Assembly (NCBI GenBank): GCA_944363565.1 | Contig: CALVUI010000001.1 | Span: forward strand, 1 to 64,000 | From: an uncultured Bacilli bacterium | Lineage (GTDB): Bacteria; Bacillota_I; Bacilli_A; RFN20; CAG-826 | Length of the DNA stretch: 64,000 bases | Reading direction: 5' to 3' | Shown: positions 1 through 64,000 of the stretch, piece after piece | Numbering within the stretch: the stretch's first letter is position 1 | Layout: each line of letters opens with the position of its first letter | Translations under genes and position numbers: made by a program | The notes under the pieces: generated by a model | The model's input: the letters and a program-made list of their open reading frames with translations, nothing else | Database searches by the model: none | What the model was told of the DNA's origin: nothing

Positions 1-238
1 ACGAGAGGACCGGGATTAACGGAGCACTGGTATATCGGTTGTCGCGCCAGCGGCATGGCCGGGTAGCTACCTCCGGACCAGATAAACGCTGAAAGCATCT
101 AAGCGTGAAGCTGTTCCTAAGATGAGACTTCCCATTCGTAAGAAGTAAGGGCCCTCCAATGTTAGGAGGTTGATAGGTCAGAAGTGGAAGCGTTGTAAGG
201 CGTTAAGCTGACTGATACTAATAGCCCGAGGACTTAAT
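1..238 (+). rRNA. rrl: 23S ribosomal RNA, 3' end (partial)
   Basis: The first bases match the conserved 3' domain of bacterial 23S rRNA: the sarcin-ricin-side ACGAGAGGACCGGGAT block, the GATAAACGCTGAAAGCATCT block near 85-105, and the terminal GAGGACTTAA at about 229-237. The 5' part lies before the window. The 3' end is set by analogy with Bacilli 23S and may be off by a few bases. Confidence 0.97.
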
Positions 239-315
239 TTCACTAATTCAAATTTGAATATAAGTCGTTTCAAGCAACTGTTAGGCTAGAAAGAACGCAA
301 GAATATCCGGTCTTC

Positions 316-332
316 AGAGAACAGGGTTCTCT
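316..332 (+). other. Hairpin in the 23S-5S spacer
   Basis: AGAGAAC (316-322) and GTTCTCT (326-332) form a perfect 7-bp stem with a 3-base loop, 9 bases before the 5S gene. It has no T-run, so a role in processing of the rRNA precursor is more likely than termination. No tRNA gene is present in the spacer. Confidence 0.5.
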
Positions 333-340
333 AAGGAAAA

Positions 341-451
341 GTCTGGTGGCGATGGCGCGGTGGACACACCTGGATCCATCCCGAACACAGAAGTTAAGCA
401 CCGCAGTGGCGACGATAGTCCCTTCGGGGATGAAAATAGCGCGCCGCCGGG
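341..451 (+). rRNA. rrf: 5S ribosomal RNA
   Basis: Characteristic 5S blocks are present: CCGAACACAGAAGTTAAG and a GATAGTC..loop..GAAAATAG domain. The 5' end 341-350 and the 3' end 442-451 pair over 10 bp (helix I, with G-T pairs), which fixes both ends and gives 111 nt. A long reading frame that begins inside this gene is not translated there; the real downstream gene starts later. Confidence 0.96.
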
Positions 452-464
452 CTTTTTCTTTTAT

Positions 465-487
465 GGGGGTCTTTGACCCCCTTTTTT
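465..487 (+). terminator. rRNA operon terminator
   Basis: GGGGGTC (465-471) and GACCCCC (475-481) form a 7-bp stem with a TTT loop, followed by TTTTTT. It sits 14 bases after the 5S gene, as expected for the intrinsic terminator of the rRNA operon. Confidence 0.9.
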
Positions 488-531
488 CATTTTCCTACCT
501 CGTCCTCCGTCTAACCTTTAAACTTAAGGAC

Positions 532-954
532 GTGCATAAGATCTATTTCCTGGTCAGGCTTTTGGTCCTGGCCCTCTTCCCCCTCATCCTCATTCCTTTG
601 ACCGTCTTATTCGCGACCGGCCAATATAGCATCGCCACCGATCCCTCCTATCAGGCCTTCCTGATCTACATCGATTTGGCCTTGTCCATCATCCTTTTCG
701 TCCCGGAAATCGCCTTCTTCCTCTTCAAAAGGAAGAAATACGAGGGGTTTTGGCTACTTCTATCAAGCCGCGACCAGCAGGCCGGGAAGATCGCCGAGCT
801 CATTGCGATTTTGTTGAGCGCGGTCGGGTTCGTTTTGCTCATTTCCGCCCTTTTGACCACCCTTTCGGGGGACATGATCATCCTTTCGATCATGCTCATC
901 GTCTACGGGGGCCTCTATCTGGTTTACCGTTACCTTTCCATACCTTTGCCCTGA
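532..954 (+). CDS. Hypothetical membrane protein, about 140 aa
   Basis: Not recognised. The frame is open from inside the 5S gene, but 5S and its terminator (to about 487) exclude the upstream starts. The first sensible start after the terminator is GTG at 532, preceded by AAGGA at 526-530; this spacing is short, so the start is uncertain. The product has about four hydrophobic segments (around residues 7-30, 45-65, 85-107 and 110-130) separated by short basic loops (FKRKKY). A cytoplasmic-membrane location follows from that; no catalytic motif is visible. Downstream is a DUF2130 gene 52 bases away, possibly cotranscribed. Confidence 0.55.
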   Translation: MHKIYFLVRLLVLALFPLILIPLTVLFATGQYSIATDPSYQAFLIYIDLALSIILFVPEIAFFLFKRKKYEGFWLLLSSRDQQAGKIAELIAILLSAVGFVLLISALLTTLSGDMIILSIMLIVYGGLYLVYRYLSIPLP

Positions 955-1006
955 TTGTCCTAAAAAGTGGACACACCTTCCCTTAACCTAAGCCCGGAGG
1001 ATCTAT

Positions 1007-2266
1007 ATGAAAATCGTCTGCCCCCATTGCCACAACGAATTCGAACTCAAGGATGCCGAATACCAGGACATCCTGAGCCAAGTCCGAAATAGCGAGTTCA
1101 AGGAAGAACTCCATAGCCGTCTGGCCCAATACGAGGAAAAGACCAAGGCCGAACAGGAGCTCCTTTTGGCCAAGAAGAAGGAAGAATGGCTAAACGAGGT
1201 CAACCGCCTCAAGGGCCAGCTTTCCTCCTACGACAAGGACAAGGAACTGGCCTTGGCCAAGTTGACGGAGAAAAGTCGCGATGAGTTGACCAAGAAGGAT
1301 AGCGAGATCGCCGCCCTCAAGGCCAAACTCGAAAAGGAATCCCTCTTGGCCGAGGCCGCGAAAAAGGAAAGCCTCGAGAAACTCCAAAAGGACAAGGACC
1401 AACTCCAAAACGATTTGCTCCTCAAGGACAAGAACTTCGAACTCGAGAAGAAGAACCTCGAGGAGAGCCATAAGCTCGCCATCAAACAGCTCGAGGAGGA
1501 ACTGGCCTTCTACAAGGACTTCAAGGCCAAGGAATCGACCAAGATGGTCGGGGAGGACCTCGAGAAATATTGCCATGAGCGTTTTGAGTCGGTCCGTTCA
1601 ATGGCCTTCCCCAACGCCTATTTCGAAAAGGACAACGACATCAAAAGCGGCTCCAAGGGCGACTTCATCTTCCGCGACTACGAAGACGGCCTCGAATACA
1701 TCTCCATCATGTTCGAGATGAAGAACGAAAGCGATACCCTTGGGACCAAGCACAAGAACGAAGACTTCCTCAAGGAGCTCGACAAGGACAGGAACGAAAA
1801 GAAGTGCGAATACGCGGTTTTGGTCTCGATGCTAGAGAGGGATAGCGACCTCTACAACCAAGGGATCGTCGACGTTTCCCATCGTTATCCCAAGATGTAC
1901 GTCATCAGGCCCCAGTTCTTTTTGCCCCTCATTTCCTTGCTCCGGAACGAGGCCCGGAATTCCCTGAAGTATCGGCGGGAAGTGGTGGCCCTCAGGAACC
2001 AAAACCTTGACATCGAGCACTTCGAGGACAACCTCCAGGCCTTCAAGGACGATTTCTCCAAGAACTTCGAAAAGGCCAAGGGCAAGTTCGACAAGGCCAT
2101 CGCCGAGATCGATAAGACCATCCTTAGCCTCACCAAAATCAAGGAAGAGCTGACCGGGAGCGAGCGGCAATTAGGCTACGCCAACGACAAGATCGACAAA
2201 ATCACCATCCGCAGGCTGACCAAGGACGCCCCCAGCGTCGCCGCCGCCTTTAAAGATCTGAAATAA
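1007..2266 (+). CDS. DUF2130 domain protein
   Basis: The protein (419 aa) starts with a zinc-ribbon-like knuckle (CPHC at 5-8), continues with a long charged coiled coil (about 25-180, rich in Lys/Glu/Leu) and ends in the DUF2130 domain (about 185-400; GDFIFRDYE, EMKNES and VLVSMLE-like segments, which are the family's conserved acidic patches). The DUF2130 fold has been related to PD-(D/E)XK nucleases; the role is unknown. Start supported by CCCGGAGGA 8 bases upstream. Length is normal for the family. Codon use matches the neighbours. Function is not assigned here. Confidence 0.85.
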   Translation: MKIVCPHCHNEFELKDAEYQDILSQVRNSEFKEELHSRLAQYEEKTKAEQELLLAKKKEEWLNEVNRLKGQLSSYDKDKELALAKLTEKSRDELTKKDSEIAALKAKLEKESLLAEAAKKESLEKLQKDKDQLQNDLLLKDKNFELEKKNLEESHKLAIKQLEEELAFYKDFKAKESTKMVGEDLEKYCHERFESVRSMAFPNAYFEKDNDIKSGSKGDFIFRDYEDGLEYISIMFEMKNESDTLGTKHKNEDFLKELDKDRNEKKCEYAVLVSMLERDSDLYNQGIVDVSHRYPKMYVIRPQFFLPLISLLRNEARNSLKYRREVVALRNQNLDIEHFEDNLQAFKDDFSKNFEKAKGKFDKAIAEIDKTILSLTKIKEELTGSERQLGYANDKIDKITIRRLTKDAPSVAAAFKDLK

Positions 2267-2341
2267 GAAGCCTATAGACCCTAGGTAGATAATCCCTTTT
2301 CGGCGTGGCATAATACCTTAGCCTCAGAGGCGTTCTTCAAG

Positions 2342-2698
2342 ATGGTTATAGATAAATCCACCCCGTACGGGGGCATCGAAGTCTCGATCGAAGCCGTGGC
2401 CCAAGTGGCCGGGGAAGCGGCGACGTCTTGCTATGGCGTCACCGGTCTCGCCCCCAAGAATTCCCTGAGGGAAAACATCAACGAACTGCTCAATACGGAC
2501 TTCAAGCGCGGCGTCTATTGCCGCCACGCCAAGAAAGGCGGCTACGAAGTCGACATTTACATCTACGTTGCCTATGGGGTGAAGATCACCGAAGTGGCGT
2601 CCGAGGTCCAGAAGAAGGTTCGTTATGATTTGGAAACAACCTTCAAGATGCCGTTTAAGCAAGTAAACGTCATCGTCGTGGATATCAAGGAAATATAA
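2342..2698 (+). CDS. Asp23/Gls24 family envelope stress protein
   Basis: 118 aa, the whole length being an Asp23/Gls24 (YloU-like) domain: GGIEVSIEAVAQVAGEAAT at the start, and the DIYIYVAYGVKITEVASEVQ beta-alpha unit in the middle. Proteins of this family sit at the membrane and affect envelope homeostasis; biochemical function is not established. It lies two bases before fakA, the order (yloU-yloV) found in Bacillus, so the two are surely cotranscribed. No clear Shine-Dalgarno site precedes the ATG; a CATAAT at 2309-2314 could be the -10 of a promoter for this operon. Confidence 0.93.
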   Translation: MVIDKSTPYGGIEVSIEAVAQVAGEAATSCYGVTGLAPKNSLRENINELLNTDFKRGVYCRHAKKGGYEVDIYIYVAYGVKITEVASEVQKKVRYDLETTFKMPFKQVNVIVVDIKEI

Positions 2699-2700
2699 AA

Positions 2701-4404
2701 ATGCGGACTATCGACGGACAACAGCTGAAGCAACTTCTGATGTCCGGGGCCAATAATCTCTACAACTGCTACCCGGAAATCGACCAATTGAACGTCTTCC
2801 CGGTCCCCGACGGGGATACCGGCATGAACATGAACCTCACCTGCACCAGCGGGGTCAAGGAAATCCAGAACCGGAACGAGGAAAGCTGCGCCATCATCGC
2901 CGGGGCCTACTCCAAAGGCCTACTGATGGGGGCCCGCGGTAACTCCGGGGTCATCACTTCCCAGATCTTCCGGGGCTTCGCCCAGGGGATGGACGGGAAG
3001 GAAAAGCTCACGACCGCCGATTTGGCTGCCGCCTTCGTCAAGGGGTCGGAAGTGGCCTACAAGGCCGTCATGCGTCCGGTCGAGGGGACCATCCTCACCG
3101 TCATCCGCGAATCGGCCGCCGCCCTCAAGGAACGCATCAAGAAAGACACCACCATCGAGGGGGCCTTCGACATCCTGGTCGAAGAAGCCGACAAGTCCCT
3201 CCAGCATACCCCGGAACTCCTCCCGATCCTCAAGGAAGTCGGAGTCGTCGATAGCGGCGGCGCCGGCCTATTGGCCATCCTCCGCGGCATGAAGGAAGCG
3301 GCCCATGGGAAGATGGTCGAAAGAAGCGACCTCGCCCCCAATGCCCCCGCCGCCTCCATCGCCTCCCCCTATGCCGGGGCCAAACTAAGCGAAGACGAGG
3401 AAGGCTACGGCTATTGCACCCAGTTCATTTTGCGTTTAGGCAAAAGCGAAGACGGGAAGCGCCCCTTCGTGGAGAAGCGCTTCAAGAACTTCCTTGCCAC
3501 CCACGGCAAGTCCTTGGTCCTCGTCGTCGATGACGACATCGTCAAGGTCCATGTCCATACCCTTTCGCCGGGCACCATGCTCAACTATGCCCAGAACTTC
3601 GGGGAATTCGTCACCATCGTCATCGAAAACATGTCGGAAGAGCACGATAACATCAGCCACGGTTACATCGCCACCGACATGGAATCGAATTTGTCCCGCA
3701 AGGCCAAGGAAAAGGAACTGGAAAACCAACCCCTCAAGGAAGCGGCCATGATCGCCGTTAGTAGCGGCGAAGGGATCGACCAGATGTTCAAGGAACTCGG
3801 GGTCGACGTCTTGGTCTCGGGTGGCCAAACCATGAATCCCTCGACCCAGGACTTCCTCGACGCCATCAAGAAGGCCCATGCCAAGAACATCTTTGTCTTC
3901 CCCAACAACTCCAACATCGTGATGGCGGCCTCCCAGGCCTGCGAAGTCGCTTCCGGCGACGAGATCAAGGCCCGGGTCGTCCCGAGCAAAACCATCCTCC
4001 AGGGCTTTGCCGGGGCCATGCAGTTCCTGCCCGAAGGCAATTACGACGAGATGTTCGAAGCCATGAAGGGGGCCCTCAAGACCGTGGCCTCGGGCTCGGT
4101 CACCTACGCCATCAAGGACACCGACATCGAAGGCCTCCACATCACCAAGGGCCACTACATGGCCATGAAGGAAGAAAAGGCCATCGTCGGGTGTCTGGCC
4201 AACAAGATGGATGCCCTCTATGTCCTTTGCCATTCCCTCGTCAATTCCGATACCTACCTTCTGACCGTCCTCTGCGGCGAAGACGTCAAGGAAGAGGAAA
4301 TGGAGGAGGCCAAGCGGGCCCTAAGCGAAGCCTATCCGGAGGTCGAAGTGGACGTCAAGATGGGCAAGCAGCCGGTCTATTCCTTCCTCGTCGGTGCCGA
4401 ATGA
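2701..4404 (+). CDS. fakA: Fatty acid kinase subunit FakA (DAK2/YloV family)
   Basis: 567 aa. FakA phosphorylates FakB-bound fatty acids to acyl phosphates, the substrates of PlsX/PlsY in phospholipid synthesis. The N-terminal DAK2 domain (1-205) carries the nucleotide/Mg site NVFPVPDGDTGMNMN (31-45) and GARGNSGVITSQIFRG (about 80-95). A middle domain (about 220-330, YCTQF..VKVHVHT..ENMSEEH) and a DegV-like C-terminal domain (about 345-567) follow, the usual three-part layout. The TGA stop overlaps the recG start (ATGA), indicating translational coupling. The co-located plsX downstream fits the same pathway. A second copy of the middle domain exists as a broken gene at 42844-43095. Confidence 0.95.
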   Translation: MRTIDGQQLKQLLMSGANNLYNCYPEIDQLNVFPVPDGDTGMNMNLTCTSGVKEIQNRNEESCAIIAGAYSKGLLMGARGNSGVITSQIFRGFAQGMDGKEKLTTADLAAAFVKGSEVAYKAVMRPVEGTILTVIRESAAALKERIKKDTTIEGAFDILVEEADKSLQHTPELLPILKEVGVVDSGGAGLLAILRGMKEAAHGKMVERSDLAPNAPAASIASPYAGAKLSEDEEGYGYCTQFILRLGKSEDGKRPFVEKRFKNFLATHGKSLVLVVDDDIVKVHVHTLSPGTMLNYAQNFGEFVTIVIENMSEEHDNISHGYIATDMESNLSRKAKEKELENQPLKEAAMIAVSSGEGIDQMFKELGVDVLVSGGQTMNPSTQDFLDAIKKAHAKNIFVFPNNSNIVMAASQACEVASGDEIKARVVPSKTILQGFAGAMQFLPEGNYDEMFEAMKGALKTVASGSVTYAIKDTDIEGLHITKGHYMAMKEEKAIVGCLANKMDALYVLCHSLVNSDTYLLTVLCGEDVKEEEMEEAKRALSEAYPEVEVDVKMGKQPVYSFLVGAE

Positions 4405-6398
4405 GCCCGATCAAAAGCAAAAGCCCGCGGATCCTCGAAGCCCTCGAAAGGCTAAGGATCCACGAATATGCCGACGCTTTGTCCATCTATCCCTACCGTT
4501 ACGAAGATCTCTCCTATACCAAGACCCTCTCCCATTTCGAAAATGGGCAGAAGCTTGTCTTGTTGGGGTCTCTAACGGGGGAAGTGAAAATCAGCCGTTT
4601 CGGGAAGAGGGCCCTGGCCCGCTTCCCTTTTCAAATCGAAAACGGGCCTCTCCTCACCATCAAGGCCTGGAATCGGCCCTACATGAACAAGGTCATCAAA
4701 AGGGATGGGCTTTATACCCTGACCGGGACCTATGACGAGAAGGGGCACGCCCTCAACTTGGTCCATATCTACAAGGGGGAGATACCCCCGGAAGACGCTT
4801 TGCGGCCCCTTTACCATGTGCCGGACGCCCTTAACGGCCGCCCCTTCGAGGCCATCTTGAGGAAAGCCATCATGGAACCCGGGAAGGAAGCCGAGGAGAT
4901 CATCCCCTCTTCTCTCAGGGAGAAATACCGCCTCCTTCCGCGCCTCGAGGCTCTACGGCGCCTCCATTTCCCTTCTTCCAAAAGCGATATATTGACCGCC
5001 CAATGGACCCTCAAGTACGAGGAGGCCCTCCTCTTCGAACTTGGGAACCTCCTATTACAAAAAGACCTAAGGAAGGCCGGCGGCAAGAAGGGGAAGGTCG
5101 ATCGTTTGGCCTTGGAGCGTTTCATCGCCTCCTTGCCTTTTGCCCCCACTTCCGACCAAAGGAAGGCCTTAGGGGAAATCCTCGGCGACATGGACGATGA
5201 GGTCTCGATGTACCGCCTCCTCCAGGGCGACGTCGGAACCGGGAAGACCCTGGTGGCCGCCCTTAGCATCTACGCCGCCTACACCAAGGGGGAGCAAAGC
5301 GCCCTCTTGGCCCCCACCGAGGCCCTGGCGGCCCAACACTTCCAGGTCCTTTCCAACTTGTTCGAAGGACAGGGCCTCAGGGTCGCCCTTTTGACGGGGT
5401 CCACCCTTCCTCAAAGAAGAAGGGAGATCCTCGAAGACCTCGAAGGGGGAAGGCTCGATTGCCTGGTCGGGACCCACGCCGTCTTTTCGAAGAACACGGT
5501 TTACAAACATTTGGGCCTCGCCATCATCGACGAACAGCATAAGTTCGGGGTGGCCCAAAGGCGGGCCCTCCTCGATAAGGGGGAGGACGTCGATCTTTTG
5601 CTGATGTCGGCGACCCCGATTCCGAGGACCTTGGCCCTGACGATCTACGGGGACCTATCTGTTTCGACCTTGGAGGAGTTCCCGGGTGGAAAAAGGGAAG
5701 TCAGAACCCTGATCGAAAGCCCGAGGAATAGGGTCGTCTATTTCGACGTCAAGAAGTCGATCGGTAACGGTGGCCGGGTCTACGTCGTGGCCCCGGAGAT
5801 CGAAGAGGGGAAGGAAGCCACTTCCAGCGTCCTTTCGGTCTATAAGGCCTTCGACCGCCTCTTTCCTCGACGGGTGGCCCTCATGCACGGAAAAAGAAGC
5901 GCCGAGGAAAAGGAAGCCGCCCTTCTTTCTTTCGTCTCGGGGGCTTCGCCGATTCTGGTCTCGACCTCTTTGATCGAGGTCGGGATCGACGTCAAGGAAG
6001 CCAATCTGATGCTGGTCTATGATCCGACCCATTTTTCCCTTTCTTCCCTCCACCAACTCCGGGGTCGGATCGGGCGGGGCGGCCAAAAGGCCACCTTCTA
6101 CCTCCTTTACGAAGGCGATGACGAGGAGGAAAGAAAGAAGCTCGAGGTCTTGGTCAAGCACGACGACGGCTTCGAGATCGCCGAGGAGGATTTGCGTCTA
6201 AGGGGTCCGGGGGACCTCATGGGTTACCAGCAAAGCGGCCTCCCGGAATTCGCCCTTTGTTCGATCGTCGATGACTACAAGATCTTCGCGGCCGCCAGAA
6301 AAGACGCCGAGTGGATACTTTCTAACGGTAACTGCGCCGACTTTGCTAAAATACAAAAGAAGCTCGAATCGAAGGCCGAGGCCTCCTATCGGGCTTAG
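4401..6398 (+). CDS. recG: ATP-dependent DNA helicase RecG
   Basis: RecG rescues stalled forks and branch-migrates recombination intermediates. The 665-aa protein has the wedge/OB domain N-terminally (about 55-145) and two helicase lobes: Walker A GDVGTGKT at about 276-283, the DEQH box at about 377-380, SATPIPRTLALT after it, and the motif VI region QLRGRIGRGG near 555-565. Length is slightly shorter than B. subtilis RecG (682 aa). The frame is open far upstream, but the ATG overlapping the fakA stop (4401) matches the family N-terminus; there is no separate Shine-Dalgarno site, so expression probably depends on translational coupling to fakA. Confidence 0.96.
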   Translation: MSPIKSKSPRILEALERLRIHEYADALSIYPYRYEDLSYTKTLSHFENGQKLVLLGSLTGEVKISRFGKRALARFPFQIENGPLLTIKAWNRPYMNKVIKRDGLYTLTGTYDEKGHALNLVHIYKGEIPPEDALRPLYHVPDALNGRPFEAILRKAIMEPGKEAEEIIPSSLREKYRLLPRLEALRRLHFPSSKSDILTAQWTLKYEEALLFELGNLLLQKDLRKAGGKKGKVDRLALERFIASLPFAPTSDQRKALGEILGDMDDEVSMYRLLQGDVGTGKTLVAALSIYAAYTKGEQSALLAPTEALAAQHFQVLSNLFEGQGLRVALLTGSTLPQRRREILEDLEGGRLDCLVGTHAVFSKNTVYKHLGLAIIDEQHKFGVAQRRALLDKGEDVDLLLMSATPIPRTLALTIYGDLSVSTLEEFPGGKREVRTLIESPRNRVVYFDVKKSIGNGGRVYVVAPEIEEGKEATSSVLSVYKAFDRLFPRRVALMHGKRSAEEKEAALLSFVSGASPILVSTSLIEVGIDVKEANLMLVYDPTHFSLSSLHQLRGRIGRGGQKATFYLLYEGDDEEERKKLEVLVKHDDGFEIAEEDLRLRGPGDLMGYQQSGLPEFALCSIVDDYKIFAAARKDAEWILSNGNCADFAKIQKKLESKAEASYRA

Positions 6399-6408
6399 GA
6401 GAAGAGAT

Positions 6409-7377
6409 ATGAGAATCGTCGTTGACATGATGGGCGGGGACAACGGGCTCTACGCCACCCTCCCGGCCGTCAAGGAATTCATGAACCGCCACAAGGACTG
6501 CGAATTGACCTTGGTCGGCGATAGCGAGGCCATCGGGGTCATCGAAGGGGTCGAGGTCATCGACGCCAAGAAGGTGATGCGGATGGAAGCCGGGGCCCTC
6601 GAGGTCTTCAGGGACAAGGAAACCTCGATGGCCAAGGCCGTGATGGCGACCCTCGAGAAAAAGGCGGACGCCGTCGTTTCGAGCGGCTCGACCGGGGCCT
6701 TCCTTTCGCTTTGTGCCCTCCGTTTGAAGAAACTGCCTGGTGTTTTGAGGCCCGCCCTCGTCTGCGATTTCCCGACCTTGGTCAAGGGAAAGAAAGTGAC
6801 GATCCTCGATATCGGGGCCTCCAGCGAGAATACCCCCGAGGAACTGAACCAATTCGCCCTCATGGGGAGCCTGTATTCCAAGTATTCCAACGGCATCGAA
6901 GAACCCCAGGTCTATCTGCTTAGCAACGGGGTCGAGGAAGAAAAAGGAACACCCCTGGTGAAAGCGGCCCACGTCCTCCTCAAAGACAACAAGAAGATCG
7001 ATTTCCGCGGGAACATCGAAGCCCGCGACACGATGGCCGGCTTTGCCGACGTCATCGTCTGCGACGGTTATTCCGGGAACGTCCTTCTCAAGTCCTCGGA
7101 AGGGGTGGCCAAGACGATGTCGCGCCTCATCAAGAAGGCCTTCAAGAAAAACGTCCTCACGATGATCGGCTACCTCTTCGCCAAATCCGGCTTCGACGAG
7201 ATGACCAAGACCATGGACTACAAGAATACCGGCGGGGCTCTGCTACTAGGGGTCAACGCCGCCGCCGTCAAGGCCCACGGCAATAGCGATGCCCGGAGTT
7301 TCTGCTCGGCCCTCGAAGTGGCCTATCGGATCGCCTCGGCTGATCTACTGAGCAAAATCAAAGAAGGACTCGCCTAA
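6409..7377 (+). CDS. plsX: Phosphate acyltransferase PlsX
   Basis: PlsX interconverts acyl-ACP and acyl-phosphate, feeding PlsY in phosphatidic acid synthesis. The 322-aa protein starts with the family signature MRIVVDMMGGDNG and contains the SSGSTGAFLS and LDIGAS segments and the C-terminal GGALLLGVNA motif. The start at 6409 is preceded by TAGGAGAAGAGAT, a good Shine-Dalgarno site overlapping the recG stop; an upstream in-frame ATG at 6271 lies inside recG and is rejected. In most Firmicutes plsX is followed by fabD/fabG/acpP; here rnc follows after two bases, so acpP must be elsewhere. Confidence 0.96.
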   Translation: MRIVVDMMGGDNGLYATLPAVKEFMNRHKDCELTLVGDSEAIGVIEGVEVIDAKKVMRMEAGALEVFRDKETSMAKAVMATLEKKADAVVSSGSTGAFLSLCALRLKKLPGVLRPALVCDFPTLVKGKKVTILDIGASSENTPEELNQFALMGSLYSKYSNGIEEPQVYLLSNGVEEEKGTPLVKAAHVLLKDNKKIDFRGNIEARDTMAGFADVIVCDGYSGNVLLKSSEGVAKTMSRLIKKAFKKNVLTMIGYLFAKSGFDEMTKTMDYKNTGGALLLGVNAAAVKAHGNSDARSFCSALEVAYRIASADLLSKIKEGLA

Positions 7378-7379
7378 AG

Positions 7380-8066
7380 ATGGCTTCTTCCCTCCTCGAC
7401 TTCCTCTCCACTTTTGGCATCGTCCCCAAGGACCAGAAGGTTTTCGAAATGGCCTTTCGGCATCCCAGCGTCAACGGGGACAGGGAAGGCCAGGGGGACT
7501 ACGAACGCCTCGAGTTCCTCGGGGATTCTTTGATCGGCCTTGCCGTTGCCCACCTCCTTTATCTGGCCTTTCCCAAAAAGGACCAAGGGGAACTAAGCGT
7601 CCTCAAGGCCCATTTCGTGAGGACCAAGGCCGAGGCTTCCTATGCCAGGGAACTGCATTTGGACGAGCACATCGTCCTCGGTTCTTCCTTCCAGGCCAAC
7701 CAAATCCCAGATAACGTCCTCGAAGACGTCTTCGAATCCTTCCTCGGGGCCTATTTGATCGACCAGGGCCTCGATAAGGTCTATGCCTTTGTCCTCGACT
7801 TCATGAAGGACAAGATCAAGGAAGGGGAGGGCCCGGCCAAAAAGGAAGAAAACCCCAAAAGCGCCCTCCAGGAGGCCTTCCAGGCCGAGTTCAGGGAATC
7901 GGTGACCTACAGGATCCTCAAGGAGTCGGGGCCGAGCCATCAGAAGACCTTTGTGGCCGCGGTCTACTTCGAAGGGGAGGAACTAGGCCGCGGGGAAGGG
8001 CGGAGCAAGAAGGAGGCCGAGACCTTGGCTGCCGCCGAAGCCCTCATGAAGATGGCGGGGAGATAA
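7380..8066 (+). CDS. rnc: Ribonuclease III
   Basis: Double-strand-specific endoribonuclease that processes rRNA precursors and structured mRNAs. The catalytic domain carries the signature ERLEFLGDS at 42-50, with the second acidic cluster EDVFESFLGAYLIDQG at about 117-132; a dsRNA-binding domain covers roughly 155-228 (GRGEGRSKKEAETLAAAEAL at its end). 228 aa is the usual length. Shine-Dalgarno AAGAAGGA lies in the end of plsX. The gene is one base from ftsY; smc, normally between rnc and ftsY in Bacilli, is absent. Confidence 0.96.
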   Translation: MASSLLDFLSTFGIVPKDQKVFEMAFRHPSVNGDREGQGDYERLEFLGDSLIGLAVAHLLYLAFPKKDQGELSVLKAHFVRTKAEASYARELHLDEHIVLGSSFQANQIPDNVLEDVFESFLGAYLIDQGLDKVYAFVLDFMKDKIKEGEGPAKKEENPKSALQEAFQAEFRESVTYRILKESGPSHQKTFVAAVYFEGEELGRGEGRSKKEAETLAAAEALMKMAGR

Positions 8067-8067
8067 G

Positions 8068-9054
8068 ATGGGACTATTCAAATTCCTCAAGCAAAAATTC
8101 ACCAAGAAAGACGAAAAGACCGAGAAGTACCGGGAAGGCCTCAGCAAGTCGCGGGCCGCTTTCGCCAACCGTCTCGAAGAACTCGGGAAACGTTATAAGT
8201 CAGTCAACGCCGAGTATTTCGAGGAACTAGAGGAGATCCTGATCGGGGCCGACGTCGGGGTCGAAACCACCCTGAACCTCATCGATAACCTCTTGTCGAA
8301 GAGCAAGGACGAAGGAATCAGCGACCCCAAGCAGATCAACGATTTGCTGGTCGATGAGATGTTCGTCGGCTACGTCGAAGCCGGTAAAGGAATCAAAAAC
8401 GACATCCGGTTTGCCGAAACTGGTCCGACCGTCCTTTTGATGGTCGGGGCCAATGGGGTTGGGAAGACCACCTCGATCGCCAAGTTGGCCTACCGTTATC
8501 AAAAACAAGGCAAGAAGGTGATGCTGGTGGCCGGCGATACCTTTAGAGCCGGGGCGAGGGAACAACTCCAGATTTGGGCGGAACGGCTCAAGACCCCGAT
8601 CCTGGTCGGGAAACAAGACGCCGATCCGGCCTCGGTGGCCTATGACGGGGTCAAGAAGGCCAAGGAAGAGGGGATCGACCTCTGCATCGTCGATACGGCC
8701 GGCCGTCTCCAGACCAAGTCCGCCCTCATGGCCGAGCTCTCGAAGATCAAAAGGGTCATTGGGAAGGAAGTCGAAGGAGCGCCCCAGGAGACCTTCCTGG
8801 TCATCGACGCCACGACCGGGCAAAACGGGATCAGCCAAGCCCGGGCCTTTGCCGAAGCCACCCCGCTTACCGGGATCGTCATCACCAAGATGGACGGGAC
8901 CAGCAAGGGCGGGATCATCCTCTCGATCCGCGAACAGATCGGGGTTCCGGTCCGTTTCATCGGGCTCGGGGAGAAGATGGACGACCTTGAGGAATTCGAC
9001 CTCGAAAGGTATCTTAACGGCCTTCTGGTCGGAGAAAATAAAGATGGCGATTAG
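8068..9054 (+). CDS. ftsY: Signal recognition particle receptor FtsY
   Basis: SRP receptor GTPase that docks ribosome-SRP complexes at the membrane for cotranslational insertion. The 328-aa protein has a short lysine-rich N-terminus, the helical N domain (about 30-115) and the G domain with GANGVGKTTS (about 127-136), GDTFRAGAREQL, DTAGRLQTK, TKMDGTSKGG and the terminal GEKMDDLEEFD. The acidic A domain of E. coli FtsY is missing, as in most Gram-positives. Its 3' end overlaps ylxM by 11 bases, linking it to the SRP genes ylxM and ffh. Confidence 0.97.
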   Translation: MGLFKFLKQKFTKKDEKTEKYREGLSKSRAAFANRLEELGKRYKSVNAEYFEELEEILIGADVGVETTLNLIDNLLSKSKDEGISDPKQINDLLVDEMFVGYVEAGKGIKNDIRFAETGPTVLLMVGANGVGKTTSIAKLAYRYQKQGKKVMLVAGDTFRAGAREQLQIWAERLKTPILVGKQDADPASVAYDGVKKAKEEGIDLCIVDTAGRLQTKSALMAELSKIKRVIGKEVEGAPQETFLVIDATTGQNGISQARAFAEATPLTGIVITKMDGTSKGGIILSIREQIGVPVRFIGLGEKMDDLEEFDLERYLNGLLVGENKDGD

Positions 9055-9355
9055 AAAGCTTGAAAAGGCCCTGAGGGAGAACGATCTCTACGAGCGTTAC
9101 CAAAGCCTATTGACCGAAAGGGAAGCCGAGATCTTCTCTTCTTACTTCGCCTATGACCTCTCGCTATCCGAGATTGCCGAGCAAAGGAAGATCAGCCGGG
9201 CCGCGGTCTCCGAAAGTCTAACCAAGACGGCTGAGAAATTGGAAAAATACGAAAAAGCATTGGGCCTTTGCGCCCTTCGGGCCGAAATTCAGAAGAAAAT
9301 GGCGGAAAACGTCGCCCCCGAGCGGATTTTGGAGGATGTACTAAATGGCATTTGA
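9044..9355 (+). CDS. ylxM: YlxM family SRP-associated HTH protein
   Basis: 103 aa. The sequence LTEREAEIFSSYFAYDLSLSEIAE with a sigma-70 region-4-like helix-turn-helix (ISRAAVSESLTKTAEKLEKYE) is typical of the YlxM/p13 family encoded before ffh; streptococcal YlxM binds SRP and raises Ffh GTPase activity. The ATG at 9044 lies inside the end of ftsY, with GGAGAAAA as Shine-Dalgarno. The gene overlaps both ftsY and ffh by 11 bases, so the three are one translationally coupled unit. Confidence 0.93.
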   Translation: MAIRKLEKALRENDLYERYQSLLTEREAEIFSSYFAYDLSLSEIAEQRKISRAAVSESLTKTAEKLEKYEKALGLCALRAEIQKKMAENVAPERILEDVLNGI

Positions 9356-10688
9356 ATCATTGAGCGACCGTTTTGCGTCGATTTTCAAGAAGATCAAGGG
9401 GGAATCCCGTCTCACCGAAAAGAACATGACGGAGATGCTCCGGGAGATCCGGATCGCCTTGCTGGAGGCCGACGTCAACTTCAAGGTTGTCAAGAGCTTC
9501 GTCAAGGAAGTCGAGGAAAAGGCCCTGGGCCAAGACGTCTATGCCTCGGTCAATCCCTCCCAGATGATCGTCAAGATCTGCCACGACGAAATCAAGAATC
9601 TCCTCGGTGAGGAAAACGAAGAATTAAAGGAAAACCGCAACGGCCTCACCAAGGTCATGCTGGTGGGTCTACAAGGAACCGGCAAGACCACGACCGCCGG
9701 TAAGTTGGCCCTCTATCTCAAGGACAAGAAAAAGAAGAAAGTTTTGCTCTGCTCCCTCGACGTCTACCGTCCGGCCGCCCGTGAGCAACTACAGGAAATC
9801 GCCAATAGTCTCGGTGTGGCTTTCTACACCCTCGAAGGGAATAGCAATCCCCTCGATATCGCCAGACGGGCTTTGATCAAAGGCCAGACCGAAGGCTTCG
9901 ACTATGTGATCTACGATACGGCCGGCCGTCTCCAGATCGACCAGGAACTGATGAAGGAGCTCCGTGACCTCTCGGCCGCCATCCATCCGGAAGAAACCCT
10001 GCTACTCGTGGATGCCGCTGCCGGCCAAGACGCCGTCAACGTTGCCATGACCTTCCACAATGACCTCAAACTGACCGGGGCCATCATGAGCAAGCTCGAC
10101 GGCGATGCCAAAGGCGGCTCCGCCCTCTCCCTCAAGTACATGACCGGGATTCCCATCAAGTTCCAGGGCGTCGGTGAAAAGCTGACCGACCTCGAACCCT
10201 TCTATCCGGACCGGATGGCGGACCGGATCCTCGGGATGGGCGACGTCGTCTCCCTCGTCGAAAAGGCCAAGGAAGCCATCGACGAGAAGCAGGCGGCCAA
10301 GGAAGCCGGTCGCCTCTTCGAAGGGAACTTCGACCTCGAAGACATGCTCCGACAGATGAAGATGGTCCAGAAGATCGGCTCCATCGGGGCCATTGCCAAG
10401 TTGATTCCAGGCATGCCCAAATTGACCGATGATCAAAAGGAAAAGGCGGAAAAGGAGATGAAGTCCTTCGAGGCCATCATCAATTCCATGACCCCTTATG
10501 AAAGGAAGCATCCCGAAGTCTTGAAGTATTCGCAAAAGACCCGGATTGCCAAGGGGTCGGGGAAGACCAACGCCGATGTCAACCGGGTCTTGAAACGTTT
10601 CGAGACAAGCAAGCAGATGATGAAGCAGATGAAGGGGATGCGTAATGGCGGCATGTCCCCCTTCGGCGGGCCCTTCCCTAAGTTTTGA
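9345..10688 (+). CDS. ffh: Signal recognition particle protein Ffh (SRP54)
   Basis: SRP54 GTPase that binds signal sequences and 4.5S RNA. The 447-aa protein has an NG domain with GLQGTGKTTT (about 108-117), DVYRPAAREQL, DTAGRLQID and SKLDGDAKGG, and a C-terminal methionine-rich M domain (about 325-447) ending in repeated MMKQMKGM segments that form the signal-sequence groove. The 3' end runs 11 bases into the 3' end of the oppositely oriented trmD, so both mRNAs carry antisense tails and no terminator fits between them. Confidence 0.97.
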   Translation: MAFESLSDRFASIFKKIKGESRLTEKNMTEMLREIRIALLEADVNFKVVKSFVKEVEEKALGQDVYASVNPSQMIVKICHDEIKNLLGEENEELKENRNGLTKVMLVGLQGTGKTTTAGKLALYLKDKKKKKVLLCSLDVYRPAAREQLQEIANSLGVAFYTLEGNSNPLDIARRALIKGQTEGFDYVIYDTAGRLQIDQELMKELRDLSAAIHPEETLLLVDAAAGQDAVNVAMTFHNDLKLTGAIMSKLDGDAKGGSALSLKYMTGIPIKFQGVGEKLTDLEPFYPDRMADRILGMGDVVSLVEKAKEAIDEKQAAKEAGRLFEGNFDLEDMLRQMKMVQKIGSIGAIAKLIPGMPKLTDDQKEKAEKEMKSFEAIINSMTPYERKHPEVLKYSQKTRIAKGSGKTNADVNRVLKRFETSKQMMKQMKGMRNGGMSPFGGPFPKF

Positions 10689-11448
10689 TGAACTTATGGC
10701 CCTTTTGCAGGGCTTTTGCTTCCCAAGAAGGCGTTTCGCCTTCTTTTTCTTCTAAGAGTTTTTTGTCGGTTTTCGTAAGATTTACCTTCTCGAAGAGGTC
10801 AGGACGGTACTTCTTGGTCAGAAGAAGTGACTGCTTCCTCCGCCACTTGGCGATGGCCTCGTGGTTGCCGCTATAGAGGATGTCGGGAACCTTGGCTCCC
10901 TCGAACTCATAGGGTTCGGTGTATTGGGGATATTCCAAGAGGTTTTCGTCAAAGGATTCCTCGTTCAGACTGTCCTTGGTGATGGCCCCGTCCAAGAGAC
11001 GGATGACGGCGTCCATGACCGAGAGGGCGGCGGTTTCGCCGCCGGTCAGGATATAGTCCCCGATCGAGAGGAGTTCGTCGCAGTAGGCATTGACCCTTTC
11101 GTCGACCCCTTCGTAATGGCCGCAGACCAAGAGGATGTGGTCCATCTTCGAGAGGCGGATCGCTTCCTTCTGATCGAACTTCTTGCCCCTAGGGGAAAAG
11201 AGGATGACATGTCCATCTTCACCCTTGAGGTCCTTGATGGCATCGACGATGGGCTGGGCCTTTTCGACGAGGCCGGCTCCCCCGCCGACCGGCGGGGTGT
11301 CGGTCCGGCCGTACTTGTCCTTGGTGTAGGAACGGATGTCGGTGGCCGTGATTTCCGCGACTCCCTTGCCGAGGGCCCTTTTGATGATCGAAAAGTCCTT
11401 GAAGGAGTCGAAGAAAGCGGGGAAGAGGGTGAGGACGTCGAACTTCAT
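10678..11448 (-). CDS. trmD: tRNA (guanine-N1)-methyltransferase TrmD
   Basis: Methylates G37 of tRNAs with G36 using SAM, preventing frameshifts; the SPOUT-fold knot is seen in the conserved segments GGGAGLVEKAQPI, LVCGHYEGVDERV and IGDYILTGGE. 256 aa is normal. It is the last gene of the minus-strand rpsP-khpA-rimM-trmD unit and overlaps rimM by 4 bases (ATGA type). It converges on and overlaps ffh. Confidence 0.97.
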   Translation of the reverse strand: MKFDVLTLFPAFFDSFKDFSIIKRALGKGVAEITATDIRSYTKDKYGRTDTPPVGGGAGLVEKAQPIVDAIKDLKGEDGHVILFSPRGKKFDQKEAIRLSKMDHILLVCGHYEGVDERVNAYCDELLSIGDYILTGGETAALSVMDAVIRLLDGAITKDSLNEESFDENLLEYPQYTEPYEFEGAKVPDILYSGNHEAIAKWRRKQSLLLTKKYRPDLFEKVNLTKTDKKLLEEKEGETPSWEAKALQKGHKFIKT

Positions 11449-11957
11449 AGCATCCCCTCGACGACTCGAACGGTCACTTCCTTCTTCTTTATATCGACCT
11501 TGAGGACGAATTTGTCGAGGACGAAGGGGACGAAGAAGTCCTTGCCGCCTTCCCGTTTGACCCGGAAGTTATCGGTCGGCCCATAGGAAAGGACGTCGGT
11601 GATGGTGCCGAGTTTCTTCCCTTCTTCCGAAACGATGGCACACCCCAGGAGGTCCTTGATCCGATAGGCATTCTCGGGGAGGGGAGCCTCCGCTTCCTCG
11701 ATCTTCAACTCATAGCCCCGGTACTTCTCGGCTTCCTCGACGGAAGTGATTTCCTCGAGGGTCAGGGTCAGCATTGGGTTGGACCCAAAGTAGCCCAAAA
11801 CCGTGACCGTCATGGCCGGTTCTTCATTGCCTTTGCAAAGATATAGCTTCTGGCCTTTCTTGAACCGCTCTTCGGGGTAGGAGGTCAGGCTCTTGCACCT
11901 CACCCGTCCATCGAGACCGAAGGGCTTGGTGATCTGGGCGACGCTGATTAGGGACAT
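11445..11957 (-). CDS. rimM: Ribosome maturation factor RimM
   Basis: 16S maturation factor that acts on the 30S head and binds S19. The N-terminal barrel begins ISVAQITKPFGLDGRVRCKS and the C-terminal PRC-barrel holds YRIKDLLGCAIVSEEGKKLGTI and DNFRVKREGGKDFFVPF. 170 aa is the usual size. Genetic context (khpA upstream, trmD downstream) is the conserved order, here inverted relative to ffh and rplS. Confidence 0.96.
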   Translation of the reverse strand: MSLISVAQITKPFGLDGRVRCKSLTSYPEERFKKGQKLYLCKGNEEPAMTVTVLGYFGSNPMLTLTLEEITSVEEAEKYRGYELKIEEAEAPLPENAYRIKDLLGCAIVSEEGKKLGTITDVLSYGPTDNFRVKREGGKDFFVPFVLDKFVLKVDIKKKEVTVRVVEGML

Positions 11958-11972
11958 GAAGGAAAAGAGGGC

Positions 11973-12254
11973 TTATTCGCCCTCTTCCTCCTTACTTTCC
12001 GAGAAACTCTCGAATTTGAGGTGGATCCTCGTATTGCTATTGTCGGCTTTCGAAGCAATGCCCACGGCTTCCCGGAGGGCATTGGCGACGGTCCCGCGCC
12101 GGCCGATGAGACGGGCGGTGTCGTCGTCCTCGGTGCAGATGAGGATGGTGACGTCACGGGCGGAACTCCCGGGGAGTTCGCGGACCATGACGGCATCCTT
12201 GTGTTCGATGAGGGGTTCGATGAGGCCGCGGACGACCTTCTCGTAATCCGCCAT
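11973..12254 (-). CDS. khpA: KH-domain RNA-binding protein KhpA (YlqC)
   Basis: 93 aa. A single KH domain with the GxxG loop in IGRRGTVANALREAVG; homologues (KhpA) pair with KhpB and bind RNA to affect cell elongation and translation. The C-terminus has an acidic tail (SESKEEEGE), a little longer than the usual 75-80 aa family members. It sits 2 bases after rpsP and 15 before rimM, as in most Bacilli. Confidence 0.94.
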   Translation of the reverse strand: MADYEKVVRGLIEPLIEHKDAVMVRELPGSSARDVTILICTEDDDTARLIGRRGTVANALREAVGIASKADNSNTRIHLKFESFSESKEEEGE

Positions 12255-12256
12255 CT

Positions 12257-12523
12257 TTACTTATCTCCCTTGAGAGCCTTTTGGATGAGCCCCTTTTCGG
12301 AGAGGATCGACCGGACCGAGTCGCTGGGGGTAGCGCCGCTCTTGAGCCACTTGAGGGCCAATTCTTCGTTGATGTTGGCCTTTTCGCCCTTGGCGGAAGG
12401 ATCGTAGGTGCCGATTTGTTCGATGTAGCGTCCATCACGGGCGTAACGGGAATCGGCGGCGACGATGCGGTAGAACGGGTCCTTGTGACGGCCCAAGCGG
12501 GTCATTCTGATTTTGACAGCCAT
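12257..12523 (-). CDS. rpsP: 30S ribosomal protein S16
   Basis: 88 aa; [26 protein letters not shown] is the invariant S16 N-terminus. It leads the minus-strand unit rpsP-khpA-rimM-trmD and is divergent from rplS across a 440-bp spacer. AAAGAAGGT lies upstream of the ATG as Shine-Dalgarno. Confidence 0.97.
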
Positions 12524-12556
12524 TGTTAATACCTTCTTTCTTTTTTAAGCGGTCAT

Positions 12557-12585
12557 ATCTTGAAGAGGTTAGAGCCTTGTGTCAA
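12557..12585 (-). promoter_or_regulatory. Promoter of the rpsP operon
   Basis: On the minus strand a perfect -35 TTGACA (12585-12580) is followed after 17 bases by a weak -10 CAAGAT (12562-12557). This would give a leader of roughly 25-30 nt before rpsP. The -35 match is strong, the -10 match only three of six. Confidence 0.55.
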
Positions 12586-12743
12586 GTATTTTTACTTAAC
12601 AGAGCAATCTTATCTCTCTTTGGCTAACGTTCAGCGGCTTTGTAATCAAGATGGGAAATGTCTATAAAGATATTTGACTTACCACAATTCTAGTCAGATC
12701 GTCTTTGTTCGTGATTGGGGTGAGCTCCGCTATTTTCCTAAGG

Positions 12744-12956
12744 ATAACAAATGGTCCATAGGCTTTTTGCGCGCTTATTTGTTATTTCGAAAGAGATTTA
12801 GTCGAGGCCCAAATAGTTGTTCGTTCGGATCCCTTTGAAAAATCATTTGCGTTACCCCCGCTACGAGAATATACTTCCGCATGCACGCGATGGCGTGATA
12901 CGCGGGTTAGGCTGGATGCGTCCAAGGAACCCGAGGAGAACAACATTAGTTAGGAG
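12744..12956 (+). ncRNA. Candidate structured leader of rplS (L19)
   Basis: The 440 bp before rplS lack a gene but hold nested inverted repeats: ATAACAAAT/ATTTGTTAT (12744-12752 with 12777-12785); GTTGTTC/GAACAAC (12816-12822 with 12938-12944) enclosing CACGC/GCGTG near 12883-12895 and GGGTT/AACCC near 12904-12932 with an inner GGA/TCC. The outer stem closes just before the Shine-Dalgarno TTAGGAG (12950-12956). L19 leaders that autoregulate rplS are known in Bacilli; whether this is one, or a different element, cannot be decided by eye. Confidence 0.45.
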
Positions 12957-12963
12957 TGCAAAC

Positions 12964-13326
12964 GTGAACAACAACATCGTCAATGAAATCACCGAACGCC
13001 AAATCCGTCATGACCTCCCCGACTTTTCCAGCGGAGACACCGTGAGGGTTTCGGTCCGCATCGTCGAAAACAAGAAGGAAAGAATCCAGGTCTTCGAAGG
13101 CGTCATCATCCAACGCCGGGGCCATGGGGTCAGCGAGACCTTCATCGTCCGCAAGATCTCCAACGGGGTTGGGGTCGAAAGGACCTTCCCGGTCAATTCC
13201 CCCTCGATTGCCAAGATCGAAGTGGTCCGCCGCGGCAAAGTCCGCCGCGCCCGCATCCACTACATGCGTGGCCTTTCCGGCAAAGCCGCCCGTATCAAGC
13301 CGGCCAACGAAAAGGAAGGAAAGTAA
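12964..13326 (+). CDS. rplS: 50S ribosomal protein L19
   Basis: 120 aa; [20 protein letters not shown] and [16 protein letters not shown] are L19 hallmarks. The start is GTG 12964, 7 bases after TTAGGAG; an in-frame ATG at 12817 lies in the structured leader and gives a non-family N-terminus. Normally the end of the rpsP-rimM-trmD-rplS run; here it is separated because that run is inverted. Followed by a strong terminator. Confidence 0.96.
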
Positions 13327-13339
13327 GGAGTCTCCTAAG

Positions 13340-13370
13340 CCGCGGGGCATTGCCCCGCGGTTTTCCTTTT
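13340..13370 (+). terminator. Terminator of rplS
   Basis: CCGCGGGG (13340-13347), loop CATTG, CCCCGCGG (13353-13360), then TTTTCCTTTT. Stem of 8 GC pairs. Its T-tract lies at the -35 position of the lepB promoter. Confidence 0.9.
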
Positions 13371-13384
13371 TGGCCCCAACCCTC

Positions 13385-13397
13385 TATAATTTTCCCG
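13385..13397 (+). promoter_or_regulatory. Leaderless promoter of lepB (-10 TATAAT)
   Basis: A perfect TATAAT at 13385-13390 is followed by 7 bases and ATG 13398, so transcription should start at or next to the start codon. No -35 consensus: the position is filled by the T-tract of the rplS terminator (TTTCCT at 13362-13367). No Shine-Dalgarno site precedes the ATG. Confidence 0.65.
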
Positions 13398-14219
13398 ATG
13401 CCGGTTGAAAACGAAGGCATGGACGTCATCAACATCACGGCCCCTCTGCCCTTAAAACAGGAAACGAAGAAGAAACGCCCGAAATGGAAGCGGGTTCTTT
13501 TCCTCATCCTCAAGATCCTGGTCGCCGTTCTCGTTATCTGCGGCTGCCTTTATTCGGCGGAGATCATTTGGCTCTATTCTTCCTTCACCCCCTTCTACGT
13601 GGTCGGTGACTCGATGTGGCCGACCCTCAATAGCGACGCCAAGCGTTCCAACGGGGGTGAGGAAAACCATACGGGGAACTGGGGAAACTACGTCTTCGGG
13701 GCCACCACTTGGTACACCATCGACTTCGGCTTCATGGATACGACCGACTTCATCGACGACCTCGAGCGTTTTGATATTCTGGTCACTCATTATCCCGGCG
13801 ATGTCGAAAACGTCGGTTACAAGATCAAAAGGATCATCGGGCTACCGGGAGAGACGATCTATTTCGACGACCAAGGGGAATTGTTCGTCAAAGCGGCCGA
13901 GGCGACTGAATTCGAGAAGATTGACCAATCCTCCTTCTCGATGAGGGATCAGGAAAGGACCAACGAGGGGAGCGAATATGCCTACAGCCTGGAGAAGGCC
14001 TACACCATCCCCGAGGATTCCTATTTCTTGGTCGGGGACAACCGTTCTTCCTCGACCGACAGCCGTTCTATCGGAGCGGTCCCTTCTTCTTATTTCAGAG
14101 GCAAAGCCATCTATATCGTCGGGACCTGCCACTACACCGAGGCGGTCGCCAACGCCACCGCTTCGCCGGGCGTCAATTGGCTCTCCTTTAGGATGCCCTG
14201 GAACTTCCAAGTCCTATGA
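13398..14219 (+). CDS. lepB: Signal peptidase I
   Basis: Membrane serine/lysine protease that removes Sec/Tat signal peptides. One transmembrane segment (about 33-58), then the catalytic Ser72 in GDSMWPTL, the catalytic Lys144 in KRIIGLPGE and the box VGDNRSSSTDSR. 273 aa, longer than Bacillus SipS because of an insertion between Ser and Lys (SNGGEENHTGNW region). The start 13398 fits the leaderless promoter; ATG 13419 is an alternative. Distinct from the SipW-type peptidase at 55.9 kb, which has His instead of Lys. Overlaps rbgA by 4 bases. Confidence 0.93.
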   Translation: MPVENEGMDVINITAPLPLKQETKKKRPKWKRVLFLILKILVAVLVICGCLYSAEIIWLYSSFTPFYVVGDSMWPTLNSDAKRSNGGEENHTGNWGNYVFGATTWYTIDFGFMDTTDFIDDLERFDILVTHYPGDVENVGYKIKRIIGLPGETIYFDDQGELFVKAAEATEFEKIDQSSFSMRDQERTNEGSEYAYSLEKAYTIPEDSYFLVGDNRSSSTDSRSIGAVPSSYFRGKAIYIVGTCHYTEAVANATASPGVNWLSFRMPWNFQVL

Positions 14220-15067
14220 ACCAGCAACAGAAGGGTATCCATTATTTCCCCGGCCACATGGCCAAGGCCCTCAGAAACCTGGGTCAGCTTTCCTCTTTTT
14301 GCGACATCCTGGTCGAGATTGCCGATGCCCGGGCACCCCTTAGCAGTCGCAACCCCTTGCTAGCGAAGATCAGTCCCGAAAAACCGCGTCTGATTTTGCT
14401 CAACAAAGACGACCTCGCTGATCCTTTAATCACGCAGAAATGGCTCGCTTGGTTCAAAAACAAGGGCATTCCCGCCTCCGTCATGGTGGCCAATTCCCGC
14501 AACGTCCTGAAGCTATTGAAGCCGTCTTTAGGACCCCTTGAGGCCAAGAAGAGGGCCAAGGAGGCCAAGTACGGGATGAAGCGCCAGCCCCTGAAGCTGG
14601 CGGTCTTCGGGATCCCCAATGTCGGGAAGTCGACCTTCATCAATGCCCTCGCGGGACGCAGGGCCGCCAAAGCGGCCAACCGGCCCGGGGTCACCGTCAA
14701 CCAGCAATGGGTCAACGTTTCCGGCGATGTCATCCTCCTCGATACCCCGGGGATCCTCCCGATGAACTACGAGGATCCAGAAGTGGCGAAGAACCTGGCC
14801 TTGCTGGGATCGATCAGGGAAGAAGTATTACCCGCCCACGTCTTGGGGGAGAAGCTTTTGGCCTTCCTAAGCGAACATTATCCCGAGGCCCTCACCGCCC
14901 GGTTCGGACCCATGGAGGGGGATAATCCTTTGGAACATATCGCTCGTAGGAGGGGACTCTTGCTCCCGGGCGGGGAGCCCGACATCGAACGGGCCAATAG
15001 TCTTCTTTTAAGGGAATTCCGTGATGGCCTCCTCGGCCGCTTCTCCCTGGAACAACCCGATGCTTGA
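14216..15067 (+). CDS. rbgA: Ribosome biogenesis GTPase RbgA (YlqF)
   Basis: Circularly permuted GTPase required for late 50S assembly (incorporation of L16 and others). The order of motifs is permuted as expected: G4 NKDD (about 62-65) precedes G1 GIPNVGKST (about 131-139), then G2 and G3 DTPG (about 178-181). The N-terminus HYFPGHMAKALRNL is diagnostic of the YlqF branch. 283 aa, the normal size. Coupled to lepB (ATGA) and to rnhB (8-base overlap). Confidence 0.96.
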   Translation: MNQQQKGIHYFPGHMAKALRNLGQLSSFCDILVEIADARAPLSSRNPLLAKISPEKPRLILLNKDDLADPLITQKWLAWFKNKGIPASVMVANSRNVLKLLKPSLGPLEAKKRAKEAKYGMKRQPLKLAVFGIPNVGKSTFINALAGRRAAKAANRPGVTVNQQWVNVSGDVILLDTPGILPMNYEDPEVAKNLALLGSIREEVLPAHVLGEKLLAFLSEHYPEALTARFGPMEGDNPLEHIARRRGLLLPGGEPDIERANSLLLREFRDGLLGRFSLEQPDA

Positions 15068-15674
15068 TTTCGAAGAACGTTATCGCACTTCCCCCGATTT
15101 TTTGATCGCCGGGTGCGACGAAGCCGGGCGCGGTCCCTTGGCCGGACCCCTCTACGCGGCCGCCTGCGTGTTCCCGGTTGGCTTTTCCCATCCCGATATC
15201 GATGACTCGAAGAAACTCACCAAAACGAAGCGGGAGGCCCTTTTTGAGGTCATTAAGAAGAACGCCTTGAGTTACGGGATCGCCTTTTGCACGGCCGAGG
15301 AGGTCGACCGCCTTAATCCCTACATGGCCTCCAGGGAGGCGATGATGCGGGCCCTTGCCAAGCTCAAATGCGTTCCCTCGTTGGTTGTGACGGACGCCAT
15401 GCCCTTGCCCAAATCGCCCTATCCCTACATCGACATCATCAAGGGCGATGCCAAGTGCCTTTGCATCGCCGGGGCCTCGATTTTGGCCAAGGTCAGCCGC
15501 GATGCCTACATGGAAGAACTGGACGCCATCTATCCCGAATACGGGTTCAAGCGCCACAAGGGCTACGGGACCAAGGAGCATTTGGAAGCCATCAAGAAGT
15601 ACGGCCCCATCAAGGGCGTCCATCGCTTTTCCTACAAAAACGTCTCCGAATTCGTCCAAATTTCCCTCTTTTAG
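15060..15674 (+). CDS. rnhB: Ribonuclease HII
   Basis: Removes ribonucleotides and RNA from RNA-DNA hybrids. Active-site motif GCDEAGRGPLAGP (about 18-30, DE(A)GRG), second acidic residue in VVTDAMPLP and the third in SRDAYMEELD. 204 aa, shorter than B. subtilis RnhB because the N-terminal extension is missing. ATG 15060 overlaps the rbgA stop; ATG 15021 is deeper inside rbgA and adds a non-conserved segment. Confidence 0.95.
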   Translation: MLDFEERYRTSPDFLIAGCDEAGRGPLAGPLYAAACVFPVGFSHPDIDDSKKLTKTKREALFEVIKKNALSYGIAFCTAEEVDRLNPYMASREAMMRALAKLKCVPSLVVTDAMPLPKSPYPYIDIIKGDAKCLCIAGASILAKVSRDAYMEELDAIYPEYGFKRHKGYGTKEHLEAIKKYGPIKGVHRFSYKNVSEFVQISLF

Positions 15675-15720
15675 GGACCATCGGTTGCTTTTCTGCCTAT
15701 TAAAGGGTGGGAGGTAGAAA

Positions 15721-16506
15721 GTGAAAGCCAGAGACATTTTGATTACCCTGGCCGTCCGTTTCGGCGGCGATTGGGACCTCATCATGAACGCCATCAGATC
15801 CAAGAAGTACCTGAAGCCCGAGGAGGTCGAGGAGGTGGCGGCCCAAAACCTCGACGCCATCACCATCGTCGACGCCGACTATCCCGAGGGGTTCCGGAAC
15901 TGTTTCAAACCCCCGATCTGCCTCTTCTACCGCGGGAACAAGGCCCTCATTTCCGACCGGAGCAAGCTCCTTTCCTACATCGGGAGTCGGGAGGCTTCGA
16001 GCTACGGCCTTTTGATGGCCCGGGAAATCGCCAAGGGCCTAAGCGAGAACGGCTACACCATCGTCTCCGGGATGGCCAGGGGTATCGACGGGGAGGCCCT
16101 GAGAGCGGCAATAGAGGAAAAGGGGAGGGCCATAGCCATCTTGGGTTCGGGCATCAACCGTCCGTTCCCGGAAAGCAATCGCGACTTATACGAAAGGCTC
16201 TGCAGCGAGGGCTTGGTCCTCAGCGAATACCCGGGGGATGTCGAACCCCACGCCAGCCACTTCCCCTTCCGTAACCGCCTCATTGCCTCCTGCCCCAAGG
16301 CCCTGATCGTCGGGGAAGCCAAGCAGCATAGCGGGACCTCGATCACGGTCGGTTATGCCCTCGGGGCCCTCGAGGACATCGGGGCCGTCCCCTACCGGGC
16401 CAAGGAGGAGAGCCTTTGCAACCAGCTCATCAAGGACGGGGCGGCCCTCGTCGAAAGCGTAAGCGACGCCCTCCTACTGATGAATGGGAAGATCGAAAAA
16501 GCCTAA
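15721..16506 (+). CDS. dprA: DNA processing protein DprA
   Basis: DprA loads RecA on incoming single-stranded DNA during transformation. The Rossmann core shows YIGSREASSYGLLMAREIAKGL, IVSGMARGIDGEA and the FPFRNRLIASCPKALIVGEA segment that binds ssDNA. 261 aa; the C-terminal winged helix of longer DprAs is missing. The start is GTG with GGGAGGT 6 bases upstream. dprA followed by topA, trmFO and xerC is the standard Bacilli order. No other competence gene is in the window. Confidence 0.94.
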   Translation: MKARDILITLAVRFGGDWDLIMNAIRSKKYLKPEEVEEVAAQNLDAITIVDADYPEGFRNCFKPPICLFYRGNKALISDRSKLLSYIGSREASSYGLLMAREIAKGLSENGYTIVSGMARGIDGEALRAAIEEKGRAIAILGSGINRPFPESNRDLYERLCSEGLVLSEYPGDVEPHASHFPFRNRLIASCPKALIVGEAKQHSGTSITVGYALGALEDIGAVPYRAKEESLCNQLIKDGAALVESVSDALLLMNGKIEKA

Positions 16507-16529
16507 GAGGAAAATTTCTTCTGAGAGGT

Positions 16530-16574
16530 TATAAATAAGGTAATTATTTATAGGGAATTTCCGCCCTTGCGGAA
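16530..16574 (+). terminator. Two adjacent hairpins between dprA and topA
   Basis: TATAAATA (16530-16537) pairs with TATTTATA (16545-16552) in an all-AT 8-bp stem; TTCCGC (16559-16564) pairs with GCGGAA (16569-16574). Neither is followed by a clean T-run, so termination is uncertain. Both lie directly upstream of the topA -35. Confidence 0.4.
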
Positions 16575-16577
16575 GTG

Positions 16578-16606
16578 TTGACACCTTGAAATTCTTTAAA
16601 TAGATT
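16578..16606 (+). promoter_or_regulatory. Promoter of topA
   Basis: TTGACA (16578-16583), 17-base spacer, TAGATT (16601-16606). The predicted start point is only about 5 bases before ATG 16618, and no Shine-Dalgarno site is present, so the mRNA should be nearly leaderless. Confidence 0.75.
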
Positions 16607-16617
16607 ATGGCCCGCAA

Positions 16618-18750
16618 ATGAAGTTAGTCATCGTTGAGTCCCCGAAGAAGTGCGACACCATCGGCCGCTATCTCGGTTCGCCTTACAAAGTCATGGCCTC
16701 CCAAGGCCACATCCGGGATCTTTCGACCCGGGGCAAAGGGGCCCTCGGCATCGACATCGAACACGATTTCAAACCCGATTTCGTGGTGGCCGAAGGGAAG
16801 GAAAAGATTGTCAAGTCCTTGAAGGACGCCGCCGCCAAAAGCGACGAAGTCCTTCTTGCTACCGACCCTGACCGCGAAGGGGAAGCCATTTCGTGGCACT
16901 TAGCCGAGGTCTTGGGCCTCAACGAAGACAAGACCAAGCGCCTCCGCTTCCACGAGATCACCAAGCCGGCGATTCTCGAAGCCCTCGAAAATCCCTCGAC
17001 CATCGACATGAACCTCGTCAACAGTCAGGAGACCCGGCGGATGTACGACCGGATCATCGGCTTCAAGCTCAGCAACCTTTTGAATCGGAAGATGGGGAGT
17101 CCCTCGGCCGGGCGGGTCCAATCGGTGACCCTCCGGATGATCGTCGACAACGACGCCGAGATCAAAGCCTTCAAGCCCGAGGAATACTGGACCATCACCG
17201 CCAAGATCAAGGTCGGGGATGAGGTCCTCGAACTCGCCCTCGACAAGGTCGACGGCAAGACCGTCAAACTCAAGAACAAGGAAGAGGCCGAAGCGGTTTT
17301 GAATAGGATCGGGAGCACCATGAACCTCTCTTCTTTGGTGACCAAGCCTCGGACCGTGGCCTCGGGCCTGCCTTTCACGACCTCGACCATGCAGCAGGAA
17401 GCCTTCAACCGTTTCCGCTTCTCGACCAGCAAGACGCAACGGATCGCCCAACGGCTCTACGAAGGCCTCGACATCGGGGGCGACCACGTCGGTCTCATCA
17501 CCTACATGAGAACCGACTCGGCCCGCATTTCCCCCGAGTGGTTCAACAAGCACGCCAAACCCTTCATCCTCGAGACCTTCGGGCCCGATTACCTCGGTGC
17601 CCCCAAGGCCGCCAAGAAGGGGAACAACGCCCAGGAGGCCCACGAAGCCATTAGGCCGACCGGGACCCACCGGACCCCCGATCTCGTCGCCAAGTACGTC
17701 AGCGAAGACGAGGCCAAACTCTACCGCCTCATATACGACCGGGCCATGGCCTCGGTGATGGCCCCCAAGAAAGTCGAATCGACGACCGCCCTCTTTACGA
17801 CCGGCGGCTTGACCTTCAAGGCCACCGGATCGGTGACGATCTTCAAGGGATATGAAGCGATATATGGCGAATTTGCGGAGAAAGACGAAAAAGAACTCCC
17901 GCGCTTGAATGAGGGTCAGGACTACGAAACCGCCAGCAAGGACGGGGAGCAGAAGTTCACCCAACCCCCGGCCCGCTATAGCGAAGCCAAGGTCGTCAAG
18001 CTGATGGAAGAAAAGGGGATCGGCCGTCCGTCGACCTACGCCTCCACCATCGATGTTTTGATCAAGCGGGGCTATGTCACCAGCAAAGGTGGCATCCTCA
18101 CCCCGACCGAAACCGGGATCAGGACTACCCAGGTCTTGGAAAAGTATTTCCCGGAAATCGTCTCCGACAAATATACGGCCGACATGGAGTCGACCTTGGA
18201 CGAGATCGAGGAAGGGAAGGAGACCAAGCTCAAGGCCATGAAGGACTTCTATTTCCCCTTCATCAAGAAGTTCGACGAGGTCTCCAGCGTCATGTACAAG
18301 GATCCGCCGGTCGAAACCGGGGAGATGTGCCCGATGTGCGGCTCGCCCCTCATCATCAGAAAGGGACCCTATGGGACCTTCACGGCCTGCTCAAACTACC
18401 CCAAGTGTCGTTACATCAAGAAGGAAGAGAAGGAAAAGCCGGTCGAGACCGGGGAGATGTGCCCCGAATGTGGGAAACCTTTGGTTTACCGTAAGGACAA
18501 GAAGGGCCAAACCTTCGTGGCCTGTTCCGGCTTCCCGAAGTGCCGTTACATCAAGGGCAATGAAAATGCCCAAAAGAAAGAAAAGAAAACCTACACCGAG
18601 GCCGATTACGTCAAACCCTGCCCCAACTGCAAAGACGGCCACCTCGTCGTCAAGCAGGGCAAGAAGGTGAAGTTCCTCGGCTGCACCAATTTCCCGAAGT
18701 GCCGTTACCATGAGTGGCTCCCCAAGGAAGACGAAGGACATAACGGTTGA
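16618..18750 (+). CDS. topA: DNA topoisomerase I
   Basis: Type IA topoisomerase relaxing negative supercoils. TOPRIM domain at the N-terminus (MKLVIVESPKK and TDPDREGEAISWH), the catalytic Tyr296 in TYMRTDSARIS, and three C-terminal zinc-binding repeats of the form CPxCG...CSNYPKCRY, CPECG...CSGFPKCRY and CPNC...CTNFPKCRY (from about residue 570). 710 aa, close to the Bacillus enzyme. Overlaps trmFO by 41 bases. Confidence 0.97.
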   Translation: MKLVIVESPKKCDTIGRYLGSPYKVMASQGHIRDLSTRGKGALGIDIEHDFKPDFVVAEGKEKIVKSLKDAAAKSDEVLLATDPDREGEAISWHLAEVLGLNEDKTKRLRFHEITKPAILEALENPSTIDMNLVNSQETRRMYDRIIGFKLSNLLNRKMGSPSAGRVQSVTLRMIVDNDAEIKAFKPEEYWTITAKIKVGDEVLELALDKVDGKTVKLKNKEEAEAVLNRIGSTMNLSSLVTKPRTVASGLPFTTSTMQQEAFNRFRFSTSKTQRIAQRLYEGLDIGGDHVGLITYMRTDSARISPEWFNKHAKPFILETFGPDYLGAPKAAKKGNNAQEAHEAIRPTGTHRTPDLVAKYVSEDEAKLYRLIYDRAMASVMAPKKVESTTALFTTGGLTFKATGSVTIFKGYEAIYGEFAEKDEKELPRLNEGQDYETASKDGEQKFTQPPARYSEAKVVKLMEEKGIGRPSTYASTIDVLIKRGYVTSKGGILTPTETGIRTTQVLEKYFPEIVSDKYTADMESTLDEIEEGKETKLKAMKDFYFPFIKKFDEVSSVMYKDPPVETGEMCPMCGSPLIIRKGPYGTFTACSNYPKCRYIKKEEKEKPVETGEMCPECGKPLVYRKDKKGQTFVACSGFPKCRYIKGNENAQKKEKKTYTEADYVKPCPNCKDGHLVVKQGKKVKFLGCTNFPKCRYHEWLPKEDEGHNG

Positions 18751-20017
18751 TGTCATCGGTGGGGGCCTAGCCGGAAGCGAGGCCGCCTACTACCTTTTGA
18801 AGCGCGGCTACCATGTCCGGCTTTACGAAAGGCGCCCGAAGTATGACGACCACGCCCACGAGACCGGCCTCTATGGGGAACTGGTCTGTTCCAATTCCCT
18901 CAAGGGCAAGGCCGTGGAAAACGCTTGCGGTCTTTTGAAGGAAGAAATCCGGGCCCTCGGCTCTATCATCATGGAGGCTTCGAGCCAAAGCGAAGTCCCG
19001 GCCGGCAATGCCCTGGCCGTCGATCGGACGGCCTTCGCCACCTATATTACCGACAAGCTTCGTTCTTTCGATAATTTTGAAGAAATCCCCTCAGAAGTGG
19101 CTTCTTTTAACGAAAATCCTACCATTTTGGCCACCGGTCCCCTGACCGACGGACCCTTGTTGGAGGCCATTTCGGGCCTCACCGGATCCCATGGTTTTTC
19201 GTTTTACGATGCCTCCGCGCCGATTGTGAAAAAGAGTTCCGTCGATTTCTCGGTCGCCTATTTCAAGTCCCGTTATGGGCAAGGGGACGAAAGCTATATC
19301 AACTGTCCCTTCCACAACAAGCAGGACTACCTGAACTTCGTCGATGAACTGGTGAATGCCAAGAAGGCCCTGCTCCACGAGGAGTCGTCTTATTTCGAAG
19401 GTTGTCTTCCGATCGAAGTCCTGGCTTCCAGGGGCAAAGATACCTTGAGGCACGGGCCTTTGAAGCCGATGGGCCTCGAGCAAGAAGGGATCAGGCGGCC
19501 CTACGCCGTCGTCCAACTTAGACAGGATGACTTATTGGGGGAGTGCTACAACATCGTCGGCTTCCAGACCAACCTGACCTACGGGGAACAGAAGCGGGTC
19601 TTTTCGATGATCCCGGGACTGGGCAAGGCCGAGTTCGTCCGTTACGGCTTGATGCACCGGAACTTCTTCCTCGATTCCCCCCGGGTCCTCAATCAGGACT
19701 TTTCCTTCAAGAACAAGGATAACGTCTTCGTGGCCGGCCAGATGAGCGGGGTCGAGGGCTATGTCGAATCGGCAGCATCGGGTCTGGCCTCCGCGATTTA
19801 CCTCGACCGGCGCCTGAGGGGCCTGGACTTCGTCCCTTTCCCCACCGACACGATGCTCGGGGCGTTGCTGCGTTATGTCACTTGCTTCCCGGGGCCGCGC
19901 CTTGAGCCGATGAACGCCAACTGGGCCCTTCTACCGGGAACTACCAAGGACAAGCGGAAGGAAGTAGCCGAACATAGCCTAATGGAAATCAGGAAGTACC
20001 ATGAACAGCTATCCTGA
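18710..20017 (+). CDS. trmFO: Folate-dependent tRNA-U54 methyltransferase TrmFO
   Basis: Makes ribothymidine 54 in tRNA using methylenetetrahydrofolate and FAD. The FAD-binding GxGxxG-type motif is VIGGGLAGSEAAYYLLKRGY near the N-terminus; GLYGELVCSNSLKG and VAGQMSGVEGYVESAASGL are family signatures. 435 aa, normal. The only sensible start (ATG 18710) lies 41 bases inside topA; no better in-frame start exists before the FAD motif. Its end overlaps xerC by 17 bases. Confidence 0.96.
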   Translation: MSGSPRKTKDITVDVIGGGLAGSEAAYYLLKRGYHVRLYERRPKYDDHAHETGLYGELVCSNSLKGKAVENACGLLKEEIRALGSIIMEASSQSEVPAGNALAVDRTAFATYITDKLRSFDNFEEIPSEVASFNENPTILATGPLTDGPLLEAISGLTGSHGFSFYDASAPIVKKSSVDFSVAYFKSRYGQGDESYINCPFHNKQDYLNFVDELVNAKKALLHEESSYFEGCLPIEVLASRGKDTLRHGPLKPMGLEQEGIRRPYAVVQLRQDDLLGECYNIVGFQTNLTYGEQKRVFSMIPGLGKAEFVRYGLMHRNFFLDSPRVLNQDFSFKNKDNVFVAGQMSGVEGYVESAASGLASAIYLDRRLRGLDFVPFPTDTMLGALLRYVTCFPGPRLEPMNANWALLPGTTKDKRKEVAEHSLMEIRKYHEQLS

Positions 20018-20927
20018 TCCCCATTTCCAAGGCTTCCTCGATTATCTGACCTTCGAAAGGCGTTATTCCCAAGCCACCGTTGAAAACTACGGCCGCGACA
20101 TCGTGGCCTTTTTGCGTTACGAGAGCCGACAGGGGAAGGACTATCTGAAGGCCGACCGCCAGGAGATCAGGGAACATCTTTCCGCCCTTTTGACCAAGGG
20201 CCTCAGCAAGAGATCGCTTTCCCGCCATATCTCGGCCCTCCGTGATTTCTATGGTTATCTCAAGAAACAAGGGGTAGTGATGGAAGACCCCTTAGACCTA
20301 GTCAAGGCTCCACCTTCCGGGAGCACCTTGCCTGATGTCTTGACCCCCAAGCAGGTTGATGAATTGTTCAGCGCGGTCGAAAGGGGCGGTGAGCCCTTGG
20401 CCCTTAGGGACGTCGCCATTTTGGAGGTCCTTTATTGCTCTGGCATCAGGGCCAGCGAGCTGGTAGCCCTGACCCTCAGGAGTCCCAATTTCTCGACCAT
20501 GACCATGCGTTTGATCGGGAAGGGGAACAAGGAAAGGATCGTTCCATTGAGCCAGCATGCGAAGGCCGCTATCGAAGCATATCTTGGCTTTTTGCGGCCG
20601 AAATTGCTTTCTAGGTCTGAGAAAAAGACGGAAATCCTCTTTCTCAATTCCAAGGGGGAACCGCTGACCGTTCGAGGGCTTCAATACATTTTGAAACACA
20701 TCGATGAGAAGTACGCCCTGCGGCTCGGACTCCATCCCCACGAGATCCGCCATAGCTTTGCCACCCATCTCTTCGAGCAGGGGGCCGACCTCCGTCTCAT
20801 CCAAGAACTTCTGGGCCATGAATCCCTCAATACGACCCAGGTCTATACCCACCTCTCGAACAAGGCGATGAGGGAGCAGTATTTGGCCCATTTCCCAAGA
20901 GCTAAGAAGAAAGAAGAACCCAAATAG
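20001..20927 (+). CDS. xerC: Site-specific tyrosine recombinase XerC
   Basis: Resolves chromosome dimers at dif with XerD. N-terminal SAM-like DNA-binding domain (about 5-85) and catalytic domain with Arg150 (GIRASEL), His247-x-x-Arg250 (HEIRHSF), His273 (LGHES) and nucleophile Tyr282 (VYTHLS). 308 aa. The position after trmFO is the standard xerC (codV) locus, so it is the housekeeping recombinase and not a phage integrase. clpQY and codY, which follow in Bacillus, are absent. Confidence 0.94.
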   Translation: MNSYPDPHFQGFLDYLTFERRYSQATVENYGRDIVAFLRYESRQGKDYLKADRQEIREHLSALLTKGLSKRSLSRHISALRDFYGYLKKQGVVMEDPLDLVKAPPSGSTLPDVLTPKQVDELFSAVERGGEPLALRDVAILEVLYCSGIRASELVALTLRSPNFSTMTMRLIGKGNKERIVPLSQHAKAAIEAYLGFLRPKLLSRSEKKTEILFLNSKGEPLTVRGLQYILKHIDEKYALRLGLHPHEIRHSFATHLFEQGADLRLIQELLGHESLNTTQVYTHLSNKAMREQYLAHFPRAKKKEEPK

Positions 20928-21008
20928 CGATTTTCCTTCCTAAAGGAAGAGCATTGTGGTATCCTCCATCCCGGCCTTTTCAAAAGGCTAATACGCACCC
21001 CATGGATT

Positions 21009-21065
21009 CAGCGCCGTGTTCTCCGCCGGGCGAAGCAGCTTAAAAAGCGGCGGAGTGGTCGGCTG
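21009..21065 (+). promoter_or_regulatory. Structured leader before rpsB
   Basis: CTCCGCC (21021-21027) and GGCGGAG (21049-21055) form a 7-bp stem that encloses a small GCTT/AAGC hairpin; GCCG (21013-21016) and CGGC (21060-21063) extend the helix outside. The element lies about 40 bases upstream of the rpsB start in a 177-bp spacer with no gene. rpsB leaders for S2 autoregulation are known in bacteria; whether this is one is inference. Confidence 0.4.
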
Positions 21066-21104
21066 TTCGAAGTGGGGGAGGCTCAAACAAATGGAGGTCA
21101 CCAA

Positions 21105-22135
<1,031 letters not shown>

Positions 22136-22136
<1 letters not shown>

Positions 22137-22984
22137 TGGCCGACAAGAATTTCATCGAACTCCTCAAGACCCTCCGTGATCGGACCGGGGCGGGGATGAT
22201 GGACTGCAAACGGGCCCTCCTCGACGCCGAAAACGACATCGAGAAGGCCATCGACATCCTGAGGCAGAAGGGCATCGTCAAGGCCGCCAGCAAGGCCGGC
22301 CGCGTTGCCGCCGAAGGCCTCACCAACGTCAAGATCTGCGAGAAGTGCGGCTCGGCCGTCATCCTCGAGGTCAACTGCGAGACCGACTTCGTCTCGGCCA
22401 GCGACAAGTTCCACGAACTCGTCTCCAAGGTGACCGATACCATCCTCGAGAAGAAGCCGGCCACCCTCGAAGAAGCCCGCGAATTGACCGCCCCCTTCTT
22501 TGCCGATGCCACCATCGCCATGGGCGAGAAGATGGAGCTCCGCCGCTTCGAGATTCTGAAGCTTGGCGAAGGCCAGGCCTTTGGGTCCTACATCCATATG
22601 GGTGGGAAGATCTCGGTTCTTGCCCTCCTCAGCAAGCCGACCGAACTGGCGAAGCCCCTTTGCATGAGCATCGCCGCCAATAGCCCGAGCTACTGCAAGC
22701 TCGAGGACATCCCGAATAGCGTCCGCGAACGGGAAACCTCGGTCGCTTCCGAAGAAGTCAAGAACGATCCGAAACTGGCCAACAAGCCGGATGCCGTCAA
22801 GGCCCAGATCGTCGAGCGGAAGGTCGACAAGGTCCTCTCCCAGAACTGCCTCTATCTCCAGAAGTACGTCATGGATGAATCCGTGGTCGTCGGAGACCTC
22901 CTCAAGAAGGAAGGCCTCGACGTCGTCCGCTTCGTTCGTTACCAAGTCGGTGAAGGCGTCGAAAAACCGGCCTGCTGCGAATAA
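22136..22984 (+). CDS. tsf: Elongation factor Ts
   Basis: Guanine-nucleotide exchange factor for EF-Tu. N-terminal UBA-like domain (LKTLRDRTGAGMMDCKRAL, about 10-28) and the TDF motif in VNCETDFVSASDKF (about 79-92). 282 aa. Unusual are cysteines at 68 and 71 (ICEKCG), at 81 beside the TDF motif, where Ser is common, and the C-terminal CCE. They may be chance or bind metal. Followed by a strong terminator. Confidence 0.95.
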
Positions 22985-22995
22985 ATCGCCATTAA

Positions 22996-23023
22996 GGGGA
23001 GGGGTAGAACCCCTCCCTTTTTT
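22996..23023 (+). terminator. Terminator of rpsB-tsf
   Basis: GGGAGGGG (22997-23004), loop TAGAA, CCCCTCCC (23010-23017), then TTTTTT. The T-tract sits at the -35 position of the next promoter. Confidence 0.93.
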
Positions 23024-23040
23024 CATGACAGCATTTTGTT

Positions 23041-23052
23041 TACAATTAGCCC
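23041..23052 (+). promoter_or_regulatory. Leaderless promoter of the PAP2 gene
   Basis: TACAAT at 23041-23046, then 6 bases and ATG 23053. The -35 region (23018-23023) is the T-tract of the tsf terminator. No Shine-Dalgarno site. Confidence 0.55.
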
Positions 23053-23985
23053 ATGCGCGCCAAGATCGTCAATTTCCTCAAAACCAATTGGCCCTTGCTG
23101 CTCGTTCTTTTCCTTGTCTATCTCGTTGCCACCGTTCTTTTCGTCTACGGCCACTTCAATGACCGGACCGTGGCCCTCGATGCCTACGATCCGACTTCGA
23201 TCGTGGCTCGCTTAGTGGCCGGTTATGGCCCTATCCCCCTCTTTCTTACGATGATGGTCTTAGGGGTCATCGCCATCGTTATCGATTCCCGTCATAAGCT
23301 CTGGCTCACGATCCTCAAATGGTTGATCGGGGTCGTCCTCATCGGAGCCGGGCTATATTTCATGGTCTTCAAGGCCGTCGAGTATCGTTCTGGTTACCCT
23401 TTGGCCGCCACCTTGGTAGTGGGACTCCTAGTGACCCTTCTCACCGTGGCCGGAGCCTACTGGTTCGTCCGTAACATTTCCTCGTCGCTTCTACTGAAGG
23501 CGGCGATCGTGATCGCGGCCATCGCGATCCTGGAATACGGGATCGGGGAGATCGTCAAACCCCTTTGGTCGCGGCCCCGTCCCTATCTTCTTTTCGAAGT
23601 AAAGGACCTCGATCCCTTCCTTCCCTGGTTTATGCCGGGGGCCGGAAAGGACATCAAGGCCTTGATTGATCCCATGACTTTATTCGATCCCGCGGAGTTC
23701 TCTGACTACTTCAAATCCTTCCCCAGCGGCCACACTTCCCACTCCTTGCTTTTGCTTTCCACTTCGACCATCCTTCTTTCCCTCAAACCCAAGAGCCGGA
23801 AGTACGTCTTCGTCGCCGCCATCGTCGGGGCCCTCTTCGGCTTCTTCGTCGCCTATGGGCGCATCCTTATCGGGGCCCATTACCTGACCGACACGATGGC
23901 GGGCTTCAGCCTCACCTTCCTTCTTTATCTATTTATCGGCCTCCCGTTCGTCCTAAAGTTGTCGGGGACCGCCGAAAATAGTTAA
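23053..23985 (+). CDS. PAP2-family membrane phosphatase
   Basis: 310 aa with six or so transmembrane helices. The three phosphatase motifs are KPLWSRPRP (about 172-180), FPSGHTSHS (about 221-229) and GRILIGAHYLTDTMAG (about 270-285), the type 2 phosphatidic acid phosphatase active site on the outer face of the membrane. Substrate is unknown: undecaprenyl pyrophosphate or phosphatidyl phosphates are the usual candidates. Neighbouring uppS and cdsA would fit either lipid pathway. Confidence 0.9.
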   Translation: MRAKIVNFLKTNWPLLLVLFLVYLVATVLFVYGHFNDRTVALDAYDPTSIVARLVAGYGPIPLFLTMMVLGVIAIVIDSRHKLWLTILKWLIGVVLIGAGLYFMVFKAVEYRSGYPLAATLVVGLLVTLLTVAGAYWFVRNISSSLLLKAAIVIAAIAILEYGIGEIVKPLWSRPRPYLLFEVKDLDPFLPWFMPGAGKDIKALIDPMTLFDPAEFSDYFKSFPSGHTSHSLLLLSTSTILLSLKPKSRKYVFVAAIVGALFGFFVAYGRILIGAHYLTDTMAGFSLTFLLYLFIGLPFVLKLSGTAENS

Positions 23986-24010
23986 AACGTTATCGCTTAG
24001 TAGCTAGAAT
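23982..24010 (+). promoter_or_regulatory. Promoter of pyrH
   Basis: TTAAAA (23982-23987), 17 bases, TAGAAT (24005-24010). An ATG directly abuts the -10 at 24011 and cannot be in the transcript if this promoter is used; ATG 24020 is 9 bases after the -10 and would be almost leaderless. Confidence 0.5.
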
Positions 24011-24019
24011 ATGGGGAAC

Positions 24020-24742
24020 ATGGAACCGCTGTACAAAAGAGTCGTGGTCAAGGTCTCGGGGGAAGCCCTGGCCGATAGCCGTGACAAGACCATCCTCGAC
24101 CAAAGGAAGATCGAGGAAACGGCCACTGCCATCAAGCAGGTGGCCGACATGGGCGTCCAAGTGGCGGTCGTGGTCGGGGCCGGCAACATTTGGCGCGGCC
24201 GCTTGGCCGACAAGATCGGCATCGACCGCTCGACCGGCGACTACATGGGGATGCTCGGGACCATCATCAATGCCTTGGCTCTCCAGAATGCCTTTGAGAA
24301 GAAGGGCCTACCGACCCGGGTCATGAGTTCCATCAACGTCCCCCAGGTCTGCGAACCCTATATCAGACGCAAGGCCATCTCCCATCTAGAGAGCGGCCAC
24401 GTCGTCATCTTCGCCGGCGGGACCGGGAATCCCTATTTCACGACCGATACGACGGCCAGCCTCAGGGCCCTCGAAATCGGGGCCGATTCGATCCTGATGG
24501 CCAAAAACGGGATCGACGGGGTTTACGACAAAGATCCGAACCGTTATGACGACGCCGTCTTATTGACCCACCTTTCCTACCGCGAGGTCCTGGAAAGGAA
24601 GCTGGAGGTCATGGATCTGACGGCGGTCGCGATGCTAGAAACCAGCGACATCGTCATTCGGGTATTCGGCATGGAGGATGCTTCCTGCATCTCCAAGGCC
24701 ATTAGGGGAGAAATCGGTGGCACGACCATCGGAAAGGAGTAA
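24020..24742 (+). CDS. pyrH: UMP kinase
   Basis: Phosphorylates UMP to UDP; amino-acid-kinase fold. Family segments: YKRVVVKVSGEAL at the start, GAGNIWRGR, DYMGMLGTIINALALQ and GGTGNPYFTTDT. 240 aa from ATG 24020; ATG 24011 (243 aa) is in frame but lies at the edge of the probable -10 box. pyrH-frr-uppS-cdsA-dxr-rseP is the conserved Bacilli order. Confidence 0.95.
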   Translation: MEPLYKRVVVKVSGEALADSRDKTILDQRKIEETATAIKQVADMGVQVAVVVGAGNIWRGRLADKIGIDRSTGDYMGMLGTIINALALQNAFEKKGLPTRVMSSINVPQVCEPYIRRKAISHLESGHVVIFAGGTGNPYFTTDTTASLRALEIGADSILMAKNGIDGVYDKDPNRYDDAVLLTHLSYREVLERKLEVMDLTAVAMLETSDIVIRVFGMEDASCISKAIRGEIGGTTIGKE

Positions 24743-24747
24743 GGACC

Positions 24748-25293
24748 ATGGATCCGATTTTGAATGAAGCCGAAGGGAAGATGGAGAAATCCATCGGGGC
24801 CTTCAAAGAACATCTGGGACGCCTGAGGAGCGGGCGCGCCAACCCGGCGATGCTTAACGGCATCCTCTGCGATTATTACGGGGACAAGATGGACATATTG
24901 AGCCTCAGCAGCGTCTCGATGCCCGAACCCCGCCAGCTTTTGGTCAAGCCCTATAGCCGGGAGGACGTCAAGACCATCGGGGCGGCGATTGCCTCGGCCA
25001 ATCTAGGGATCAACCCCCAGATCGAAGCCGACTGCATCCGTCTCATCGTTCCGCCGCTGACCGAAGATCTCCGCAAATCCATCGCCAAAGAAGCGAAATC
25101 GCTGGCTGAGGATGCGAAGGTTTCGATCAGGAACATCCGCCGGGACTACATGGATCTCCTCAAGGAAGATGACACCATGAGCGATGACTACCGCGACCGG
25201 GTCAAGGCCGATTTGGAAAAGTCGACCTCTAACTTCCTGACCAAGATCGATGGCATTTTGGCCGAAAAGACCAAGGAAATCATGACCATTTAA
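24748..25293 (+). CDS. frr: Ribosome recycling factor
   Basis: Splits post-termination ribosomes with EF-G. 181 aa; LRSGRANPAMLNGI and YYGDKMDILSLSSVSMPEPR are diagnostic, and the C-terminal helix ends KIDGILAEKTKEIMTI. Shine-Dalgarno AAAGGAG overlaps the pyrH stop. One base separates it from uppS. Confidence 0.97.
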   Translation: MDPILNEAEGKMEKSIGAFKEHLGRLRSGRANPAMLNGILCDYYGDKMDILSLSSVSMPEPRQLLVKPYSREDVKTIGAAIASANLGINPQIEADCIRLIVPPLTEDLRKSIAKEAKSLAEDAKVSIRNIRRDYMDLLKEDDTMSDDYRDRVKADLEKSTSNFLTKIDGILAEKTKEIMTI

Positions 25294-25294
25294 G

Positions 25295-26020
25295 ATGGCC
25301 GAATTCCAGCTTCGCAAAATACCCGCCCACGTGGCTTTCATCATGGACGGCAACGGCCGCTGGGCCAAAGCCCGGGGCTTAGCCCGTCATTTCGGGCACA
25401 AGGAAGCCTGCCTACGGCTACGGGAGATTTTCGATACCTGTCTGGAATACGGCATCTCTTATTCTTCCTACTACGCCTTCTCGACCGAGAATTGGGATCG
25501 GCCCCAAGAGGAAATCGATCATCTGATGGATTACCTCGAGGAGTTCTTCGAACGCGATCTTCCCTACATCAAAAGCAAAGGCGGTCGCATCGTCATCTCC
25601 GGTGACCTAGGCAGAATCCGGGAAAAAACCCGCAAAACCTGCTTCGAAGCCATGGATTCGACGAAGGACAATTCGACCCACACCATGAACATCTGCCTCA
25701 ATTACGGGGGCAGGGACGAGATCGTGAGGGCCGCCAAGGCCTTTGTTAGAGACGTGGAAGAGGGGAAGGTCGCCATTGATGACCTCACCGACGAGACCTT
25801 CAAGAACTACCTTTGGAACCCAGCGCTGCCCGATGTTGATTTGATGATCAGGACCTCGGGGGAAGTGCGCCTTAGCAACTTCATGCTCTACCGCTTGGCC
25901 TATGCCGAGCTGGTCTTCGTCGAGGTCAAATGGCCGGATTTCAGAAGGCCCCAGTTCATCGAATGCTTGAAGGAATTCCAGAAGCGGGGCCGCCGGTTCG
26001 GAGGTTTGGAAAATGAATAA
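25295..26020 (+). CDS. uppS: Isoprenyl (undecaprenyl) diphosphate synthase
   Basis: Cis-prenyltransferase making undecaprenyl diphosphate, the lipid carrier for cell wall glycans. HVAFIMDGNGRWAKARG (about 10-26) holds the catalytic Asp; YYAFSTENWDRP and LMIRTSGEVRLSNF (usual SGE.RLSNFL) are family motifs. 241 aa. Overlaps cdsA by 8 bases. Confidence 0.96.
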   Translation: MAEFQLRKIPAHVAFIMDGNGRWAKARGLARHFGHKEACLRLREIFDTCLEYGISYSSYYAFSTENWDRPQEEIDHLMDYLEEFFERDLPYIKSKGGRIVISGDLGRIREKTRKTCFEAMDSTKDNSTHTMNICLNYGGRDEIVRAAKAFVRDVEEGKVAIDDLTDETFKNYLWNPALPDVDLMIRTSGEVRLSNFMLYRLAYAELVFVEVKWPDFRRPQFIECLKEFQKRGRRFGGLENE

Positions 26021-27071
26021 ACTCGAACCCCGGAAGATGGACGAAAAAGCCAAGGTCTCCCTGAAATCGAGGGCCATCGTGGCCGCCGTCTTGATCGCCC
26101 TCTTGGTCCCGACCATCGTCTTCGGCAGTTATTTGATGCTGGCGGTCATCACCGTCTTCTTGCTGATCGCCGTCCACGAAGTGGTGCGGGCCCCGGGCAA
26201 GAAGTTCCACCCCTGGGTTTACATTCTGACCTTCCTCTTCACCCTCTTGGTCTATGGTTGGTTTTTGATCAAGTCCAACGTCCAGGAAGCCATTCTCTTG
26301 CCTCCGGGGCAAGGCTTTGAGTTTTCCTTGGAGAGGTATTTTTCGACCCTCAACATTTCTCTTTTCGCCGTCTGTGCGATGGTCGGCCTCTTCTTCCTCG
26401 GGGCCATCTTGGACAAGGATTTCTCCCTCGGTGACCTGACCTACATGGTGGTCATGATCCTGATGCTCGGGATCGGTTTCCAAGCCGTTTTGTTCATTCG
26501 TTATTACCCCTTCTACCTCTTTACCTTCGATGAGGCCTTCTCGGGCCAAACCCTGATCCTTGCTACCGTCGGGAAGGATCTTGGGAGCAATCCCGGCTTT
26601 GCCTATGGGGTCTCCTCGGAACTCTTCTTCTTCGTGGCCGCTGGTGTGGTCCTCAACGATACCTTCGCCTACTTCGTCGGTTCGGCTTTCGGGCGCCACC
26701 CCCTCAACAAACGGGTCTCGCCCCGCAAGAGCGTCGAAGGTTTGGTCGGCGGTTGGGTCGTCTCTTTCGTCCTGATGGCGGCCTTTGGTTTGGCCCTCGC
26801 TGGCACCGGCTATCCGATGCTTCCGACCCTTGATATCGAGCATTGGTATTGGATTTTGCTATTGGCCTTCATGATCCCGGCCTTCTCGGACCTCGGTGAC
26901 CTGAGCTTCTCCCTCATCAAACGTTACTTCAATGTCAAGGATTACGGGGTCATCTTCAGAGCCCACGGCGGGGTCCTCGACCGGGCCGATTCGGTGATCT
27001 TCGCCTTCATCGGGACCGCCATCTTCCTAGTCCTCATTTCCGGCAACTGGAACGTCTTCCTGATGGCATGA
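26013..27071 (+). CDS. cdsA: Phosphatidate cytidylyltransferase
   Basis: Makes CDP-diacylglycerol from phosphatidate and CTP. About eight transmembrane helices; the C-terminal signature SLIKRYFNVKDYG..HGGVLDRADS is the full CdsA pattern (about 302-330). 352 aa, longer than Bacillus CdsA (269 aa) because of extra hydrophobic segments between the first helices and the core. Shine-Dalgarno GGAGG lies in the end of uppS. Overlaps dxr by 4 bases. Confidence 0.94.
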   Translation: MNKLEPRKMDEKAKVSLKSRAIVAAVLIALLVPTIVFGSYLMLAVITVFLLIAVHEVVRAPGKKFHPWVYILTFLFTLLVYGWFLIKSNVQEAILLPPGQGFEFSLERYFSTLNISLFAVCAMVGLFFLGAILDKDFSLGDLTYMVVMILMLGIGFQAVLFIRYYPFYLFTFDEAFSGQTLILATVGKDLGSNPGFAYGVSSELFFFVAAGVVLNDTFAYFVGSAFGRHPLNKRVSPRKSVEGLVGGWVVSFVLMAAFGLALAGTGYPMLPTLDIEHWYWILLLAFMIPAFSDLGDLSFSLIKRYFNVKDYGVIFRAHGGVLDRADSVIFAFIGTAIFLVLISGNWNVFLMA

Positions 27072-28216
27072 AGAAACTCTTGCTTTTAGGGGCCAGCGGG
27101 TCGATCGGAACCCAGTGCCTAGACCCCATCCGTGATTCCAAGGAATATGAATTGACCGCTTTGGCTTTTGGCCATCGAAATGAGATGATCGACCCACTTT
27201 TGCGTGAATTTCCTAGTGTCACCCATATTTCCCTCCTCGATACGAAAGCAGCGGCTTCTCTTAAAAAGAAGTTTCCGAAGATCCGTTTTTTCCATGGGGA
27301 AAACGGAGCCTATGCCTTGAGTAAGAAAGCCGATTACGATACGGCCGTCAACGCCATCGTCGGCTTTGCCGGCCTAAAGCCGACCCTCGGGGTCCTTAGA
27401 AGAGGCAAGGTCCTCCTCTTGGCCAACAAGGAATCCCTGGTCGTGGGTGGCCGTCTCGTCGATTCCTATTTGGAGAAATACGGAGGCCGCATTTACCCCA
27501 TCGATAGCGAACACGCCGCCATCGCCAAGTGCCTCTCCTTGGTCAAACCGGAAGAAGTCGAGGAAGTCATCCTCACCGCTTCCGGGGGACCCTTCAGGAG
27601 CCTTTCCCGTGAGGAGCTTGATGGTGTCACGGTCGAGATGGCCTTGGCCCATCCGACCTGGAAGATGGGGAAGAAGATCACCATCGATTCCGCCACCCTC
27701 ACCAACAAAGCCTTCGAGATCATCGAAGCCTGCTATCTCTTCCATCTTCCACCCGAGAAGATCCATGTCCTCATCCATCCCGAGTCCTTGGTCCATTCGG
27801 GCCTCAAGCTGAAGGACGGTTCCTATATTCTTGACTATGGGAAGCCCGACATGCACGGGCCCATCGCCTATGCCCTTTCCCTTGGAAAGAAGATCGAGGG
27901 GACCAAAAGGGTCGACAGTCTTGATGAACTAGAAGGCTGCCACTTCTACGAAGCCGATGAAAAACGCTTCCCGATGCTCGCCCTCGGCAAAAAAGTCTAT
28001 GAACTCGGGGGAACGGCCGGGGCCCTCATGAACGGAGCCAACGAAATGGGGGTCAATCTCTTCCTGGCAGGAAAGATTGCCTTCCCCTGTATCGAGAAGG
28101 GGACGGAGGCCGTGATTTCCCTTTATCGGAAGGGCAATCCCTCTTATCATTTCCTAGCGAAAGCCAACCATAGGGCCGGGAAGACCGTCTTAAGGCGCTT
28201 CGTTTCTTCTAAGTAG
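27068..28216 (+). CDS. dxr: 1-deoxy-D-xylulose 5-phosphate reductoisomerase
   Basis: NADPH-dependent first committed step of the MEP isoprenoid pathway. N-terminal nucleotide motif LLLGASGSIGTQCLD (5-19), the metal-binding IDSEHAAIAKCL, TASGGPFR, and HPTWKMGKKITIDSATL are all present. 382 aa, normal. Its presence shows isoprenoids are made by the MEP route, feeding uppS three genes upstream. Confidence 0.97.
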   Translation: MKKLLLLGASGSIGTQCLDPIRDSKEYELTALAFGHRNEMIDPLLREFPSVTHISLLDTKAAASLKKKFPKIRFFHGENGAYALSKKADYDTAVNAIVGFAGLKPTLGVLRRGKVLLLANKESLVVGGRLVDSYLEKYGGRIYPIDSEHAAIAKCLSLVKPEEVEEVILTASGGPFRSLSREELDGVTVEMALAHPTWKMGKKITIDSATLTNKAFEIIEACYLFHLPPEKIHVLIHPESLVHSGLKLKDGSYILDYGKPDMHGPIAYALSLGKKIEGTKRVDSLDELEGCHFYEADEKRFPMLALGKKVYELGGTAGALMNGANEMGVNLFLAGKIAFPCIEKGTEAVISLYRKGNPSYHFLAKANHRAGKTVLRRFVSSK

Positions 28217-28230
28217 AGGCAATAGCAACC

Positions 28231-29709
28231 ATGTGGGATACCGTCATTACCATCGTCATGCTCATCGTCCTCCTTCTGGTCCTCATCGGGTTCCACGAAG
28301 CCGGACACTTCGCCGTGGCCAAGATGTGCCACGTCTACTGCGCCGAGTTTAGTCTCGGCTTCGGGCCGAAGCTCTTTTCCCTCAAGCGAAAGAAGGGGGA
28401 AACGGCCTTCACGGTCCGGGCCTTGCCGCTTGGCGGCTATGTCTCGATGTACGGGGAAGAAGGGGACCTCGAGGAAGACGAGGAACTGAAGATCCCGAAG
28501 GAAAGAAGCCTCGAAGGGGTCGGTAAGCTCAAGAAAAGCGCCATCCTTTTGGCCGGGGTCTTCGTCAACTTCCTTTTGACCTTCGTCTTTTGCTACGCCT
28601 ACGCCCTCTGCTTCCCGGACTATAGCATCATCCGGGCCCCTGATTTTTCCTCCGACCTTACCTATAGCAACGGCTACCTTTCCCGGGTCTACGAAGCCGG
28701 GGAGGACGGTCCTCTTCCTTACGCCACCCCGGTCGGGGTCTTGTCCTTGGAAGACGAGGCCAATGCCGTCTTCGACTCAACGAGCGAATTCCCCTTTTAT
28801 TCCGGCATCGTCTTGAGCCAGCCGGCCCGTCCCGACCTGCCACAGGTCGGCGGCTATCTCTTCGATACCAATGTCACCATCGGGCAAGACCAGTACGTGG
28901 CCCTCTTTAGCCCTACCACCGTCACTTCCGAATCCTATCTAGTTGATTCCTTGGCCTTCTATCCGGCCATCACCTTGGATGAGGCCCGTTCGAGGGAAAA
29001 CGAATACAGCCGTGGGAACCGCGGCGACCTCGTCGACCTCCTGAGCCTCGATGACGAGACCCTTTCGAAGATCGGGGTCGAAGCCTATCCCGACCTCACG
29101 GCCGGGGCCCATAAGCTCGAAAACGGGGAAGAAGTGAAACTTCACGTTTCCACCCTCTCCCGGAAATCTTATTTGGACGAGGAAGGGCAAGAAGCCTTCC
29201 TTCTCGATGTTTCGACCTATAAACGACACGAAGTGGCCTTGAAAGTCATTCCCAGCGGCGAGAACTTCGTTTTGGAAACCGGGGACTTGGTTCTCAAACC
29301 GGCCGAGGTCTGGTATTCCTTCGCCGAAAGGATGGAAAACGGGACCGAACTCTGGAAGAGCCTTTGGATCAACATGGGGGCCGGCCTCTATGCCCTCTTT
29401 ACCGGGAACGTCGGCTCTCTCAGCGGCCCGATCGGAATCGGGGCCACCATGGGGACCTTGGCGAGAGCCAGTGGCTGGGCCTATAGCTTCTTCTACCTCG
29501 GAGCCCTTGTTTCCCTCAACCTTGCCATCATCAACCTCTTCCCCTTCCCGGGACTCGATGGTTGGCAACTTTTGACCACCGGTTATGAGGCCATCTTCAA
29601 GCGGAAGATCAGCGCCAAAACCAAATCCATCGTCAGCTACGTCGGCCTCGGCCTCCTTCTCATCCTTGCCATCTTCATCATGATTCAAGACATTGTGAGG
29701 GTCATCTGA
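28231..29709 (+). CDS. rseP: RIP site-2 zinc metalloprotease RseP
   Basis: Intramembrane protease cutting membrane-bound regulators and remnant signal peptides. HExxH zinc motif in GFHEAGHFAVAK (about 21-32) inside the first helix; the third zinc ligand in FPFPGLDGWQL (about 438-448) in the C-terminal helices. 492 aa, longer than B. subtilis RasP (422 aa): the periplasmic-side region (about 125-365) between the helices is expanded, and a PDZ domain is not clear by eye. The stop shares a base with the polC start. proS, often between them, is missing. Confidence 0.93.
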   Translation: MWDTVITIVMLIVLLLVLIGFHEAGHFAVAKMCHVYCAEFSLGFGPKLFSLKRKKGETAFTVRALPLGGYVSMYGEEGDLEEDEELKIPKERSLEGVGKLKKSAILLAGVFVNFLLTFVFCYAYALCFPDYSIIRAPDFSSDLTYSNGYLSRVYEAGEDGPLPYATPVGVLSLEDEANAVFDSTSEFPFYSGIVLSQPARPDLPQVGGYLFDTNVTIGQDQYVALFSPTTVTSESYLVDSLAFYPAITLDEARSRENEYSRGNRGDLVDLLSLDDETLSKIGVEAYPDLTAGAHKLENGEEVKLHVSTLSRKSYLDEEGQEAFLLDVSTYKRHEVALKVIPSGENFVLETGDLVLKPAEVWYSFAERMENGTELWKSLWINMGAGLYALFTGNVGSLSGPIGIGATMGTLARASGWAYSFFYLGALVSLNLAIINLFPFPGLDGWQLLTTGYEAIFKRKISAKTKSIVSYVGLGLLLILAIFIMIQDIVRVI

Positions 29710-32700
29710 TGCGCGAGAAGATGCGGACCTTCCTTTCCTCGATCGGAATCGGGGAACCGGAAACCTACGACATGGATTTCGTCAAGGTCACGGCCGGCAA
29801 GAACTATCTTGGCGAGCCGGTGGCGGAGATGGACATCAAGAAGCATCTCTTCTGGAATTACGAAGAACTCAAGCCCTTCGAAGAGGCCATGACCCGGGTT
29901 GGCTATTGCTGCCAATTGAACTTCGTCTATGAAGAGGAGCCAAGCCTCGAGGACGTCGATTCTTTGTTCCGCGACTTCTGCCTCGACGTCTTCCATCTCC
30001 TTCCTCCTAGGGCCCTCGTGGCCCTTGGAAAGGATAAGCTGGCCTTCCCGGTAAGCGACAGGATCTGGAACAAAATCCTCGCAGATTTCAATTCCCTTTT
30101 GGATTTTCTTTCCTATGGCAAAACGGTCGAGCAAGTGGACGAAAACGCACCAGCTCCCTCTCTAGAAGAAGAAATGCCGGTGGCAGAAAAGCCAAAACCG
30201 GTCGAACCGGTCAAGGTTGAAGAAACCCCCATTGCCATCTCGGAAGAAATTTCCGAGGAAAGGAAAGAAGCCCTGGCCGAGGCCGAGCAAAGCTACCTCC
30301 GTTCGGTCGAGGAAAATAGGAGGAGGCAGATCCGTCATAATAGAAGCGACGACTTCACCTACGTCCACACCATCAAGGAATTGAATGCCTATTCGGAAGG
30401 CAACTTCACGGTCGACGGCTTCGTCTACGAGACTAACCTCAGGACTAACAAGTTCGGGAAGATGACCAACATGCTATCCTTGGCCGATGATACCTCCGGC
30501 ATCCACGTGCGGATGGTCGAGGGCCGCAATGGTGTCGACGCCGACACCATCGCCTCTTTCGGGGAAATCAAGGACCTTGCCGGCTGCCGGCGCTACCGCG
30601 TTTCCGGGTATCTGGATTTTGATCGCTTCACGAGCGAAAAGATTTTGGTTTGCCAAAAGATTGAACCGGCACCTGATCTAGCAATGCGGACCGACGAGGA
30701 ACCGGTCAAACGGGTCGAGCTCCATCTCCATACCAAGATGTCGGCCATGGACGGAACCGGGGACATTGAGGACTACTGCAAGGCCGCCGAAGCCATGGGG
30801 ATGAGCGCCCTTGCCGTCACCGACCACGGCTGCCTCCAGTCCTTCCCGGCCGCCGAAAGGGCGGGAAAGGTCCATAACCTCAAGATCATCTACGGCTGCG
30901 AATTCTACATGTTCGATTGGCCGGTCTACGCCATGAGACCCAATGACGTTTTGTTGGAGAAGGGGCGCTACTGCGTCTTCGACTTCGAAACCACCGGCCT
31001 CTCCCAAAGAAACGACCGGGTCACCGAGTTCGGGGCCAAGCTCATCGTCAACGGGCAGGAAGTCGATTCGGCCCAGTTCTTCGTCAATGCCGGGGTCGAG
31101 ATTCCTCCTAAAATCGCCGCCAAAACCGGGATTACCAACGAAATGATCAAGGCCCATGGCATCTCGGAAGAAGAAGCCATCAAGAGGATCGAGAAGTTCA
31201 TGGAAGGGACGACCTTGGTCTCCCACAACGCTCCCTTCGACGTCGGCTTCCTCAACGAGATGAGAAGGCGCCACGGCTATGCCCCCATCGACAATCCGGT
31301 CGTCGATACCTTGGCCATTTCCTATTACCTTTTCCCCGATGCCGGACGTCATAACCTCGGAGCCTTGTCGAGAGCCCTGGGCTTAAGCGTCTACAACGAC
31401 GAAGAAGCCCACCGGGCCGACTTCGACGCCGGGGCCCTCAACGAGGTCTGGTTCTCGATCATCGCCCGTCTCCAGGAAGGCGGGAAGAAGCTGACCCTCC
31501 GCGATCTGGCCAATCTCCCGGTCGAGGAAAGGGGAATCTACAAGCACCTCAAGACCTACCACGTCGTGGCCTTGGCCAAGAACCAAGAAGGACTCAAGGC
31601 CCTCTACCGTTTGGTTTCCGACTCCTCGACTACCTATTTGGCTACCGGGGCGGTTTCGATGCCGAAGATCCCACGGTTTGAACTCGAAAGGGAGAGGGAA
31701 AACCTCCTTTTGGGTTCGGCCTGCTTCAACGGCGACGTTTTCGTCAGTGCAAGCGAGAAGACGGCCGAGGATCTGGCCAAGGCCATTTCCTTCTACGACT
31801 ACATCGAAATCCAGCCCAAGGAGAACTACCGCTACCTCGTCGAGATCGGGGACATGAGCAAGGCCCGCCTCGATGAAACGGTGGAATCCATATACAAGGA
31901 AGCGAGGAAGCAGGGAAAGCTCATCGTTGCCACCGGCGACGCCCACTACGTCAACCCCTCCGACAAGGTGACCAGAGACGTCTATATTTCGAGTTTAGGC
32001 TTGGGTTCCACGCCCCACCCCCTCTTCCCACGTTTCAGGGCCCGTCTACCTTATTTCCCCAACCCCGACCAGCATCTACGGACCACCAAGGAAATGCTCG
32101 ATTGCTTCAGGGAATGGCTCCCCGAGGAGGAAGCCAGGGAAGTGGTGGTCAATAACTCCCTCAAGATCGCCGACCTCTGCGAGCCGATCCAGATCCTCAA
32201 GACCAAGCTCTATACCCCCGATAGCAACCTTCCGGGTTCGGCCGAGAAGCTCAGGGCCCTCTGCTATGAAAACCTCCACAAGACCTACGGACCCAATCCC
32301 GATCCCTTGATTATCGATCGTTTGGAAAAGGAATTGAACGGGATCATCTCCAACGGTTACTCCGTCACCTATTACATCGCCCACCTCATCTGCAAGAAGG
32401 TCATGGAGGACGGTTACATCTTCGGGTCCCGGGGTTCGGTCGGTTCCTCCTTTACCGCCACCATGGCCGGGGTCACCGAGGTCAATCCCCTCCCGCCCCA
32501 TTACGTCTGCCCCAAGTGCTACCACTTCGAATGGGCCGACCCTCTGGTCCGTTCCGGTTTTGACTTACCGGATAAAACATGCCCGGTCTGCGGGGAAAAA
32601 CTCAAAAAGAACGGCCAGAGCATTCCTTTTGAAACCTTCCTTGGCTTCCACGCCGAAAAGGTCCCCGACATCGATCTCAACTTCCCGCCCGACTACCAGG

Positions 32701-34160
32701 CCTCGGCCCACGCCTTTGCCAGGCAACTGCTTTCGACGCCCGAGGAAAACGAGAAGTACGCCCGCCACGAGGTCGTCATCAATCCTCACGTCATCAGGGC
32801 CGGGACCGTCTCGACCGCCGAAAAGAAAAACGCCTTCGGCTACATCAAGAAGTTCTATTACCCCAACTTCCTCAAGAAGGACATCGAGGAGGCCAACCGC
32901 GTCTATTTGGGCTGGCTGGCCATGCGCTGCACCGGGGTCAAGAGGACGACCGGCCAACACCCGGGCGGCATCGTCGTCATCCCCAGCGACATGGACATCT
33001 TCGACTTCACGGCCTACCAACACCCGGCCGACAACTTCGAAGCCGACTGGCTCACCACCCATTACGAATTCGCGAGCATGCACGACTCCGTTTTGAAGCT
33101 GGACTTACTAGGTCACGTCGATCCCCAGGCCCTGCGTATGATGTCCCTTTTGACTGGAGTTTCGATCTACGACATCCCGATGGACGATAAGCGGGTTATC
33201 TCCCTCTTCAATAGCGAGCGCGAGCTCCATCTCGCCAAGAACCCCCTGAAGTTCAAGACCGGGGCCATCGGCTTACCGGAATTCGGGACCAACTTCGTCC
33301 AAGGGATCTTGGAGGAAGCAAGACCCAAGAACTTCAACGAGTTGCTTTGCATTTCCGGTCTCAGCCACGGGACCAACGTCTGGCATAGCAACGCCCAGGA
33401 CATCATCGCCGCCGGGACCGCCACCCTCACCAACGTCATCGGCTGCCGCGACGACATCATGAACTTCCTGATCTCCAAGGGGGTCGATGCCTCGGTGGCC
33501 TTCGATACGATGGAAAAGGTCCGTAAGGGCAAGGGTCTTGCACCAGAAAGGGAGGAAGAACTTCGGAAGGCCGGGGTTCCCGACTACTACATCGAGTCCT
33601 GCAAGAAGATCAAGTATCTCTTCCCCAGGGCCCACGCTACCGCCTACGTCATGGGGGCCATGCGAGTGGCCTGGTTCAAGCTTTACTATCCCCTCGAGTT
33701 CTACGCCACCTTCTTTACCCATCGTTCCGACAAGTTCAATCTCGAGGCCATGGCCGGGGGATACGGAGCTTTGTTAGACGACATCATCCGCCTCAAGTCG
33801 ATGGAGAAGATGACCGATCTCGACGAAGAAGTCCTCAAGACCGACACCGTCGCCCTCGAGATGGCCGACCGTGGTTTCAAGATCGAAAAGATCAACATCA
33901 TGGAGTCCTTGGCCTCCGATTGGCGGGTCTGCCATGAACGCAGATCCATCATCCCGCCCTTCAAGGCCATCTCCGGGTTCCCGGTCAAGACCGCCGAGGC
34001 CATCGTCGAGGCCAGGAAGAACGGGGAGTTCATCAGCAAAGAGGATTTGGCCGAACGGGCCCAGGTCGGGTCGGCGGCCATGAAGGTCCTCGATGAGCTG
34101 GGTGCCAACGACGGATTGGGCGAAAGCAATCAGATGTCCTTGTTTGACTTCTCCTTTTAG
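29709..34160 (+). CDS. polC: DNA polymerase III alpha subunit PolC
   Basis: Replicative polymerase of low-GC Gram-positives. 1483 aa with: N-terminal domain; OB fold (about 215-325); PHP domain beginning VELHLHTKMSAMDG (about 338); embedded DnaQ-type 3'-5' exonuclease starting YCVFDFETTGLSQRNDRV (about 420), ending with HRADFDA; second PHP half; zinc knuckle CPKC..CPVC (about 935-965); catalytic palm with PDIDLNF (about 982) and the fingers. PolC type (exonuclease inside PHP) excludes DnaE. Followed by tRNA genes. Confidence 0.97.
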   Translation: MREKMRTFLSSIGIGEPETYDMDFVKVTAGKNYLGEPVAEMDIKKHLFWNYEELKPFEEAMTRVGYCCQLNFVYEEEPSLEDVDSLFRDFCLDVFHLLPPRALVALGKDKLAFPVSDRIWNKILADFNSLLDFLSYGKTVEQVDENAPAPSLEEEMPVAEKPKPVEPVKVEETPIAISEEISEERKEALAEAEQSYLRSVEENRRRQIRHNRSDDFTYVHTIKELNAYSEGNFTVDGFVYETNLRTNKFGKMTNMLSLADDTSGIHVRMVEGRNGVDADTIASFGEIKDLAGCRRYRVSGYLDFDRFTSEKILVCQKIEPAPDLAMRTDEEPVKRVELHLHTKMSAMDGTGDIEDYCKAAEAMGMSALAVTDHGCLQSFPAAERAGKVHNLKIIYGCEFYMFDWPVYAMRPNDVLLEKGRYCVFDFETTGLSQRNDRVTEFGAKLIVNGQEVDSAQFFVNAGVEIPPKIAAKTGITNEMIKAHGISEEEAIKRIEKFMEGTTLVSHNAPFDVGFLNEMRRRHGYAPIDNPVVDTLAISYYLFPDAGRHNLGALSRALGLSVYNDEEAHRADFDAGALNEVWFSIIARLQEGGKKLTLRDLANLPVEERGIYKHLKTYHVVALAKNQEGLKALYRLVSDSSTTYLATGAVSMPKIPRFELERERENLLLGSACFNGDVFVSASEKTAEDLAKAISFYDYIEIQPKENYRYLVEIGDMSKARLDETVESIYKEARKQGKLIVATGDAHYVNPSDKVTRDVYISSLGLGSTPHPLFPRFRARLPYFPNPDQHLRTTKEMLDCFREWLPEEEAREVVVNNSLKIADLCEPIQILKTKLYTPDSNLPGSAEKLRALCYENLHKTYGPNPDPLIIDRLEKELNGIISNGYSVTYYIAHLICKKVMEDGYIFGSRGSVGSSFTATMAGVTEVNPLPPHYVCPKCYHFEWADPLVRSGFDLPDKTCPVCGEKLKKNGQSIPFETFLGFHAEKVPDIDLNFPPDYQASAHAFARQLLSTPEENEKYARHEVVINPHVIRAGTVSTAEKKNAFGYIKKFYYPNFLKKDIEEANRVYLGWLAMRCTGVKRTTGQHPGGIVVIPSDMDIFDFTAYQHPADNFEADWLTTHYEFASMHDSVLKLDLLGHVDPQALRMMSLLTGVSIYDIPMDDKRVISLFNSERELHLAKNPLKFKTGAIGLPEFGTNFVQGILEEARPKNFNELLCISGLSHGTNVWHSNAQDIIAAGTATLTNVIGCRDDIMNFLISKGVDASVAFDTMEKVRKGKGLAPEREEELRKAGVPDYYIESCKKIKYLFPRAHATAYVMGAMRVAWFKLYYPLEFYATFFTHRSDKFNLEAMAGGYGALLDDIIRLKSMEKMTDLDEEVLKTDTVALEMADRGFKIEKINIMESLASDWRVCHERRSIIPPFKAISGFPVKTAEAIVEARKNGEFISKEDLAERAQVGSAAMKVLDELGANDGLGESNQMSLFDFSF

Positions 34161-34169
34161 TTGTATAAT
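34144..34169 (+). promoter_or_regulatory. Promoter of tRNA-Pro
   Basis: Perfect TATAAT at 34164-34169, 19 bases before the tRNA. The -35 is poor: TTGACT at 34144-34149 is only 14 bases away, so spacing is not ideal. Lies across the polC stop codon. Confidence 0.5.
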
Positions 34170-34188
34170 CCAAGGCGCTGCAGCGCAG

Positions 34189-34265
34189 CGGGACATAGCA
34201 CAGCTTGGTAGTGCGCCTGGTTCGGGACCAGGAGGTCGCGGGTTCAAGTCCCGCTGTTCCGACCA
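34189..34265 (+). tRNA. tRNA-Pro (CGG)
   Basis: Cloverleaf with acceptor CGGGACA/TGTTCCG (34189-34195 with 34255-34261), anticodon stem CCTGG/CCAGG with loop TTCGGGA giving anticodon CGG, T-loop TTCAAGT and encoded CCA. Reads CCG. It is encoded right behind polC. Confidence 0.95.
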
Positions 34266-34276
34266 CTTGACCAATG

Positions 34277-34300
34277 AAGCCGACTCGTTCGGCTTTTTTC
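34277..34300 (+). terminator. Terminator of tRNA-Pro
   Basis: AAGCCGA (34277-34283), loop CTCGT, TCGGCTT (34289-34295), followed by a TTTTT run. Confidence 0.88.
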
Positions 34301-34392
34301 TTTGTTATAGGGAATACCGATCGTCAAAGAATGTTCTCGGACAAAGATAAACCATCCCAATTTATCGCGAAAGGTGGTATTATCACGGGGCT

Positions 34393-34469
34393 GCGCCCGT
34401 AGCTCAGCTGGATAGAGCACCTCCCTCCTAAGGAGGGGGTCAGGCGTTCGAATCGCCTCGGGCGCGCCA
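34393..34469 (+). tRNA. tRNA-Arg (CCT)
   Basis: Acceptor GCGCCCG/CGGGCGC, anticodon stem CCTCC/GGAGG with loop CTCCTAA, anticodon CCT (reads AGG), T-arm GGCGTTCGAATCGCC and encoded CCA. A TATTAT at 34378-34383 is its likely -10. Confidence 0.95.
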
Positions 34470-34482
34470 AGAAGGATTCGGT

Positions 34483-34507
34483 CCTACCTTAGAGGGTAGG
34501 GCTTTTT
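34483..34507 (+). terminator. Terminator of tRNA-Arg (CCT)
   Basis: CCTACC (34483-34488), loop TTAGAG, GGTAGG (34495-34500), then GCTTTTTC. Confidence 0.8.
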
Positions 34508-34792
34508 CTTTATAGCCAAAGTCAAAGGAATGGTATTTTTATCGCAAAACTCCCTTATCTTTCGGATTTTCCGAAAGAGACGCCCGGCTAGTCTGAAAGT
34601 CTTAATGGGTTGATGTCACCCTAGATCAAGGACAGATTCAGACGATTAAGAAGACCGAAGGGGACTTCAGGCGAACTCTACTACCGAGGACTCCAACTCT
34701 CCCTTTACGCGATTTCGGACTACCAGTCTTCAAGAAATTCATTGGTCCAACTCCTTATGAAAAATATCCTTTCTCCCGTTTTTTGTTTTCTA
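34508..34792. other. Spacer without recognisable gene
   Basis: 285 bases between tRNA units with no gene I can support. It contains a perfect 9-bp hairpin, TCTTTCGGA/TCCGAAAGA (34558-34566 with 34570-34578), without a T-run, and a set of inverted segments GTCTGAA, CTTAAT ... TTCAGAC, ATTAAG (about 34591-34651) whose order would make a pseudoknot. No match to tmRNA, 6S, SRP or RNase P cores was found by eye. Confidence 0.4.
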
Positions 34793-34821
34793 TTGACAAG
34801 GCCCCTTGCCATCCTTAAACT
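34793..34821 (+). promoter_or_regulatory. Promoter of tRNA-Ala
   Basis: TTGACA (34793-34798), 17-base spacer, TAAACT (34816-34821), about 27 bases upstream of the tRNA. A GCGC/GCGC hairpin lies in the 5' leader. Confidence 0.8.
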
Positions 34822-34848
34822 TCAAACTGCGCGATTTGCGCAAGTGTT

Positions 34849-34924
34849 GGGGCGTTAGCTCAGCTGGGAGAGCGCCTCCATGGCATGGAGGAGGTCGAGA
34901 GTTCGATCCTCTTACGCTCCACCA
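34849..34924 (+). tRNA. tRNA-Ala (GGC)
   Basis: Acceptor GGGGCGT/ACGCTCC, anticodon stem CCTCC/GGAGG with loop ATGGCAT, anticodon GGC (reads GCC), T-loop TTCGATC and encoded CCA. Confidence 0.95.
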
Positions 34925-34936
34925 ACACGTAAGATT

Positions 34937-34960
34937 CGGCCGTTAGGCCGTTTTCTTTTT
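34937..34960 (+). terminator. Terminator of tRNA-Ala
   Basis: CGGCC (34937-34941), loop GTTA, GGCCG (34946-34950), then TTTTCTTTTT. The T-tract lies at the -35 position of the next gene. Confidence 0.82.
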
Positions 34961-34972
34961 CTCCGTCCTTGC

Positions 34973-34984
34973 TAAACTCATGGC
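34973..34984 (+). promoter_or_regulatory. Leaderless promoter of the GH13 gene
   Basis: TAAACT (34973-34978), 6 bases, then ATG 34985; -35 region is the T-tract TTTTCT (34951-34956) of the tRNA-Ala terminator. No Shine-Dalgarno site. Confidence 0.55.
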
Positions 34985-36691
34985 ATGGAAAAAACTGCGA
35001 TATACCACCTCAATGATTCCTCCTATTGTTTTTCGACTTCTTTGAATCGCTTGGTTATCAGGCTTAGGACCAAACGCGACGATCCCGACATCAGCAAGAT
35101 CGAAGTCATGGTCATGCGGAAGTTTGCCAAGAAGCAAATTCCCCATATCTTCGAGATGCATAAACGGGCCCATGATGATCTCTTTGATTACTATGAGGCC
35201 GTTTTGACTATTCGGGATTCCCGTCTGATGTATGGGTTCTACCTCTATGACAAGGCGGGAAAGAGACACTGCTACGGGGAGATGGGCTTCTGCGAATCCT
35301 TCGATGACTTTGCCTGCGGGAACGGCTATTTCCAGATGCCGTATGTCAACAAAGCCGACCTTGTCAAAGAGAACGAGAAGTTCTCGGGACGGATCTTCTA
35401 TCAGATCTTCCCCGACCGCTTCGCCATCGGGGGAGAGCCGACCCTCAAGCCGACCATGGGGTGGGGCGATAAACCCGACCGCGTTTCCTTCGCCGGCGGG
35501 AACCTCCGGGGCATCATCGAACACCTCGATTATCTCAAGAACCTCGGGATCGGAGGGATCTACCTGACCCCGGTTTGGAAAAGCGACAGCAACCACCGTT
35601 ACGACACCTTGGACTACGGATATGTCGATCCGCGTCTAGGAAGTGACGAGGACTTGGTGGAGCTGGTCAAGAAGTGCCATGAGATGGATATTCTGGTCAT
35701 GCTCGACCTCGTCTACAACCACACCTCCTTCAGGCACCCCTATTTCCAGGACGTCCTGAAAAGAGGGAAGGAGTCGCCCTATTACGATTGGTACATCATC
35801 CATCATGATCCGGTCCGCTTCCTCGAAAGCGACTTCGAGCATTTCGGGAAGGCTAGGTACATGCCGAAGCTCAACATGTCCAATCCCGCTTGTGCCGACC
35901 ACTTCGTCGAAGTGGCTTTCGACATCGTCAAACGGTACGGCATCGATGCCTACCGCGTCGACGTCGCCGATGAGATCTCCCATCGCTTCTATACGCGTTT
36001 GAATAACCGCCTCAAAGACTACGACCCCGACTTCCTCATCATCGGGGAGAACTGGCATGAGGCTTCTTCCTTCCTGAACTCGGGTTTGGAGAACGACGGG
36101 ACCATGAACTATGCCCTCCGTTCTCTCCTTATCAAGGCCTTCGCCGAGGAGAAGATGACGGCCAAGGAACTAGAAGAGAAGATCACTTCCCTGTGGTTCC
36201 GTTATAAGGAAGGGACCTCCTTAAACATGCTGAACCTTCTCTCGTCCCACGATACCCCGCGTTTCTTGACCCTCTGCCATGAAGATAAGGCCCGCTTCCT
36301 AAGCGCCTATGCCTTCTTGCTTCTATTCCCAGGCATTCCCTATGTCTACTACGGGGATGAAAGGGGAATGGTCGGGGGAGACGATCCCGATTGCAGAAGA
36401 TGTTTGGAACTCGATAAGAACGATCCGGAAATCTACGAACCCATCGAGAAATTGATCCATCTTAGAAAGAAGATCGGCAAGACCTTCAAGGGTTATTCCC
36501 TGGCCCATAAAGGCGATGTCTTGGCTTTGACATTGACCTATGAAGGAGGGACGCTTTCCCTTCTCATCAATTTGGGAGAAGACATTCGCTTGCAGTCCAA
36601 TGTCGCTCACGAGGCTTCTTACCGTTATGACGGAAAAACCTTGAAGCACATGGGTTTTGCGGCTTTTTCGAAGAAAATCGTCATTGAGTAA
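34985..36691 (+). CDS. GH13 alpha-amylase family: neopullulanase/cyclomaltodextrinase type
   Basis: 568 aa, intracellular (no signal peptide). An N-terminal beta domain (about 1-120, CBM34-like as in GH13 subfamily 20) precedes the TIM barrel starting IFYQIFPDRFAIGG. Catalytic residues visible: nucleophile Asp326 (YRVDVADE), acid/base Glu355 (IIGENWHE), and transition-state Asp423 (SSHDTPR); DLVYNHTS is conserved region I. Such enzymes hydrolyse cyclodextrins, pullulan and maltooligosaccharides imported into the cell. With the GH31 enzyme and surface lipoprotein downstream it suggests alpha-glucan use; no sugar transporter is in the window. Confidence 0.9.
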   Translation: MEKTAIYHLNDSSYCFSTSLNRLVIRLRTKRDDPDISKIEVMVMRKFAKKQIPHIFEMHKRAHDDLFDYYEAVLTIRDSRLMYGFYLYDKAGKRHCYGEMGFCESFDDFACGNGYFQMPYVNKADLVKENEKFSGRIFYQIFPDRFAIGGEPTLKPTMGWGDKPDRVSFAGGNLRGIIEHLDYLKNLGIGGIYLTPVWKSDSNHRYDTLDYGYVDPRLGSDEDLVELVKKCHEMDILVMLDLVYNHTSFRHPYFQDVLKRGKESPYYDWYIIHHDPVRFLESDFEHFGKARYMPKLNMSNPACADHFVEVAFDIVKRYGIDAYRVDVADEISHRFYTRLNNRLKDYDPDFLIIGENWHEASSFLNSGLENDGTMNYALRSLLIKAFAEEKMTAKELEEKITSLWFRYKEGTSLNMLNLLSSHDTPRFLTLCHEDKARFLSAYAFLLLFPGIPYVYYGDERGMVGGDDPDCRRCLELDKNDPEIYEPIEKLIHLRKKIGKTFKGYSLAHKGDVLALTLTYEGGTLSLLINLGEDIRLQSNVAHEASYRYDGKTLKHMGFAAFSKKIVIE

Positions 36692-36784
36692 GAGCCATCC
36701 TTTCCCATCCCGCACGTTTTTTGCGTGAATTTTGACGCCAAACTTGTTTCTAACCGATACAATATAATAAAGGAGCGAAAGCGT

Positions 36785-37003
36785 ATGGCAACCGAAGGCA
36801 AAGGCAACACCTATCTCATCAGCAAACGCGCCGAAGACGGAAAGTGGCAAGTCAAAATCCGTGGCGGCGTGAAGGCAATCAAGCTTTTCGACACCAAGAA
36901 GGAAGCCTTGGAATACACCAAGGGGATGGCCATCAATCAGGAACGGGCCGTCTTGGTCCACGCTTCCAAAGGACCCAACAAAGGCAAGTTCCGGAAGTCC
37001 TGA
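36785..37003 (+). CDS. DUF2188 small protein
   Basis: 72 aa. The pattern GKWQVKI..GVKAIKLFDTKKEALEYTKGMAINQERAVLVHASKG is the DUF2188 fold (one beta-beta-alpha-beta unit); function unknown. ATG 36785 has AAAGGAG 9 bases upstream; the frame is open further upstream but without a ribosome site. Promoter candidates upstream: TTGACG near 36728 and TACAAT/TATAAT near 36757-36766, with spacing longer than ideal. Confidence 0.85.
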   Translation: MATEGKGNTYLISKRAEDGKWQVKIRGGVKAIKLFDTKKEALEYTKGMAINQERAVLVHASKGPNKGKFRKS

Positions 37004-37016
37004 TTTTTCTTCATCC

Positions 37017-37952
37017 ATGCTACTGACCTATTTTTTCATCGACCGGGCCATCGGCGAGGTTTATGGCACGCGCAAAGACGCGTCGCCGCTCTTAGACTAT
37101 TACACGGCCTCCGACCTCGGACTGAGCGAGGAATTGTTCGACTTTGTTTCCGACGGACGCAAGATTTTCGGTAGCCGTTATTACAAAGAGGGGCTTCCGG
37201 CCCCCAAGGCCCTCGTTTGCTTTTTCCATGGCCTCGGGGGAGGACGTTCTTCCTATCTCCACCTCATCTCCAAGATCGTCGAAGAAGGCTACTTGGTTTA
37301 TGCCTTCGACAATACCGGCAGCAACCAAAGCGAAGGCTCTTCGATCATCGGCCTCGGCCATTACTACCTTGACCTCAAGGCCTTCTTTGCCTTCCTCGAC
37401 AAGGACCCCAAGGCTCAAGGCCTAAAGCGTTTCGGAATCGGCCATTCCTGGGGCGGGTACGCCGCGATGCTTTCCTTGGATCCCGCCTTCAAGGTCGAGA
37501 GGGCCGTCTCGATGGCGGGCTTCGTTTCCCCGCTCCTCGAAATCATCGCCATGGCCCATAACCCCTATCTCGCCAAGATGGCCTTCCTCATCAAGGCCGT
37601 CCTCAAGAGGAGGGAAGGGGAGTATGGCAACGTCAATGCCCTGGACATCGCCATCAAGAGCCATAAACCCCTTCTCTATATCCAAGGGAAGGCCGACGAT
37701 ACCGTCACCTATGAATCCAGCGGCCGTTATGTCGAGGAGGCCAGCAAGGAACATCCTGAAATTGAGACCATGTTCATCGAGGGACGTAACCACAGTTGCT
37801 ACCTCGTCGACGAGGCCGAAAGGAAGACCGGGGAGCTTTGGAAGGTCTCCCGGAACATCAAGATGGCGGGGAAAATCGATACCGATTTGCCCTTCGTGTC
37901 GAAAGAAGATCCGGAAGTCCTAAAAAGGGTATTCGACTTTTTCGCCCGTTAG
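37017..37952 (+). CDS. Alpha/beta hydrolase, serine aminopeptidase S33/lysophospholipase-like
   Basis: 311 aa, no signal peptide. The oxyanion region is CFFHGLGGGRSSY, the nucleophile elbow is GIGHSWGGYAA (Ser about 144), the acid lies in YIQGKADDTV and the base in EGRNHSCYL. The fold is clear (Hydrolase_4-like) and the substrate is unknown. No Shine-Dalgarno site is seen; the gene begins 14 bases after the DUF2188 stop and may be translated by coupling. Ends just before a tRNA pair. Confidence 0.85.
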   Translation: MLLTYFFIDRAIGEVYGTRKDASPLLDYYTASDLGLSEELFDFVSDGRKIFGSRYYKEGLPAPKALVCFFHGLGGGRSSYLHLISKIVEEGYLVYAFDNTGSNQSEGSSIIGLGHYYLDLKAFFAFLDKDPKAQGLKRFGIGHSWGGYAAMLSLDPAFKVERAVSMAGFVSPLLEIIAMAHNPYLAKMAFLIKAVLKRREGEYGNVNALDIAIKSHKPLLYIQGKADDTVTYESSGRYVEEASKEHPEIETMFIEGRNHSCYLVDEAERKTGELWKVSRNIKMAGKIDTDLPFVSKEDPEVLKRVFDFFAR

Positions 37953-37955
37953 GCG

Positions 37956-37961
37956 TATATT
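37956..37961 (+). promoter_or_regulatory. -10 of tRNA-Leu/tRNA-Arg unit
   Basis: TATATT at 37956-37961, 10 bases before the tRNA-Leu. No convincing -35; the region overlaps the hydrolase stop. Confidence 0.4.
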
Positions 37962-37971
37962 ACGTGGGCGT

Positions 37972-38056
37972 GCGCTGGTGGCGGAATTGGTATACGCGCT
38001 AGTCTCAGGAGCTAGTCGGGCAACCGGTGTGAGTTCAAGTCTCATCCAGCGCACCA
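37972..38056 (+). tRNA. tRNA-Leu (CAG)
   Basis: Acceptor GCGCTGG/CCAGCGC, anticodon stem CTAGT/GCTAG with loop CTCAGGA, anticodon CAG (reads CUG), class II variable arm GTCGGGCAACCGGTG-like, T-loop TTCAAGT and encoded CCA. Eight bases before tRNA-Arg, cotranscribed. Confidence 0.95.
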
Positions 38057-38064
38057 TCAAATAC

Positions 38065-38141
38065 GCGCTCGTAGCTCAGCTGGATAGAGTGCAAGCCTCC
38101 GAAGCTTGAGGTCAGGCGTTCGAATCGCCTCGGGCGCGCCA
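38065..38141 (+). tRNA. tRNA-Arg (CCG)
   Basis: Acceptor GCGCTCG/CGGGCGC, anticodon stem CAAGC/GCTTG with loop CTCCGAA, anticodon CCG (reads CGG), T-arm identical to the tRNA-Arg(CCT) at 34.4 kb, encoded CCA. Confidence 0.95.
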
Positions 38142-38151
38142 AAGGAAAACG

Positions 38152-38186
38152 ACCTGTGGGGCCTAACCGCCCCCAGGTTTTTTCTT
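38152..38186 (+). terminator. Terminator of the tRNA-Leu/tRNA-Arg unit
   Basis: ACCTG-T-GGGG (38152-38161) pairs with CCCC-CAGGT (38171-38178) around loop CCTAACCGC, followed by TTTTTTCTTTT. Confidence 0.85.
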
Positions 38187-38250
38187 TTGTTCGATGATAG
38201 GACCCTTCCAATTGGTTCCTAACGGAAGCATCGCCAGTTGACGCTTTCCG

Positions 38251-38279
38251 CTTGTTTTAATTCCATTCTTGGGTAACAT
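38251..38279 (+). promoter_or_regulatory. Leaderless promoter of the GH31 gene
   Basis: TAACAT (38274-38279) is followed by 7 bases and ATG 38287. A partial -35 (CTTGTT 38251-38256, 17-base spacer) is present. No Shine-Dalgarno site. Confidence 0.55.
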
Positions 38280-38286
38280 TGCGGCG

Positions 38287-40827
38287 ATGAAGAAGATTAG
38301 AATCGGTAACCTTAGGGTTACCAAACCATTCGAAAACGTTTATCGCATCGAGTATTCCAAAGCCGGAACCTTTACCGATAAGGGCACCCTTTTTTGCCCG
38401 GGGATCAAGGACGCCTCTCCCTTGGACTTCGAGGGGAGCAGCGACGAAGAGTCCCTCCAAATCTATGACGGGGAGATCAGAATCCACGTCAAGAAGGCCG
38501 AGGGATTTTACGGGGTCAAGGTCTATCAGGGGAGCAAAGAAATTTATTCTTTCAAGGAAATTGCCAACTCCGGTGAGATCCCTTTCCCCAAAGACACTCC
38601 GATTCTCTTTCCGCTCCTCGATGCCCCGAAGATCTATCTTAACGAGAATGGCTATAAGCCCCTTTCGGGAGTTAAGAACAACGGCTTTACCTTCGACGAG
38701 GAAAACTCCGACCTCTATCTCATCCTTTGCCTAGGCGATCCGACTTCCCTGAGGAAGGGCTACATCGCCGTCACCGGCCCGACCGAGATGGTTCCTTTTT
38801 CCGCCCTCGGGGCTTGGGACTCCAAATACTTCGAATACACGGACGCCACCATCAAGGAAGAGATCGACCTCTATCATAAGTACGGCTTGCCATTAGACAA
38901 CTTCGTCATCGATACCGATTGGCGGGTCAATGACAACAACGGGGCCGGCTACTCGGTCAATACCAACGATTTTCCGGACATCGAAGCCACTTTTGCGTCC
39001 ATCCACGCTGAAAAGCTCCAAGTCATGTTCAACGACCACCCCGAACCGGTCGAGGGGGCTGAGAATGCCTTCGATCCCTTGGAAGTGGCTTACCGCGAGA
39101 AGAATCTCAGGACCCTTTTGGAAAAGGGCCTCGATTATTGGTGGTATGACCGTAACTGGTGGACCCGCCTTAAGAGCCCGGTCAAGGGCCTGACCTCCGA
39201 GACCATCGGTTACTACCTTTATGACGACGTGGCCCGGTCCTACAATGCCCTCCACAAAGCTCCGTCCGGCTATCCGAAGCGGACCCTCATGATGGGCAAC
39301 GTCGACCAGATCTTCAACGGGACCTACATCGGCATCACCAACAGCGCTTCCCACCGTTACGTCATCCAATGGACCGGCGATACCAGCATGGCCGCCGAAT
39401 CCCTGTCACAAGAGACGGTCGACATGCTGAAGGCCGGTAATAATTTAATCACCTACATCAGTAGCGACATCTCGGGCCATTTCGGGGATGGGGACGATGA
39501 CCTTTATACCAGGTGGCTCGAACACGGGGCTTTGTCCCCGATCCTCCGCCTCCATTCCACCAAGGGGCAGAAGCGTTATCGCCAGCCCTGGCTCTATGGG
39601 AAGAAGGCTCTGAAGCACGCCAAGGACCTATATGGCCTCCGTTATTCCCTGTTGCCACTTTATTACGCTCTTTCCCACCGCAGTTACCTAGATGGGACCC
39701 CGATCAGCGCCACCCCCGATTTCTACGGAGACAAGGATTACGACCTCAGCAAGGGAATGACGGCCATGCTCGGGCCCTCCCTCCTTTATAGCGTTCCGAT
39801 TCCCGAAGACGACAACCTCCCTCTTCCCAAGGGCTCCCTCGATCTCGAGGTTTCCTATTTCAAGAACACCAAATGCAAGGGCGAACCGGTCTTGGTCAAA
39901 AAGCAGAAGTCCCTCGACTTCGTGACCAAGCCCGACGAGTCCCTGATGCCGGAACTTCTCCCGGCTGAAAACTGGTCCCTAATTGCCAAAGGAACCATCA
40001 AAGGCGGGAAGGAAGACTACCGTCTGGTCGTGGGATCCGACGACGGGGTTAGGGTCTATCTCGACGGCAAGTTGGTTCTCAATTCCTGGGTCGAGAGGGG
40101 CTTCTCCCTCGATGCCGGGCCGATCATCAAGGCTGGGAGTGAGCACACCATCCTCATCAAATACTTCCAAGCCGCTGGGGGCGCGGGTCTATCGCTCCGC
40201 TTCCAAAAGCTTGAGGAGAAGCTTGATCTGGTCAAGTACTACCTCCCCCATGGGGAATGGATCGATCTCTTTGATGGCAGCCTCATCAAGGCTCCGGCCC
40301 ATGGTCGGAAGATGACCGGAAAGTGTCCCTTCGGGGTCTTCCCCTTCTACGTCAAAGCTGGTTCCATCATTGTCAAAGGCGAAGTGGAAGAACGGGCGGT
40401 TTCGCAAATTTGGGACCGGATTTACGTCGATATCTTCCCGGCGGCCCATGAACATTCCTTTGTCTTATATGAAGATGACCGCGTAAGCGAGGCCTATAAA
40501 GATGGCTACTTCCGGGAGACGACCTTCAAAGGGAAGAAGGTCAAGGGTGCCTATGAACTGACGGTCTCCAAGGCCGAGGGGAAAGGCTACTACGGCGACG
40601 ACCAATATAGGGAACGCCAGGCCACCTTCCGTTTCCACCTCTGCGAAGGCTTTAAGGTCGAGAAGGTCTTGATGGACGGTCAGGAAATGCCCTTCAAGAA
40701 GATCGTCAAGAAGAAAGGAGCCTTCCCTCTCGCTAACCATGGGGGAGTACCCGACGCTTCCCTTATCGAGGTCGAGGCCGGCCTTCCTTTGGACCAGGAG
40801 AAGAAACTTATCTTCCTTTTGGCCTAA
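38287..40827 (+). CDS. GH31 alpha-glucosidase family protein with inserted PA14 domain
   Basis: 846 aa, no signal peptide. The GH31 barrel holds the likely nucleophile Asp288 (WWYDRNWW; the classical family motif is WxDMNE, so the sub-site is unusual) and acid/base Asp365 (WTGDTS). RWLEHGALSPILRLHS is a further family block. A PA14-like beta domain (about 555-640, VVGSDDGVRVYLDG) interrupts the C-terminal beta part, as in some Bacteroidetes GH31 xylosidases. Substrate (maltose, isomaltose or xylosyl glycosides) cannot be fixed from sequence alone. Start 38287 follows the leaderless promoter; ATG 38269 lies upstream of its -10. Confidence 0.88.
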   Translation: MKKIRIGNLRVTKPFENVYRIEYSKAGTFTDKGTLFCPGIKDASPLDFEGSSDEESLQIYDGEIRIHVKKAEGFYGVKVYQGSKEIYSFKEIANSGEIPFPKDTPILFPLLDAPKIYLNENGYKPLSGVKNNGFTFDEENSDLYLILCLGDPTSLRKGYIAVTGPTEMVPFSALGAWDSKYFEYTDATIKEEIDLYHKYGLPLDNFVIDTDWRVNDNNGAGYSVNTNDFPDIEATFASIHAEKLQVMFNDHPEPVEGAENAFDPLEVAYREKNLRTLLEKGLDYWWYDRNWWTRLKSPVKGLTSETIGYYLYDDVARSYNALHKAPSGYPKRTLMMGNVDQIFNGTYIGITNSASHRYVIQWTGDTSMAAESLSQETVDMLKAGNNLITYISSDISGHFGDGDDDLYTRWLEHGALSPILRLHSTKGQKRYRQPWLYGKKALKHAKDLYGLRYSLLPLYYALSHRSYLDGTPISATPDFYGDKDYDLSKGMTAMLGPSLLYSVPIPEDDNLPLPKGSLDLEVSYFKNTKCKGEPVLVKKQKSLDFVTKPDESLMPELLPAENWSLIAKGTIKGGKEDYRLVVGSDDGVRVYLDGKLVLNSWVERGFSLDAGPIIKAGSEHTILIKYFQAAGGAGLSLRFQKLEEKLDLVKYYLPHGEWIDLFDGSLIKAPAHGRKMTGKCPFGVFPFYVKAGSIIVKGEVEERAVSQIWDRIYVDIFPAAHEHSFVLYEDDRVSEAYKDGYFRETTFKGKKVKGAYELTVSKAEGKGYYGDDQYRERQATFRFHLCEGFKVEKVLMDGQEMPFKKIVKKKGAFPLANHGGVPDASLIEVEAGLPLDQEKKLIFLLA

Positions 40828-40834
40828 AGAAAGG

Positions 40835-40840
40835 TATAAT
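40835..40840 (+). promoter_or_regulatory. -10 of tRNA-Leu (CAA)
   Basis: Perfect TATAAT at 40835-40840, 17 bases before the tRNA, just after the GH31 stop. The -35 region is not consensus. Confidence 0.55.
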
Positions 40841-40857
40841 CAGGGGCGCAAACGCGC

Positions 40858-40944
40858 GGCCCTCTGGTGGAATGGTAGACGCGGTGGACTCAAAATCCAC
40901 TGAGTGATGAGCTCGTGCCGGTTCGAGTCCGGCGAGGGCCACCA
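40858..40944 (+). tRNA. tRNA-Leu (CAA)
   Basis: Acceptor GGCCCTC/GAGGGCC, anticodon stem GTGGA/TCCAC with loop CTCAAAA, anticodon CAA (reads UUG), class II long arm, T-arm GCCGG/CCGGC and encoded CCA. Confidence 0.95.
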
Positions 40945-40958
40945 GCCAAAACCGAGAT

Positions 40959-40990
40959 TCCGGTGTCCGAAAAAGACACCGGATTTTTTA
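40959..40990 (+). terminator. Terminator of tRNA-Leu (CAA)
   Basis: TCCGGTGTC (40959-40967), 7-base loop, GACACCGGA (40975-40983), then TTTTTT. Nine-base-pair perfect stem. Confidence 0.93.
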
Positions 40991-41000
40991 TTCGCCCGCG

Positions 41001-41022
41001 AACAATCCATCGGTAGATTGTT
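41001..41022. promoter_or_regulatory. Operator-like palindrome upstream of the glucan lipoprotein
   Basis: AACAATC (41001-41007) and GATTGTT (41016-41022) are perfect 7-base inverted arms 8 bases apart. They lie 18 bases upstream of a cre site. There is no T-run, so a protein-binding site is more likely than a terminator; the regulator is unknown. Confidence 0.45.
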
Positions 41023-41039
41023 AATTTTGCCGAAGAGTA

Positions 41040-41053
41040 TGTAACCGCTTTCA
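41040..41053. promoter_or_regulatory. Catabolite-responsive element (cre)
   Basis: TGTAACCGCTTTCA matches the CcpA consensus TGWAANCGNTNWCA at every position. It lies about 105 bases before the lipoprotein start and about 8 bases before a possible -35 (TTGTCG near 41062, TAACGT 17 bases on). No CcpA gene is in the window. Confidence 0.75.
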
Positions 41054-41157
41054 TTTCACTCTTGTCGGAGAAGGGAAAAATGCATAACGTTTAGGCACAG
41101 CAATTTGTTTAGCGTGGCGATTCCTACGAATTGAAACGCGGAAAGGAGAATAAACGA

Positions 41158-42774
41158 ATGCTGAAAACCAAATGGATGTTTGGCCTGGCTGTTTTGATTG
41201 GCCTTGGCCTTGCATCTTGTAATCCTGGCACTACCAGTACCAGCACAACCAGTGAGGGTGGGGACGAGGAAAGCACCTCGGAAACCGAGCCCGATGTAGG
41301 AGGCGATGGCACGACCTCGGAAACCACTCCCGACGAGGAGGGCAAGGATCAGATTGAACACTACACCCGGACCTTCGAGATCCTCGATGGGGAAGGCAAG
41401 GCCTTCGCCAAACCCGACTATGTCGACCTCCGCATCATCTCGAGCCTCGGCAACTGGACCGACGTCCTCGACGATAGCAACCTCCTCATTCCTGTCGAAG
41501 GGGAGGAAGGCCACTATTCCTTCGACTTCGGAACCGTAACCAAGGGAACGGTCGTGGCCTACAAGATCGTGGCCACCACCATGGATTCCGTCTCCGTCTG
41601 GGGCTTCGAAGGCGCTTATGTCGGCGAACTCGACGAAGGCAACAACCCCTTCTTCACCATCGAAAGCGAGGCCGATCCCGTCGTGACCGGCTGGTCCTTC
41701 ACCAACCTGCCATCCGACCCGGCTTTGGCCAAAGGATCCATCAACTTCACCGTCACTCTCAGTGACTTCGCCGCCGGGGCCGACTATGACGGCCTCGTGG
41801 TCCGTGGGTCCTTCAACGGCTGGGCCGCCGACTTACGGATGGACCAGGATCCCGCCGATCTGACCAAGTTCACCTATACCCTCGAAGACGTGGCCCAGGG
41901 GACTTATGAGTTCCAGTTTGCCACGGTCCTAGGAACCGAACGCATCAATTACATCGGCGATGCCAATAATGGCGGTAAGAACCTCAATGTGACCATCGAT
42001 GCCGACCACCTCGACCTTGACCTCAACTTCGTGGGCACGGTCCTTGGCGGCGTCACCCTCGATGCCGGCGAACCCCCGGTCCCGGTCGAGGAAATCGAAA
42101 ACTACACCCGTGAGTTCGTCGTCGCCAACGTTCCGGAAGGCATGAAGATCTACATCGTCGGGGCCCTCGGTGAGGGCAAGGAATGGGTGGCCGACATGGC
42201 GACCGCCGAACGTCTGACCAAAGTCGACGGCAAGGCCGATACCTATTCCTACAACTTCGGAACCAAGAAGGTCGGGGACGTCATCCAATACAAGCTCGTC
42301 GCTTCCTTGCTTGAAGAAGGGAGTGTTTGGGACAAGGCCATCGCCTTCGAAGGGACCTTCGCCGGCGATATGGTCAGCAACAACCCGGTCCTGACCGTCT
42401 CGACCGAGAACGATCCCGCCATCACCGAATGGTCTTGGGCCACTTGGCCGACTGCCACCATCAACCTCACCATCAACGTCACCATCACCGATCTCGTCCT
42501 CCCGGAAGGCTCGGGCCTCTATGCCCATGGCAACTTCACCGATCCCAATTGGTCTTCCTATTTGATGGAAGCCGGGGACGAGGCGAATGAATACACGGTG
42601 ACCATGAAGGTCCAGACCAACAAGGAAGCCGACTTCGGCTTTGCCGTCAAGGACATTGCCACCGAGGACCAAAGCGCCTGGATCCATGATGGAACCGCTA
42701 ACCTCCACATCGAATGGGCCGACATCGCCTTCAGCTACACCGGCACCATGGCCGGGGTTAGCCTCGTCGCCTAA
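41158..42774 (+). CDS. Surface lipoprotein with two tandem pairs of carbohydrate-binding-like modules
   Basis: 538 aa. The lipobox LGLASC places the lipidated cysteine at residue 21; an acidic Ser/Thr linker follows (22-65). Two copies of a two-domain unit come next: A1 (about 68-190) and A2 (about 315-430) share IxxYTRxF, YSFxFGT and a common ending before WSW/WSF; B1 (about 193-305, with GSFNGWAADL, a starch-binding E-set look) and B2 (about 434-538, HGNFTDPNW) share an NLxxxxD..GVSL ending. This is the plan of SusE/SusF-like or CBM20/48-like starch binders. ATG 41158 has AAAGGAG 9 bases upstream; an in-frame upstream ATG at 41131 lacks it. Likely catabolite-repressed by the upstream cre. 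Confidence 0.8.
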   Translation: MLKTKWMFGLAVLIGLGLASCNPGTTSTSTTSEGGDEESTSETEPDVGGDGTTSETTPDEEGKDQIEHYTRTFEILDGEGKAFAKPDYVDLRIISSLGNWTDVLDDSNLLIPVEGEEGHYSFDFGTVTKGTVVAYKIVATTMDSVSVWGFEGAYVGELDEGNNPFFTIESEADPVVTGWSFTNLPSDPALAKGSINFTVTLSDFAAGADYDGLVVRGSFNGWAADLRMDQDPADLTKFTYTLEDVAQGTYEFQFATVLGTERINYIGDANNGGKNLNVTIDADHLDLDLNFVGTVLGGVTLDAGEPPVPVEEIENYTREFVVANVPEGMKIYIVGALGEGKEWVADMATAERLTKVDGKADTYSYNFGTKKVGDVIQYKLVASLLEEGSVWDKAIAFEGTFAGDMVSNNPVLTVSTENDPAITEWSWATWPTATINLTINVTITDLVLPEGSGLYAHGNFTDPNWSSYLMEAGDEANEYTVTMKVQTNKEADFGFAVKDIATEDQSAWIHDGTANLHIEWADIAFSYTGTMAGVSLVA

Positions 42775-42794
42775 CTCTCCTACCAAAATGAAAG

Positions 42795-42817
42795 GCCGCC
42801 CCCGGGCGGCTTTCTTT
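42795..42817 (+). terminator. Terminator of the lipoprotein gene
   Basis: GCCGCC (42795-42800) and GGCGGC (42805-42810) with a 4-base loop, followed by TTTCTTTT. Confidence 0.82.
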
Positions 42818-42843
42818 TGCTATATCGGGCTTATGCGGGGATA

Positions 42844-43095
42844 TTAGCCTTTTAGACCCCGACTTTGGCGGTCCATGTCTTCGACCACGATGTCAAAGAT
42901 TTCCCCAAGGTTCGCGCAGTACTCCTAGACCTTCCAAGGCTCGTTGGTGTGGTAATGGATCTTGATGAGGGAGTCATCGCCGACCGCCAAAAGGCAGTCG
43001 CCCTTGAAGTTCTTTTCGAAGTAGATGCTGATGGCTTCTTCGCTGAGGTTCTTCCCTTCGATCAAGAGTTGGGTGTCGTAACGGTATTCGATCAT
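42844..43095 (-). pseudogene. FakA-middle-domain-like small protein interrupted by an in-frame TAG
   Basis: Minus strand, ATG at 43095 with a perfect AAAGGAG 6 bases upstream. 56 codons (YDTQLLIEGKNLSEEAI ... AVGDDSLIKIHYHTNEPWKV) lead to TAG at 42927-42925, after which the same frame goes on for 26 codons (EYCANLGEIFDIVVEDMDRQ) to TAA at 42846-42844. The whole reads as one copy of the FakA central domain: compare VKVHVHT..LNYAQNFGEFVTIVIENM in the window's own FakA. In relatives the position of the stop is Leu (KVLEY), so TTG to TAG explains it. Stand-alone proteins of this type are annotated in Firmicutes as kinase to dihydroxyacetone kinase. Either a recent pseudogene or a readthrough gene. 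Confidence 0.7.
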
Positions 43096-43243
43096 GTTTG
43101 TCTCCTTTGGGGGAAATCATAAGCCACTTCATAGGGCTTTTGGCGGGTATATCGCGATTTTGATCCTGACCCATACGGGGTTTTTGTATATGCCTTGTCC
43201 CCAAATTCCAAACGAAAATAGCGGGGCCTAACCCCTTCGAGCC
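43096..43243. other. Intergenic spacer upstream of the MEMO1-AMMECR1 gene
   Basis: About 150 bases between the divergent interrupted gene and the fusion gene. It holds a possible minus-strand -10 TATGAT for the interrupted gene (near 43118-43123) and a small GGGG/CCCC hairpin near 43223-43235. I see no gene. Confidence 0.4.
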
Positions 43244-43272
43244 TTGAGGTTTCTTCCTTGAGAACGGATACT
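43244..43272 (+). promoter_or_regulatory. Leaderless promoter of the MEMO1-AMMECR1 gene
   Basis: TTGAGG (43244-43249), 17-base spacer, GATACT (43267-43272), 7 bases, ATG 43280. The best-spaced member of the leaderless set. No Shine-Dalgarno site. Confidence 0.7.
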
Positions 43273-43279
43273 AAGGCCG

Positions 43280-44659
43280 ATGTCGATTCTGGCTTCTTAT
43301 CTACTGCCGCATCCACCCCTCGCCATCCCCGAAATCGGGAAGGGGAAGGAAGCGATGCTTCCCTCCGTCCTCGAAGCTTTCCGCTCGGTCGGAAGGGAGA
43401 TCGCTTCTTTGGCACCCGATACCATCATCATCGCCACCCCCCACGCCGAAAGCTATAGCGATTACATTCAGCTTAGCGACGGGGAAGTGGGGATCGGTTC
43501 GATGCATGACTTCGGGCACCGGGAGATCAATTATCGGTTCCTCTATGATCGGGAACTCTCGGACGCCATATCTTCGATTGCTTCATTGCGGGGCTTTCCT
43601 GCCGGGAGCGAAGGCGGGGAGGACATGGCCCTCGACCACGGGACCATGGTGCCCCTTTACTTCATCAACCAGCATTACACCTCCTACAAGGTGGTGCGGA
43701 TGGGCCTAAGCGGCCTTTCTTCCATGGACCATTACCACATGGGGATGATCATAAGGGAAGCGGTCGAAAGGCTGGGCCGCAAGGCCGTCTTCATCGCCTC
43801 CGGGGACCTAAGCCACGTTCTCAAGGACGACGGTCCCTATGGTCGCGACCCTTCTGGGGAACAATATGACCAAATCCTCGTAAATTCTTTGAAACAGGGG
43901 GATTTTGCCAGGGTTTTGGACTTGGATCCCGCTTTCGTGAGGAAAGCCAAGGTCTGCGGACACCGGGCCTTCGCCGTTCTCATGGGAACCTTGGATGGAA
44001 AGAAACCCGACATTCGGTTCTATGGTTACGAGAATGCCTTCGGGATCGGTTACGCTTCTTTTGCATTCCATCCCAAGGAAGAGGATCCCAGTCGGAACTT
44101 CATGGCCATTTATTTGAAGGACGAAAAGGAAAAGGCCGCGAGGAAGAACGCCAAGGCCTCGCCTTATGTCCGGCTTTGCCTCGAGGCTTTGAGGAAGTAT
44201 CTCACCGAAGGGAAGATCATCAGGGTGCCCGCCGACTTCCCTCCTGAGGGGAAAAGCAAGGGGAGTTGCTTCGTCACCGTCTATCTCCATGACCAACCCC
44301 ATGGTTGCATCGGGACGATCCAACCAACCAAGAGGTCCTTGGGGGAAGAAATCATCGCCAACGCCATCGAAGCGGCCACCGACGATCCCCGTTACCTGCC
44401 CATCAAGGCCGATGACCTCGATTACGTGACCTTCAAGGTCGACGCCGTCAGGGAACTCGAGGACTGCCTCGAGAGCGACCTCAATCCCAAGAGGTATGGC
44501 CTCGTGGTTTCCTACGGGCCCCGGCGCGGGGTTTTGCTACCCAACCTCCCGGAAATCGAAGACGTCCAAAGCCAGATCGAAGTGGCCAGGGAAAAGGCCG
44601 GCATCGCCAAAAGCGCCCACCTGACCTTCCAGCGTTTCAAGATCACGACCTACCGGTAG
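43280..44659 (+). CDS. AmmeMemoRadiSam system proteins B and A fused (MEMO1-AMMECR1)
   Basis: 459 aa. The N-terminal part (about 1-265) is MEMO1-like, the class III extradiol dioxygenase fold: LLPHPPLAIPEIG, TPHAESYSDY, LDHGTMVPLYF and IASGDLSHVL carry the metal-site histidines and acids. The C-terminal part (about 290-459) is AMMECR1: GSCFVTVYLHDQPHGCIGTIQP is its diagnostic block (LRGCIG in most). In bacteria and archaea these two are usually encoded beside a radical SAM enzyme (AmmeMemoRadiSam); none is in the window. Natural substrate is unknown. The 3' end overlaps the convergent acetyltransferase by 10 bases. Confidence 0.9.
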   Translation: MSILASYLLPHPPLAIPEIGKGKEAMLPSVLEAFRSVGREIASLAPDTIIIATPHAESYSDYIQLSDGEVGIGSMHDFGHREINYRFLYDRELSDAISSIASLRGFPAGSEGGEDMALDHGTMVPLYFINQHYTSYKVVRMGLSGLSSMDHYHMGMIIREAVERLGRKAVFIASGDLSHVLKDDGPYGRDPSGEQYDQILVNSLKQGDFARVLDLDPAFVRKAKVCGHRAFAVLMGTLDGKKPDIRFYGYENAFGIGYASFAFHPKEEDPSRNFMAIYLKDEKEKAARKNAKASPYVRLCLEALRKYLTEGKIIRVPADFPPEGKSKGSCFVTVYLHDQPHGCIGTIQPTKRSLGEEIIANAIEAATDDPRYLPIKADDLDYVTFKVDAVRELEDCLESDLNPKRYGLVVSYGPRRGVLLPNLPEIEDVQSQIEVAREKAGIAKSAHLTFQRFKITTYR

Positions 44660-45084
44660 GTCCGATAACGCTTGTATAACCACTTGGCCAACAAGACCTT
44701 GTTTTTCCTTACTTCCCCGTCGTCCCCATAACGGTAACCTAGTTTCCGAAAATAGGGGACGAGGTCGGTCGGAGCCTCCACCGACATCATCTTGCCCCCG
44801 ATGCTCCTGGCCTTGGTTTCCAGATAAAGGAGGGCGTATTTGCCGAGTTTTTGGCATCTGACTTCCTTTAGGACCTCTAGTTGGACGATGCGGTATTCGC
44901 TGGGGGTGATTTCCCTCATGACCCCGACGGCTATGGCATGTCCGTCTTTGCCTATGACAACTCTCCAGACCGCGGTGTCCGCGTTATGTATTGGATCCGC
45001 GCCAAGGGCCTGGCAGGCCATCAGGTACTTTTTATCCTCGTGGGCGTGGAAGGAACTCTCTATCATCTTTTTTATTATCGGCAT
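44650..45084 (-). CDS. GNAT family N-acetyltransferase
   Basis: 144 aa. The acetyl-CoA fold is visible: RIVQLEVLKEVRCQKLGKYALLYLETKAR covers beta 4, the pyrophosphate loop (weak Q/RxxGxG/A form) and alpha 3, followed by VEAPTDLVPYFRKLGYRYGD, the usual end of the domain. Substrate unknown. The ATG (45084) is preceded by a TATTAT 6 bases away and no ribosome site: probably leaderless. Confidence 0.83.
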   Translation of the reverse strand: MPIIKKMIESSFHAHEDKKYLMACQALGADPIHNADTAVWRVVIGKDGHAIAVGVMREITPSEYRIVQLEVLKEVRCQKLGKYALLYLETKARSIGGKMMSVEAPTDLVPYFRKLGYRYGDDGEVRKNKVLLAKWLYKRYRTYR

Positions 45085-45101
45085 AAGAGGATAATAACGG
45101 G
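45085..45101. promoter_or_regulatory. Overlapping divergent leaderless -10 elements
   Basis: Only 17 bases separate the start codons of two divergent genes. GATAATA at 45090-45096 reads GATAAT on plus (45090-45095, 6 bases before GTG 45102) and TATTAT on minus (45096-45091, 6 bases before ATG 45084). Each is a good -10 with the spacing seen at the other leaderless genes; -35 elements are weak and would lie inside the opposite gene. Confidence 0.6.
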
Positions 45102-45764
45102 GTGAAAAAGTTCTTCGATTACTTCAGCCGGACCTTCAGCCGCGAATACCATCCTTACAAGATCCCGGCCTTCGGCTTTGCCCTTATTGGCCTTGTCTTC
45201 TTTTTGACCTCCACCGTCTATTCGGCGGTCGTCGATGGCATCGCCCTCATCGGCAATCCCATGACCCTCATCAATATCCTCTTCTATCTTTTGGTTTATT
45301 ACCACCTCGTCTACTTCAACTACGTCGATAATGGTTTGGCCTACAACGGTCTCCTCTACTTCGTCTTTTCCGAGGTCATCAACACCCTCCTGATGATCCT
45401 CGCCCAAGGGGCCAATTTCATCGTCTCCCTCTTCACGATGGAACCGATCTTCATCGCCGCGACCTTCCTGCAGCTGGCCTTCACGGTCTTGACCGCCGTC
45501 AGCGGCATCTTCCTCTACATCCGTTCGAGGGCCTATGTGAATGGCCGTTACTACAAGTGGGACGTGGTTAGGAACTGGGCCCTGGTCTTCACGATTTTGA
45601 GTGTCCTGACGGTCTTAGCCACCGTCTTCTTCCTCGCCGTCCCTTTCATCATCGATGGCCTTCCCTTTACCACCCTCTATGTCTTCATGTTCCTAGAACT
45701 CCTATCCCCGGTTTGTATCGCCCTTTCCTGCTTTTTCACCCTCATGCGCCTAAAAGGGTTCTAA
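45102..45764 (+). CDS. Membrane protein, about six helices
   Basis: Not recognised. 220 aa with six hydrophobic segments (about 24-46, 55-75, 84-104, 115-137, 160-182 and 190-212), a basic N-terminus and aromatic-rich loops (YYHLVYFNYVDNG). GTG start at 45102, 6 bases after GATAAT. No catalytic motif. It is followed by the riboswitch-controlled ATPase but is not under the riboswitch. Confidence 0.75.
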   Translation: MKKFFDYFSRTFSREYHPYKIPAFGFALIGLVFFLTSTVYSAVVDGIALIGNPMTLINILFYLLVYYHLVYFNYVDNGLAYNGLLYFVFSEVINTLLMILAQGANFIVSLFTMEPIFIAATFLQLAFTVLTAVSGIFLYIRSRAYVNGRYYKWDVVRNWALVFTILSVLTVLATVFFLAVPFIIDGLPFTTLYVFMFLELLSPVCIALSCFFTLMRLKGF

Positions 45765-45795
45765 ACCTCCTTCCTTCTTTGTGTTAACATATGGC

Positions 45796-45884
45796 CCGCC
45801 AAAGGGGAGTAGCTCTCTAGGCCCATCCCGACATACCGCCGCAAGGCCGGGACGGCCGGACCCTAAGTCGAGCAAGACCGATGG
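45796..45884 (+). ncRNA. yybP-ykoY (Mn2+) riboswitch
   Basis: The two conserved halves of the motif are exact: AAAGGGGAGTAGC (45801-45813) and GAGCAAGACC (45870-45879), separated by a GC-rich middle helix region (CGCCGC..GGCC). It lies about 25 bases upstream of the P-type ATPase start. No terminator follows the aptamer, so control is more likely at translation (the ribosome site GAAAGGA is at 45898-45904) or by RNA stability. Probable start near TAACAT at 45785. Confidence 0.87.
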
Positions 45885-45908
45885 TATAGATAGATAGAAA
45901 GGACCCCT

Positions 45909-48644
45909 ATGTACGAAAATAAAACCGTAGGCCAGACCGCCGAGGAACTCTCGGTTGATTTGAAAAACGGGCTTTCTTTGGAGGAAGTCGAAAAAAGGCG
46001 GGCCAAGTACGGCCTCAACAAACTCGCGGAGAAAAAGAAGAAGTCTCCGATCATGCTTTTTTTGAGCGAGTTCAAGGACCCGATGGTCATCGTTCTCTTC
46101 GTGGCCGCCATCATCTCCTTGGTCCTCGCCATCGTGGAGACGGTCAAGGATCCGGCCAATGCCGAATTCACCGAATACCTCGACGTCCTCATCATCTTTG
46201 CCGTCGTCATCCTTAACGCCATCATCGGGACGGTCCAGGAAATGAAGGCCGAAAAAGCCCTCGAGGCCTTGAAGCGGATGTCGGCCCCGACCGCGACCGT
46301 GAGACGCGAAGGCAAGATCTACCAGAACATCAAGGCCGAGGAACTGGTTCCCGGCGACGTCGTCATTCTCGAAGAAGGTCGCAATGTCCCGGCCGACCTC
46401 CGTCTTACCGCCGCCCACTCCCTCAAGGCAGACGAATCGAGCTTGACCGGGGAATCGGTCCCGGTCGAAAAAGATGCCTCCGTCGTCTTGACCGACGGGG
46501 TCGGGATCGGCGATAGGGTCAACGAAGTCTACATGTCGACCCCGGTCGTCTACGGCCGCGGGGAAGGCGTCGTCATCGCCACCGGCATGAACACCGAAAT
46601 CGGCCACATCGCCTCGATGCTCCAGGGCGGGGAAGAGGAAATGACTCCCCTTCAGAAGAAACTCGCCTCCCTTTCGAAGTTCTTGGGTTATCTGACCCTT
46701 GGGATCGTCATCGTCATTCTGGCGGTCCAGTTGATCTACGCCGCCGTCGACGCCACCATCGGGGACACCTGGGGCGATGCCCTCCTCACCTCGGTCGGTC
46801 TGGCCGTGGCCGCCATTCCGGAAGGCTTACCGGCCGTCGTCACCATCGTCTTGGCCCTCGGCATGCAGAAGATGGCCAAGGTCAATACCATCGTCCGCCG
46901 CCTGGCCTCGGTCGAAACCCTCGGGGCCGTCTCCGTCATCTGCAGCGACAAGACCGGGACCCTGACCCAAAACAAGATGACCGTCGTCGCCGACTATGCG
47001 GATGGTATCTACGAAGACGGGGAGAACCTCGGCAAGACCGAAGCCAGCCGCCTATTGGCCCGTGGCATGGCCCTTTGCAGCGATGCCTCGGTCGAAAACG
47101 GGATCTATGGCGATCCGACCGAAGTGGCCCTCGTCCAATTTGCCCATGACCTCGGGATGCCCAAGAGCCAGCTCGAAAAGGAAACCCCGCGGATCGACGA
47201 ACTTCCCTTCGACTCGGTTAGGAAGATGATGTCGACCAAGCACCAGACCCTCGAAGGGGCCGTGGTCTACACCAAGGGGGCCATGGACCACGTCCTCAAG
47301 CACACCACCAAGATTTTGAAGGACGGCAAGGCCGTTCCCATCACCGAGGAAGACAAGGCCGCCATCGTGGCCGCTTCCAACAAGATGGCCTCGAAGGCCT
47401 TACGCGTCCTCTCCCTTTCCTATCGTGACGACGGCCAGCTCGAAGAAGAAAACCTCACCTTCGTCGGTCTGGTCGGGATGGTCGACCCCCCGCGTCCGGC
47501 CGCCAAGAAGGCCGTCGATGTCTTGAGGGGCGCCGGCATCACCACCATCATGATCACCGGTGACCACAAGGACACGGCCTACGCCATCGCCAAGGAACTG
47601 ACCATCTGCGATAACCTCGACCAGGTCATGTCCGGCGACCAGATCGATGCCTGCAGTCCGGAAGAACTCCAGGAAAAGGTCAAGACGGTCCGGGTCTTCG
47701 CCCGGGTCTCGCCGGAGAACAAGGTCGAGATCGTCAAGGCCATCAAGGCCAACGGGAATATTGCCGCCATGACCGGCGACGGGGTCAACGACGCCCCGAG
47801 CCTCAAGGCCGCCGACATCGGGATCGCCATGGGCATCACCGGGACCGACGTCGCCAAAGGGGCGGCCGACATGGTCCTCACCGACGACAACTTCACCTCG
47901 ATCGAAAAGGCGGTCGAAGAGGGCCGTGGAATCTACACCAACATCAAGAAGACGATCTACTTCCTGCTCTCGAGCAACATCGGGGAAGTGATCGCCATGT
48001 TCGTGGCCATCCTCATCGGCCTCCCGACGCCGCTCATCGCCATCCACCTGCTTTGGGTCAACCTCGTGACCGACAGCCTCCCGGCCGTCGCCCTCGGGGC
48101 CGACAAGAAGCCCGACGACATCATGCACGACCAGCCGCGGGATCCCAAGGAATCGCTCTTTGCCCACGGCGGCTACTTCGTGATCGTCGGCTATGGCATG
48201 GCCATTGCCCTCGCCACCCTCTTGGCCTTCCTCATCAAGCCCTGGACCGAGGGTTGCTTCACCCTCGAAGCCATCCAAGGCTACTTCAGTGACGAGATCA
48301 AACTCGAAGAAGCCCAATCGATGGCCTTCACGGTCTTGGCCTTCTCCGAGCTCTTCCACATGCTCGGGATGACAGATACCCGCCACACCTTCTTCCGGGT
48401 CTTCAAGGACAAGAACAAGATGCTCTGGATTGCCTTCTTCGTCGGGATGGCCCTCCAGTTCGCCGTCATCGAGATCCCGGGTGTCAACCAGGTCTTCAGC
48501 GTCTTCACCCTCCACGACGAACCGATCGACTATGCCTATGTCTTCGGCTTTGCCGTCATCCCCCTCGTGGTCCATGAGATCGTGGTCTTCGTCAACTTCA
48601 TCATCCGTCTGATCAAGAAAAAGACGCCAGCCAAAGCGAAATAG
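45909..48644 (+). CDS. P-type (P2A-like) cation-transporting ATPase, probable Mn2+ exporter
   Basis: 911 aa. Actuator domain with the TGES loop (LTGESVPVEK, about 178), phosphorylation site Asp347 in CSDKTGTLTQNKM, nucleotide domain, hinge TGDGVNDAPSLKAADIGIAMG (about 620-640), ten hydrophobic helices and the P2A helix-4 sequence AAIPEGLPAVVTIVLALG. SERCA/PMCA-like overall. The Mn2+ riboswitch upstream argues for Mn2+ (or Ca2+/Mn2+) efflux, as for Lactococcus YoaB. Shine-Dalgarno GAAAGGA precedes the ATG. Confidence 0.9.
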   Translation: MYENKTVGQTAEELSVDLKNGLSLEEVEKRRAKYGLNKLAEKKKKSPIMLFLSEFKDPMVIVLFVAAIISLVLAIVETVKDPANAEFTEYLDVLIIFAVVILNAIIGTVQEMKAEKALEALKRMSAPTATVRREGKIYQNIKAEELVPGDVVILEEGRNVPADLRLTAAHSLKADESSLTGESVPVEKDASVVLTDGVGIGDRVNEVYMSTPVVYGRGEGVVIATGMNTEIGHIASMLQGGEEEMTPLQKKLASLSKFLGYLTLGIVIVILAVQLIYAAVDATIGDTWGDALLTSVGLAVAAIPEGLPAVVTIVLALGMQKMAKVNTIVRRLASVETLGAVSVICSDKTGTLTQNKMTVVADYADGIYEDGENLGKTEASRLLARGMALCSDASVENGIYGDPTEVALVQFAHDLGMPKSQLEKETPRIDELPFDSVRKMMSTKHQTLEGAVVYTKGAMDHVLKHTTKILKDGKAVPITEEDKAAIVAASNKMASKALRVLSLSYRDDGQLEEENLTFVGLVGMVDPPRPAAKKAVDVLRGAGITTIMITGDHKDTAYAIAKELTICDNLDQVMSGDQIDACSPEELQEKVKTVRVFARVSPENKVEIVKAIKANGNIAAMTGDGVNDAPSLKAADIGIAMGITGTDVAKGAADMVLTDDNFTSIEKAVEEGRGIYTNIKKTIYFLLSSNIGEVIAMFVAILIGLPTPLIAIHLLWVNLVTDSLPAVALGADKKPDDIMHDQPRDPKESLFAHGGYFVIVGYGMAIALATLLAFLIKPWTEGCFTLEAIQGYFSDEIKLEEAQSMAFTVLAFSELFHMLGMTDTRHTFFRVFKDKNKMLWIAFFVGMALQFAVIEIPGVNQVFSVFTLHDEPIDYAYVFGFAVIPLVVHEIVVFVNFIIRLIKKKTPAKAK

Positions 48645-48654
48645 CATGACTTAT

Positions 48655-48681
48655 GTCCCTAATGCGTGTATCGTTAGGGAC
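48655..48681. repeat. Perfect inverted repeat before tRNA-Thr
   Basis: GTCCCTAA (48655-48662) and TTAGGGAC (48674-48681) flank an 11-base loop. It lies between the ATPase stop and tRNA-Thr, 3 bases from the tRNA, and has no T-run. It may terminate the ATPase mRNA weakly, or be an operator or processing site. Confidence 0.6.
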
Positions 48682-48684
48682 GCT

Positions 48685-48760
48685 GCCGCCTTAGCGCAAC
48701 TGGCAGAGCAACGGTATCGTAAACCGTAGGTTGGGGGTTCGATTCCCTCAGGCGGCACCA
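48685..48760 (+). tRNA. tRNA-Thr (CGT)
   Basis: Acceptor GCCGCCT/AGGCGGC, anticodon stem ACGGT/ACCGT with loop ATCGTAA, anticodon CGT (reads ACG), T-arm GGGGGTTCGATTCCC and encoded CCA. Marks the left edge of an AT-rich region; I find no copy of its 3' end downstream. Confidence 0.95.
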
Positions 48761-48772
48761 TCTTTAAAAAAC

Positions 48773-48807
48773 ACCTATAATGCCCAAGCATTATAGGTAA
48801 TTTTTTT
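48773..48807 (+). terminator. Terminator of tRNA-Thr
   Basis: ACCTATAATG (48773-48782), loop CCCAAG, CATTATAGGT (48789-48798), followed by AATTTTTTTAT. Ten-base-pair perfect stem. Confidence 0.92.
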
Positions 48808-49259
48808 ATCAAAAATTACCAATTCGTGCTCACTATGTCGCGTCCTGAAATTTTTAGGGTCCTATCGTGACCGTCGAAAATAGTCAAAAATACCTCAAAA
48901 AGTTCGAACCACCGCAATACGCACACCGCAATAGCACTTCGGGTTCGAATTTTCGCAAACTATAAATATGGATATAAAAGAAAGAGGATTTGTCATATTG
49001 ATCTAGCCACCGCGGAATCACAATTTCTGAAAAAATCTTTGTTTTAGTGGAAATTGAATATTCAATTCAGCCATCGAAGCTTAATTCAAGGCTAAAAAGG
49101 ATAGATGGAACAGTGGCTACGATCATTGCTTATGCGACTTTGACTAGGTATAAGTTGGACTATGAAGCGATGGTCAATAGTGCCCATTTTATCGAAACTC
49201 TTGACTTTTGTCGGAGGGGGTATACTTTTAGATTGATTATTTTGATTTGAGGTGTGGCA
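48808..49259. other. AT-rich spacer without a supported gene
   Basis: About 450 bases of lower GC than the rest. A 67-codon frame at 49047-49250 is open but has no ribosome site, no recognisable domain and unlike codon use; I do not call it. The stretch holds the repeat module at 48902-48949. Confidence 0.45.
48902..48949. repeat. Nested direct repeats: GTTCGAA flanking two ACCGCAATA
   Basis: GTTCGAA occurs at 48902-48908 and 48943-48949; between them ACCGCAATA occurs at 48911-48919 and 48925-48933, 14 bases apart. The pattern resembles an operator or a protein-loading site and lies upstream of the island membrane gene. Confidence 0.6.
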
Positions 49260-50402
49260 ATGAGTAAATATGGTGATAAGTTTGAAAAGGCTTTAGAGCG
49301 AGTTTTAAAAATCAAGTTTAGAGTAAGACTAATAGCGATAATAATTTGTTTAGCTATCCTTGCCTTGGATTTAATCCTCACTTTTTCATTAATGTTTATT
49401 GAAAATGACAAAGGGCAAGCAATAATTAACGATCTAATTGGTGAATCAGAAGCCCTCGTTTACGTTTTAGGCGTTTTAATGTTAATTGGAATATTTTTTC
49501 CTATAGGAATTATTTTATATTGTTTATTAAATAAAATTCGCGTTAAATCAATCTTTAATATAGTAATGAATAGAACCTGCAGCATTGCTTATTACCTTGA
49601 TGGAAAAGAAGCAAGTAAGTCTCTAAAAAAAGAATTTAAAATCAGATTGAAAGCCAAAGATCGAGATTGGATTATTAAAACTACGGATGCTTATTACGAT
49701 AAGTGCGAAGAACTTAAGAAAAAATATGAAATGTGTCCAAATGAATCAGAAAATGAAAGGAGTGGAAAAGGCGGATTCGATGGTTGGCTACTTCAAGAAA
49801 TCGGCTGGTTCTTGCTTGGCTTTTTAGTCACTTTCATAACAATAGGAATTTGCTTCCCGGTTGCTTATTGCTGGATGCTCAGATGGAACTCCAAACATAC
49901 CTTATACGATGGTAAGCGATTAACCTTTGATGGCAAGGCCAGTCAATTAATTGGTAAGTGGATATGTTGGCTATTATTATGCATTCCTACTATTGGAATA
50001 TTTGCATTATTTATTCCAAAGAAGCTGATGAATTGGAAAGTGTCACATCTTCATCTTGCAGATGAGCAACCTTATCTTGGTGGGATCTTTAAAGCCAATC
50101 CAATTGTTTATGTTTTAGTTATGATAGGATGTTCATTACTTAATCTTTTAACTCTAACGCTGTTGAAACCAATATTCGTTACTTGGAAGAATAGATACAT
50201 TCAAAATAGACTTGTCATTGATGGAAGAAGAATGGAATTCGATGGCAATGGTATACAACTATTAGGAAAGTACATACTTTGGTCCTTGCTGAAAATTATT
50301 ACTATCGGAATCTATGGTTTCTTCGTTCACATCAGAATGAAAAAGTGGATTTCTAAGCACACCCATATGAAACCAGGATACGCCCAAATAAAAGTTATCT
50401 AA
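49260..50402 (+). CDS. DUF898-like membrane protein with internal repeat
   Basis: 380 aa. Two N-terminal helices (about 22-45 and 62-88), a charged soluble part (about 100-170), and then two related modules of about 90 aa (about 180-275 and 285-380): each has a hydrophobic helix, a W-N/R..H-T-L..DGKRLTFDGKASQLIGK or V-I-DGRRMEFDGNGIQLLGK turn, a second helix with IGIF/IGIY, and a basic W-containing end. This is the DUF898 (YjgN) pattern; function unknown. ATG 49260 has GAGGTG upstream; a GTG two codons earlier is possible. GC is far below the window average and codons end in A/T, a sign of transfer. Not a shadow frame. Confidence 0.78.
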   Translation: MSKYGDKFEKALERVLKIKFRVRLIAIIICLAILALDLILTFSLMFIENDKGQAIINDLIGESEALVYVLGVLMLIGIFFPIGIILYCLLNKIRVKSIFNIVMNRTCSIAYYLDGKEASKSLKKEFKIRLKAKDRDWIIKTTDAYYDKCEELKKKYEMCPNESENERSGKGGFDGWLLQEIGWFLLGFLVTFITIGICFPVAYCWMLRWNSKHTLYDGKRLTFDGKASQLIGKWICWLLLCIPTIGIFALFIPKKLMNWKVSHLHLADEQPYLGGIFKANPIVYVLVMIGCSLLNLLTLTLLKPIFVTWKNRYIQNRLVIDGRRMEFDGNGIQLLGKYILWSLLKIITIGIYGFFVHIRMKKWISKHTHMKPGYAQIKVI

Positions 50403-50422
50403 TTAAGTATTAATACAATTTG

Positions 50423-50449
50423 AGAGCTCTTAATCGGGCTCTTTTTTTG
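50423..50449 (+). terminator. Terminator after the DUF898-like gene
   Basis: AGAGC (50423-50427) and GCTCT (50438-50442) followed by TTTTTT. Short stem but long T-run. Confidence 0.65.
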
Positions 50450-50625
50450 CTCGAATTTAGAAAAAGGAGGAGTTTCTGCGCGATTTTTAAAAGAAAAAAG
50501 AAGAAATTAGAGAATTTTGATGCTATAGGTTTGATTAGCGATATCGCTCTTCCTTTGACGCCATTCAGAGGGAAGATAACAAACTCGGACGTCGTTCTTA
50601 TATGCATCGATAGGATAGCCAGAAT
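50450..50625. other. AT-rich spacer, no supported gene
   Basis: A plus-strand frame of about 70 codons is open here (start 50420) but begins in the terminator and shows only a basic, non-conserved composition; no gene is called. Confidence 0.4.
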
Positions 50626-50876
50626 GTGGTAATGCCATTCAATAGAGAAGGTTTTGATAAGACAACCAGAAAAACAACCACGACACAACCAGAAAACATA
50701 GAAGAGGAAATAATTCAACTAATTAAAAATAATGGAAATATTTCGAGAAAAGACATGGCAATTGTTTTGCATAAAACAGAGGGAAGCATTAGGCATTATC
50801 TAAAAAATTACAGGAGCGAAAGATTGTCAAGCATTCAGGGCCTGACAAAGGCGACTATTGGGAAATAATCAAATAA
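50626..50876 (+). pseudogene. C-terminal remnant of an ATP-binding COG2865/AlbA-type regulator, frameshifted
   Basis: The frame reads MPFNREGFDKTTRKTTTTQ, an acidic helix and a winged-helix (IIQLIKNNGNISRKDMAIVLHKTEGSIRHYLKNY), as in the C-terminus of COG2865 proteins. The family ending (I-K/VKHSGPDKGDYWEIIK) is present too, but in the next frame (from about 50823 to stop 50876): one base is missing near 50820. The N-terminal AlbA and ATPase parts are gone. A decayed fragment. The intact homologue class is represented by the gene at 52593. Confidence 0.62.
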
Positions 50877-50986
50877 AAATAAGAATAGAAGATTTTTCTT
50901 AAGACATTAAAGGCGTTCGCTTTCCAATTTTGAGGGCATTTAAGGCGTTTTCCAAGCACATATTGAAAGCAATGGTTTGATACAGT

Positions 50987-51417
50987 GAAAATCGCTGGTC
51001 TAACCTTGATTACCAGCTTTTCATGCCGATGGTGCGGCAGGAAATCTCTTTCGGGGCCAAGAGCGAAGAATACGCAGCGGAGATCGCCGAACTGTTCGGG
51101 GTAAAGCACTTATGGAACGTCACCCGCAGTCCCTCTCCGAAGGCCAGAAGCGCCGCGTATCGATAGCCGCCGTCGCCGCCCGCGAACCGGAAGTTCTCCT
51201 TTTGGACGAACAGACGGTGGGGCAGGACTTCGACGGACTTTGCGCTTTGGTGGGGATATTGAACAAGTTGCACATGCAGTCGGGCAATACGATGATAACC
51301 ATTACCCACGATGTGCGCTGTGCCGAGGCCCTGTGCGACAGGGCCTATCTCATCGCAGACGGCATGGTTGCCAAGCGCGGCGGCAAGGAACTTGTACGGG
51401 AATACTTTATGCCGTGA
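50987..51417 (+). pseudogene. Truncated, frameshifted ABC transporter ATPase (EcfA/CbiO-like)
   Basis: The first part (from about 50987) reads NLDYQLFMPMVRQEISFGAKSEEYAAEIAELFGVKHL, the Q-loop region of an energy-coupling-factor ATPase. The second part, from 51112 in another frame, gives RHPQSLSEGQKRRVSIAAVAAREPEVLLLDEQTVGQD and ITHDVRCAEALCDRAYLI, i.e. signature, Walker B (with DEQT for DEPT) and H-loop. The frames meet near 51105-51115. The Walker A half is absent. GC is higher than in the AT-rich DNA on its left. Non-functional. Confidence 0.75.
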
Positions 51418-51438
51418 AGGAGGGGAAAAAGAATAGGC

Positions 51439-51462
51439 TTGGGGCCTTGGCCCCAATTTTTT
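51439..51462 (+). terminator. Terminator after the ABC remnant
   Basis: TTGGGGCC/GGCCCCAA (51439-51446 and 51449-51456) with a TT loop, then TTTTTTC. Five bases later CGTGAATG/CATTCACG (51467-51474 and 51480-51487) forms a second hairpin with a T5 loop. Confidence 0.82.
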
Positions 51463-51550
51463 CTTGCGTGAATGTTTTTCATTCACGGGGCTATCACCAA
51501 CCCATCCTCAAAAGACGTAGACTATGGAGGGGTTCATCCCCTTATTTGTT

Positions 51551-51562
51551 TATATAAGCCTT
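51551..51562 (+). promoter_or_regulatory. Leaderless promoter of the esterase-like gene
   Basis: TATATA (51551-51556), 6 bases, ATG 51563. No -35 consensus and no Shine-Dalgarno site. Confidence 0.5.
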
Positions 51563-52486
51563 ATGAAAGAAAAGTTGCCTTCCAAAGTCCATGCAGTTTC
51601 CGAACTCTTCTTTGATCCCTATTTGAAGGAACAGACACCTTGGCTCCTGAATGAGGGAGGGGAGAGGTTCGATCTAAGTAAGCTTAGGGGTTATGAGACC
51701 GGCAAGGCCTTCGGCCTCCCCTTTTCGACCCTGAGGGAAGTCCTTTCCTTCCTTTTGAAAGAGAAAGACGATCATTCCTTTAAGATCGTTCCTTTGGGTA
51801 AGGGAGTGGCCGCCTTGATGTTCTTCGTCGATAGAAAAGCCCCCACCGCCATCATCACCCCGGGCGGGGGCTATGCCTTCGTTTCCCTTTATAACGAGGG
51901 CATCGATTACGCCTTGGCTTTAAAGAAGCATGGCTTCAATAGCCTGATCCTCAAATACTCTTGCCTTGGAGGGGCGGCTTATCCTAGGCCTTTGGAGGAA
52001 GTCGCCACTTCCATCAAGTTGGTGCTAACCTCGGGACTAGGGAACGGGGATTATTTCCTTATCGGTTCCTCGGCCGGTGGCCATCTCGCGGGTCTCTTTG
52101 CCTCCAGGGCCTTTGAGTTTGGGGTCAGGGCCCCTAAGGCCGCCATCTTGGCCTATCCGGTCATTACCTTAAGCAATCCCACCCACGTGGGGAGCAGGCG
52201 TTATTTTCTCGGGGAGAAGAGAAACGACTTGGAGGAGAGAAAGAGATTCAGTGTCCAGAACAACGTCACTTCGAGTTATCCCCCGACCTATATCTGGGGT
52301 TATAGCCAAGACGCCGTCGTTCCTCCGAATGGAAGACACCTGATGGTGGAGGCCTTGATGCAAAACAGGGTCCCTTATAAGGAGAAGGAAGTCTCCGGGC
52401 CCTTTCATGGGGTGGGATTAGGCAAAGGAACCCTCGCCGATGGCTGGTTCGAGGAAGCCCTCGCCTTCGTGAGGCCCTACCTTTGA
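51563..52486 (+). CDS. Alpha/beta hydrolase, BD-FAE/acetylesterase type
   Basis: 307 aa from ATG 51563, no signal peptide. The oxyanion part TPGGGYAFVSL (HGGG-like), nucleophile elbow IGSSAGGHLAG (Ser about 181), acid in WGYSQDAVVPP and base His in GPFHGVGLG are the BD-FAE (esterase/lipase) catalytic set. Substrate may be acetylated sugars, but this is inference. The upstream in-frame codons from 51524 lie before the -10. GC and codon use return to the window norm here, so the right edge of the AT-rich island is near 51.0-51.4 kb. Confidence 0.85.
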   Translation: MKEKLPSKVHAVSELFFDPYLKEQTPWLLNEGGERFDLSKLRGYETGKAFGLPFSTLREVLSFLLKEKDDHSFKIVPLGKGVAALMFFVDRKAPTAIITPGGGYAFVSLYNEGIDYALALKKHGFNSLILKYSCLGGAAYPRPLEEVATSIKLVLTSGLGNGDYFLIGSSAGGHLAGLFASRAFEFGVRAPKAAILAYPVITLSNPTHVGSRRYFLGEKRNDLEERKRFSVQNNVTSSYPPTYIWGYSQDAVVPPNGRHLMVEALMQNRVPYKEKEVSGPFHGVGLGKGTLADGWFEEALAFVRPYL

Positions 52487-52526
52487 AGAACCTTACCCAA
52501 GTCGATGGGTTCTTGATCGTTTATGA

Positions 52527-52562
52527 GGCGGATGGCCAATTGATGTGGGCTTCCGCCTTTTC
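52527..52562 (+). terminator. Weak terminator after the esterase-like gene
   Basis: GGCGGA (52527-52532) and TCCGCC (52552-52557) with a 19-base loop, then TTTTCTTCT. The T-tract lies at the -35 of the next promoter. Confidence 0.55.
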
Positions 52563-52579
52563 TTCTCATTCAAAAGCCG

Positions 52580-52592
52580 GATAATTCCCTTG
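52580..52592 (+). promoter_or_regulatory. Leaderless promoter of the COG2865-type gene
   Basis: GATAAT (52580-52585), 7 bases, ATG 52593. The -35 is occupied by the T-tract of the preceding terminator. No Shine-Dalgarno site. Confidence 0.55.
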
Positions 52593-53717
52593 ATGGGAGA
52601 AGAGCTTGCTTTAAGGGAAGGCCTTAGCCTCAGGGATCAGGATGTCCTCCCCCTTCTAAACGGAGAGGGCGGCTTTCTTTTGCTTAAAGGCGTCCGTTCC
52701 TTCAATGAGGCCATCAAGGCCCTCCATACTGCCTTGGATGGGGTCTATCCTTCGCCGTTTCCCTTTTTGAAACTCGTCATGAGGGGCGAGGAAGTGGGAA
52801 TCGAAGTCCTAAGGGGGAGGATCCGTTTTGTCTCGCGTCATGAAGCGGGACCTTCCTACCGCCTCGATGACTATCTCCGGGAAGCTCCTTCCAAGATGCC
52901 TTCTCCGAGTTTTGATACCCTCCTGGCCCTTCATCAAGAACGGGGCCGGCGGGTCCATTACGAGGATTTGCCCAATATGATCCCCCTTAAAAACATTAAG
53001 GGGGAATGGAACGTCCTTTCTTCCTTGTTATCGGACCAAAGCCCCCTTTCCTTCCAAATCAGGGATCTTAGAAGCTTGGAACCCTCGGTCCATGAATGCA
53101 GGGGAGAAGGGATTTTCAAGGCCTTGGGTAAGGCCAAGGAATATATCCATTCCCTCGGCTGCGAAAGGGTCTTGGGCCTAAACGAGGCCCTGACCAACGC
53201 CTTGGTCCACAATGCCTACGAACTGGGCGATCCCTATGTCGAAATCAATGATGGGGGAGTGAGTGTCGTAAGCCACGTCTATGAGGCTCCCTTGACTTCC
53301 TATAGCCATCCCCTCAATCCTTCCTTGTTCAAGGTTTTCAAGGATCTAGGCTTCGTCCACGAAGCGGGATTAGGAGAGTCGGTCCTTAGGGACCGCAAGA
53401 GGGAAACCATCAACGGAACCTATTTGGTCCATATTCCGAATAGTAACGATGAAAGCAAGACCGATTCAGTCGGTGGCGAAATAAATAGAGAACGATTTGG
53501 CGAAATAAAAAGCGAACCCGAAATCGATCCCGACGCCAAGGCAATTTTGGATTTGATCCGTCTTGATCCCGCGATCAAAAGGGTTGAGTTATGCGCTCGT
53601 CTCAAGCTCTCGAGCCGGACCCTCGACCGCCTCATCCAGCGTCTGAAGGAAGATGGGAAAATCCTCGGTCGGACCTCGAATAAGAACGGAAAATGGGTCC
53701 TTCCGGATCTCCCTTAG
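52593..53717 (+). CDS. COG2865-like regulator: ATPase-like domain plus C-terminal helix-turn-helix
   Basis: 374 aa. N-terminal part (about 1-130) resembles a worn AlbA_2 domain; about 190-275 carry the GHKL/HATPase_c_4-like block LGLNEALTNALVHNAYELGDPYVEINDGGVSVVS (normally REALVNALVHRDY). A linker (290-315) leads to a winged helix (about 318-374: AILDLIRLDPAIKRVELCARLKLSSRTLDRLIQRLKEDGKI). Probably a DNA-binding regulator; target unknown. The start at 52593 fits the leaderless promoter, an upstream in-frame start at 52545 falls before it. It precedes the surface cluster and may regulate it, though no evidence links them. Confidence 0.7.
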   Translation: MGEELALREGLSLRDQDVLPLLNGEGGFLLLKGVRSFNEAIKALHTALDGVYPSPFPFLKLVMRGEEVGIEVLRGRIRFVSRHEAGPSYRLDDYLREAPSKMPSPSFDTLLALHQERGRRVHYEDLPNMIPLKNIKGEWNVLSSLLSDQSPLSFQIRDLRSLEPSVHECRGEGIFKALGKAKEYIHSLGCERVLGLNEALTNALVHNAYELGDPYVEINDGGVSVVSHVYEAPLTSYSHPLNPSLFKVFKDLGFVHEAGLGESVLRDRKRETINGTYLVHIPNSNDESKTDSVGGEINRERFGEIKSEPEIDPDAKAILDLIRLDPAIKRVELCARLKLSSRTLDRLIQRLKEDGKILGRTSNKNGKWVLPDLP

Positions 53718-54005
53718 GGCAATTGTAAAGAAAAGAACCCCTGGGGAAACCGATATTTAAAGCAACCCGGAAGCCAATTTTTTGGATTGCCAGGGTCTTG
53801 GCCAGGTATTTTCTTGCGGAATTTGCATATTCCAAGCATGAAAAAATGCTACTGGGGACGCGATTTATAAGGAATTTTCGAACTTTTCGCCAAATTGCCC
53901 TTGGTTTTTGCCCGAGCCTTGGATTCTCACGGGGGGGTATTAAGGAAATTTCATCTTTCGGGGTTTCCGCTCTTTCCCTTTAGGGAAGGAACCTTTCTTC
54001 CTTAA
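53718..54005. other. Intergenic region before the surface cluster
   Basis: About 290 bases with no gene. It contains short inverted repeats (AGCAT/ATGCT near 53837-53851, TTCCC/GGGAA near 53977-53989) and T-rich stretches. Likely untranslated end of the preceding gene plus upstream control DNA of the next operon. Confidence 0.45.
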
Positions 54006-54040
54006 TTGACAGGAGGGCCTTAGGCGTATAAAAAGGGCCC
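54006..54040 (+). promoter_or_regulatory. Promoter of the surface cluster
   Basis: TTGACA (54006-54011) with -10 TATAAA at 54027-54032 (15 bases) or TAAAAA at 54029-54034 (17 bases). GGGCC (54015-54019) and GGCCC (54036-54040) form inverted arms around the -10, a possible operator. The leader before ATG 54075 would be about 35 nt, with AGAAAGGA as ribosome site, so unlike the leaderless genes. Confidence 0.7.
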
Positions 54041-54074
54041 GTGTTTTAAAGGCAAGAAAGGAAAAACATCTCTT

Positions 54075-55010
54075 ATGCGTAAAACTACCAGAACCGCCAA
54101 CAGAAGAAAATGGATCGTCGGCAGCGTCATGGCCTTCGCCGGCGTTGCCCTCTTAACCACCGCCGCCGCTACGTGGATCATCGGTACCAACCTCGGCAAC
54201 GACCAGGGTCTCAATGTCAAAGTCGACACCGTTCGTAACGAAGGTGCCCGCTTCAACACCGTGACCCTCAGCAACAACGACATCGTCCTCGGGGAAACCT
54301 ACGGCGAAGCCGGCTCGGCCGGATCCGGCGTCATCCACAATGACGTGACTGACGGAGGGACCTACGAAAGCGACTTCACCATCACCTTCAGCAGCCTAAA
54401 CTTCACTTTCGGTAAAGATTTCGTCGGGAAAGGCGAACACCTCGAAATCCAGTTCAGCATCGAATATGACTACACGGCAGTCGGAAAAGACAGTCTCAGT
54501 TCCACCGACAAGCGCCATAACGTCGATAACCTTGTCGAGGCCGAAGGCAACAAGATCGGTAATTCCAGAACCGAAGACAAGACCGCGAAAGCTGGTGCTG
54601 AGTCTGATTCTAACGACGCTTGGGAATACGTGGCCGCCCCGACCGACATTGCTTTTGCCTCCGGTGCCTTTGATCGCTTGACCGAGTCCTCCACCTCGGT
54701 CAGCAATTCCACTGGCCTAACCTCACCCCATAACTTCTCCTTCAGCAAGAACGACACCAACGGGACCATCATCGGAAGCGCCACCGGCCTTTCCGTGAAC
54801 TTCAGCTGGGGTTCCTTCTTCGGCGGGATGAGCCCGGTCGCCTATTACAACAGCAAGTTCTATAACCACGGGGATGCGAACACCGCCGGCAAGACGGAAA
54901 TCAATGCCACTTTGGAAGACGCCATGTACGCCGAACTAGACGCCATGCGCGCTGCCCTCGATAGCGGCGTCCTCGTCCTCACCCTCAGGCTCGCCTCCGT
55001 CGCCGCCTAA
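54075..55010 (+). CDS. Secreted TasA/camelysin-like protein 1
   Basis: 311 aa. Basic N-terminus (MRKTTRTANRRKW) and a hydrophobic helix ending AAATWIIGT, which resembles the SipW-dependent signal sequences of TasA-type proteins (the second product ends MSAWIITAIT). The mature part is Ser/Thr/Asn/Gly-rich, beta-strand-like, with few Lys and no Cys, and ends with VLTLRLASVAA. No enzyme motif. I infer a surface or fibre-forming protein because the next genes are a similar protein and a SipW-type peptidase (the tapA-sipW-tasA logic). No close family name can be given by eye. Confidence 0.72.
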   Translation: MRKTTRTANRRKWIVGSVMAFAGVALLTTAAATWIIGTNLGNDQGLNVKVDTVRNEGARFNTVTLSNNDIVLGETYGEAGSAGSGVIHNDVTDGGTYESDFTITFSSLNFTFGKDFVGKGEHLEIQFSIEYDYTAVGKDSLSSTDKRHNVDNLVEAEGNKIGNSRTEDKTAKAGAESDSNDAWEYVAAPTDIAFASGAFDRLTESSTSVSNSTGLTSPHNFSFSKNDTNGTIIGSATGLSVNFSWGSFFGGMSPVAYYNSKFYNHGDANTAGKTEINATLEDAMYAELDAMRAALDSGVLVLTLRLASVAA

Positions 55011-55042
55011 TTAATTAAGGTTAGTAAATAGGAGAACCATCA

Positions 55043-55813
55043 ATGAAGAAAATCAGGAACGCCAAGAAGACCTCGGCCATGATCATGGGCCTAGGGGCCG
55101 TCGCCCTCGGCGGCGTCGCCATGTCGGCCTGGATCATCACCGCCATCACCGCCGGAACCACCACCACCCCCATCACGGTTACGGTCGGGGAGGTCAAGGA
55201 CCATCGTCTCGGCATCACAGATATCATTACCACCGATGCTAAAATCAACCTCGACGCCAAGAGCGACGACAGCATCGGCCCCATCACCTGGGATAAGACC
55301 GGATCCGGGGAAGACCTTTCCTTCACCATTACCTATGCCGTCACCGGGGCCGTCGACAATAGCGGTGGCACCCCCAAGGCCGCTTCATACTTCGCCGGCG
55401 TCACTTCCTACATCACCATCGTGAACAATGATGCTTCTGCAAGCGCGGGGTCCGCCCTTCAAACCGCCATTGCGTCTAGCCAGGTCGTCCTCCCGGTCAC
55501 CACTTCCTCCGAATCCCAGGATTCCATCATCAAGGCGACCGACATCAAGACTCTGACCACGGCCCCTGCCCCTGGCCAAACCCAAACCATCGGCCGTGTC
55601 ACGAGCACTTACTATGCCGAAGGCACTTCCCTCAAGGTCACCTCGACCTATAGTTTTGCCTGGGGCAGCGCTTTCTCTAACAACAACCCCGGCGACTATA
55701 CGGGAAGCGACGAATCCTCCATCGATTCCATCCTTAAGGCTCTCCAATCCCTGAAAACGGCTTCGGGAGCCCACCTCAACGTTACCCTGACCCCGGTTGC
55801 CGTTGCCAAATAG
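55043..55813 (+). CDS. Secreted TasA/camelysin-like protein 2
   Basis: 256 aa. N-terminus MKKIRNAKKTSAMIMGLGAVALGGVAMSAWIITAITAG is a SipW-like signal segment; the mature part is Thr/Ser/Ala-rich, begins TPITVTVGEV, and ends with LNVTLTPVAVAK, the same strand pattern (VLTL/NVTL near the end) as protein 1, and contains a matching FAWGSAF/FSWGSFF block. Paralogous to protein 1 by these shared elements. Ribosome site TAGGAG 8 bases upstream. 33 bases after the first gene. Confidence 0.72.
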   Translation: MKKIRNAKKTSAMIMGLGAVALGGVAMSAWIITAITAGTTTTPITVTVGEVKDHRLGITDIITTDAKINLDAKSDDSIGPITWDKTGSGEDLSFTITYAVTGAVDNSGGTPKAASYFAGVTSYITIVNNDASASAGSALQTAIASSQVVLPVTTSSESQDSIIKATDIKTLTTAPAPGQTQTIGRVTSTYYAEGTSLKVTSTYSFAWGSAFSNNNPGDYTGSDESSIDSILKALQSLKTASGAHLNVTLTPVAVAK

Positions 55814-55837
55814 GCGCGGGTCCAGCATTATTCTTAA

Positions 55838-55868
55838 CGGCAAAAGAGGGAGCGATCCCTCTTTGCCG
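55838..55868 (+). other. Long hairpin between the secreted proteins and the peptidase
   Basis: CGGCAAAAGAGGGA (55838-55851), loop GCGA, TCCCTCTTTGCCG (55856-55868): 13 pairs with one bulged A. No T-run follows; instead the peptidase start is within 10 bases. Suggests partial termination or RNA stabilisation, which would give more secreted protein than peptidase. Confidence 0.75.
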
Positions 55869-55876
55869 TGAATGAT

Positions 55877-56914
55877 ATGTCCGATCTTGAAATCCTTTCC
55901 CTCATCATCACCATCGTCTCCCTCCTCTGTTTCTCGGTGGTCTTTACCTTTTTGTTCAGGAGTTACTTCAAACGGGAAATCGATGAAGTAAAGAAAGGCT
56001 ACTACGACATCGACCTCTTCGTCGAAGAGGAGCAGAACAAGGAAAAGGGCAAGGGACACAAGGTCCTCGACATCTCCTTCAAGGTCGTCCAATACGTCTT
56101 CCTAGGGGCCATCGCCTTCCTCTTCCTGGCCTCGGTCTATGAACGGGTCAGCGGGGGACGGATCCTCATCGGCGATAGCACGGCCTACGTCATCGCCTCC
56201 GGCTCCATGAGCGAGAAGAACCGGGAGAACGGCTACCTCTATGATCCCGTCCTCCAGGAACAGTACGACCTCGACAACCAATTCAATACCTACGACGTCA
56301 TCGGGATCACCCGTTACGCCTCCCAAGATGACGTCTCCCTCTACGACGTCGTGGCCTTCACCTCCAACACCGGGACGACCATCGTCCACCGGATCGTCGA
56401 GATCGAAAATATCGACGGGACCGACTTCTACATCACCAGGGGGGACAGTAACGGAGCGGCCGAGACCGATGACAATAGTTTCTATGGGGACTACCTCTCC
56501 TACGAATCGATCATCGGTTACTACAACGGCTTTCGGATCCCGGCGGTCGGGGCCTTTGTCATTTTCCTCCAAAGCGGGGCCGGCATCGTCACCATCGTCT
56601 CCATCATCTATTGCTTCCTGATGTTCGAGTTCTATCGGAATAGACTCGATAAGGCCACCGAAGAAAGACGGACCCTGGTCAAGGACCTCATCGCCTATGA
56701 CGGAAGCTTCGTCGAACTGAAGACCGCCCACGTCGAAACCATTACCTACAACGGAAAGAAGCACGAACTCGAAGTCGGAAAAGACGACATCCTTGATTAC
56801 TACGAAGACAAAGAAGAACCCGATAAGGGCGATGAGATAGATCTAGATTCCAAGGAGAAAGAACATGGAAAAGAAAACGCGGATCAAGGCCAGCAAGAAG
56901 GCCAAGGCCACTGA
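55877..56914 (+). CDS. SipW-type signal peptidase I with extended tail
   Basis: 345 aa. Two N-terminal helices (about 7-30 and 65-88), the catalytic domain with Ser110 in ASGSMSEK, His171 in TIVHRIVEIEN (His where ordinary type I peptidases have Lys) and Asp190 in TRGDSN, then a helix (about 218-240) and a long charged tail (about 250-345). The Ser/His/Asp set is that of SipW and ER peptidases, which cut TasA-type precursors. ATG 55877 chosen; GTG 55868 overlaps the hairpin. The tail overlaps the next gene by 50 bases. The housekeeping Lys-type peptidase is lepB at 13.4 kb. Confidence 0.88.
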   Translation: MSDLEILSLIITIVSLLCFSVVFTFLFRSYFKREIDEVKKGYYDIDLFVEEEQNKEKGKGHKVLDISFKVVQYVFLGAIAFLFLASVYERVSGGRILIGDSTAYVIASGSMSEKNRENGYLYDPVLQEQYDLDNQFNTYDVIGITRYASQDDVSLYDVVAFTSNTGTTIVHRIVEIENIDGTDFYITRGDSNGAAETDDNSFYGDYLSYESIIGYYNGFRIPAVGAFVIFLQSGAGIVTIVSIIYCFLMFEFYRNRLDKATEERRTLVKDLIAYDGSFVELKTAHVETITYNGKKHELEVGKDDILDYYEDKEEPDKGDEIDLDSKEKEHGKENADQGQQEGQGH

Positions 56915-58856
56915 AGCGACCCCCAAGACCCTCGAAAAGGCTTTCGAGGTCAAGGAGCCCAAACCGATCGAAAAGGTCGAGGCCAAAGAAGAAAAGGCCC
57001 CCGAAATAACCCCGCAGAAACCGCTTGAAGTCAAAGAAAGCGACGTCAAGAAGCCGCAAAAGCCGAGGGTCCGCTTCAGCCGCGAATCCTTCATTTTCAT
57101 GGCTTTAAGCTTCTTCTACGTCCTCTTTGCTTTATTTGCCGCCATTTGCATCGATCCCAATGCCACCATGGTCGTGGTCGATAATCCCCTGGCCGCCATC
57201 CGCGATGCCTTTGGCCTACCGATCGTCAATACCTCCCTCCAGACCTGGATCGCCTTTGCCATGCTCGCGGTCTATACCTTCCTCTGCCTCATCGCTTTGA
57301 CCTTCGAAGTGAGGTTAGCCAAGTATTATGGCCATAAGGCGGCCTCGGGGAAGATGTTCGCCCTTTATATCCTTACCTTTGTAGTCTGCTACGGGCTGGC
57401 CTTCGGAATCGGCTATCTGGCCCACATCGATCCCAATACCGCCAACTTCGCCAATTCTTTGCTTTTTGCCGGCGAGGCCTTCCTCGTGGGTCTCGTCGTC
57501 TATATCCTCGTCCTCCTCGCCCTCTTCTTCCTCATCGTTTTGATCGTCAACATCAAGAACTTCGGCAAGCCCTATGAGGCCGGCCTCAAGAACGAAGCCG
57601 AAGAGGAAGAAAAGAAGAAGGAAGCCCTCGAAGAGGCGATGCTGGCCCACCAAGGGGATCTGGCCGGAAGTTTCTCGAAGGCCGCTTTGAGCGGTCCCGC
57701 CGAAGGCCTGCCCAAGGATTCCTCCTATGACGAAAACGGCGCCCCCTTGGGAACCAAGGAACGGGTCTTCCCGGGTCTCTCGAAGATCGATTTGGACCAG
57801 GAACTCCTCAAGGTTTCCAGTTACGCCGATAATACCAACCTCCATGACCTGGCCGATGGCTTCCGCGACTATTTGGCCAAGAAGGAAAAGCTCTATTATG
57901 AGCCGAGCGCCATCCGCTCCTTCATCGCCGGTTTGAGCGCCTCGCGCCTCATCATCCTCGAAGGCCTTTCCGGGACCGGCAAGTCCTCCCTTGCCCGTTA
58001 CTTCGGCGAATACATCGGCTGCCCCTCCTTCTTCAGTGCCGTCCAGGCCACCTGGAGGGACCGCACTTCCTTGCTCGGCTTCTATAACGACTTCTCAAGG
58101 ACATACAATGAGACCGAGTTCCTGAAGCGCCTCTACCAGGCCACCTACGAACCCGAGAAGATCAACGTCATGGTCCTCGACGAAATGAACATCAGCCGTA
58201 TCGAGTACTACTTCGCCGACTTCTTATCGATCTTGGAATATCCGATGGATCAATGGATCCTGCCTTTGATGCAGCTTCCCTATGACTTCGCGGCCCCGGC
58301 CCATCTCGAGGACGGGAAACTCTCGATTGCCCGGACCACCTGGTTCATCGGGACCGCCAACAAGGACGACTCGACCTACACCATCACCGACAAGGTCTAT
58401 GACCGGGCCATCGTCCTAAGCTTCGACGAAAGAAACGAAGCCTTCGAGGTCGAAGGGGACGTCAAAGAAGTGTCGCTTAGCTACGACGGCCTCATGAAGC
58501 TCTTCGGCGAGGCCCGCAAGAACGACGACTACCGTCTGACCAAGAAGGACTGGGAACCCTTCATCGCCCTTTCGAAGAACGTCCAGGAAGCCTTCGACGT
58601 CACCTATGGCAACCGGATCTACAACCAGATCGAGAACTTCGTCCCCGTCTACTGCGCCTGCGGCGGCACCAAGACCGAGGCCCTCGACTTCATGTTCGCC
58701 CGCAAGGTTTTAAGGAAACTCGAGGGCCGCTTCGAGGACTATGTCCGCGAAGCCCTCAAGGAACTCCTCAAGGACATCGACCGGACCTATGGGAAGAACG
58801 CCTTCCCCGAGTCGACGACCTTGATCCGCCATTACCTCAGGAGGTTCGGGGAGTAA
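56865..58856 (+). CDS. Membrane-anchored McrB-like AAA+ ATPase
   Basis: 663 aa. A charged Lys/Glu-rich N-terminal tail (1-65), four hydrophobic helices (about 76-96, 126-146, 165-187 and 205-230), a basic/acidic linker, and an AAA+ domain from about 355: Walker A GLSGTGKSS (367-375), Walker B VLDEMN (Asp439-Glu440), the McrB-like sensor WFIGTANKDDSTYTI..YDRA (about 495-515), and a C-terminal helical domain. The motif order matches the McrB/MoxR-type GTPase/ATPase group used with DUF2357 partners. Ribosome site AAGGAGAAA lies inside the SipW gene. The membrane part sets it apart from restriction enzymes. DUF2357 gene follows after 3 bases. Confidence 0.85.
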   Translation: MEKKTRIKASKKAKATEATPKTLEKAFEVKEPKPIEKVEAKEEKAPEITPQKPLEVKESDVKKPQKPRVRFSRESFIFMALSFFYVLFALFAAICIDPNATMVVVDNPLAAIRDAFGLPIVNTSLQTWIAFAMLAVYTFLCLIALTFEVRLAKYYGHKAASGKMFALYILTFVVCYGLAFGIGYLAHIDPNTANFANSLLFAGEAFLVGLVVYILVLLALFFLIVLIVNIKNFGKPYEAGLKNEAEEEEKKKEALEEAMLAHQGDLAGSFSKAALSGPAEGLPKDSSYDENGAPLGTKERVFPGLSKIDLDQELLKVSSYADNTNLHDLADGFRDYLAKKEKLYYEPSAIRSFIAGLSASRLIILEGLSGTGKSSLARYFGEYIGCPSFFSAVQATWRDRTSLLGFYNDFSRTYNETEFLKRLYQATYEPEKINVMVLDEMNISRIEYYFADFLSILEYPMDQWILPLMQLPYDFAAPAHLEDGKLSIARTTWFIGTANKDDSTYTITDKVYDRAIVLSFDERNEAFEVEGDVKEVSLSYDGLMKLFGEARKNDDYRLTKKDWEPFIALSKNVQEAFDVTYGNRIYNQIENFVPVYCACGGTKTEALDFMFARKVLRKLEGRFEDYVREALKELLKDIDRTYGKNAFPESTTLIRHYLRRFGE

Positions 58857-58859
58857 GCC

Positions 58860-60161
58860 ATGCTTTCCTCCTCCTCTTTCTACAGCCGCTTCGGGAAGGA
58901 CTTCCCGGCTTCCCTCAAAGCCAATACGACCTATGGGGAAGTTTTGAGTAGGCTAAGGAAAGGGGACTTCGCCCTCTATGGAAGCGATGACGGACTAAGC
59001 GAGGTCCTCGATGATATTTCCCATCTCTTCGATGCCCTTCTCTCGATCGCCTATCGGCCGCGGACCAGCTTCAAGGACATCGACGTCTTACTGAGAAGCG
59101 AACTCTCGCCGGCCCTTAGGCCCGAGGAGTTCCTGAAGACCGTCAACGACCCCTCTCTTTGGAGGAGGAAGAAAAACGGGACCTACAGCCCCGAATACGT
59201 CCACACCACCGCCCATGAGGAAGACATCGATACCTACGAAAACCGCGGGGCGGTCACGGTCTATGGGGAGGCCATGTCCTTCCTCTATGGCCTGAAGAAG
59301 AGCCAAGATGCCTCCAAAAGGAGTTTGGAAAGGCTCTATGGCCTCTCTTCCTTGCCCCTAAGCGAGGCTGGGTTATTACGTGACCTCCGCCTCGAAGGGA
59401 AGGAACTTTCGACCTACCTCTTCTCGCCCTCCTACAAGGACGATCTGAGTTCTCGGGCCGAGGAATTGGAACGCAAGGGGAGGAGATTAGCCCCCACCCC
59501 CTTGATGCGGGCCCTTTCGAGCAAGAAGATCCCCTTGCCTCTATTTCCCACCAACATCTACGTCCATGATCCCCGTTATCGGGAAGTCTATTCCTTTTTC
59601 TTAAGGAGACTAAGCGGCTCCCACGGGGCCAGCGGCCTGCCCTTCTACTTCCTCCTTCGTTTCCTCGAAGAAGGACGTTTCCTGAAGTTCACGATGCCGG
59701 TGGCACCGACCTTCAACAAGCGAAACGGGAAGATCACCTGTTCCTCTTTCCGCCTGGAAAAGGGGGACATGGCCATCGACGGAAGGTTGGAAGGCAATTC
59801 CATCATCCTCGAGACCTCATACTCGGGGGACAAGGATAGTTTGGTTTTGCATTGCTACGACGAATTAAGGGAAGCCGACGTGGCCCCAAAGGGGATCCAC
59901 CTCTGCCTCCATAATCTCTCGGGCCTGACCTCCCGTTACATCGAGGTGGCCCCCGACTTCGAATCCCATTCCCTGCGTCCCCTTTATGACGCCTTGTTCG
60001 TGAGCCTTCCTTTGTCCGGGAAGCTCGAAAGATGCCCCGTCTGTGGGCGTCGCGGTCTCCGTCTGGAAGGCGAGGAATACCTTTGCCCCGACTGCGGATC
60101 CCGCATGAGCGTCCTCGCTAAGGGCAACAAGAACCATCTTTGGTTGAAGGAGCTTTGGTAA
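58860..60161 (+). CDS. DUF2357/McrC-like partner with C-terminal zinc ribbon, no nuclease motif
   Basis: 433 aa. The block PEYVHTTAHEEDIDTYENRGAVTV (about 115-140) is the DUF2357 signature (yD..yENRfv). The middle is beta-rich. The C-terminus has a zinc ribbon: Cys392, Cys395 (CPVCG) and Cys409, Cys412 (CPDCG). Most DUF2357/McrC proteins end in a PD-(D/E)XK nuclease; I see no such motif here. The gene is next to the AAA+ gene, the known pairing. Stop and next start share one base (TAATG). Function in this setting unknown. Confidence 0.75.
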   Translation: MLSSSSFYSRFGKDFPASLKANTTYGEVLSRLRKGDFALYGSDDGLSEVLDDISHLFDALLSIAYRPRTSFKDIDVLLRSELSPALRPEEFLKTVNDPSLWRRKKNGTYSPEYVHTTAHEEDIDTYENRGAVTVYGEAMSFLYGLKKSQDASKRSLERLYGLSSLPLSEAGLLRDLRLEGKELSTYLFSPSYKDDLSSRAEELERKGRRLAPTPLMRALSSKKIPLPLFPTNIYVHDPRYREVYSFFLRRLSGSHGASGLPFYFLLRFLEEGRFLKFTMPVAPTFNKRNGKITCSSFRLEKGDMAIDGRLEGNSIILETSYSGDKDSLVLHCYDELREADVAPKGIHLCLHNLSGLTSRYIEVAPDFESHSLRPLYDALFVSLPLSGKLERCPVCGRRGLRLEGEEYLCPDCGSRMSVLAKGNKNHLWLKELW

Positions 60162-60958
60162 TGGCCGAGGAAAGAAAAGAAGGATTAATGGCCGACGAGC
60201 TCCTCGAACAGGTCGTTTCGGGCAATCTTCCTAGTACCGCGGTCAAGATCGAGGGCCTCAAGAAAAGCTACGGCAACCGCCTGGTACTAAAAGGCATCTC
60301 CCTAGAGGTCAATCGGGGCGAGGTCTTCGGCTTCTTGGGCCGCAACGGGGTCGGGAAGTCCACCACCATCGATTGTCTGGTCGGCCTCAAGGAATACCAG
60401 GAGGGGAGCATCGAGATCTACGGACTCGACATCAAGAAATACCCCCTCGAAGTCAAATCGCTTTACGGTTATTCCCCCTCGGAACCCTTGACCTACGAGC
60501 TGATGAGCGGTTACGAATTCCTCCAGTTCGTGGCCTCGAGCTTCGATATGGATCAGGTCAGTTTCGATAGCAACCTCACCTTCCTCGAAAGCCGTTTCGG
60601 TTTGAGTGAGGAAGACCTCGGACGGAGAATCGAAGAATATAGCCACGGCATGAAGCAGAAGGTCTGCCTCATGGCCTCCCTTATCCACAATCCCTCGCTT
60701 TGGATCTTGGACGAGCCGACCGTCGGCCTCGACGTCATGGTCTATGAGACCCTTACCAAGATGATGCGGGAGTACGCGAATAACGGAAACGCGATCTTCC
60801 TCACTTCCCATAACATCGACCTCATCCAAGACGTCTGCGACCGGGTCGCCATCGTCAATGACGGCGTCATCGCCACCCTCATCGACTTCAAGAAGGAGCC
60901 CCTCAAGCGGAAGGACCTCAAGCGGATCTTCTTCAGGGCCTACGGCTACGAGCTATGA
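60161..60958 (+). CDS. ABC transporter ATP-binding protein
   Basis: 265 aa. A short acidic N-terminal extension (1-25) precedes the ATPase: Walker A GRNGVGKSTT (about 62-71), signature YSHGMKQKV (about 165-173), Walker B LWILDEPTVGLD (about 188-199), H-loop LTSHNID. The linker YSHGMKQ is typical of ABC-2-type export ATPases. Ribosome site GAAGGAG is in the end of the DUF2357 gene. Followed by its permease with a 4-base overlap. Confidence 0.93.
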   Translation: MAEERKEGLMADELLEQVVSGNLPSTAVKIEGLKKSYGNRLVLKGISLEVNRGEVFGFLGRNGVGKSTTIDCLVGLKEYQEGSIEIYGLDIKKYPLEVKSLYGYSPSEPLTYELMSGYEFLQFVASSFDMDQVSFDSNLTFLESRFGLSEEDLGRRIEEYSHGMKQKVCLMASLIHNPSLWILDEPTVGLDVMVYETLTKMMREYANNGNAIFLTSHNIDLIQDVCDRVAIVNDGVIATLIDFKKEPLKRKDLKRIFFRAYGYEL

Positions 60959-62562
60959 TCCTGACCCTCGTCTTCAAGGAATGGAAACTCCGGGGCCAGG
61001 GAGGATCGTTAAGTAGCCGGGTTCTGCGCGGAATCCTCTCGGTTCTTAGCTTTTGCCTCGTTTTTGCGGGGATTTTGTATTTATACATGCAAATCGAGGG
61101 GAAAATCGCCGAATTTTCGAAATACCCGACCTCCGATTTCCTGATTTTCTATCTCTTTTTGGCCTTCGTCGCGTCTTCGCTTCTATGTTTGGAAAAGGCC
61201 CGGGCCTCCCTCTTCGATAAGAAGGACAAGAGCTTGCTTTCGCCCTTGCCGGTTTCCCCCGACCAGATCGTGATGGCCAAGTGCGTCTACCTCTACATGT
61301 CGCTGGTCATCTACGGCCTGGCCTTATTCACCTCCGCCTTGTTCGGTTATGGGCTCCTCCATTCCTTCACCATCCATTACTACATCTTCTCGTTCCTCTT
61401 TCCCTTCTTCATCGCCATCCCCAGCCTCGCCCTGGTCGGCCTTTTGGTCCTCCCTTACAAGCTGGCCTATGACTTTTTGAAGGCCCATCCTTTTTACCAG
61501 ATCATCATCGCCTCGGTCTTCGTCATCCTCCTTTGCTTCGTTTACCAGTTCGTCCTCGATTTCTTCTTGTCCGCCCTTTTGGAAAGCCGGACCGATCTGA
61601 CGGCCCTCGAACCCCTCCTATCCTCCCTTCATTCCAGCGCTCCCTTCTTATATCCCTGCTCCTCCCTCTTTTATCTTTTCACGGGGGAGGGCGATCCCGT
61701 CTTCCACCTCTTCTTGGTCCTCGGGATCATGATCTTCATGGGCGGCATCGGCTATATGGTCCTGGCCTCCCTTTATAAGAAAGCCCAGGACGTCACCTAC
61801 GAGGCCAAGGTTGGGAAAATCAAAAAGCCCAAGGCCCTCACTCCGACCAGGGCCCTTCTCAAGAAGGAGTCGATCATCCTCTTCAGGTCCTCGAACTACC
61901 TCTTCTCCTTTACCTCCCTCCTCATCATGCAGCCGTTCCTCAGCTTCGTCGTCCTTTCATCTTTGACTCAGATCCTCTACGTCCAGGTGAAGGCCTATGT
62001 CACCTATTTCCCGGGTCTGACCGACGGGATCAGCCTGCTGATCATCTTGCTTTTCTCCTCGATCATCGCCGGGGCGGCCTCCGACGGCTACACCCGGGAA
62101 GGGAAGGGGCGGCTTTACCTCCGCCAGATCCCGGTTCCGCCCTTGAAGCAGAGCCTCATCAAGGCTTCCTTGCCCTTCGCCGCCTCGTTCCTGTCTTTGC
62201 TACTTAGCCTCATCGTTTTGGTCTCTTTCTCCTTGATCGATGCATCGCTATTCTTCGCCGCCCTCTTCATCGGCTTAATCCTCTTAAGCGCCCTCGCGGT
62301 CTTGGGCCTTGATGCCGACGCGGCCAGACTGGCCATCGTGAAACGGAAGATCGGAGGCTATGCCTCGGTCCTCATTTCCCTGGGCTTGCCCTTGTTACTG
62401 GCGGCCCTCCACTTCGTCCTGGTCTTCCTGACCGGCTTTCCGACCTCTTTGATGTACGTGCTGGAAATCATCTTGGCCTGCCTCGTGGCCTTGCCCGCCC
62501 TCCTTTCCTTCTTCCTTAAGAACCGCCGGATGATCCCGGAGATGAGGGTCGACGTCCTATGA
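60955..62562 (+). CDS. ABC-2 type permease, about 12 helices
   Basis: 535 aa with about 12 hydrophobic segments spaced over the length (from about 24 to 525), short charged loops, and no solute-binding domain. Starts ATGA in the ATPase stop, so strictly coupled. Resembles the two-fold permeases of ABC-2 exporters; substrate unknown. In this cluster it may export or organise the surface proteins, but ABC-2 transporters also move drugs and lipids. Confidence 0.8.
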   Translation: MILTLVFKEWKLRGQGGSLSSRVLRGILSVLSFCLVFAGILYLYMQIEGKIAEFSKYPTSDFLIFYLFLAFVASSLLCLEKARASLFDKKDKSLLSPLPVSPDQIVMAKCVYLYMSLVIYGLALFTSALFGYGLLHSFTIHYYIFSFLFPFFIAIPSLALVGLLVLPYKLAYDFLKAHPFYQIIIASVFVILLCFVYQFVLDFFLSALLESRTDLTALEPLLSSLHSSAPFLYPCSSLFYLFTGEGDPVFHLFLVLGIMIFMGGIGYMVLASLYKKAQDVTYEAKVGKIKKPKALTPTRALLKKESIILFRSSNYLFSFTSLLIMQPFLSFVVLSSLTQILYVQVKAYVTYFPGLTDGISLLIILLFSSIIAGAASDGYTREGKGRLYLRQIPVPPLKQSLIKASLPFAASFLSLLLSLIVLVSFSLIDASLFFAALFIGLILLSALAVLGLDADAARLAIVKRKIGGYASVLISLGLPLLLAALHFVLVFLTGFPTSLMYVLEIILACLVALPALLSFFLKNRRMIPEMRVDVL

Positions 62563-64000
62563 AGAAGACCCTGGGCCTCCTTTTGATCATTCCCTTCGCG
62601 GTCGCGGTTTTGGGCTTCGTCAACATCGCCGTCCTCCACAACGCCATCCAGGTCGATATCTCCGGCATCAACTGGGACTATGGGGAAAGCGAAGGCTTCA
62701 AGGTCGACAAGGATTCCTACAAGCTCGAGGCCACCCCGATCGTCGACCCCAATTACTCCCTTGCCCCGGGCAATGATTTGGTTTGGTCCGCCGAATCCCT
62801 AAACGAAGAAACCAGTCCCGTCTCGATTGCCAAAATCGGGGACGATTACTATTTGACCGCCCTCGAGGAAGGGGAGGCCCGCATCACCTGCCGGAACGAG
62901 AAGGGCAACGTCAGGCGGACCTTCAACGCCGTCTGCTACGAAAACGGGACCGTCATCATAAATGACGAAAAGTGGCCCTCCAGTGGGGCGATGATGGGAA
63001 ATCTCCGCAAATACGGGACCCAGGAATTCGATAACGAAGGAGATCTCCGCCCCGCCAAGATACAGCTTTCGACCGCCGTCCTCGGGGTCGAGGCCGCCCC
63101 CGTCGCCCTCCAATATAGTTCGAACCTCGCGGTCGATGGCAATGTCATCACTCCTCTAACGGGAGGTGAGGCCTACGTCCGCTACGGGGCCGAGGGCCTA
63201 AGCGAGATCTACGGGGAGTACCGCTTCTACGTCGTGGAAGACGCCATCAACGTCGACGATTACCAGGATCTGATCTCCGCCACCAATCTCGCCGAAGAGG
63301 TCTACCCGGTCTGCCTTCAAAGAAACCTCCTGTCCCTTAGGGAAACCTACAAGGTCGATGCCGAAGGGAATTACATCGATGAATTGCTTTCTCCCAATAC
63401 CCGGGTCTTCGGCAATTATGACTTCGCAACCAAGTCCTTCTCCTTCGAAGACGAGATCTACCGTTTCGAAACGACCTACAACCACGAATACCTCGACCAG
63501 CTCCAGGAAAACGACACCAGTGGCGAGGCCCTCGACGAGGTCATCGCCGGGGTGAGGCTTAGGGACGATTTCTACGGGAACGGCTTCTCGATCAACATGC
63601 ACGAGCTCTGCTACCCCAAAAACGGGGCGGTCGGCGATACCGGGATCCTGATACCCGGCGAAGGGGACCTCTTCGACGGGCCCCTCTACTTCGTGACCGT
63701 CGGTCCGACCGAATTGCCCTTCGTGGCCGCCTATGGCCAGGACAACTGCGGGATCTACCTCGACGGGGATGGCATCTTGGTCGATGACCTCGATGTCCGC
63801 AACATCAGCGACACCGACAATTTCTATGACCTCACTTATGTGGGCAGTGTCATCGACGTCTCCGGGAACGACTGCACGATCCGCAACTCCTTGATCCACA
63901 ACGGCCGGGTGGCGGTCCGGGCCTTCCAGTCCGAAAACTTCCTGCTTGAGAACTCCTACCTCTACCGGGCCCGCGAGTTCCTCCTCAAGGTCGGTAGCGA
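62559..64000 (+). CDS. Large secreted Ig-like/beta-helix protein (3' truncated by the window)
   Basis: 480 codons are visible; the stop is beyond the window. N-terminal signal anchor (MKKTLGLLLIIPFAVAVLGF), then a bacterial-Ig-like domain (about 50-130, DLVWSAESLNEE ... LEEGEARITCRNEKGNVRRTF, the BIG2 pattern), further beta-rich parts, and at the end a run of short strands resembling a right-handed beta-helix (NCGIYLDGDGILVDDLDVRN, DCTIRNSLIHNGRVAVRAF, NFLLENSYLYRA). Probably a cell-surface protein; glycan binding or cleavage is possible. Overlaps the permease by 4 bases, so part of the same operon. Confidence 0.75.
   Translation, partial: MKKTLGLLLIIPFAVAVLGFVNIAVLHNAIQVDISGINWDYGESEGFKVDKDSYKLEATPIVDPNYSLAPGNDLVWSAESLNEETSPVSIAKIGDDYYLTALEEGEARITCRNEKGNVRRTFNAVCYENGTVIINDEKWPSSGAMMGNLRKYGTQEFDNEGDLRPAKIQLSTAVLGVEAAPVALQYSSNLAVDGNVITPLTGGEAYVRYGAEGLSEIYGEYRFYVVEDAINVDDYQDLISATNLAEEVYPVCLQRNLLSLRETYKVDAEGNYIDELLSPNTRVFGNYDFATKSFSFEDEIYRFETTYNHEYLDQLQENDTSGEALDEVIAGVRLRDDFYGNGFSINMHELCYPKNGAVGDTGILIPGEGDLFDGPLYFVTVGPTELPFVAAYGQDNCGIYLDGDGILVDDLDVRNISDTDNFYDLTYVGSVIDVSGNDCTIRNSLIHNGRVAVRAFQSENFLLENSYLYRAREFLLKVGS

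Follow-up and report, generated by a model that had tools for sequence, protein, structure and literature searches.

Probable back-to-back promoters between two divergent, predicted leaderless genes in an uncultured Bacilli bacterium

Background

Leaderless genes with a -10 box about 12 bp upstream have been well described (PMC3160421; PMC12340547, the latter for Deinococcus-Thermus), and a 2011 survey gave the Firmicutes an average of 4.2% leaderless genes, with a range of 2.4-16.6% (PMC3160421); the counts reported below for a single genus are on a different basis. Bidirectional promoters with symmetric -10 elements are common in E. coli, where binding in the two directions is mutually exclusive and the commonest distance between start sites is 18 bp, 10 and 23 bp also being common; in five such promoters that were tested, the basal activity did not suffice for competition (PMC12825309). 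Judged by titles and the opening parts of abstracts, we found nothing on divergent leaderless pairs that share one -10 box.

Here we analyse a divergent gene pair in a 64,000-nucleotide stretch of DNA (the window; contig CALVUI010000001.1 of assembly GCA_944363565.1, positions 1 to 64,000) from an uncultured Bacilli bacterium (genome G000). In an initial annotation the two genes, encoding a GNAT acetyltransferase and a membrane protein, had been described as leaderless and as served by one shared element, GATAATA.

Genomes and methods

The window's genome is 1.26 Mb in size, and the named members of its genus are known from assembled metagenomes, several being of rumen origin. The sampled stretches of DNA came to about 584 kb for the window's genome and to 280-400 kb for four genus mates. 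Genes were predicted from codon usage with a homemade gene finder, so individual predicted starts may be in error; such errors would hardly create a peak at a single -10 distance. A hexamer was accepted as a -10 box when it matched TATAAT in at least five of six positions, with A2 and T6 fixed. Candidates were compared with a promoter matrix trained on 71 leaderless-type promoters, the two starts at issue having been left out; since the training promoters had been picked by the same hexamer rule, the scores rank candidates and are no independent proof. The aligned promoters are T-rich 21-23 nt upstream of the -10 box but have no clear -35 hexamer, and Rfam gave no RNA element at the spacer.

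The gene pair and its spacer

The features of the locus are as follows.

44650-45066, minus strand: GNAT-family acetyltransferase gene (Pfam Acetyltransf_1), start placed by alignment of genus homologues
45067-45084, minus strand: six-codon extension MPIIKK, probably promoter DNA; absent from homologues; promoter score 2.4 bits
45072-45097: perfect inverted repeat TTATTATC-N10-GATAATAA, containing two -10 boxes that face away from each other
45074-45079, minus strand: GATAAT, predicted -10 box of the GNAT gene, 7 nt upstream of ATG 45066; 6.1 bits
45087-45090, plus strand: GAGG, possible Shine-Dalgarno core, 11 nt upstream of the GTG
45090-45095, plus strand: GATAAT, predicted -10 box of the membrane gene, 6 nt upstream of the GTG; 8.5 bits
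45091-45096, minus strand: TATTAT, supposed shared minus -10 box and candidate second GNAT promoter with an 18-nt leader
45102-45764, plus strand: gene for a 220-aa membrane protein, GTG start, present in 26 of 37 genus genomes

Between the two longest open reading frames the letters run CAT-AAGAG-GATAATA-ACGGG-GTG, with a spacer of 17 bp (AAGAGGATAATAACGGG) in which GATAATA occupies 45090-45096, between an ATG at 45084 on the minus strand and the GTG at 45102 on the plus strand. GATAAT on the plus strand and TATTAT on the minus strand (45096-45091) overlap by 5 bp, and each stands 6 nt from its codon; at the level of the letters, then, codons, gap, overlap and distances are all as initially annotated. 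The inverted repeat is the sole match of its kind in the window, where 0.10 would be expected when up to three mismatches are allowed.

Two observations were made on the surroundings. The open reading frame at 43280-44659 joins a LigB/Memo-like domain to an AMMECR1 domain. Further to the right, 48001-52000 has a G+C content of 0.434, against 0.53-0.58 elsewhere in the window, with a tRNA gene (48685-48757) near its beginning; this stretch is possibly foreign DNA.

Leaderless-type promoters in the genus

In 464 kb of the window's genome, a -10 box exactly 6 nt before the start is found at 13 of 66 divergent genes and at 1 of 204 operonic ones, and a hexamer matching at least 5/6 stands at that distance from 0.13% of internal ATG/GTG codons. 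Shine-Dalgarno cores show the opposite distribution (69% of operonic genes vs 21% of divergent genes), and the 16S rRNA tail carries a normal anti-Shine-Dalgarno sequence, CACCTCCTTTCT. Among 73 leaderless starts GATAAT is the second commonest hexamer (10 cases); TATTAT is rare (two cases, one being the 45084 site). Promoters of the leaderless type, with a TATAAT-like hexamer 6-7 nt before ATG or GTG and G+C-rich bases in between, are common in the genus (window and L049-L068). Leaderless transcription as a feature of the genus is, as far as sequence can tell, well supported.

The starts of the two genes

The plus-strand start at GTG 45102 can be assigned firmly from the reading frame: this codon is the sole start candidate ahead of the homology-matched region, and the gene can start no further upstream because there is an in-frame stop at 45084-45086. 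The protein has no match in Pfam or NCBIfam. Its GATAAT lies within the 6-8 nt used to recognise a leaderless -10 box, and given the frequency at internal codons it is far above chance. We regard the predicted leaderless start of the membrane gene as well supported.

The start of the GNAT gene is a different matter. A further ATG in its reading frame, at 45066, is codon 7 of the longest frame, and in an alignment 19 of 20 genus homologues have a methionine at exactly this column, typically in the context M[IV]xxxF; in the remaining homologue, a weak one from G004, the methionine is one residue off. Twelve of the 20, including that of the closest relative, G032, have no start codon further upstream. 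ATG 45066 has a GATAAT of its own (45079-45074), again within 6-8 nt, and the intervening bases, AAAAAAG, are unlike the usual G+C-rich ones; no Shine-Dalgarno core was found upstream of this start. The start at 45084, by comparison, scores below every one of the 71 training promoters, and it was rejected on this low score and on the absence of the MPIIKK extension from homologues.

The GNAT gene thus probably starts 18 bases further in than 45084, and, since its homologues start at the methionine of codon 7, the real intergenic gap is probably 35 bp. The idea that a single 7-bp element serves two genes 17 bp apart is therefore probably wrong, the GNAT gene having both an inward start and its own -10 box. 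Of the two leaderless starts initially annotated, that of the membrane gene keeps its support, whereas homology and promoter score speak against the one at 45084.

Conservation of the divergent pair

The divergent GNAT/membrane-gene pair was found in 13 genus genomes, and in all of them a -10-like hexamer lies 6-10 nt upstream of the membrane gene (all 13 at 4/6 or better, 11 at 5/6). The GNAT side is variable: in G032, G034, G030, G023, G033 and G013 the -10 hexamers of the two strands overlap within the spacer, and in G016, G010 and others the two genes have separate hexamers. No -10 box stands 6-9 nt from the GNAT start in G034, G030, G023, G033 and G013; the nearest good one, 17-25 nt upstream of that gene, is the symmetric element shared with the membrane gene, and TATTAT in the window, at 24 nt from the GNAT start, has a similar place. 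Conservation of GATAATA between the genes had been proposed as a check, and its outcome is mixed: in G032, the closest relative that keeps both genes, the letters are missing, and a different symmetric -10 element, AGTATAGT, stands at the same place.

Layouts similar to that of the window, with gaps of 35-38 and boxes 11 bp apart, are found in G032 and G031. In the few close divergent leaderless-like pairs available (G000 45066/45102, G032 with gap 35 and G031 with gap 38 among them), boxes either overlap or stand 10-11 bp apart, about one helical turn, and we saw no pairs between these two classes up to a gap of 34 bp.

In several genomes where no divergent GNAT gene was found (G006, G007, G019, G026 and others), the membrane gene comes directly after an open reading frame on the same strand, its start a few bases from the preceding stop, and at these loci (L008, L009, L011, L012, L013, L016, L017) no -10 box is adjacent to it.

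Two promoters or one

The explanation that we favour, with moderate confidence, is that the spacer holds two back-to-back promoters, each a GATAAT 6-7 nt from its own start codon. These short distances suggest that both mRNAs are leaderless. The GNAT mRNA would run leftwards from 45066 and that of the membrane protein rightwards from 45102, and both would be translated as leaderless messages. The boxes face outwards, separated by 10 bp, and the start sites would lie about 36 bp apart, so that two RNA polymerases could presumably not occupy them together. The initially proposed exclusion of simultaneous binding would thus follow from this spacing too, and the expression in competition that was expected from it would count only with strong expression on one side.

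A true bidirectional promoter is unlikely in the window, yet it is a serious rival because the GNAT-side boxes vary among relatives. Here GATAATA would be read both ways, with start sites at 45102 and 45084; the GNAT mRNA would have an 18-nt leader and be translated from ATG 45066, and the left GATAAT would be a later addition or unused. The six genus mates with overlapping hexamers agree with this, as does the predicted distance of 18 bp between start sites, which is one of the bidirectional spacings (about 10, 18 or 23 bp) and the commonest one in E. coli (PMC12825309). For the same reason, calling so minimal a joint extreme was too strong. Symmetric -10 elements such as AGTATAAT or ATTTTATAAT are, moreover, enriched between divergent genes (17 of 91 pairs, vs 5 of 95 one-directional promoters; Fisher p = 0.006, with the split by offset chosen after the data were seen). 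This enrichment, however, concerns other offsets: that of GATAATA/TATTAT occurs in 17 of 109 divergent and 9 of 95 one-directional leaderless promoters, which is not clearly an enrichment. Obviously, every NATAATA holds TATTAT on the opposite strand, and the overlapping TATTAT in the window is for the most part a side effect of the sequence GATAATA. An overlapping opposite hexamer together with a start-like codon 6-8 nt beyond, serving no known gene, is seen in 5 of the 95 one-directional promoters, so the coincidence at 45084 is unsurprising and the minus box is not far above chance. TATTAT is also a poor -10 box in the window's genome, and the 18-nt leader would have no Shine-Dalgarno core. 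Another -10 box lies nearer the homology-supported GNAT start.

It is improbable that the membrane gene has an ordinary leader, with GAGG as its Shine-Dalgarno sequence and transcription beginning inside the GNAT gene. The 11 nt between GAGG and the GTG do fall within the distribution of operonic Shine-Dalgarno distances, if in its tail, but this explanation leaves aside the high-scoring GATAAT at exactly 6 nt and the -10-like hexamer that relatives with the divergent pair keep near the membrane gene. Least probable of all is the initial version, a shared GATAATA with the GNAT mRNA beginning at AUG 45084 and six extra residues on the protein, which has the exact 6-nt spacing on both sides in its favour and the homologues and the promoter score against it.

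A closer fit at the truB locus

The idea of a shared box fits another locus much better than it fits the window. In the window's genome, truB and a gene for a TtcA-like PP-loop protein diverge with 22 bp from ATG to ATG (L143:856-883 = G000:C1:504856-504883), and this spacer, CATggagcaATTTTATAATgtccccATG, is built around one symmetric -10 element, ATTTTATAAT, whose overlapping hexamers are each 6 nt from an ATG, at positions that agree with homologues; both starts are leaderless-like. The spacer is again 22 bp long in G032, and 23 bp in G036. At this locus seven further genus mates carry an overlapping pair (ATTATAAT or AGTATAAT), in some cases with one of the two leaders longer. Among the loci studied, this one illustrates the idea of a shared box best. 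We tentatively suggest, as a real possibility for this gut Bacilli genus, that a single symmetric -10 box can make up all of the DNA between two divergent leaderless genes whose start codons coincide with the start sites. The arrangement is clearest at truB (22-23 bp, three species) and at the GNAT/membrane-protein pair of G032 (23 bp), and it possibly holds in the window.

Comparison with known systems

The results point to a Bacilli lineage whose leaderless initiation is frequent enough to let divergent genes share or abut their -10 boxes and leave hardly any intergenic DNA. A single point change should then affect two genes together, so that competition between polymerases would be easy to test, as would the way in which divergent pairs originate. 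The locus also illustrates that a start codon picked by length of the reading frame can yield a false shared promoter.

As in the bidirectional promoters of E. coli (PMC12825309 and earlier work cited there), the site in the window has -10 hexamers that overlap on opposite strands, a predicted distance of 18 bp between start sites and polymerases that would exclude each other. In contrast to them, its start codons would coincide with the start sites, and its GNAT gene probably uses a second, separate -10 box. As in known leaderless genes (PMC3160421; PMC12340547), the -10 box is close to the start codon, here 6-7 nt before ATG or GTG, and Shine-Dalgarno cores are depleted, although the lineage belongs to the Bacilli and not, as in one of these studies, to Deinococcus-Thermus (PMC12340547). 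The site in the window thus brings together two known kinds of arrangement, leaderless genes on the one hand and competing divergent promoters on the other, and in doing so extends both modestly.
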